DNA of 27,989 nucleotides from a virus (IMGVR_UViG_3300031565_000279:1-27989), one strand, 5' to 3'; shown: positions 1 to 27,989, counted from the stretch's first letter. The notes: a model not told the origin generated them from the sequence alone. Made by a program: numbers and translations.

Positions 1-420
1 ACCCTGGCTGAACGTGCTCGCGGAGAGGGTTGGTATGACGAACGAGCTGCCTACAAGAGCGCCGTGGCTAAACGCTCATACGAAGGCGTTGCGGACAAGG
101 TGGGTGCCGAGAAGGCAGCAATTGAGAACGAGAGGGTCAACGTCCTACGTGCGACCCTCCGACGTTACGCCCAGCAACTCGTTTCTGGTGAGATCAACGT
201 CACGCCGAAGGACGCCATCGAAGCCTCAAAGGCTCTGAAGGAGTTCACGACGGATCCTTCTTCGGGCGTAAAGGATGGAGAAATCATTGTCCCTGTTGGA
301 CGAGAGCTTCCTTCTGAGTGGCTCCGAAGAGTCCTTGACATCGCTCGCGAGCGAGGATCTTCCGCCGGAGATCTGGGATCAGATTCGAGAGCAGGCGCTG
401 CGGGCTCTCGCGTCCACTGA
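1..420 (+). CDS. Putative terminase small subunit / HTH DNA-binding protein, 5' partial
   Basis: The reading frame is open from base 1 with no start inside the window except a GTG at 64, so the gene begins upstream. The visible part starts with LAERARGEGWYDERAAY, which looks like the tail of a helix-turn-helix followed by the conserved Glu-Gly-Trp seen in phage small terminases, then a long charged helical region (about residues 20-80). Small terminases recognise the packaging site and load the large subunit on the portal; the location directly before the large terminase supports this. The last ~20 residues are Gly/Ser/Ala-rich and lie wholly inside the large terminase gene. What is seen: HTH-like remnant and position; the small-terminase role is inferred. 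It could also be a general phage HTH protein. Confidence 0.6.
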   Translation, partial: TLAERARGEGWYDERAAYKSAVAKRSYEGVADKVGAEKAAIENERVNVLRATLRRYAQQLVSGEINVTPKDAIEASKALKEFTTDPSSGVKDGEIIVPVGRELPSEWLRRVLDIARERGSSAGDLGSDSRAGAAGSRVH

Positions 421-1747
421 TCCTCTCGCCTATGGCGAATACGCGTTCCGGCACGTTCCAGCTCCCCACCATGCGGAGATGGTCGAGTTCATCCGTGAGC
501 GATTGCGCAAAGGAGAGAACGGCGTCATCCTCGAACCCCGAGGTCACGCGAAGACCACCTGGGGAAACACGATCTTCCTTTCCTGGCTGATCGCGAACAA
601 CCTCAACATCCGTGTTGCTCTCATCTCCAAGACCGAGAAGCAGGCGAACTCCTTCTCGCGGGCCATCCGGTTCAACTTCGAGGCGAACGAGTACCACAGG
701 GAGATCTTCGGAGACCTCGTCGGTCCTCACAAATGGACAGACGATGAGTGGATCCAGCGAGATTCTGCGCTGTCCCGGACGAACAACGTCACGATGTATT
801 CACGCGGAGCACTCTCCGCGATCGTGTCCAAGCGGTTCGACATCATCCTGTGCGACGACATCGTTGATAACGAGAACTCGTCAACCCCCGAACAGCGGGA
901 AAAGATGGACGAGTGGTTCTGGAAGACCCTCAAGCCCTGCCTGGCACCTGGAGGGTCGATCATCATTCTCGGAACCAGGTGGTTCGACGGGGATCTGTAC
1001 CAGAAGCTGATCGAAGAGAAGCGGTGGCCGAGTCTGGTTAGAGGGGCGATCACCTACGAACCCGATGACGTGGACAAGAAGTTCCCTACCGCCCTCTGGC
1101 CGCAGGTCTGGAACATGGATCTTCTTCTTCGGGAGAAGGAGGACATGGGCAGCGCGATGTTTGCGTGCGCCTACCTCAACGATATCTCCGGCCTTATGGA
1201 GGGAAACGTCTTCCGCAAGGACTGGTTCAAGCGGTTTGATCCAGAAGTTGTCCTACGCAAGCAATTGCGCTGGAAGATGGGCGTTGACCTGGCAAGTTCA
1301 GAAAAACAGAGAGCGGACTACACCGCGAGAGTTGTCATCGCTGAAGACAATGACCGGAATACGTACGTATTCTCTGTTGTTCGTGACAAGATCGAGACCG
1401 GGCATCGTGGCTTTGTCATCGACGGGTTCAATGCCTATCCCAAGATCGACAAGATCATCGTGGAGAACAACCAGTTCCAGTCTTCCCTGGTGGCTGAGCT
1501 TCTCAATTCCACCGATCTACCGGTTGTCGGAAAGCGATCCGACGTGGACAAGGTCACCAGGGCACGTGCGGTTGCCGCACGGTACGAGTCAGGAAAAGTC
1601 TTCCACCATCCGTCCCTGGAGGGATCGGACTTCGAGATCGAGCTTCTCCAGTTCCCGCGTGGCCATGACGACATGATCGACGCTCTCGGGAACGCGATGG
1701 AGACCGGATCCGGTGGCTTCATCTTCGGAGGCGCAAAACGTCGATGA
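275..1747 (+). CDS. terL: Terminase large subunit (packaging ATPase-nuclease)
   Basis: A 490-residue protein of usual TerL length with both expected domains. The N-terminal ATPase has a Walker A variant EPRGHAKTT (residues 87-95), a Walker B IILCDD (190-195) and a coupling motif ILGTRW (231-236). The C-terminal RNase H-like nuclease has candidate metal ligands Asp337 (GVDLA), Glu397 (VENN) and Asp465/466 in HDDMIDA. It would pump DNA into the prohead through the portal and cut the concatemer. The start is uncertain. ATG 275 has no well-spaced ribosome site, whereas TTG 287 lies 6 bases after GGAG (277-280) and TTG 335 would also keep the conserved part. Any of these overlaps the preceding gene by 86-146 bases. 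Family identity is very secure. Confidence 0.95.
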   Translation: MEKSLSLLDESFLLSGSEESLTSLASEDLPPEIWDQIREQALRALASTDPLAYGEYAFRHVPAPHHAEMVEFIRERLRKGENGVILEPRGHAKTTWGNTIFLSWLIANNLNIRVALISKTEKQANSFSRAIRFNFEANEYHREIFGDLVGPHKWTDDEWIQRDSALSRTNNVTMYSRGALSAIVSKRFDIILCDDIVDNENSSTPEQREKMDEWFWKTLKPCLAPGGSIIILGTRWFDGDLYQKLIEEKRWPSLVRGAITYEPDDVDKKFPTALWPQVWNMDLLLREKEDMGSAMFACAYLNDISGLMEGNVFRKDWFKRFDPEVVLRKQLRWKMGVDLASSEKQRADYTARVVIAEDNDRNTYVFSVVRDKIETGHRGFVIDGFNAYPKIDKIIVENNQFQSSLVAELLNSTDLPVVGKRSDVDKVTRARAVAARYESGKVFHHPSLEGSDFEIELLQFPRGHDDMIDALGNAMETGSGGFIFGGAKRR

Positions 1748-1953
1748 CCGACATGGTCGAGATGGAATTCCGCGACGGATTTCGCTGGGTTCCGAAGTAC
1801 ATCTCCTCAAAGATGGCCGACATTGAAGACACAGCCATTCTCACCTACGTGGACGCGCTCAAGGTTGCTGATCGTATGGAGCTGGAAAGCTACGTGAAGC
1901 GAGCCCAGGAGCGACTCATCGCAGGACATTTCCGGGTGAATCGTTATGGGTAA
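1744..1953 (+). CDS. Hypothetical 69-residue protein between terminase and portal
   Basis: A short ORF whose ATG overlaps the terminase stop (ATGA) and whose stop overlaps the portal start by 8 bases, so it is probably translated by coupling in the packaging operon. A GGAGG lies 12 bases upstream, inside the terminase gene; ATG 1753 is an alternative start. The product is charged and apparently soluble, with an N-terminal stretch containing FRDGFRWVPKY and a C-terminal amphipathic helix (about residues 38-60). No family is recognised. The tight fit between two essential genes argues that it is real; function is unknown. Confidence 0.7.
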   Translation: MTDMVEMEFRDGFRWVPKYISSKMADIEDTAILTYVDALKVADRMELESYVKRAQERLIAGHFRVNRYG

Positions 1954-3241
1954 AGCTCTCGCACGTGTTTCCGTACAGAAAGCTGCACGGACCAGCCCCA
2001 AGGTCTGGAAGAACTCTAGCTCTGCTGTCACCAACGCCTGGAACGGGCGTATTGGCAAGAGCAACGTGGCACAGTTCAGGTTCTGGGCGGAGCACTCAGA
2101 GTGGATCCGTGGCGCGATCAATATCCGACGCAGCCAGGTCGCATCTGCGGAGTGGGACATCGTCCCATACGACCCGAAGAAGCCGTACAGCAAGAGGCTC
2201 CAGCAGGAAATCCGGGAGACCTTTACCGATCCCAACCCCGCGAACGACTCGTATCGAACCTTGATCGAGCCGATCATCGAGGACATCCTTGTCCTTGACG
2301 CCGGGTGCGTGGAGAAGGAACGAACCCTTGATGGGTCGATCGCCAACCTATGGCCGGTCGATGGCGGGACGATCAGGGTTTCCGAAATCTGGGACGGTAA
2401 CCCAGACGAGTCCCGGTACTTCTGGTATCCGACACACAAGATGGAAGCTGCGTTCAAGAACGCTGACTTCATCTACATGATGGCCAACCGCCGAAGCCAT
2501 TCGGTGGTTGGTCTTTCTGCGTTGGAGACCCTCAAGCTCACCATCGAGGCTGAGCTGTACGCACACGATTACAACCGTCGCCAGGTCGCAGGCGCTGCTC
2601 CCGATGGAGTCATGGACCTGGGCAAGGGCGCAAGCCAGACTGACATCGATCGCTTCAGAGAATTCTTCGAGTCGGAGATGACCTATGGCGGAACGGTTGG
2701 ATTCATCGGCGGAACAGAGCAAGCAAAGTGGATTCCTCTCCGAGGAAGCAACCGGGATATGCAGTTCCTGGAGTGGCAGATCTACCTCGTTCGGAAGATC
2801 GCTGTCGTATTCGGTCTTTCACCGCAGGACCTCGGGGTCACATTCGATGTCAACCGCTCCACATCGGAAATCCAGCTTCAGATCTCCGAAGACCGGGGGC
2901 TCCGGCCGCTGATGAGCCTCGTCCAGGATTACTTCACCAAGGAAGTGGTCTGGGACGCAAGCTATGGCGGGGCCGCGAACAACCTGGCTTTCCGTTACAA
3001 GGCGTTGAACCTCAAGGAATCGACTGCCCGCGCTGAGATGAACAAGCTCTCCCTGGCAGGTGTGCCCTGGAAGATGTTCAACGAAGCCCGCGTTGACGAG
3101 GGCCGTGAGCCTGTTCCTTCCATGGAAGGCAAGATCATCATGGCGACTCCGCAGGGTGCCGTGGATATCAGCGATGTGCCGACCGTGCGGGAGATGCTGG
3201 AGATGCAGGCGGCATCTCGACAGGCGAAACCCGGTGGGTGA
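1946..3241 (+). CDS. Portal protein
   Basis: A 431-residue protein of the phage portal superfamily (SPP1/HK97-like fold). Portal proteins form the dodecameric ring at the capsid vertex through which DNA is packaged and ejected. Supporting features are the position after the large terminase, the FWAEHSEWIRGAINIRRSQV segment near residues 46-65, the DPKKPYS region, and the late IAVVFGLSPQDLGVT segment (about residues 287-301), which matches the conserved portal stretch before the long stem/clip helices. The length fits the family. The start overlaps the 69-residue ORF by 8 bases, and the 3' end overlaps the next glycosyltransferase start by 8 bases, so the accessory cassette is joined directly to it. 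Confidence 0.92.
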   Translation: MGKALARVSVQKAARTSPKVWKNSSSAVTNAWNGRIGKSNVAQFRFWAEHSEWIRGAINIRRSQVASAEWDIVPYDPKKPYSKRLQQEIRETFTDPNPANDSYRTLIEPIIEDILVLDAGCVEKERTLDGSIANLWPVDGGTIRVSEIWDGNPDESRYFWYPTHKMEAAFKNADFIYMMANRRSHSVVGLSALETLKLTIEAELYAHDYNRRQVAGAAPDGVMDLGKGASQTDIDRFREFFESEMTYGGTVGFIGGTEQAKWIPLRGSNRDMQFLEWQIYLVRKIAVVFGLSPQDLGVTFDVNRSTSEIQLQISEDRGLRPLMSLVQDYFTKEVVWDASYGGAANNLAFRYKALNLKESTARAEMNKLSLAGVPWKMFNEARVDEGREPVPSMEGKIIMATPQGAVDISDVPTVREMLEMQAASRQAKPGG

Positions 3242-3905
3242 CGGAAGTCTCACGGTCATCTGCCCGACCAGAGGTAGGCCGATAGCAGTACGCGAGACAT
3301 GGAAATCATTCGTTGCCACCCGAGAGAGGGAGGATACCCAACTGCTTTTCGCGATCAGCGATGACGAGGACCCGGCGGATTACGCCGTTCCCCTGGTGAT
3401 CGTTCCGAAGCAAGCATGGATGAACGAGGTTCTTCAGCTAGCTGTTGATCGGATCCTGGAGAAGGAAGACTCTCCGTCCATCCTGGGCTTCATCGGTGAC
3501 GACAATCGCTTTCGTACTCCGGGATGGGATGTTGCCGTGGGTAGTGCGCTTGGTCGAGGCGGATTCGCTCATTGCAATGACCTCTACCGAAGTGATATCC
3601 CGACCCACGTCTTTGTTTCATCCAGCATCGTGAAGGCGCTTGGGTACTTCGGACTTCGGGGAGCGCGTCACCTGTATCTCGATAACGTTTGGAAGATCCT
3701 CGGAGATGGAGCGGAATGCATCTCCTATCTCTCTGACGTGGTCATCGAGCACATGCACCCCATCATTGGCAAGGGGGAGATGGACGACAGTTACCGGGCC
3801 AGCAATGCTCCCGAGATGTATGTCTATGATCGAGGCGTATTCGAGCAGTGGTATCGGTTTGACAAGGTGCGAGACATTGGAATCGTAAGGTCCACGCTTG
3901 CCTGA
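3234..3905 (+). CDS. Glycosyltransferase, GT2-like (GT-A fold)
   Basis: A 223-residue product beginning at GTG 3234, which overlaps the portal stop by 8 bases; the open frame continues upstream only because it is open through the portal gene. The N-terminus SLTVICPTRGRP is the first beta strand and turn of a nucleotide-sugar binding GT-A domain. GFIGDDNRF (residues 85-93) provides the DXD-like metal and nucleotide-sugar ligand. YLDNVW (148-153) and IEHMHP (171-176) fit the acceptor/catalytic half seen in phage GT2-like proteins. It would transfer a sugar from an NDP-sugar to an unknown acceptor in the infected cell. It is first in a cassette with a nucleotidyltransferase, two methyltransferases and two more transferases. 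Shorter than typical GT2 enzymes; specificity cannot be read. Confidence 0.78.
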   Translation: MGDGSLTVICPTRGRPIAVRETWKSFVATREREDTQLLFAISDDEDPADYAVPLVIVPKQAWMNEVLQLAVDRILEKEDSPSILGFIGDDNRFRTPGWDVAVGSALGRGGFAHCNDLYRSDIPTHVFVSSSIVKALGYFGLRGARHLYLDNVWKILGDGAECISYLSDVVIEHMHPIIGKGEMDDSYRASNAPEMYVYDRGVFEQWYRFDKVRDIGIVRSTLA

Positions 3906-4584
3906 GATTGTTGGCCTACTTCCCATGGGCGGCAATGGTGTCCGTCTGGGAATGCCGTTTCCTAAGCCCCTGGTTCCCACGATCACCAATGACGGGATCG
4001 TCCCGGTTTATCGACATACCTTGCGACACGTTCGGACTGTTGCGTCTATCGTCTATGCCCTTGTCCGTCCGCACACCTGTGAATGCCTGATTGACTCCGT
4101 CGAGGAGGACGGAGTCAAGATCCTTGTCACAGCAGAGGAAAACCTTGCCGCAGCCTTTGGCGATGCTGGATACATGATCGCAAAGAAGCATGGCGAGGAA
4201 ACCCTTGTGGTCTGTGCCCTTCCGGATTCGGTTTGGCGATTGGATCCGAATAGGACGTTGCAGAATGTGATCGATGCCGTTCGCGGGGATGGTGCCCTGG
4301 CCATCTTCGAGTCGGATGCCAGCCAGCTCGATCGGGTCGTCATGTCGATGGAAGGGAACAGGGTCCTGAAAGTCGAGACCAAGGCTTCCGGTGCCGAGGG
4401 GAAGGTCCATGGATGGGGTGCCTTCGTGATCCGGGCCAGAGCTTTGGCGACCTTGACCGCTGCTGAGAAGGACGGGCCTCAGCTCGGTCGATTGGATATG
4501 GGTTGGGCGTATCTCGGCCAGTCCATTGACCTGGGGACACAGGATCGATACATCAACCACCACGACCTACGGAGATGGACATGA
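3898..4584 (+). CDS. NDP-sugar nucleotidyltransferase (sugar-1-phosphate activating enzyme)
   Basis: A 228-residue protein starting at TTG 3898, overlapping the previous stop by 8 bases. The N-terminus LLPMGGNGVRLGMPFPKPLV carries the family signature G-G-x-G-x-R...P-K-P-L: residues 11-16 bind the NTP phosphates and Lys23 is the usual catalytic lysine. CALPDSVW (106-113) places Asp110 as the metal ligand after a beta strand. KVHGWGAFVI in the last third resembles the sugar-binding strand of the family. Such enzymes make NDP-sugars from NTP and a sugar-1-phosphate. The size suits the short MurU/HddC-like branch rather than full-length RmlA/GalU (about 290 residues or more). Which sugar and nucleotide are used cannot be told. 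It implies that the phage supplies its own donor to the neighbouring transferases. Confidence 0.8.
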   Translation: MPEIVGLLPMGGNGVRLGMPFPKPLVPTITNDGIVPVYRHTLRHVRTVASIVYALVRPHTCECLIDSVEEDGVKILVTAEENLAAAFGDAGYMIAKKHGEETLVVCALPDSVWRLDPNRTLQNVIDAVRGDGALAIFESDASQLDRVVMSMEGNRVLKVETKASGAEGKVHGWGAFVIRARALATLTAAEKDGPQLGRLDMGWAYLGQSIDLGTQDRYINHHDLRRWT

Positions 4585-5120
4585 ACTACAACCCTTATGC
4601 GGGCGATCCGGAACCGGAGGGGATCACGTTGCAGGAGTACGCCAAGAGCTGGGTTGACATGGTTCCGCATGTCGAACAACTCAAGGAGCTTGCTTCGCAC
4701 GCGAAGGTTGTCGTCGAGTTCGGGCTGCGGGGTGGTGTCTCGACCTGGTCGATGCTCGACGGACTTCCCGAGAACGGGAAGCTGTTCGGTGTGGACATTG
4801 ATCCCAATGCCCACCTGGCCAGGAGGGTGAGGGAAGATCCACGGTTCACGTTCATCGTCGGAGACTCGGTCAAGGTCGAGTTGCCGCCGAAGGCCGACCT
4901 CGTGATGATCGACAGCAGCCACGAGTACGAGCAGACCGTGCGTGAGCTGGAGACCGCCGCCTCCATGGACCCGAGGGTGATCGCTCTCCATGACTATCTC
5001 TACGAGGAGACGCCGGACGTTAGAAGGGCGGTCGATGAGTTCGTGGACAGTCAGGAGATGTACGCCTTCCGTACCATCCATCCCAGCCGCTGGGGCCTCG
5101 CCGTTCTTCGGAGGACGTGA
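4581..5120 (+). CDS. Class I SAM-dependent methyltransferase (Methyltransf_24-like)
   Basis: A 179-residue product. ATG 4581 is chosen over ATG 4575 because it gives the ATGA overlap with the previous stop and a GGAG (4571-4574) six bases upstream. The Rossmann SAM-binding fold is visible: VVVEFGLRGGVST (motif I, residues 43-55), GVDIDP (motif II, 70-75), VGDSVKVELP, then LVMIDSSHEYE (107-117) and ALHDY (135-139). The D-x-S-H-x-Y and HDY motifs are typical of small methyltransferases associated with sugar or glycopeptide modification, where Asp and His may coordinate metal. In this context it probably O-methylates a sugar, but protein or other substrates are not excluded. Confidence 0.82.
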   Translation: MNYNPYAGDPEPEGITLQEYAKSWVDMVPHVEQLKELASHAKVVVEFGLRGGVSTWSMLDGLPENGKLFGVDIDPNAHLARRVREDPRFTFIVGDSVKVELPPKADLVMIDSSHEYEQTVRELETAASMDPRVIALHDYLYEETPDVRRAVDEFVDSQEMYAFRTIHPSRWGLAVLRRT

Positions 5121-5127
5121 TGCAGCG

Positions 5128-5703
5128 ATGATTCCTGGATCCGACAAGCCCGAGCATTTCCTGAAACTGTACGACCAGTTCTTCATGCCACTTCGAGATC
5201 ATCCGGTCCGGCTCCTTGAACTTGGGATCGCTTCTACCGGGTCCCTGTTCTATTGGGCAGACTACTTCCCGATGGGAGAGATCGTCGGACTTGATTGGGC
5301 AACGTATTCCATCGACCATCCGCGCATCAGGACGATCGCCGGGGACCAGTCCGACCCTGGTGCCCTGGACCGCTGTGGAGACTCGTTCGACATCATCATT
5401 GACGATTGTGCCCATATTGCCCTTGCCGCCAAGGCATCCTTCGATCGCCTGTTTCCCAAGGTCGTTCCAGGTGGTCTGTATGCCATCGAAGACTGGGGGA
5501 CCGGCTATTGGGCCGATTGGGACGATGGAGCTGCGTTCAAGCCCGGGCACTCTTCCGGCATGGTCGGCATGGTCAAGGACCTTCTCGATCGGATGTCAGT
5601 CAATACCATCACCCGTGGGACTTTCTATGGACAGTCCGATGAGCAGTCGGATATCGATTCCCTGGCCATCGTCGAGGGATTGGTGATCGTGGTGAAGTCG
5701 TGA
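5128..5703 (+). CDS. Class I SAM-dependent methyltransferase (MycE/CmcI-like)
   Basis: A 191-residue product starting at ATG 5128, 7 bases after the previous stop, with GGAGGA at 5110-5115; the open frame extends further upstream but only over the previous gene. Motifs: RLLELGI (residues 28-34), EIVGLDW (51-57), FDIIIDDCAH (87-96), then FPKVVPGGLYAIEDWGTGYW. The series IIDD...H / PGG / IEDW is what I know from metal-dependent sugar O-methyltransferases such as MycE and related proteins, with the aspartates and His binding Mg and the sugar hydroxyls. It is unlike its upstream neighbour in sequence, so two different methylations or targets are likely. The sugar substrate is inferred from the cassette. 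Confidence 0.82.
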   Translation: MIPGSDKPEHFLKLYDQFFMPLRDHPVRLLELGIASTGSLFYWADYFPMGEIVGLDWATYSIDHPRIRTIAGDQSDPGALDRCGDSFDIIIDDCAHIALAAKASFDRLFPKVVPGGLYAIEDWGTGYWADWDDGAAFKPGHSSGMVGMVKDLLDRMSVNTITRGTFYGQSDEQSDIDSLAIVEGLVIVVKS

Positions 5704-6323
5704 TTTCGGTCATCATCCCGACGTACAACCGGACCGATCTGCTCATGAATCGGGCTATTCCGTCGCTCCTGTCACAGACATACCAGGACTGGGAATGCCT
5801 GGTGGTTGGGGACGGGACAGAGCTTGCCACCGAAGAGGCGATGGCTGGTCTCTCGGCAAGAGACCCACGGTTCCGATTCTGGAACCTACCGAGGTTCCAG
5901 TACCCAGAAGCCTGGCATCTCCGATGGGGACTGTCTGGATTGGTGGCTCGCAACTTCGGTCTCGATCAGGCGCGCGGGGAGTTCGTTGCCGCCCTCGATG
6001 ACGATGATGCCATGGAGCCCCAGGCGCTTGAAACACTTCTGGGCGAGTTCACACCAGAGGTGGATTTTGTCTATGGTGTGAGTAAAACGTACAAGGACGG
6101 GGTACACACTGGACAGAACTATGGTCGGTACCCAGTCGGTGATGGAGCGTTTTGCAATGGGGCCTATGTCTACCGATCCAGTCTTCCGTATCGATTCGAT
6201 ATCAACTGCTTCGACAGGGAGATGAACGGGGACTGCGATATGTGGATCCGCATGGTTGTTGGCGGAGTCAGGTTCCACTTCACCACGAAGATTGTTCACC
6301 AGTACCACAGGAACTTCCCGTGA
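5700..6323 (+). CDS. Glycosyltransferase family 2
   Basis: A 207-residue GT-A glycosyltransferase starting at GTG 5700 (GTGA overlap with the preceding stop). Canonical GT2 signatures are present in order: ISVIIPTYNR (residues 2-11), CLVVGDGT (33-40), ARNFGLDQARGEFVAALDDD (83-102) with the DXD metal ligands in LDDDDAM, and NGDCDMWIRM (176-185), the position of the catalytic base region, followed by HQYHRN near the C-terminus. It would transfer a sugar residue in the cytoplasm using an NDP-sugar. It is short and has no membrane segment, so it resembles soluble phage transferases rather than cell-envelope polymerising enzymes. The acceptor is unknown. Confidence 0.9.
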   Translation: MISVIIPTYNRTDLLMNRAIPSLLSQTYQDWECLVVGDGTELATEEAMAGLSARDPRFRFWNLPRFQYPEAWHLRWGLSGLVARNFGLDQARGEFVAALDDDDAMEPQALETLLGEFTPEVDFVYGVSKTYKDGVHTGQNYGRYPVGDGAFCNGAYVYRSSLPYRFDINCFDREMNGDCDMWIRMVVGGVRFHFTTKIVHQYHRNFP

Positions 6324-7033
6324 TCCCTGTCCTCATTGTTCCGATCCTCAACCGGCCGGAACTCCTGGATGCATTGCTGGCCTCCATCGACCATCCCATC
6401 GAACGGATCGTGGTGATCGACAACGGCAACGTGGTCGGCAACCTGCCGGGTGTCCACGTCATCCATCTTCCGCACAACCTTGGGGTGTCTGCGGGATGGA
6501 ATCTTGGGATGAAGGTGACGCCCGATGCGCCCTGGTGGTTGATCTCCAACCATGACATCGAGTTCGGGTCGGGGGACCTCGCCCATCTCGCTGAGGTTGT
6601 CGATCCGAATGTCCCAGACATCAACTACATGCTGGGCATGGCGGCGTTTGCGATCACGCAGGAGACCCTGGCAGATGTCGGGTACTTCGATGAGAACTTC
6701 CACCCGGCATATGACGAGGATCTCGACTATGCCAGGCGTGCGCAACTCGTTGGCGTGAAGGAAGTCCAGGCAGGATTCACCGGCAAACACGTTGGGTCAG
6801 CCACCATCTATGCCGATCTCGACTATCGGGCGCAGAACGGCAAGACCCATCCGGCTAACGACAGGTACTACGAGGCAAAGTGGGGCGGTAATAAGCAGGG
6901 TGGAGAAACGTTCAAGACCCCGTTCAACATGAACGTGGACATCGGGTTTTGGCAACTCGACCCGCTTCGCCTCATGCGCCAGGCATGGATCACCAAATCG
7001 CATCGGATGTTCCATGAGGAAATGGTCGAGTAG
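6320..7033 (+). CDS. Glycosyltransferase family 2 (rhamnosyltransferase-like)
   Basis: A 237-residue product starting at GTG 6320, overlapping the previous stop as GTGA; the open frame upstream of it belongs to the preceding gene. GT2 features: IPVLIVPILNRPELL (residues 2-16), VVIDNGN (31-37), HNLGVSAGWNLGM (52-64), SNHDIEF (76-82, metal-binding position) and the acidic YDEDLDYARRAQ (131-142) with the likely catalytic base. The NLG-V-GWN-G pattern and D-EDLDY motif are shared with rhamnosyl- and galactosyl-type GT2 enzymes. No membrane segment. It is the last gene of the coupled cassette and is followed by a gap with three hairpins. Confidence 0.9.
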   Translation: MIPVLIVPILNRPELLDALLASIDHPIERIVVIDNGNVVGNLPGVHVIHLPHNLGVSAGWNLGMKVTPDAPWWLISNHDIEFGSGDLAHLAEVVDPNVPDINYMLGMAAFAITQETLADVGYFDENFHPAYDEDLDYARRAQLVGVKEVQAGFTGKHVGSATIYADLDYRAQNGKTHPANDRYYEAKWGGNKQGGETFKTPFNMNVDIGFWQLDPLRLMRQAWITKSHRMFHEEMVE

Positions 7034-7108
7034 CCGCCGCACGGCGGACGACCAATCAGCCGAGGGGATCTTCCCCTCAAGAGAAGGTCAACCCAATCAG
7101 GATTGACC
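7034..7108 (+). other. Three consecutive stem-loops after the sugar cassette
   Basis: The 93-base gap holds three inverted repeats in a row. The first is CCGCC (7034-7038) with GGCGG (7043-7047). The second is GAGGGGA (7062-7068) with TCCCCTC (7072-7078). The third is GGTCAA (7086-7091) with TTGACC (7103-7108). None is followed by a T-run, so they are not classical intrinsic terminators. They could be mRNA processing, 3'-end protection or attenuation elements separating the cassette from the virion genes. Confidence 0.5.
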
Positions 7109-7126
7109 AGCGGATAGGAGAAGCAG

Positions 7127-7444
7127 ATGGCCGCAATTACGGTTACGCCTACAAGCGGGCGTGCCAAGATGAGTGTTCTTCGGATCGATGTCACTGGTCT
7201 CGATGACACCGATTTCAACACCTACGACGCAGCTCACGTTCCGGCTGAGCACGAGATCCGGTACTACATCGAGGCGACGCTCGATGGGACGCGGTATCTC
7301 AAGAGTCACGAGTTCACCCCGTCCCAGGCTGGAAAGCACACCTGGAACAGCATTGTTGTTCCTGCTACTGGCACGTGGACGTTCGGCATCTGTGATGTTG
7401 CCGATGATTCAACCAAGGCTACGACCGAATTCGTCGCTAGCTGA
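7127..7444 (+). CDS. Putative small beta-rich virion protein (105 aa)
   Basis: A 105-residue protein with a good ribosome site AGGAG (7116-7120) six bases before ATG 7127. The sequence is made of alternating short beta strands with no long helix; RYYIEATLDGTRYLKSHEF and GTWTFGICDVADDS read like edge strands of a single Ig- or FN3-like sandwich. No signal peptide or membrane segment. It stands alone between hairpin-rich gaps, as capsid decoration or head-fibre genes often do. I do not recognise a specific family; the role as a decoration protein is inferred from composition and position. Confidence 0.68.
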   Translation: MAAITVTPTSGRAKMSVLRIDVTGLDDTDFNTYDAAHVPAEHEIRYYIEATLDGTRYLKSHEFTPSQAGKHTWNSIVVPATGTWTFGICDVADDSTKATTEFVAS

Positions 7445-7454
7445 TTTTTCATCG

Positions 7455-7482
7455 GGCCAGTCCTGTTGGAACAGGGCTGGCC
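7455..7482 (+). other. Strong stem-loop between two small virion genes
   Basis: GGCCAG (7455-7460) pairs with CTGGCC (7477-7482), and CCTGTT (7462-7467) with AACAGG (7470-7475). The single T/G opposite each other can wobble, giving an almost continuous 13-pair stem with a very tight loop. The T-run (TTTTT) lies before it rather than after, and no U-tract follows, so a forward intrinsic terminator is unlikely. It sits just upstream of the TAGGAG ribosome site of the next gene. Confidence 0.55.
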
Positions 7483-7502
7483 AGCTATAACTAGGAGATC
7501 AA

Positions 7503-7928
7503 ATGGCTGCTGGGGCTTGGGTATTCACGGACACGACGAGGTCGAAGTTTCTCACGGGACAGTTCGCTCTCGCCGACAGCTACAAGATGGCGCTGTTCAC
7601 GAGTGGTTCTGACCTCACCGTCGCTTCCACGGCATTCGCAAGCGTTACGTCCGAGGTTGGCATCACCAACACCGGCTATACCGCTGGTGGCATTGCCGTC
7701 GCGCTGACCCAGTCGGGCACGACAACCGTCACGGTTATCATGACCACCGCTCCGGTTTGGACGGCTGGTACTGCGAACCTGACTGCGAAGTGGGCCGCGA
7801 TCTACGAGGTCAGCGGCGACGTGGTGTGCTTTGCCCTTCTTGAATCCGGTGGTGCAGACGTGACCGCCACGAGCGGGAACACCTACACGGTCGGATCTGA
7901 CGGCGGGACAGTCTTCACTCTTGCGTGA
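7503..7928 (+). CDS. Putative virion structural protein (141 aa)
   Basis: A 141-residue protein starting at ATG 7503 with TAGGAG at 7492-7497 and a 5-base spacer. It begins AAGAWVFTDTTRSKFLTG and is rich in Thr, Ala, Gly and Val with beta-strand periodicity; only the segment around YKMALFT and KWAAIYEVSGDVVCFALLES is hydrophobic enough to form a core. This pattern is familiar from small phage structural proteins annotated as putative fibre or decoration proteins, but I cannot name a family. No membrane anchor or export signal. The abundance of Ser/Thr makes it one possible glycan acceptor; that is inference only. Confidence 0.7.
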   Translation: MAAGAWVFTDTTRSKFLTGQFALADSYKMALFTSGSDLTVASTAFASVTSEVGITNTGYTAGGIAVALTQSGTTTVTVIMTTAPVWTAGTANLTAKWAAIYEVSGDVVCFALLESGGADVTATSGNTYTVGSDGGTVFTLA

Positions 7929-7935
7929 TTCATAG

Positions 7936-7949
7936 CCCTGTCACCAGGG
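7936..7949 (+). other. Small stem-loop after the 141-residue gene
   Basis: CCCTG (7936-7940) pairs with CAGGG (7945-7949) around a TCAC loop, eight bases after the stop codon of the 141-residue gene. Together with the larger hairpin at 7996-8023 it fills the 113-base gap. No U-tract follows it. Confidence 0.4.
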
Positions 7950-7995
7950 GTACGTTTCATGCCCTCAGAGCTGTTTTCCTATCAATTGCATATAG

Positions 7996-8023
7996 AAGCT
8001 AGGCCCTACGTGGGGCCTAGCTT
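7996..8023 (+). terminator. Terminator-like hairpin, 11-bp perfect stem
   Basis: AAGCTAGGCCC (7996-8006) is perfectly complementary to GGGCCTAGCTT (8013-8023) with a 6-base loop TACGTG, followed by only three T (8022-8024 counting the stem's last two) and then GCC. The stem strength fits an intrinsic terminator, but the short U-tract makes partial termination or RNA processing more likely. It separates the small virion genes from the cysteine-rich gene. Confidence 0.5.
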
Positions 8024-8041
8024 TGCCATGAGGTCTACCTG

Positions 8042-8299
8042 GTGGCAACGTGCATGGCGACAACCGGCCACTGCTGCTGGCTCCACGGCGTCTGTCCGTT
8101 CCTTCGGGACGATGGGGCAGACGATGCGCGGCGTTGGGTCTGTACCTTCCGCGAGCGACTCGGCTCATGGGCAGCGGTCCACGCCGATCCCGAGTACCTG
8201 TCCACAGCCGGGCCGATCATGTACGGCCTGACCGGCGTCTACTGCGGCGACTGGCCGCGACCCGGTGAGACGTGCAACGAGTGCGGGGTGACCGGCTGA
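8042..8299 (+). CDS. Cysteine-rich miniprotein (85 aa), unknown function
   Basis: An 85-residue protein from GTG 8042, with GAGG (8030-8033) eight bases upstream; ATG 8054 is an alternative. It contains eight cysteines at 4, 11, 12, 18, 34, 68, 78 and 81, arranged as HCC-x5-C near the N-terminus and C-x9-C-x2-C at the C-terminus (ETCNECGVTG), plus several Trp. The spacing could bind Zn or form disulfides. It stops one base before the repeat-protein gene, so the two are probably co-translated. The region is clearly richer in G+C than its surroundings. I do not recognise a named family; small conserved actinophage proteins of this look exist, to my recollection. Confidence 0.68.
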   Translation: MATCMATTGHCCWLHGVCPFLRDDGADDARRWVCTFRERLGSWAAVHADPEYLSTAGPIMYGLTGVYCGDWPRPGETCNECGVTG

Positions 8300-8300
8300 C

Positions 8301-10694
8301 ATGGTTGCCCTGACTCCCCTCACCGTCGGCAATGCGAACACCCCGAGCGGATGGACGAGCGCGCCCAACGGTGCGTTGGGCGACAACAGCGACGCCACGT
8401 ACGGGTACTACGCCACCACGGGCGACGCGCAGGTCGATCAGGGCTGGCTGCTCGCGGACACCGACGCCGACCTCGGGACGATGGACACGCTGTCTGTCGT
8501 CCTGCGGTACGGCTGGTCGGCCACGCCGGGCAACGACATCTGGCAACTGGCAGCCGCGCCTGGCACCGCTGGCCTCCAGTGCCGGATCATCAGCGGCGCG
8601 ACGATCCTCGCGGCGGCCGACGCGGGCGGGGCGTTCGCCACCATCGTCGCCGCCCCGGCCAGCGACGCGACCATCCGCAACTCGGCCGCCTACGTGTTCA
8701 GCACCAGCGGCTACCTCAACATGACGGCGAACAAGGCGCTCTGGGACGCCGCGGTCGTCGAGATCCGCATCTCCCGGGACAGGGTCAAGGGCGGCTCGAC
8801 CGAGGAGCAGAGGGTCTACGAGGCCGACTTCACCGGCACGTATACCCTAAGCGCCACGCCCGTTCTCACCCAGCCGACCGCCGCGTCGCTGACGTTGACG
8901 GGTGCCACGCCTTCCGTTGCTGCGGTCGGCACAGCCAGCCGCCAGCCAACTGCTGCCAGCCTGGGTCTGACCGGCGCTACTCCTGCGGTCGTGGTCACGG
9001 ACAACGTTGTTTCGTTCCCGACCGCTGCTGGTCTGGCGCTGACCGGGGCAACGCCTGCTGTCGTCGCTATCGGAACGCAATCCCGCCAGCCAGACGCTGG
9101 GTCGCTGACACTGACCGGTGCGACACCGTCTGTCCTGGCTCCGTGCAGCAGCCTGCCAGATTCCGTAGGCATGACCCTGACCGGTTCTGCACCGTCGGTC
9201 ATCGCTATCGGAACGGCAGCTCCACAGCCATCAGCAGCCTCCATATCGATTACTGGTGCTGTACCAGCGGTCAACATCAGCGCGAGCGTCTGGTCTCAGC
9301 CAACCGCAGCCAGTCTCTCGGTAACCGGCGCAGTTCCTGATGTTGTTGCCAGTGGCGCAGTCCTGTCACAGCCCACGGCAGGTGCGCTGACGCTTACGGG
9401 TGTTGCCCCTGCTGTAGAAGCCATCGGTACAGCATCTCGGCAGCCCACTTCCGCCAGCATGGAGCTGACGGGTACGGCACCAGACGTGGCCGTATCCGAT
9501 AACACTTGGTCGATTCCGGTCGCTGCAAGCCTGGTGTTGTCTGGGCTTGTCCCTGCTGTTCTGACGCCCGTTCTCACCCAGCCGATTGCTGAATCTCTTG
9601 TCCTGTCAGGTCTTGTTCCTGACGTTGCGACTCCGATCTTGTCCCAGCCTTCCGAGGCATCGATCACCCTGGCAGGTGAGATTCCATCGGTTGTCGCTAT
9701 CGGGACGGCCCACCCGCAGCCAGACAATGCTGCGCTGACCCTGACGGGTGCCATACCCAATGTCAGTACGTCAGCAGCTATTGCACCGCAGCCGGTAGCT
9801 GCAAGCCTGATCGTCACCGGTGAAGTACCGGTGGTAGAGGCAGTTGGCACCGCGCTGTCACAGCCGACTGCCGAGGGGTTGGTTCTCACCGGAGATACGC
9901 CTTCGGTTGAAGCGTTCGGACTTCAGAACCGCCAGCCGACGGCAGCTTCTCTCACGATCGAGGGCGAGGTTCCTGCTGTCGTAGCGGTCGGAACAGCCAG
10001 CCGACAGCCAACTGCTGCCAGCCTGACCACAACCGGGTTCGCGCCTGACGTTGTTGCTGTCGGTACGGCGCTCGTTGAACCTAATGCTGCTGCCCTGGTT
10101 CTGACGGGCGCTGTCCCATCGATGGGTGCCGGTCTAAGCGTTGAGCCGACTGCCGCATCCCTGACCTTGACCGGTGCAACTCCGTCGGTCGTCGCCATAG
10201 GGACTGCACATCCTCAGCCGGGATTGCTGCCCATCTCAATGGTCGGGATGGCCCCCGATGTTCTGGTATCGGTCAGAGTCGTTTCTCTACCAACGGAAGC
10301 GTCGATAATTCTGACTCCAGGAACACCTGAAGTCTATGTCTCGGATCCAACGGTCAGCCTCCCGCTGGCAGGTTCGCTATCGCTGACAGCGTTCGCTCCC
10401 GATGTTGTTCTCAGCGACAACATCTGGTCTGTTCCTGGATCTGCTTCCCTATCTTTGGTCGGAGCTACGCCAGATGTAGAAATTCCTGTCTGGGCAATTC
10501 CAGCTCCGATAGGGCTCACCCTTACCGGATACCCGCCAATTGTCTATACGGTTCCGAGGCTTGCTAGCACTGCCGGGGTAATGACACAAAGATCTGGTGT
10601 AACCGGGTCGCTTACGGAACGAAGTGGGATAACAGGGTCGATGACCAAGCGACCTAATGTCGCCGGTAGCATGAGCGACAGGAGTATCAGATGA
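8301..10694 (+). CDS. Long repeat-containing putative virion fibre/adhesin protein (797 aa)
   Basis: Three parts are visible. Residues 1-190 form a Gly/Ala/Asp-rich beta domain with high G+C coding. Residues ~190-754 are 24 tandem copies of a 22-24 residue unit, consensus QPTAASLTLTGATPSVVAIG, with the Pro at position 2-3, the L-x-L-x-G core and the P-x-V being the most constant. The last ~40 residues are four basic 10-residue units around GSMTxR. It has no signal peptide, membrane segment or catalytic motif. The unit length and alternating hydrophobics suggest two beta strands per copy stacking into a long rod (inference). Position between sugar genes and capsid genes suggests a head fibre or surface decoration. 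Its stop overlaps the next start (ATGA). Real gene; family not recognised. Confidence 0.85.
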   Translation: MVALTPLTVGNANTPSGWTSAPNGALGDNSDATYGYYATTGDAQVDQGWLLADTDADLGTMDTLSVVLRYGWSATPGNDIWQLAAAPGTAGLQCRIISGATILAAADAGGAFATIVAAPASDATIRNSAAYVFSTSGYLNMTANKALWDAAVVEIRISRDRVKGGSTEEQRVYEADFTGTYTLSATPVLTQPTAASLTLTGATPSVAAVGTASRQPTAASLGLTGATPAVVVTDNVVSFPTAAGLALTGATPAVVAIGTQSRQPDAGSLTLTGATPSVLAPCSSLPDSVGMTLTGSAPSVIAIGTAAPQPSAASISITGAVPAVNISASVWSQPTAASLSVTGAVPDVVASGAVLSQPTAGALTLTGVAPAVEAIGTASRQPTSASMELTGTAPDVAVSDNTWSIPVAASLVLSGLVPAVLTPVLTQPIAESLVLSGLVPDVATPILSQPSEASITLAGEIPSVVAIGTAHPQPDNAALTLTGAIPNVSTSAAIAPQPVAASLIVTGEVPVVEAVGTALSQPTAEGLVLTGDTPSVEAFGLQNRQPTAASLTIEGEVPAVVAVGTASRQPTAASLTTTGFAPDVVAVGTALVEPNAAALVLTGAVPSMGAGLSVEPTAASLTLTGATPSVVAIGTAHPQPGLLPISMVGMAPDVLVSVRVVSLPTEASIILTPGTPEVYVSDPTVSLPLAGSLSLTAFAPDVVLSDNIWSVPGSASLSLVGATPDVEIPVWAIPAPIGLTLTGYPPIVYTVPRLASTAGVMTQRSGVTGSLTERSGITGSMTKRPNVAGSMSDRSIR
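8874..10562 (+). repeat. 24 tandem ~72-bp protein-coding repeats
   Basis: The repeat block of the 797-residue gene. Most units are 24 codons, some 22-23. Copy 1 (8874-8918) and copy 19 (10146-10190) encode the same 15 residues, PTAASLTLTGATPSV, yet differ by synonymous bases in 10 of 15 codons. The repeats are therefore old at the DNA level and held together by protein-level selection, not recent slippage. Confidence 0.85.
10575..10691 (+). repeat. Four 30-bp coding repeats (GSMTxR units)
   Basis: The C-terminus of the repeat protein is four ~10-residue units: GVMTQRSGVT, GSLTERSGIT, GSMTKRPNVA, GSMSDRSIR. Each ends a strand-like hydrophobic pair with a turn and carries one Arg at a fixed place. 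Distinct in length and composition from the 24-residue units before it. Confidence 0.7.
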
Positions 10695-11050
10695 GCGACT
10701 TTACGATCACCAGGGGCGACGACCCCATCTTCGATCTTGTGTTGGCGACAGCTAGCGGAGCGGCTGACCTAGCAGGCGTTGATCTCTGGTTTACCGCCAA
10801 GGAAAACGCATACGACGCTGATATCGACTCCGTCATCCAGAAGACGATCGGGAGCGGTATTACTGTCGTAAATGAGTCCGAAGGCATCGTGACCATTGAA
10901 ATCTCCCATGCGGATACTCAAAGTATTCGTGCCAGGTATCTGGGAATTGCACTGCCCTGGGATGTTCAGCTCAGGGATGCAATTGGGAATATTCAGACCG
11001 TGGCAACTGGGACGCTAACAATCGACCCGGATATCACTCATTCAACGTGA
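10691..11050 (+). CDS. BppU-like N-terminal (Ig-like) domain protein (119 aa)
   Basis: A 119-residue protein whose ATG overlaps the repeat-protein stop (ATGA), with AGGAG at 10680-10684 and a 6-base spacer. The pattern FTITRGDDPIFDL, then DLAGVDLWFTAKE, then a late LPWDVQLRDAIGNIQTVATG, matches the small Ig-like domain found at the start of lactococcal-phage baseplate upper proteins (BppU) and in many stand-alone phage structural proteins. Such domains attach receptor-binding or fibre parts to the virion. Here it is stand-alone and coupled to the repeat protein, so it may be its partner or attachment piece (inference). Domain recognition is fairly secure; its location on the virion is not. 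Confidence 0.78.
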   Translation: MSDFTITRGDDPIFDLVLATASGAADLAGVDLWFTAKENAYDADIDSVIQKTIGSGITVVNESEGIVTIEISHADTQSIRARYLGIALPWDVQLRDAIGNIQTVATGTLTIDPDITHST

Positions 11051-11101
11051 TGATCTTGCATTACTGGTCATCAGTGTCGTAATCTCATCTCAATCAGGAA
11101 T

Positions 11102-11183
11102 GGGCTGCACAAGCCCGACAGGTCGATTGGCGACCGTTATTCGATCGTCTGACCGACCCTGAAGCCTAAGAGTCCTCTGACTC
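11102..11183 (+). other. Cluster of three small stem-loops before the GT4 gene
   Basis: The 170-base gap 11051-11220 has no convincing gene. It contains GGGCT/AGCCC (11102-11106 with 11112-11116), GGTCG/CGACC (11121-11125 with 11131-11135) and GAGTC/GACTC (11170-11174 with 11179-11183), each with a 4-5 base loop. Stems are only 5 pairs, so each alone is weak; their succession resembles the other structured gaps in this region. No reliable promoter was found. Confidence 0.4.
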
Positions 11184-11220
11184 ATGGCATCTCCAATTTT
11201 CCACCCAACAGGGGAGAACC

Positions 11221-12498
11221 ATGGGCCGGAGGGTCTTGTTTATTTCCGACGCTGGATGCCACACGGGCTTCGGCCGCGTGACGCATTCCATCGGGGACAG
11301 GTTGGTCGAGAAGTTCGGCCACGAGATCAACGTTCTTGCGATCAACCATCGAGGAGATCCATGGGACACGCCCATGAATCTGTGGCCTGCATCTCTTCGT
11401 GCGCAAGGCGACATCTATGGCTTCGCACGCGTCATCGAGCTGCTCGAAAAGACGATGCCCGAAGTGGTCGTTATGGTCAACGACCAGGAGGTCATCCTCC
11501 GGTACCTGTTCCAGAACAAGTTCGACCGGGAGAAGATTCTCCTCAGCTTTGCTCCGATCCTGACCTATGCGCCCGTTGACGGGATCAACAGTCCTCCGGT
11601 CTGGGAGATCCTTGGCGAATACGTCACCCGCGTGGCGATGACCAAGTTCGGTCAGGAAGCTCTCCCCGGCAGCGAGATGATCTACCACGGTGTTGACACC
11701 TCGGTGTACTACCCGGTATCGGACAAGGCCCCGATCACAACGAGCGGCGGGGAGATCATCACCAGCAAGCGGGATGCCAAGCGCGCCCTCGGCTATGACC
11801 CTGATGGGTTTCTGGTCGTGCGCGTGGACCGGAACAGTTCCAGGAAGAACTTTCCGGATACCTGGAAGGCTCTCGTTCCTGTCATCAGGAACCATAGGGA
11901 CATCCAGGTCCATTTCCATTGCCAGGCCAGGGGTGACTACTTCACCTTCCCCAACATCCTTGCTCGTGAGCCTGATGTGGCGAACCACTTCTTCTTCCCT
12001 GATGAACGAACTCACAACACGTTCATGGGGTGGCCCGACAACGACCTGGCCGTTCTCTACAACGCAGCGGACGTGTTCGTGTCCACGACGTGGTCCGAGG
12101 GATTCGGTCTGACAATTGCCGAGGCCATGGCCTGCGGAGTTCCTGTCATCGCTCAGGATTGTTCAGCGATAACAGAAGTCGTTGGTCCAGGCGGCGTCCT
12201 GGTCCAGCCTTTGACAACCATCGTGGCCCCGACTGGTCAGGATCAATGGATCCCTGACGTTCCCGCGTTCAGCGCGGCCATCGAGAAGATCTACCAATCA
12301 AAAGGTGCGCGCCGCGACCTTGGCCGAAAGGCCCGTGAACACGTCGAGGCGAATTTCTCCTGGGATACAGCCGCAAGCCAGTTCAACGACTTGATCGAGC
12401 GGTTGGCTTCTACACCCAGGAAAGGAAAGGAACCAGATGCCGGAGCAGAAGCAGCCCCAGTTCAAGATCGTGACGGGGGCTCTGAAGGCCGTCGATAG
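11221..12498 (+). CDS. Glycosyltransferase family 4 (GT-B fold)
   Basis: A 425-residue retaining GT-B transferase, with GGGGAG (11211-11216) four bases before the ATG. The N-terminal Rossmann half opens with RRVLFISDAGCHTGFGRVTHS, the typical Gly-rich acceptor-side loop. The C-terminal half has FLVVRVDRNSSRKN (residues 197-210) with the Arg/Lys that contact the donor diphosphate, and EGFGLTIAEAMACGVPVI (293-310), the E-x7-E donor-sugar motif. It would transfer an activated hexose in the cytoplasm. It lies between the fibre-like genes and the capsid genes and its last 62 bases overlap the protease gene; the final ~25 residues (Gly/Asp/Arg-rich) lie in that overlap and are probably non-essential. 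It is the fourth transferase of the region, from a different fold class. Confidence 0.92.
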   Translation: MGRRVLFISDAGCHTGFGRVTHSIGDRLVEKFGHEINVLAINHRGDPWDTPMNLWPASLRAQGDIYGFARVIELLEKTMPEVVVMVNDQEVILRYLFQNKFDREKILLSFAPILTYAPVDGINSPPVWEILGEYVTRVAMTKFGQEALPGSEMIYHGVDTSVYYPVSDKAPITTSGGEIITSKRDAKRALGYDPDGFLVVRVDRNSSRKNFPDTWKALVPVIRNHRDIQVHFHCQARGDYFTFPNILAREPDVANHFFFPDERTHNTFMGWPDNDLAVLYNAADVFVSTTWSEGFGLTIAEAMACGVPVIAQDCSAITEVVGPGGVLVQPLTTIVAPTGQDQWIPDVPAFSAAIEKIYQSKGARRDLGRKAREHVEANFSWDTAASQFNDLIERLASTPRKGKEPDAGAEAAPVQDRDGGSEGRR

Positions 12499-13549
12499 CC
12501 CTGACGGCAGACGAGTCCTTCACTGCACCGCCTCGTCCTCGATCACGGATCGTCATGGTGACGAGATCACCGAAGAGTGCATCCGGGACATGAGCAAGCA
12601 GGCCGTTGAGAAGAGCATGACGATCTTCCTCAACCACCACTACATCGTCCCGGAAGATGTCATCGCGAAGACATATGCAGCTCAGGTCCTGAATCGCGTC
12701 AAGACCAGCGAGGATATCCAGATCTGGGATCTGGATATCGATATCGAGATGGTCAATTCCAACCCCCGCGCCGACAAGACCTGGGACCTCCTCAAGGGGG
12801 ACATGGTCAAGCTCGGCGTTTCGATCGGCGCGATGATCGAAGACTGGGAATACATCGACAAGGATGCTGGTTTCTGGGGTGGCCTTCGGATCAAGAAGGT
12901 CGATCTCCTGGAAGCTTCCATCGTCGGCATCCCTGCTAACCAGCGAAGCTGGGTCCAGAACGCTGTGAAGGCGATCAAGTCCTTCACTACCTCGGCAGAG
13001 ACCGAGGAGAACGAGGAGACCTCTGATATGCCGCCTGAGATCATGACCCTTGGCGAGAACGGCCCTGAGACCGTGATCGCACCTATTGCTCCTACTGCGG
13101 ACACCGAGTCCGCTGCTGAGGAAACGCCCGAGATCACACCGGAATCCGTTGAGGCTGCTGCCGATCCGGAGACCCCGGAGGTTGTTCCCGAGTCCGAAGA
13201 GACGCTCCAGGAGCTTCCCGCCATCGAGGCGGCGCTTGAGGGGGAGTCCGAGACAGAAGACGACAGCGAAGATGCTGGCGAGGTCAGTGATTCTGACATC
13301 GTCCTTGCGCTCACCTTGACGATCGATGATCTAAAGGACCAGCTCAAGAACGCGATGGCCGAGATCGAGACCCTCCGCGTGCAGAACTCTGAGCTGACGG
13401 ATTACGTCAAGGACGCCGACGCGATCCTTACGACTGTGGCGAAGACGCCTGTCGGTAGAAAGACTTCCATCGCACGCACGGTTGACACCTTCCACAACAA
13501 GGTTGTCGAGATGTACGGCGAGGAAGCCGCCAAGTACCTGGAGATCTAA
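12437..13549 (+). CDS. Prohead protease with fused scaffold domain (HK97 U35-like)
   Basis: A 370-residue protein with two parts. Residues ~8-180 match the HK97-type prohead protease: TASSSITDRHGDEI near the start, NHH (66-68) with the candidate catalytic His, KLGVSIGA (125-132) with the candidate Ser129, and LLEASIVGIPAN (157-168). Residues ~185-280 are a very acidic Glu/Pro/Thr linker, and ~285-335 a coiled coil (LTIDDLKDQLKNAMAEIETL), as expected of a scaffolding domain. It would template prohead assembly, then cut scaffold and capsid N-termini. An AAGGAAAGGAA ribosome site precedes ATG 12437, inside the GT4 gene. Protease-scaffold fusions of this kind are known in siphoviruses. Confidence 0.9.
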   Translation: MPEQKQPQFKIVTGALKAVDSPDGRRVLHCTASSSITDRHGDEITEECIRDMSKQAVEKSMTIFLNHHYIVPEDVIAKTYAAQVLNRVKTSEDIQIWDLDIDIEMVNSNPRADKTWDLLKGDMVKLGVSIGAMIEDWEYIDKDAGFWGGLRIKKVDLLEASIVGIPANQRSWVQNAVKAIKSFTTSAETEENEETSDMPPEIMTLGENGPETVIAPIAPTADTESAAEETPEITPESVEAAADPETPEVVPESEETLQELPAIEAALEGESETEDDSEDAGEVSDSDIVLALTLTIDDLKDQLKNAMAEIETLRVQNSELTDYVKDADAILTTVAKTPVGRKTSIARTVDTFHNKVVEMYGEEAAKYLEI

Positions 13550-13554
13550 CCAAT

Positions 13555-14814
13555 ATGGACAAACTTCTTCTTGCCCGCGTGAAGGCGGCGCTGGAGGAGC
13601 ACGGTCCTGCCATGGAGCGCGCAGTCGAGATTCCCACCTCGGCTTCGGTGGAGCCTGATTCCCGTGAGAAGACCTATCTCACGCGGGCAGACGCTGCCAT
13701 TCTCCGTGCGGGCCTCCGCAAGCTCCCCTCCAGTGTCATCTGGGGCATGCTCAACGATCAGCTCGACAACATCGATACCGGCATCCCGTTCGGCTCCTGG
13801 GCCGCAGCGGGCGGTCGCCCGATGGGTGACGCGCTGAGCACCAACCCGCAGCTCCGCAAGACCCTCGACACGACCGGCGCAACTGCCCTCATCCGGCAGG
13901 ACCTTGAGCCGCTCCTGTACGAGATCTACGTGCGCGAGTTCCCGGCTTGGGATGACTTCATGAAGGAGCCGTCCAACGGTCTCGTTCATGCGTACAACCG
14001 CCAGACCAGCTACGGCGATGCCCAGTTCATGACAGAACTCGGGACCGTCGTTGACGACGTGGGCGTGTACGAGCGGAAGACCACCCCGATCTCGGTCATC
14101 GCGACCCGGCGTGGTATCACGCTCAAGAGCCAGTTCGCTACCCTTCAGGGCGGCGCAGGCTTCAACCCGGAGCAGCTTGAGCTGCGCAACGGCCTCCGGG
14201 CCATCGCGCACAAGATGCAGAAGACCATCTTCCAGGGCAACGCCACCGCTTCGGGTGGCCTGACCTCGAACGAGGATGGCCCCTACGACGTGAACAGCTT
14301 CGACGGCCTCCGCCGGACGCTTTCCACCAACGTCGAGGACATCGATCCGACGGGTTCGCCTGCTGACGACATTCGCGAGGGCATCGGTGCTGTCGCGCGT
14401 GACGTGATGAACACCGGCGGGCGGCTCAACAAGCTGTACGTCAACCCCGATGTCAAGCACCTCTGGGACATCGCCCAGGATGCCAACGTTCGCTACATCT
14501 CCACGGGTGGCGTGAGCGTCGGAATGCAGGTGAACGGGGTCAACACTCCGTTCGGCGATATGCCTCTGAACGTGATCCCCGGTGACTCCATCGGGTCCTA
14601 CACGTACAGCGGCGAGACCGTCAGCGACATCTATCTCATGGACATGGAAACTGTCTCGGTGCCGTACCTCGGCTCTGAGGGTGTGACCGTCCTCGATATC
14701 CCCACGGGTATCGGTGGCCAGCTCACGCACCAGTTCATCATGTTCGGGATGTGGGGCTTCGCGGTCAAGGTCGAGGTCTTCAACGGGAAGGTCCGCGTCC
14801 AGACCGTCGCGTAA
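13555..14814 (+). CDS. Major capsid protein (HK97 fold)
   Basis: A 419-residue protein directly after the protease-scaffold gene and followed by a strong hairpin, as expected for the most abundant head protein. The N-terminal ~110 residues are helical and charged and are the likely delta-domain removed by the protease. The body contains P-domain and E-loop-like segments, for example GVYERKTTPISVIATRRGIT and the C-terminal SVPYLGSEGVTVLDIPTG followed by QLTHQFIMFGMWGFAVK. Codon use is strongly biased to C/G-ending codons compared with neighbours, consistent with high expression. No obvious crosslinking Lys-Asn pair can be assigned. HK97 fold is inferred from context and pattern. Confidence 0.9.
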   Translation: MDKLLLARVKAALEEHGPAMERAVEIPTSASVEPDSREKTYLTRADAAILRAGLRKLPSSVIWGMLNDQLDNIDTGIPFGSWAAAGGRPMGDALSTNPQLRKTLDTTGATALIRQDLEPLLYEIYVREFPAWDDFMKEPSNGLVHAYNRQTSYGDAQFMTELGTVVDDVGVYERKTTPISVIATRRGITLKSQFATLQGGAGFNPEQLELRNGLRAIAHKMQKTIFQGNATASGGLTSNEDGPYDVNSFDGLRRTLSTNVEDIDPTGSPADDIREGIGAVARDVMNTGGRLNKLYVNPDVKHLWDIAQDANVRYISTGGVSVGMQVNGVNTPFGDMPLNVIPGDSIGSYTYSGETVSDIYLMDMETVSVPYLGSEGVTVLDIPTGIGGQLTHQFIMFGMWGFAVKVEVFNGKVRVQTVA

Positions 14815-14834
14815 GCGATTCCCCTAGCGGCTGC

Positions 14835-14869
14835 GGAAGGCTCAGGGACCCCTTTCCCCTGAGCCTTCC
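14835..14869 (+). terminator. 13-bp perfect hairpin after the capsid gene
   Basis: GGAAGGCTCAGGG (14835-14847) is fully complementary to CCCTGAGCCTTCC (14857-14869) with a 9-base loop. It begins 20 bases after the capsid stop. The downstream bases are CCCGCG, not a T-run, so it may reduce read-through or protect the capsid mRNA 3' end rather than terminate fully. Confidence 0.6.
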
Positions 14870-14890
14870 CCCGCGCTCCTGGAGGCTGCG

Positions 14891-15778
14891 ATGACATACA
14901 TCACACCTCGTCGCTTCCGCTCGATGGGGCTCGGGGTGGATGTCGGCGATAGATCAGATGCCGCTCTTGGATCTCTGCTTGAGATTGCCAGCAGCAAGGC
15001 AAATACATACTGCAATGCTCCGAACGATCACTCGTTCCTCGGCGGAACCGTCACCGATGAACAGAGGGTCTGGCACCCTGGGAATACCCATGCTCCAGGG
15101 CAGCGCCGAGTCTGGCCGCTCCATCGACCGGTCAAGGAGGTCACCTCTCTTGCGATCGATGTCACGAATGGCCAGTACGTCCAGTTCACCTCCAGCAATC
15201 TCTACATCGACCATCATCTGGATTCGGTCGAGATCACCAGCCTCCAGCTAACACCGGCAGCGGTGTTTACGACGGGCCTGGCTCCGTACATCAGCCTTCA
15301 GAATCCACGTTCTCGCATGTCGTATACCTACGGGTGGGACTTCACGGCTCACGAACGGGTGAAGATTTCCGAGAGCACTCCTCCTGGGTATGAGTTCCAG
15401 CTTGACAACCAGTTTGCGTCTGCTTCTGGCGTATCCGTTACCAAGAACGGAACAGAGCTGACACCCGTGACCGATTACGAATTCGATGAGTACGAGGGTG
15501 TTTTGACCCTTATTGCTCCGGTTGCGCGAACTGATCGCGTGTATATCGACTACGCCTATACGCTCCCCTCCAACATCGCCCTTGCCACGGCGCTCATCGG
15601 AGTTGACGTGGTGGCCTGGGCCAACCAGATGGGCGCAGGGCTTGGCGGACTCTCGGGCATCAAGGTCAACGAGGTAGAACTCCGCGCGTCGAAGTCGGGT
15701 GGGTTCGCGAACGTGGCCGTGAACCCGGCATCCCAAGAGTTGCTGGCAACCTACATGTATCGAGGCTTTTCCTCATGA
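14891..15778 (+). CDS. Head-tail adaptor / connector protein (gp6/gp15-like)
   Basis: A 295-residue protein with GGAGG (14881-14885) five bases before the ATG. Position directly after the capsid and before the stopper is that of the adaptor ring that binds the portal after packaging. The N-terminal helices (LGSLLEIASSKANTYC) and the C-terminal helix ALATALIGVDVVAWANQMG... with residues on the SGIKVNEVELRAS strand fit an adaptor. It is longer than typical adaptors (about 100-200 residues) because of a beta-rich middle, residues ~80-220, containing SVTKNGTELTPVTDYEFDEY, which reads like an inserted sandwich domain. Function from order is fairly secure; similarity is weak. Confidence 0.72.
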   Translation: MTYITPRRFRSMGLGVDVGDRSDAALGSLLEIASSKANTYCNAPNDHSFLGGTVTDEQRVWHPGNTHAPGQRRVWPLHRPVKEVTSLAIDVTNGQYVQFTSSNLYIDHHLDSVEITSLQLTPAAVFTTGLAPYISLQNPRSRMSYTYGWDFTAHERVKISESTPPGYEFQLDNQFASASGVSVTKNGTELTPVTDYEFDEYEGVLTLIAPVARTDRVYIDYAYTLPSNIALATALIGVDVVAWANQMGAGLGGLSGIKVNEVELRASKSGGFANVAVNPASQELLATYMYRGFSS

Positions 15779-16170
15779 CCTCTCCTCTTGTCAGCCAGGG
15801 AACACTCGACGCCCTCAGGGCCGTTGGGAACCGTGGTCTTGTCACCGATGTAAAGATCTGCACCCGCGAGCAGGTCGAGGACCAGTACGGTGGCGATCAC
15901 CACCACCATTGGCCAGATACGGGTGTCGTTGTCAAGGGATGGCTCCTGATGACGAACAACCCTGCGATCGATAGCCGCAACGGGATCTCAACCTCGTTCG
16001 GTGTCTACCGCCTGAACCTTCCAGCCACTCTCACGAACATCGACGTTGGGGACCAGGTCGAGATCAACGGCCTCCGGTACACGGTCAACGATACGAATAC
16101 CGATGACACATACCGGGCGTTCACGACGTGCCTTGTTCGGAGGCTGGAAGACCGAACCCAGCTCGCCTGA
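15775..16170 (+). CDS. Head-closure / stopper protein
   Basis: A 131-residue beta-rich protein whose ATG overlaps the adaptor stop (ATGA). Stoppers seal the connector after packaging and open for ejection. Length, position and the late GDQVEINGLRYTVNDT...AFTTCLVRRL strands fit the family (SPP1 gp16-like). Unusual is a run of four histidines in YGGDHHHHWPDTG (residues 38-50), on what should be a surface loop, with Asp neighbours; metal binding is possible but speculative. Confidence 0.72.
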   Translation: MTSPLVSQGTLDALRAVGNRGLVTDVKICTREQVEDQYGGDHHHHWPDTGVVVKGWLLMTNNPAIDSRNGISTSFGVYRLNLPATLTNIDVGDQVEINGLRYTVNDTNTDDTYRAFTTCLVRRLEDRTQLA

Positions 16171-16811
16171 TGGGCAAGTACACGTTCGATATCAGCTCCG
16201 CCTACGACCGCCTCATAGGGGTGGTCGGAGAAGGGCTAGATACAACAGCGGATGAGATCGTGGCGATGGCCAAGGACCTTGCCCCTGTTAGAAAGAAGGG
16301 TCGTCGCAAGAAGCGAACAACCCTGATCGGTGGAGTCAGAACCAAGCACAGCTTCCCGGTTGGAAGAAACCGAACGATTGCCGTGACTGGTGGCCAGATG
16401 TGGAACGCGTTCAGCAGCTTGCCAGCCTACACGCGTAAGGACGGAACGAAGGACGTTGTCACCAGATCCGAGTTTCGGAAGATGAGGACGTTCGACAGAG
16501 GCGAAGCACGAAAGCGTGTCGTCAGTCCAGAGGAATACGACAAGCGAGCTTCCAAGGCAGCGACCGGAAAGCCGAGGGGGATCTCTCGCGGATCAGAGCA
16601 AGGCGGAACACTCAAGCGCGGCATTGAGCGAGATGAACAGGTAAGTAGAAACGGCACAAAGCTCAGCGTCGAGATCAGATCTACCGCGCCGTACTCAAGG
16701 TGGGTTGAGTTCCCAACCCACCGAACAGCCGCCCAGCCTTTCCTTCTGCCTGCGTTCAAGGCCGCTCGTTCACGGCTGAAGGCGAATATCAAGGCAGTGA
16801 AGGGAGGATAG
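16170..16811 (+). CDS. Neck / tail-completion protein, HK97 gp10-like
   Basis: A 213-residue protein starting at ATG 16170, sharing one base with the preceding stop (TGATG); the frame is open further upstream only over the stopper gene. The C-terminal APYSRWVEFPTHRTAAQPFL followed by LPAFKAAR is the hallmark of the HK97-gp10-like family (Y-x-x-x-V-E-F/G-T...QPFL-PA). The N-terminal helix (ISSAYDRLIGVVGEGL) also fits. The middle (about residues 90-160) is very rich in Lys, Arg and Gly and appears longer than in family members of about 110-150 residues. It joins head connector and tail. Confidence 0.85.
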   Translation: MGKYTFDISSAYDRLIGVVGEGLDTTADEIVAMAKDLAPVRKKGRRKKRTTLIGGVRTKHSFPVGRNRTIAVTGGQMWNAFSSLPAYTRKDGTKDVVTRSEFRKMRTFDRGEARKRVVSPEEYDKRASKAATGKPRGISRGSEQGGTLKRGIERDEQVSRNGTKLSVEIRSTAPYSRWVEFPTHRTAAQPFLLPAFKAARSRLKANIKAVKGG

Positions 16812-16813
16812 CC

Positions 16814-17251
16814 ATGGCAGCGACAACCGTTTGGCCGCTGCTCCAGGCCGTTGTGCAGAAGCTCCGGGCAGATACCGCCCTGCAAGCGGTACTCACCGGA
16901 GGGGAGCACGAAGGTGTCGCGATCACGGGCACTCCGTATCCCTGGCTGACCTATCAGCTTGGTTACGCACCGCGTGATCGTTATTTGGACTCGGTCATGT
17001 CAAGGGTGGGCATCTACGTCCACATCCACAGCCGAGACCAGGTTGAGGCCCGAAACCTCGACCAGCTCGTGATGAACGTTCTCGACAATGCGACGTATGA
17101 CTTCGCGGCGACCGAGCACGGTTCATCTGGGCAATACACCCTTCGATCGCAGAGGGTCCTCGATCTCACGAACGATGACACTGACGACGAAGGAAGAAAG
17201 GTCTACCAGACCGGCGGCTTGTACGAGATCTGGATCGACCAACCGTCCTAG
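16814..17251 (+). CDS. Tail terminator / tail completion protein (DUF3168-like)
   Basis: A 145-residue protein with GGGAGG (16802-16807) six bases before the ATG. It begins with an amphipathic helix (VWPLLQAVVQKLRADTALQAV), continues with PYPWLTYQLG and VGIYVHIHSRDQVEARNLDQ, and ends with GGLYEIWIDQ. That is the alpha-beta pattern of the small proteins that cap the tail tube and set tail completion (lambda gpU / SPP1 gp17 functional class). Its place between the gp10-like protein and the tail tube agrees. Confidence 0.82.
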   Translation: MAATTVWPLLQAVVQKLRADTALQAVLTGGEHEGVAITGTPYPWLTYQLGYAPRDRYLDSVMSRVGIYVHIHSRDQVEARNLDQLVMNVLDNATYDFAATEHGSSGQYTLRSQRVLDLTNDDTDDEGRKVYQTGGLYEIWIDQPS

Positions 17252-17262
17252 AACGTAGAGTT

Positions 17263-17274
17263 CTGGGAAACCAG
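17263..17274 (+). other. Small GNRA-type hairpin before the tail tube gene
   Basis: CTGG (17263-17266), GAAA loop, CCAG (17271-17274). A four-pair stem closed by a GNRA tetraloop, 14 bases before the tail tube ATG. It overlaps the only purine-rich ribosome-site candidate (AGGA 17273-17276), so it may influence translation. Short, hence modest confidence. Confidence 0.35.
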
Positions 17275-17288
17275 GATTGGGCCTTTAC

Positions 17289-17738
17289 ATGCCCGCAAAC
17301 AGCAGCACGAAGATCCACGGCAAGGGCGGGGCCATCTACGTTGGTGGCTCATACGTCTCTGCCTCTGCCCTCCCGTCTGGTGGCATTCGCATCGCCGCCA
17401 AGTCGGAGTGGTCCCTCCAGCGCAACCGTGACTACGTGGACTCCACGTCGTTCGGCGATGCGAACAAGACCTACCTCGCCGGTCTTCCGAACGTCCAGGG
17501 TAACTTCTCGGGGTTCCTTGACGCATCGGGCGACCTGCTCCTCAACGCTGCCACCTCGGGTGCGCAGAACCTGTTCCTGTTCGCAGACGACGGTACCCAG
17601 GCCGGTGGCACGGTCACCATGGTTGCCTACGGTCCGGCGTTCATGGATGCCAGCGTGACGGTGTCCCTGAATGACGCGGCCAAGATCACGGGCGAGTACC
17701 GTGCATCTGACGCTTGGACCATCGTCCTCGGTAGCTAA
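17289..17738 (+). CDS. Major tail (tube) protein
   Basis: A 149-residue beta-rich protein followed by a very strong hairpin and located between the tail terminator and the chaperone genes, the fixed place of the tail tube protein in siphoviruses. Segments such as GGIRIAAKSEWSLQRNRDYV, DSTSFGDANKTYLAGLPNVQ and the end SLNDAAKITGEYRASDAW match the familiar tube-protein pattern (an early strand pair, the D-x-T-x-F-x-D turn, a late G-E-x-x-x-D-x-W). ATG 17289 is preferred; TTG 17277 in the same frame is possible but has no spaced ribosome site. It polymerises around the tape measure into hexameric rings. Confidence 0.88.
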   Translation: MPANSSTKIHGKGGAIYVGGSYVSASALPSGGIRIAAKSEWSLQRNRDYVDSTSFGDANKTYLAGLPNVQGNFSGFLDASGDLLLNAATSGAQNLFLFADDGTQAGGTVTMVAYGPAFMDASVTVSLNDAAKITGEYRASDAWTIVLGS

Positions 17739-17743
17739 CTTCT

Positions 17744-17779
17744 AGGGCCGGGCGACGATCTCCCCCGTCGCCCGGCCCT
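17744..17779 (+). terminator. 14-bp perfect GC-rich hairpin after the tail tube gene
   Basis: AGGGCCGGGCGACG (17744-17757) is fully complementary to CGTCGCCCGGCCCT (17766-17779) with an 8-base loop. It starts six bases after the tail tube stop. No T-run follows (CCATCC). It is the strongest hairpin seen in the window and probably limits transcription into, or protects the mRNA end before, the less abundant downstream tail genes. Confidence 0.6.
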
Positions 17780-17786
17780 CCATCCG

Positions 17787-17799
17787 CCTCCTCTGGAGG
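17787..17799 (+). promoter_or_regulatory. Ribosome-site-masking hairpin of the 105-residue gene
   Basis: CCTCC (17787-17791) pairs with GGAGG (17795-17799), which is the Shine-Dalgarno of the gene at ATG 17804. The stem is five G/C-rich pairs with a 3-base loop. It would hide the ribosome site and could keep expression low. Confidence 0.4.
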
Positions 17800-17803
17800 G
17801 AAT

Positions 17804-18121
17804 ATGCCCCTGTTGAATTCGATCTCTGGTCTTGATGGCAAGATCGAGGTCGTTGGTCTCGGGCTCGTTATCGCAATGATCCAGAGATGGACACTAGAGA
17901 GGCGCGCAAATTCTGGGTCTGATGAATTGACCTGGAATCTGCGCGCTTCTCTTGCGTATCAGAACGATGCCTGGATAGGAAAGACAACCGGTAAACGAAG
18001 AATGACGCTCACGCTCGACGCCAAGACAACATTCCTGGCAGAGCCGATTGAGGGCGCGACATGGAAGATCGAAGGCAACAGCCTTCACGTCGAAGGAGTA
18101 AGGGTGTGGCAGAAGAAGTGA
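17804..18121 (+). CDS. Hypothetical tail-region protein (105 aa)
   Basis: A 105-residue protein between the tail tube gene and the chaperone genes, with GGAGGG (17795-17800) just before ATG 17804. The first ~30 residues are hydrophobic (KIEVVGLGLVIAMIQRW) but too short and interrupted for a confident membrane segment; the rest is beta-rich (LRASLAYQNDAW, KRRMTLTLDAKTTF, KIEGNSLHVEGVRVW). Its 3' end overlaps the next gene by 16 bases. No family is recognised. By location it may be a minor tail tube or tail-assembly protein; that is inference. Confidence 0.68.
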   Translation: MPLLNSISGLDGKIEVVGLGLVIAMIQRWTLERRANSGSDELTWNLRASLAYQNDAWIGKTTGKRRMTLTLDAKTTFLAEPIEGATWKIEGNSLHVEGVRVWQKK

Positions 18122-18426
18122 AGGCGGCGAAGCCTGCCGACGATGGTCTCGATACGAGAACCATCACGCATAAGGGGAAGTCGTACACGTTCCGTGAGAT
18201 CACGGTGGACGAGAACGACGAGGCGCTGGAGGCAGCGAAGAACCCGGACGGGAACACGATCAACACTCGTGTCATGAACCGGATGATCATCACGCTGAGC
18301 GCCACCGATCCCACCATCTCCCTCGACGACCTGGGCAAGTTCTCTCACCGGCTGTACCAGAAGATCGTGGATACGGTCAACGAGCTGAACGATCCCGACC
18401 GCGTTGAAGAAGACCCAAACGACTGA
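18106..18426 (+). CDS. Tail assembly chaperone, short form (gpG-like)
   Basis: A 106-residue protein from GTG 18106, with AAGGAG (18093-18098) seven bases upstream; a longer open frame from 18061 lies inside the preceding gene and lacks a ribosome site. The sequence (HKGKSYTFREITVDENDEAL, then RMIITLSATDPTISLDDLG, acidic end VEEDPND) fits the G-type chaperones, which coat the tape measure before tube polymerisation. Its last codons contain the slippery heptamer CCCAAAC, giving the longer form described separately. Position directly before the tape measure agrees with this. Confidence 0.85.
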   Translation: MAEEVKAAKPADDGLDTRTITHKGKSYTFREITVDENDEALEAAKNPDGNTINTRVMNRMIITLSATDPTISLDDLGKFSHRLYQKIVDTVNELNDPDRVEEDPND

Positions 18427-18638
18427 GCCCGGATTGGGCGCTCCGGGCTGAGGTCGCGCGCCTGTTCAACATAGACCCATATCGCATGAAGAAATACCCG
18501 GTCTCCGAGGAGCGCCGCATGCTTGCGTACTTCCTCAAGGTGACCGGGCGGCTGGACAAGAGCCTGAAAGACGGCCAGTACAGCATTGAAAAGTCTGGCG
18601 ATGTCAATGAGGACGATCCCTCGATCACGATCCTGTAG
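18106..18638 (+). CDS. Tail assembly chaperone, -1 frameshift fusion (gpGT-like)
   Basis: The second frame is open from 18408 to the TAG at 18636-18638 with no own start. A -1 slip on CCCAAAC (18414-18420), reading base 18420 twice, joins 105 codons of the short form to 72 further residues beginning RLSPDWALRAEVARLFNIDP and ending DDPSITIL, 177 in all. The added domain has a helical start, RMKKYPVSEERRMLAYFL, and an acidic tail, like the T domain that contacts the tail tube protein in lambda. It ends 8 bases before the tape measure ATG. Without the frameshift the 220 bases from 18427 would be unexplained. Confidence 0.88.
18414..18449 (+). promoter_or_regulatory. Programmed -1 frameshift site: slippery heptamer plus hairpin
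   Basis: C CCA AAC at 18414-18420 is an X XXY YYZ heptamer in the correct phase of the short chaperone frame. Five bases later AGCCCGGA (18426-18433) pairs perfectly with TCCGGGCT (18442-18449) around an 8-base loop. The zero-frame stop TGA is at 18424-18426, immediately before/at the stem. Heptamer, spacer of 5 and GC-rich stem are the classic parts of a -1 frameshift element. Confidence 0.9.
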
Positions 18639-18646
18639 GACCTGGC

Positions 18647-21600
18647 ATGCCTGAAGCCGACAACATTGGAACACTCTCAGTAGATGTAACTGCGGAAACG
18701 CAGCCTGCCCTCGAAGCCCTTGAGGCCATCGAGGGCAGGCTTAGTGCTCTCGCCGAGAAAGAAACCAAGATCAACATTGGGATTGAGAAGGCTGAAACCC
18801 TTCTCAAGTTCATTGATGATGCAATCCAGTCGATCGGGGAACTGAACAAGGTCGCTGGCGAGAAGCCAGTTCTTGACATCGATGTCAAGAAAAGCATCAC
18901 GTTCGTCGCTGACGCCCAGCTTCTCAAGAAGTCGGTCGAGGACGCCCTCAAGGGTAAGTTCACGGTCAACATCGAGATCGGGAACCTCGATGAGATCAAG
19001 GGACAGCTAGGCGGTCTGAGCATTCCGATCAATGGCGTTGTCGGAAACGTCACCATGGGCGAGGGCGTCCAGGTCCAGGGCGCTCCCGTCTCCATGCAGG
19101 GTGGTGGAACAACAGCCAGCGCAGGGGCGATCAAGGCCAGGGAGGACCTGACTCGCATCCTAGAAGCATCTTCCTCGGACGCTGCGGCATCAATCGATCG
19201 GGTTTACAAGAGTCTGCAAACCAAGCTTTCGGCATCTGACAATCCGCTTCCTGATGCCAGCGATCGAACAGGCAAGCTCCTGAACCTGATCAACCGATTT
19301 GGTGAGCAGTTCGTTCCTCCGGAGCGTGTTCGGGCCACGGCTCCTTCGCCTTCCGAGTTGGCTGAGATGCGCAAGGCCACCGGCGGACCTCTTGGCATCG
19401 ACGCCCTCAAGGGTCTTGGGTTCAGCCGACAGGCTGCCGTGGAGATGGTCAACAACCAGTTGGCCCCGATCCAGCAGGCATTCCTCCAGGCTAATCCTCC
19501 TGGGCGAACAGCAACCCAGAAGTCTCCGCTTGCGCTTGCCCAAGAGGCAATCTCTGGAGGAGCAATCTCACAGCCCGGTCCGGTACCGGTTCAGGCAGCT
19601 CCCGCCCAATCTGGTCGGACAGAGCGAGCGCCAGTTAGCGCGCCTCGCTCGTTGCCGTCTCTCTACGCTGAGATCATGGCTAGGAAGGAAGCTGAGCGAG
19701 AGGCTATTCCTGAGCCCATCGCTCAGAAGGAAGTGGTTCCATACGATTTGGCTGATGCTCTCAAGAAGAGAATCATCACCAACGGTCGAGAGCCAGGTGC
19801 CAAGCAGGCATTCCTTGAGCAGCAGGAGAAGAAGCTAGCCGATCTTATGGCAGCGCCTCCCATTGACGGTTCCGGAGGAGCCGCAGCAAGGGAGCAGGCA
19901 AGAACTCACCGAGATCGGATCAATGCCGTTCAGATGTCGATCGACAAGGCAAAAGCTGATCTTGCGAACGAGAACGTCAATCTCGTTGACACCCCCGGTG
20001 AAAGCCCGATCACCAGGCCATCGCCGAATGCGCGAACACAGGCTGAGATCGATAGAAAGACCAAGTTTCTCGCCACGCAACGCGAGGAACTTGAGTATGA
20101 GTTGGCTAATCCTCAAACGAGGCCAGCCCTTCTGGAAGCTCAACAGAACAAGATCAAGGGTCTTCAGGGCAGCATTTCGACGACCTCCGCTCGCCTCGAA
20201 ACCCTGCATCGCGGAGCCAGAACGGATCAGTCCACGCCTCGCGCTGGTGTTATGGGTGCCGAGCTTGGGCCAGCGTCTGCTGAGCGTGATCGCGCCAATG
20301 CAGAGGCACGAGCGAACCAGGACTATGTGGACTCCAAGCTGTATGGACCTCTTCGCAGCGGCAGCATCGACCTTGTTCCCCTCCAGCACCTTGCTGCCCG
20401 TGGGGAGTTCAAGAACAAGGGCTACCAGACGACCATGGAGCCCGTCGAAGAGGTCATGCGCAAGAGGCGCACGAGAGAACAAAGGATCGCCAACGAGCAG
20501 GGCGATGTCATCATCGACCCGGAAACCGGAAAGCCGAAGACCCAGACGAAGATGCGTCCGGTCGAAAGTCTTATCGAGCTGACCCCGGAGATGGCCGACC
20601 AGCTCCCGTCCAGCCTCCCAAGACATCTCGCTGGTTATGGGAAGGTTCGTCGAGCCGCACCGACTGATCTGTTTCGGGAAGCGGCAGGACTCCTTGGCGG
20701 TCCTGAAGCCGAGGCGCTCGTTGACGAGGATCTCGCCAGGAACGACAGCGTTACAAGGGCTGCCCTAAACGCAAATCTCCAGTTCCCGAATGCGGGAAGT
20801 CGTCCGGTCATGACCTCCAAGCCAACTCCTGGGTCCATCCAGAACGACGAGCGGGCCGCGAGACTCATGGCGGAGCTTCGTGCAGCAGATCCTGCTCTGG
20901 CCAGAATCGCTGACCAGATCCGCATCAGCGAGTCCGGAGCGCGTCGGAATGAGATCGCCGGGGAGACAAGCGACAAGGCGCTCAACCGATTGTTCCGCAC
21001 CAAGGGCAAGGATCCGTTGGATGTTAGCGAGCGTGCGGTGGTCCAGGCATATGGTCAGCAAACGGGACAGTTGATCCCTGCTGACCTGCTTGTGCGGGCG
21101 ATTGATGCAACCGCGACATCGGATCGTACTTCGCGTGGCACGTTCCGAGGTGAGATGCGTCGAACCAGGGACCCGAACACCCAGGAGTACGTGACGACCG
21201 GATTCCAGCCTGGGTCTATTCAGTCTGAGCTTCAGCGCATCGTCGGTACGATCCTGACCAATCCTGACTACCTTGAGGCGAACCCGCAGAACGCTGACCT
21301 GGACGTAAGCCAGATGGGCTTCAAGCAGATGGGGGCTGCTCTTCGCAAGACCAAGGCAATGGTCGAGATCCCGAACGAAAATCCAGAGAAGTCGCCATAC
21401 CAGGTTCCGACAGACTTCGGATACCTCGCGGACATGCTGGGCGATATCGCTGGGTATGACAGAAACCGCACCCTCGCCGCAGGAGACAGCGGCAGGGAAA
21501 ACGTCTTCATGACGACGGGCACCCAGGCCATGAGCGATGCTGGGCGTGGGGATCTTACGTCCAAGGGTGTTGCTTCTGATCGAGCGATCAATACCCCAGC

Positions 21601-24600
21601 CCAGATGGCCAGGGATGCCCAGAGGACCAGGGCCGCAGCTCTCCGCAGGGCCAAGAACGTGGTCAGCGATCTGTCGATCACGAGCCCAATCGGACGCGAA
21701 AAAGGCATCACGGATATCGACTTCCTGAACGGCGTGCTTGGCATCAAGACCAGCATGGTCGATGAGGAGGGTAGGTCACAGGGAGGTCCTCCTGATGCCA
21801 CCGTCCTCAAGGGAATCATTGGCGACAATGATGTCTACGACCTTCTCTCGTCACAGTTCTCGGCAGAGAACAAGCCGACGGTTGGGATGGACATCAACCC
21901 GATCATCGCTGTCCTCGATGCCGAGCTGAAGAAGGTTACTGCCCGGCGCACAAGCAGACGCCCCAGTGGAATTGCTGACCGTGAGGCTCCGTCCACAGAA
22001 GCCATCAGCTACAACGCTGGAGCTGGTCGGAGGATGCCCGAGCGTCCGTGGAACCTCCTTGCCCCAGAGACTGAGGCAGCGTTCGGGTTCATTGCTGAAC
22101 AGGTTCCAGGATTCGGGGTTCAGGTTCAGCTTCCGACTCCTGAGCCCAGGGGCCGTGGACTACAGCGTGGATCGAGCACTAACGCGGCCAAGACCGGGCA
22201 CTTCAAGAGCCCGTCCATCTCTGGTATCAGACTCCCTGAAGGAGAGGTTCCGACCGGGAAAGATCTGCTCACAGGTCCAGCATTCGAGGCCCTTGCTCCG
22301 GAAGTTCAGGCAGAACTTCGGGCAATGCTCGAAAAGCGCGGAGACAGCGGAGAGATAACCGGATACAACCCGCTCAGCAAGCTTCTTCAGCCTGAGATGA
22401 AGGAACAGCCTCCGGTTCACACTGGAAATCAGGTTCGAGCCAGGTTTGCCAGGGACTTCCCAGGAGAGGTCGCTGGATCTAGAAGCGGATCGTTCGATGC
22501 TTCCTCTGCGAGGGAGGTCGTCGCCACGATCGTTGATCAGATCATGGGCCGTCCTCGGGCAACGATGTCTGCCCTTGACGAGGAAGGGACCTCTACTCCT
22601 GCGCGTTCCATTCTTCGTGGTGAAGGCGGCGAAGGCGGATTCGCCGGGACCATGAACGTCAATGTCATCAACTGGCCTGCGGCTTTGCTTGCAGGCTCTA
22701 TTGGCGCTGGTGGCGGTGGACGGCCTCCTGCCCCTCCCGAAGGACCGGGTGAAGAGCCTGTCGAAGGAGAACCTCCGAACGCAGGTGAGCCACCGAAGCC
22801 CAAGGAGATGGCACGCGAGCGCGCAAAGCGCAGGAAGAACATCTCAGATCGAGCTGTTGGTACAGAAGCTGATACCAACAGGATCTATTCCTTTGAGCCA
22901 GACACAAAGGACCTCGATCTAGAGGGCAAAGACGATAGCGCCGGTCGGTACGGAGAGGGCGGCGCATACCACGCTGCCTCCAGGATGAGCGCCGCCCGTC
23001 GCCAGCGAATCCTTCAGTCAAGGAAGCGTGAGCAGCTCATCAAGCCCGAGGGAGATGAGAGCTACGCCGCTACCGAAAAGCGTCAAGAAGACCTCATGTC
23101 CACGCTTGTCGATAGCGCATTTGCTGCTACGCGTGAGAGAAGCGTTCAGAACAAGCGCGAGGCCAAGAGCAGAACCCGAATTCGGATGCAGCCCAAGGTT
23201 GCCCACTCCGCTGAAGAGCGTGAAGCAATCAGGCAAGATCGCGAACAGGTCAGTACGTTCGAGCGGATCGCCAAGGAAGCGAACGCTGCCTGGGATGAGC
23301 AAAACGATTACGTCCGAACTCGCGGCGGCTATTACGGTCCCAGAACCCAGAGTCCTGCTGCTATTCGACGCCGTGATCGTGCAAGTCTCAGTACAGCAAA
23401 TGCTGAGATCCGTGGCCAATTCCAGGATATTTCTGACGATGAGATGGCCCCGATCAGGGCTTCTCTGCGCGCCGCCAACCGCTCTGTTCCGAAGCGAGGA
23501 TTTGGACCATCGCTAGTTGATCTCATCACAGCCAAGGTTGGTGGTGAGGGATTCCAGTCTCAGCTCGAATCCCTTGGAAAGGCTGAGCGAGAATCAGCCG
23601 ATATCCAGACGCTTACAAGGCAGCGTGGGGTTCTCCTAGCGGACAAGAAGGTATATCAGACAGAGATTGACAAGTCGTCAACGTCCGCTCCTCGTCGTGC
23701 ATTCCTTCAGGGAAAGATTGATGAGGCAGACAAGCAACTCGGCCATATCGCTCCTGCGATCAAGGTAGCAACCGAAAGATTCGAGAAGTATTCGGCAGAG
23801 GTCACCAAGGGCACGACCGTCATGAAGAGCTTCGGCGCTGCGGCTGCCGGTGCTGTTGTCTCAACCGGGATCGGGGCTATCACCACCGGTCTTGGTATGG
23901 CAATCGTTGGGCCGATGATGGGTGCTGTTGCCCAAGGAATGACGATGGCCATCGGTCCTGCCATCGAACGGGCTTTGGGTCGTCCCGGAGCCACAGCGCA
24001 GATGGTTGGAGTTGGAGATCAGGCTGTTATCGCTGGTCGCGGTAATGCTGAACTCACACAATCAGCGTTTGCACAGTCAACAGCAATGACCGTTGCCCAA
24101 ACAGACATTCTCGGTCAGCCAATCATTGATCAGGCGACGATCGAACAAGGAAACATCAACCTCGCCCAGATGGGCGGTGCAGCTTGGGCCAACAATCGAA
24201 TCAAGGAGCGTGGACTTCAGGGGATCGGAACAGGAACGGGCGGTGTTCTCGGATCGTTCTTCATGCAGAACCCAGGAGCTGCCCAGATCATCGGCGGAAT
24301 GTTCACGGACATGCCGTCTGTTCTGAATCCACCCTCAATGAAATCCGTTTATGGAGAGCCACAAGGTGGATTTGAGCCGATTACCGGGTATGGCGAGGGA
24401 ACATTCGGAGTAGGAACTCCTGGAACCCTTGATCCGCAGACATGGGGGACTCAGGCAAATCAGCCAACTCCCATGGCAATTCCGGACATCAAGGCGATTA
24501 TCGACTTCTCGAAGGGGATGGTTACCTCAACCGAGCAGATCGATGCCCTGAATATCGGACTTGAGCGTGGCGGCGAATCCGTCATGAAGTTCACCAACCG

Positions 24601-26149
24601 TGGTGATTTGTATGCAGATCAGCTTGATGCCCAGTCAGAAGCAGTAAAGAAACTCGGACCTGACGCAGAAGAGCTTGCCAAGAACATCAAAGAAGGCAAG
24701 GTCGCGATCATCGGTGCCAATGGCGAACTTGAAACAAACCTGGGAAATCTTGGGGCCGCTCTAACAGCCGTTTCCATTGGCACGACCAGACCAGATCTCG
24801 AAACCATGCTTCGCGGCCAGAAGCAGGCTATTGAGAACCAGTTCTGGATGGAAGATACCCAGGGCCAGAGGGCTCTTGGTACTGGCGCTTATGAGGGAAA
24901 GGGCCTCATTGAGTCCCAGTTCGGCATCGAGATGGCCACGAATCCGGTCGGTTCTGCCACAAGCGGTATTGCCAAGCAGGATCGGAAGGGTCTTGGCAAG
25001 CTCAAGGAAGACTATGCGGCCATCGATCAAGCCGCTGCCAAGGGCATTACGACTGCCAAGGCGTTTGTCTCAACAGCCGGTGCAGAATTCAACGCCACCC
25101 TGGATCCAACTGTTGTTGATGAATTCAACCGGGCCTTGGATTCAACGGTCAAGCTTGGCAACGAGATCAGTACCATCCAGATCGGTCGCGAGAACGCTCA
25201 CGCCGAGTACGCCGTGAAGCAATACAACCTCCAGCTCTTCCAGATGAACCGCTCCTACAAGGATGCGATCAACCTGCGGAAGTCTGCGTTTGGTAGCGGC
25301 GGATCTGGTCTTGGCGGCATCCAAGGGCAGCAGTGGGCACTCCAGCGAGAGTCCACTTCCCTTGGCCTGGGGATGAGCCAGAAGCAGATCAACTTCCAGA
25401 CCGCCACGGTTGGCCTGACCGTTGCCGGTGAGACCCCGGAGATGCGCGCCGCACGTATCAAGCAGCGCAAGCTGGAGGCTGAGTACGCCCAGAAGCAGCT
25501 CGACATCCAGGTGAAGCTCTATGGCCTCGAAGGCAAGGCATTCAAGATCAACGTGGATCGGTCGGTCTATGACCTGTCTCGCCAGATCGGCCTGCTGACA
25601 GAGGGTCGCGCAATCACCATCGATGACGTAAAGGCCCAGAAGAAGATCAAGGCCCTCAACATCGAGATGGGCAAGGAGATGAAGATCGTCAACCAGATCT
25701 TCAATCAGGCCCAGACCCGCGCGAACGACATGCTGGATCTGACCGGGAAGTTCGCGAACGAGCTGGTCAAGGATGCGGCTATCGTCTTCAACCAGCTCCT
25801 CTCGTACTACAGGCGGTACTACGAGATGCTCCCGAGGGGAGACAGTAACCCGACTCCGATTGGCGGCAACACCAGAAAGACGGAGGGGTTTGCCGGTGGA
25901 GCCCTCTTCACCGCAACCAGCGAGACAGACATCACCGTTGGTGAGGCTGGGACAGAGACAGTCGCCGTCCTGCGCAACCCCAGGAACGTCACCCCGAACG
26001 GTGCCGCAGGCGGACCCGCACCTATCGTCCTCACAGTCAACTTCAACAACGCCAAGGTCAGGAACGACGAAGACCTACGGACCATCGCACGAGAGGTTGA
26101 GCGGATCATGGGCCAGAGAGTCTCACTCCTCTTCGGGAGGAACCTCTAG
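18647..26149 (+). CDS. Tape measure protein (2500 aa)
   Basis: The longest gene of the window, directly after the chaperone pair. Tape measure proteins span the tail lumen and set tail length; at the usual ~0.15 nm per residue, 2500 residues predict a tail near 375 nm. The N-terminus (TLSVDVTAETQPALEALEAI) and long Ala/Glu/Lys/Gln-rich helical stretches are typical. A Gly/Pro-rich hinge lies near residues 1350-1385 (GGGGRPPAPPEGPGEEP). A strongly hydrophobic segment, about residues 1730-1776 (GAAAAGAVVSTGIGAITTGL onward), is the likely membrane-interacting part used in ejection. The C-terminus has GGALFTATSETDITVGEAGT, the usual G-E-x-G-x-E ending. No peptidase or lysozyme domain was recognised. 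Start ATG 18647 follows AGGA by 6-7 bases. Confidence 0.95.
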   Translation: MPEADNIGTLSVDVTAETQPALEALEAIEGRLSALAEKETKINIGIEKAETLLKFIDDAIQSIGELNKVAGEKPVLDIDVKKSITFVADAQLLKKSVEDALKGKFTVNIEIGNLDEIKGQLGGLSIPINGVVGNVTMGEGVQVQGAPVSMQGGGTTASAGAIKAREDLTRILEASSSDAAASIDRVYKSLQTKLSASDNPLPDASDRTGKLLNLINRFGEQFVPPERVRATAPSPSELAEMRKATGGPLGIDALKGLGFSRQAAVEMVNNQLAPIQQAFLQANPPGRTATQKSPLALAQEAISGGAISQPGPVPVQAAPAQSGRTERAPVSAPRSLPSLYAEIMARKEAEREAIPEPIAQKEVVPYDLADALKKRIITNGREPGAKQAFLEQQEKKLADLMAAPPIDGSGGAAAREQARTHRDRINAVQMSIDKAKADLANENVNLVDTPGESPITRPSPNARTQAEIDRKTKFLATQREELEYELANPQTRPALLEAQQNKIKGLQGSISTTSARLETLHRGARTDQSTPRAGVMGAELGPASAERDRANAEARANQDYVDSKLYGPLRSGSIDLVPLQHLAARGEFKNKGYQTTMEPVEEVMRKRRTREQRIANEQGDVIIDPETGKPKTQTKMRPVESLIELTPEMADQLPSSLPRHLAGYGKVRRAAPTDLFREAAGLLGGPEAEALVDEDLARNDSVTRAALNANLQFPNAGSRPVMTSKPTPGSIQNDERAARLMAELRAADPALARIADQIRISESGARRNEIAGETSDKALNRLFRTKGKDPLDVSERAVVQAYGQQTGQLIPADLLVRAIDATATSDRTSRGTFRGEMRRTRDPNTQEYVTTGFQPGSIQSELQRIVGTILTNPDYLEANPQNADLDVSQMGFKQMGAALRKTKAMVEIPNENPEKSPYQVPTDFGYLADMLGDIAGYDRNRTLAAGDSGRENVFMTTGTQAMSDAGRGDLTSKGVASDRAINTPAQMARDAQRTRAAALRRAKNVVSDLSITSPIGREKGITDIDFLNGVLGIKTSMVDEEGRSQGGPPDATVLKGIIGDNDVYDLLSSQFSAENKPTVGMDINPIIAVLDAELKKVTARRTSRRPSGIADREAPSTEAISYNAGAGRRMPERPWNLLAPETEAAFGFIAEQVPGFGVQVQLPTPEPRGRGLQRGSSTNAAKTGHFKSPSISGIRLPEGEVPTGKDLLTGPAFEALAPEVQAELRAMLEKRGDSGEITGYNPLSKLLQPEMKEQPPVHTGNQVRARFARDFPGEVAGSRSGSFDASSAREVVATIVDQIMGRPRATMSALDEEGTSTPARSILRGEGGEGGFAGTMNVNVINWPAALLAGSIGAGGGGRPPAPPEGPGEEPVEGEPPNAGEPPKPKEMARERAKRRKNISDRAVGTEADTNRIYSFEPDTKDLDLEGKDDSAGRYGEGGAYHAASRMSAARRQRILQSRKREQLIKPEGDESYAATEKRQEDLMSTLVDSAFAATRERSVQNKREAKSRTRIRMQPKVAHSAEEREAIRQDREQVSTFERIAKEANAAWDEQNDYVRTRGGYYGPRTQSPAAIRRRDRASLSTANAEIRGQFQDISDDEMAPIRASLRAANRSVPKRGFGPSLVDLITAKVGGEGFQSQLESLGKAERESADIQTLTRQRGVLLADKKVYQTEIDKSSTSAPRRAFLQGKIDEADKQLGHIAPAIKVATERFEKYSAEVTKGTTVMKSFGAAAAGAVVSTGIGAITTGLGMAIVGPMMGAVAQGMTMAIGPAIERALGRPGATAQMVGVGDQAVIAGRGNAELTQSAFAQSTAMTVAQTDILGQPIIDQATIEQGNINLAQMGGAAWANNRIKERGLQGIGTGTGGVLGSFFMQNPGAAQIIGGMFTDMPSVLNPPSMKSVYGEPQGGFEPITGYGEGTFGVGTPGTLDPQTWGTQANQPTPMAIPDIKAIIDFSKGMVTSTEQIDALNIGLERGGESVMKFTNRGDLYADQLDAQSEAVKKLGPDAEELAKNIKEGKVAIIGANGELETNLGNLGAALTAVSIGTTRPDLETMLRGQKQAIENQFWMEDTQGQRALGTGAYEGKGLIESQFGIEMATNPVGSATSGIAKQDRKGLGKLKEDYAAIDQAAAKGITTAKAFVSTAGAEFNATLDPTVVDEFNRALDSTVKLGNEISTIQIGRENAHAEYAVKQYNLQLFQMNRSYKDAINLRKSAFGSGGSGLGGIQGQQWALQRESTSLGLGMSQKQINFQTATVGLTVAGETPEMRAARIKQRKLEAEYAQKQLDIQVKLYGLEGKAFKINVDRSVYDLSRQIGLLTEGRAITIDDVKAQKKIKALNIEMGKEMKIVNQIFNQAQTRANDMLDLTGKFANELVKDAAIVFNQLLSYYRRYYEMLPRGDSNPTPIGGNTRKTEGFAGGALFTATSETDITVGEAGTETVAVLRNPRNVTPNGAAGGPAPIVLTVNFNNAKVRNDEDLRTIAREVERIMGQRVSLLFGRNL

Positions 26150-26953
26150 GTGGGTATCAAGCACACCTTCGTCAGCACCAAGGACCAGGGGACAGATAAC
26201 ACCCTGGTCTCGAAGAACGAGTGGAACGACGACCACGATCTCTCGGGCGTGGACATTCTGGATATCCCGACTACTGAGTCTGGGACTGGTCTTGTCCTAG
26301 CCCCAGACGGTTCGGGCGGCGTCGAGTTCCGGACCGAAGGTGGAGTGATCGACGGCAACGGAGTCCTGGCGCTCACCTACGGCACACCTCCGACAACCGG
26401 AGTGTCGGGCAAGGTGCTGCTGTACGCGAACTATATGCCAGCCACCCAGGTCATCCCGCGCATGACCAGCAACACGAACCCCAGCGGCACCGTGTCGTAC
26501 AGCTCCCAGTACGGCTCGTATCCGGGCTGGCACGCTTTCGACGACAACCAGACCTCTGGATGGCTCACCAACGGCGGCGGAGTTCCCTGCTACCTCGGCT
26601 ACCAATTCGACTCTGCCCAGACCATCGTCGCCTACAAACTCAAGGCGTGGAACCTCATCGGCGAGACGAACCGCCAGATCACGACGTGGACGCTGGAGGG
26701 CTCCAACAACGGGACCGACTGGACGACGCTCGACACGGTCACGGGCTACACCTGGGCCACGATCACCGAGTATTACTCCTTCACCGTAGACTCCCCCGGC
26801 TCGTACACCTATTACAAGATTGCGATCACGGCCAACTTCGGAGGCGATGCCTACACCGGGATCGGCGGCGTCTACATGTACCCGATCGGGACAGTCGTCG
26901 GCCTGTACGCGATGGCATCCGATGACAGCATCACGATGGTCAGCCAGTTCTAG
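26150..26953 (+). CDS. Tail protein with discoidin/F5-8C-like carbohydrate-binding domain (267 aa)
   Basis: A 267-residue protein from GTG 26150, the base after the tape measure stop, with GGGAGG (26135-26140) nine bases upstream. The N-terminus KHTFVSTKDQGTDNTLVSKN followed by EWNDDHDLSG is a common phage tail-protein attachment segment. Residues ~102-246 fit a discoidin (F5/8 type C, CBM32-like) jelly roll: GWHAFDDNQTSGWLT, YLGYQFDSAQTIVAYKLKAW, TTWTLEGSNNGTDWTTLDTV and a late YYKIAITAN strand. Such domains bind galactose-type or other glycans, so it may recognise host surface sugar. It occupies the place where a distal tail protein is expected. The domain part is clearly richer in G+C than the tape measure. 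It could also bind the phage's own glycan. Confidence 0.8.
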   Translation: MGIKHTFVSTKDQGTDNTLVSKNEWNDDHDLSGVDILDIPTTESGTGLVLAPDGSGGVEFRTEGGVIDGNGVLALTYGTPPTTGVSGKVLLYANYMPATQVIPRMTSNTNPSGTVSYSSQYGSYPGWHAFDDNQTSGWLTNGGGVPCYLGYQFDSAQTIVAYKLKAWNLIGETNRQITTWTLEGSNNGTDWTTLDTVTGYTWATITEYYSFTVDSPGSYTYYKIAITANFGGDAYTGIGGVYMYPIGTVVGLYAMASDDSITMVSQF

Positions 26954-27018
26954 GGAACCAACTATTCCGCGTAGATGAAGGCCCTGGCGACAAGGGTCCC
27001 CGCGCCGCGAGGTAGCAA

Positions 27019-27989
27019 ATGCCGACCTTCGATAGCGGCGTATTCGACAGTGGAACACTCGATGCCGGGCTCACCGTCTCGGCAGATCTTGATGTTGACT
27101 ACCAGATTCTCCCACCGGTCGGATCGAGTCTGGAGATCGACTATCAGGTCATCAACACGGTTGGGTCGAGCCTGGAGATCGACTATCACCTTGGAATGCA
27201 AGATGCGTTCCAGCCGTTCGCGTTCCAGGTGGACGCGTTCCAGGTCAAGGCTCCTGGTGTAGGGCTAACTCTTGTTGTTGGTTACGGGATCTTCGGCGAG
27301 ATCTCGTCGAGCGTTGAGATCGACTACCGCATCGGTACGGAACCGATCTATGCGGACCTTGGGACCGACTACCAGGTCTACGAAGCCTCGGCAGCCGATC
27401 AGATCATCGACTACCGGATCCACGTTGGGGAGTTGGTTGGCAACGAGGTCACGACCGACTATCTAACCTACGCTCATGTAGCTTCGTCCTATTTCCTCAT
27501 CGATTACCAGATCGTTGAGTTGGCCGGGGCTAGCCTTCTGGTTGATTACTCCGTTGACCCAAAGGCTTGGTCCACCATCACGTTCGATTATCGGATCATC
27601 GACGAGTCGGTTGGAATGGATCTGGAGGCCGATTACCAGATTCTGGACAAGGTCGGCTTGGATCTGGAGGAGGATTACGGGATCTACGGATCGTTGGTTG
27701 CGGGTGCCAGCCTGTCGGTCAACTACGCCATCGACGCCATCCGGAACGTCATCATCCGGTACGACGATGTAGACATCACCGCCGATCTCCTCTATCGGGA
27801 GTGCGAGTTCACCAGCCAGACGAACGGCTCGGTCGGGACCGCCTCCATCCTTCTCAAGGACACCCCGTTCACGCATAGCTTCACGACCGGGAAGAGGTTG
27901 GAGCTGTACATCGGGGCGGAGCTGATGTGGTCAGGCTTCGTATCCAATATCAGCCGTGAGTATCCGTTCTCGTATGAGGATCTTCAGGG
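27019..27989 (+). CDS. Minor tail protein with N-terminal DY-repeat region, 3' partial
   Basis: The frame from ATG 27019 (GAGG at 27009-27012, 6-base spacer) stays open to the window end: 323 codons with no stop. Residues ~20-240 are about 13 copies of a 14-16 residue unit of the form S-x-L-x-I-D-Y-x-I. The Asp-Tyr pairs are at 27, 41, 55, 102, 117, 131, 147, 162, 176, 190, 205 and 219, with GY at 88 and NY at 235. One interruption contains AFQPFAFQVDAFQ. From residue ~243 a non-repeated domain begins (IIRYDDVDITADLLYRECEF, then GTASILLKDTPF and LELYIGAELMWSGFVSNISR), which resembles siphoviral minor tail/baseplate hub proteins with OB-like strands. Role at the tail tip is inferred. Confidence 0.85.
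   Translation, partial: MPTFDSGVFDSGTLDAGLTVSADLDVDYQILPPVGSSLEIDYQVINTVGSSLEIDYHLGMQDAFQPFAFQVDAFQVKAPGVGLTLVVGYGIFGEISSSVEIDYRIGTEPIYADLGTDYQVYEASAADQIIDYRIHVGELVGNEVTTDYLTYAHVASSYFLIDYQIVELAGASLLVDYSVDPKAWSTITFDYRIIDESVGMDLEADYQILDKVGLDLEEDYGIYGSLVAGASLSVNYAIDAIRNVIIRYDDVDITADLLYRECEFTSQTNGSVGTASILLKDTPFTHSFTTGKRLELYIGAELMWSGFVSNISREYPFSYEDLQ
27090..27738 (+). repeat. ~13 degenerate 42-48-bp coding repeats (DY repeats)
   Basis: Units such as SSLEIDYQVINTVG and SSLEIDYHLGM recur every 14-16 codons through residues ~25-240 of the last gene. At the DNA level two neighbouring copies share GTCTGGAGATCGACTATCA-like cores (27128-27146 and 27170-27188 differ only in AGTCTG/AGCCTG), but most others have diverged, leaving mainly the Asp-Tyr codons. 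Alternating residues suggest one beta strand and turn per unit. Confidence 0.75.

Follow-up and report, generated by a model that had tools for sequence, protein, structure and literature searches.

The DNA analysed here (the window) is a 27,989-base IMG/VR virus record, a fragment of a soil phage; the related contigs used for comparison are likewise fragments. As annotated, its genes run in the order terminase, portal, head, neck and tail. Comparisons of the terminase, portal and capsid proteins gave distant matches with conflicting host signals (Staphylococcus, Bacillus, Microbacterium and Thermus), and for this reason the label of actinophage was not adopted. Between the portal gene and the remaining head genes, and so within the block of particle-building genes, lies a cassette of six sugar-related genes (3234–7033), designated P1 to P6 and, like the other window genes given below with coordinates, carried on the plus strand. 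The six reading frames and their junctions were recovered at coordinates identical to those of the original prediction. P1 overlaps the stop of the portal gene (1946–3241; phrog_2662, 3.5e-39) by 8 bases (3234–3241), and the following junctions are overlaps of 8 bases for P1/P2 (3898–3905) and 4 bases for P2/P3 (4581–4584), a 7-base gap for P3/P4 (5121–5127), and overlaps of 4 bases each for P4/P5 (5700–5703) and P5/P6 (6320–6323). Because tight overlaps are common in the operon (4 bases for TerL/1744 and 8 bases for 1744/portal), the coupling is by itself unremarkable; the remarkable feature is the run of carbohydrate genes. Pairwise dN/dS values of 0.13–0.31 show P1, P2, P3, P4 and P6 to be under purifying selection, with dS saturated for P5. 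These low values, together with a gene order that recurs in dozens of contigs, mean that the reading frames are not chance. A small conserved protein (7127–7444; 22% Ser+Thr, no Pfam match) comes after the cassette in many relatives and recurs downstream of P1 in 21 loci.

P1 (3234–3905), the anchor gene of the island, matched a PHROG glycosyltransferase profile (phrog_14945, 5.5e-33) and gave no match in a Pfam search. As its profile also matched no PDB sequence, comparison was made at the level of the predicted fold. The model (pLDDT 96.5) adopts a GT-A fold, with Z 15–17 against GT-A enzymes that include GalNAc-T2/polypeptide GalNAc transferases, the fucosyltransferase WrtF, polysaccharide synthases and teichoic acid transferases, and this comparison of predicted structures upholds the earlier assignment of P1 as a GT-A transferase. 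A fusion of P1 and P3, hinted at by phrog_2675, was absent from every contig fetched. Because the teichoic acid, polysaccharide and protein O-GalNAc transferases score similar Z, the acceptor of P1 is not readable from its fold, and this mixture of modelled neighbours would count against a virion protein as acceptor. The wall teichoic acid transferases TarP, TarS and RmlT are among these neighbours, which speaks for an alternative in which the target of the cassette is not the virion but a polymer of the host surface (wall teichoic acid or similar), the benefit being, for example, the exclusion of competing phages.

P2 (3898–4584) was identified by motif, profile and fold as a nucleotidyltransferase that probably converts the phosphate of a sugar or polyol to its activated form. 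Residues 10–25 (MGGNGVRLGMPFPKPL) contain one variable position across five relatives, and the G-G-x-G-x-R...P-K signature (GGNGVRLGMPFPKPL), which had been pointed out as GGNGVR...PKPL, is present with all but one position invariant in six aligned sequences. The P2 profile matched human ISPD (4cvh, E 1.5e-5). For the model (pLDDT 59), Z scores of 12.8, 12.0 and 10.8 were obtained against IspD, GlmU and TarI, respectively, and a Foldseek search with it returned RmlA at about 1e-7. The nucleotidyltransferase assignment made previously is thus upheld by profile and by structure searches with this pLDDT 59 model; since the model is of low confidence, motif and profile bear much of the weight. Sugar nucleotidyltransferases and polyol/isoprenoid nucleotidyltransferases are about equally good fits for P2. 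It is plausible that the cassette makes its own activated sugar, with either a sugar or a polyol as the P2 substrate. The presence of TarI and other CDP-ribitol synthases among the P2 fold neighbours is a second point in favour of a host polymer. Nothing passed the cut-off in Pfam or NCBIfam, nothing significant was found in PHROGs, and P2 was unmatched to curated models of named sugar-nucleotidyltransferase families such as RmlA or GalU. A tblastn search of 50,697 phage records gave no match to P2, and none to P3. A search of bacterial genomes returned two loci, matched over the short motif region only, as part of a long actinobacterial protein; with the match limited to this region, these loci tell nothing of the host.

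The two genes that follow encode dissimilar methyltransferases, in agreement with the original prediction. P3 (4581–5120) is a class I methyltransferase of the Methyltransf_24/CmcI-like type (PF13578, 5.7e-12; PF04989, 3.2e-6) that passes the Pfam gathering scores for both Methyltransf_24 (46.9 versus 26.3 bits) and RMNT_CmcI (27.4 versus 23.2 bits). P4 (5128–5703) is akin to the catalytic domain of MycE and TylE, matching PDB 3ssm (MycE) at 2.1e-27 and 8ia9 (TylE) at 4.1e-19. Its residues D92, D93, H96, E121 and D122 are invariant in six aligned sequences, and D93, H96 and D122 align with Asp275, His278 and Asp304 of the MycE family (numbering from PMC9275233, on the assumption that the 3ssm chain includes a 20-residue tag). 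P4, at 191 amino acids, differs from these enzymes in lacking the N-terminal part, and aligns only to residues 202–358 of the 419 in the 3ssm chain; the short stretch that holds Tyr208 in MycE is also missing. Given the absence of this stretch and of the full-length architecture, P4 is best described as a relative, not a member, of the MycE/TylE group.

These assignments bear on a further alternative, namely that the glycosyltransferases act on the bases of phage DNA, as is known from phages with glucosylated DNA. Phage glycosyltransferases acting on DNA have been reported (discussed in PMC12619734), and P1 and P3 each matched a portion of a PHROG profile that is named DNA methyltransferase. 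Against this, the matches of P3 and P4 are to O-methyltransferases of small molecules or sugars, and a gene of the thymidylate synthase/hydroxymethylase type was found in none of 17 related contigs (all of them fragments), when the same type of gene was found in 9 of 14 control genomes. Modification of DNA bases is therefore considered highly improbable.

P5 (5700–6323; PF00535, 6.4e-22) and P6 (6320–7033; phrog_29879 galactosyl transferase, 1.6e-32; PF00535, 6.2e-7) are GT2 glycosyltransferases, P6 being galactosyl/rhamnosyltransferase-like. Both pass the PF00535 gathering score of 23.3 bits (78.7 for P5 and 29.9 for P6), and P6 also gave a match to TIGR01556 (4.8e-5) below the cut-off. Both had been put forward as GT2 enzymes with intact DXD/EDLDY motifs; the class holds for both, as do the DDDD motif of P5 and the EDLDY motif of P6, but the first motif of P6 is NHD (NHDIEF) and not DXD. 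Nor is the set complete at six genes, as had been supposed. A seventh member, missed before, encodes a GT-B (GT4-type) glycosyltransferase (11221–12498; phrog_2170, 8.8e-31; PF13692 Glyco_trans_1_4, 4.9e-17) and lies just before the head protease gene, which it overlaps. Relatives of this gene adjoin P6 relatives and methyltransferases in the isolated phages S-CBS4 and phiPsal1, and two contigs (L100 and L101) carry P5, P4, P6 and the GT-B gene together, directly before the protease and MCP genes. On the basis of this clustering, the GT-B enzyme most likely belongs to the same pathway as the six.

None of the seven enzymes contains a membrane segment (maximum KD19 0.77–1.41), as expected for cytoplasmic acceptors. 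The window set differs in this from Gtr-type O-antigen conversion (GtrA/GtrB/Gtr), in which the transferases are membrane-anchored. The same observation weighs against modification of a host polymer, as does the lack of a recognisable flippase or GtrA-like partner among the annotated genes of the window. Moreover, several unrelated phages have the module in among their late structural genes, which is late for the exclusion of competitors. Taken with the teichoic acid enzymes among the P1 and P2 neighbours, a host polymer is regarded as an unlikely acceptor, though less so than DNA bases.

To place the cassette among its relatives, P1 homologues were collected from IMG/VR (126 confirmed, 80 kept). 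In about 50 contigs, almost all sharing one type of portal, P1 follows soon after the portal gene (median 601 bases). In 48 of 50 relatives the two genes are separated by one for a Ser/Thr-rich protein of ~163 amino acids. The window is unusual in that no counterpart of this protein was found in it, and the protein is consequently ruled out as an obligatory acceptor. Downstream of P1 there is a variable mix of P2, P3, P5, P6, other methyltransferases and other glycosyltransferases, together with cytidylyltransferase-like genes and NAD-dependent epimerases (PF01370, 2.4e-35; phrog_540 nucleotide-sugar epimerase); the epimerase gave no match to PDB sequences at 1e-20. Homing-type endonuclease genes adjoin P1 in several relatives. 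In the 17 contigs with the slot visible as far as the terminal glycosyltransferase, P2 was present in 4 and the epimerase in 13, with no contig holding both and none holding neither. The Fisher p value for this alternation (0.0004, 17 contigs) is too small, because the contigs are related to one another and the P2-bearing rows form one cluster of the P1 tree.

On that tree, the P2-bearing P1 sequences group together (10 rows, 100*), yet on the portal tree the P2-bearing rows are scattered, with 3 forced changes on starred branches, and the window portal groups with an epimerase-bearing contig. Both trees are of a quick kind, and the window portal is a long branch. The disagreement between them indicates that P1 and P2 have been transferred as a block between phage backbones. 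In a second group of 31 contigs, an epimerase follows P1 in 27 of 29 cases; in the one contig of this group examined, P1 adjoins tail-fibre, endolysin and recombination genes, not head genes. As P1 is paired with P2, with an epimerase or with a nucleotidyltransferase of ~150 amino acids in different groups, P1-type transferases repeatedly stand next to a sugar-nucleotide enzyme, for which there are three alternatives.

Such variability could also be read as a gathering of heterogeneous accessory genes at a recombination-prone site, with no single pathway behind them, and the highly variable content and the endonuclease genes beside P1 fit this explanation. It accounts poorly for other features of the slots: most identifiable genes are carbohydrate enzymes or methyltransferases, P1 and P2 travel jointly across backbones, P2 and the epimerase never occur together, and genes overlap tightly at 71 of 114 junctions. 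An assortment of unconnected genes is thus very doubtful, and the presence of a sugar-nucleotide enzyme, P2 or epimerase, in every complete slot (17/17) was counted for a pathway.

Most module slots lie within structural genes, at several different positions. The slot follows the portal gene in the window and in 49 contigs with a visible portal, and is located between the tail genes and the tape measure gene in contig L016. For the isolates, it is found between the MCP and neck genes in phiPsal1, between the portal and protease genes in S-CBS4, and upstream of the terminase gene in TJE1. With related phages carrying different enzymes in the same slot, the arrangement looks like a swappable coat-making module and not a wholly new kind of system. 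Somewhat more tentatively, it may be the counterpart of a bacterial serotype locus, in which a fixed, P1-anchored slot of the structural operon with block-exchanged sugar-nucleotide enzymes (either P2 or the epimerase), methyltransferases and glycosyltransferases would give chemically different coats to related phages; we hold this joint reading to be possible, a little short of probable.

Taken together, the data favour a late-operon, modular pathway making a methylated glycan on the phage's own virion proteins, which we consider fairly probable. The enzyme chemistry of the cassette is well supported, and the enzyme classes, purifying selection, recurrent clustering, block exchange and placement among structural genes all support the reading. 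In the proposed sequence, P2 would form the activated donor from a nucleotide and a sugar or polyol phosphate, and P1 would place the first residue on the acceptor, for which a structural protein encoded in this operon is the most likely candidate. The chain would then be lengthened by P5, P6 and the GT-B enzyme (11221–12498), and P3 and P4 would O-methylate sugar hydroxyls. That methylation follows transfer is suggested by extrapolation from the MycE relative ThnM1, which methylated an attached sugar and not NDP-sugars (PMC9275233). Donor, acceptor, order of steps and biological advantage are what we infer from the genes; the advantage might lie in a protected particle or in a change of surface recognition.

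The putative virion acceptor is favoured by location, since the module lies among structural genes at several different positions in unrelated phages; in addition, the enzymes appear soluble, and there is precedent in mycobacteriophages, for which virion glycosylation by phage enzymes is described as established (PMC12363180, PMC12619734 and PMC11256854, citing Freeman 2023). Counted against it is the composition of the candidate proteins. Mycobacteriophage glycans are reported, in the accounts consulted, at C-termini, and the last 60 residues of MCP and of the tail-tube protein contain 12 and 18% Ser/Thr, respectively, so these C-termini are not Ser/Thr-rich. The P1 relatives of Streptomyces and Arthrobacter phages, like that of the one contig examined from the second group, are found away from the head genes, which also argues against it. 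Were the virion the acceptor, an exchangeable route to coat chemistry would exist in phages other than the mycobacteriophages, and close relatives could come to differ in particle surface by swapping genes. The loci would then be defined ones in which to ask what a virion glycan does in soil, where vertebrate antibodies can hardly account for it.

No published description of the island was found among the open-licence papers searched. A close experimental parallel comes from the mycobacteriophages Che8, Corndog and Myrna, in which glycosyltransferases of the phage itself are reported to modify the capsid and tail-tube proteins with sugars (PMC12363180 and PMC12619734, citing Freeman et al. 2023). 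By these accounts the glycan was shown experimentally there, whereas the window cassette is known from its genes; the window set (one nucleotidyltransferase, two methyltransferases, four transferases) is larger than the mycobacteriophage systems as they are described. A 2026 paper proposed virion glycosylation in Rhodococcus phages from a glycosyltransferase and a methyltransferase (PMC13313380).

The set does go beyond a single-transferase arrangement, as originally predicted, yet it is not unprecedented, since comparable sets are present in the public records of TJE1, S-CBS4 and phiPsal1. Tetrasphaera phage TJE1 (NC_019930) encodes an annotated nucleotidyltransferase, nucleotide-sugar epimerase, methyltransferase and glycosyltransferase (orf9–orf14), the last related to the 11221–12498 product. 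Its set differs in having an epimerase and a guanylate kinase and in occupying another slot, upstream of terminase and portal; profile comparison of its nucleotidyltransferase with P2 gave no significant match. Synechococcus phage S-CBS4 (gp14–16) and Pontimonas phage phiPsal1 (gp10–12) have, embedded in their head genes, a set consisting of a GT-B enzyme, a P6-related GT2 and a SAM methyltransferase. These are sets of three genes only, with no nucleotidyltransferase or P1 relative within the region shown, and their methyltransferase matches no window protein (phmmer). In Streptomyces phages EGole, Phredrick and Coruscant and Arthrobacter phage Atuin, a P1-type transferase is directly followed by a nucleotidyltransferase gene. 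The partner there is not P2; it is a protein of ~150 amino acids annotated, depending on the record, as a nucleotidyl-, cytidylyl- or heptose adenylyltransferase, and the pair stands outside the structural block. Relative to these systems, the new points are that the GT-B gene is counted with the set, that P2 alternates with the epimerase, that there is evidence for block exchange, and that P2 itself adds a nucleotidyltransferase family overlooked by the standard annotation libraries searched.

Most of the 797-amino acid protein encoded at positions 8301–10694 of the window consists of degenerate tandem repeats (QPTAASLTLTGATPSV...), with Ser and Thr making up 22% of its residues. A PHROG search returned no match for this protein, which is possibly a surface or fibre protein and is a candidate glycan acceptor. 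In L103, a repeat protein related to it is encoded close to the methyltransferase gene P4.

Between the portal gene and the glycosyltransferase gene P1, 48 of the 50 relatives carry equivalents of a conserved protein of ~163 amino acids (L024 6549–7040). Ser and Thr account for 25% of this protein, which matches no Pfam family, has no PHROG match of significance, and is absent from the window. Homing-endonuclease-like genes, judged by eye to resemble HNH or LAGLIDADG types, immediately precede P1 as insertions in several relatives (L009 3639–4001, and L024, L045, L064, and L067, where they lie between the ~163-amino acid gene and P1); these could possibly drive cassette exchange.

Among the structural genes, the head protease (window 12437–13549) has an acidic, Glu/Pro-rich middle part and is possibly a protease–scaffold fusion. 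Two ORFs overlapping by 61 bases (window 17804–18426) precede a 2500-amino acid ORF of tape-measure size, the pattern expected of tail assembly chaperones produced via frameshift, for which they are candidates. Tape-measure PHROG matches, which may be repeat-driven, were obtained for a 1695-amino acid ORF of contig L100 (1524–6608); the ORF lies upstream of the head genes, an odd position for a tape measure.

The actinobacterial loci L027 and L028 encode proteins of about 690 amino acids, whose NTP-transferase-like domain contains the same motif (RLGMPFPKPLTPL) as the nucleotidyltransferase P2. By eye, the preceding domain looks like CDP-glycerol glycerophosphotransferase.
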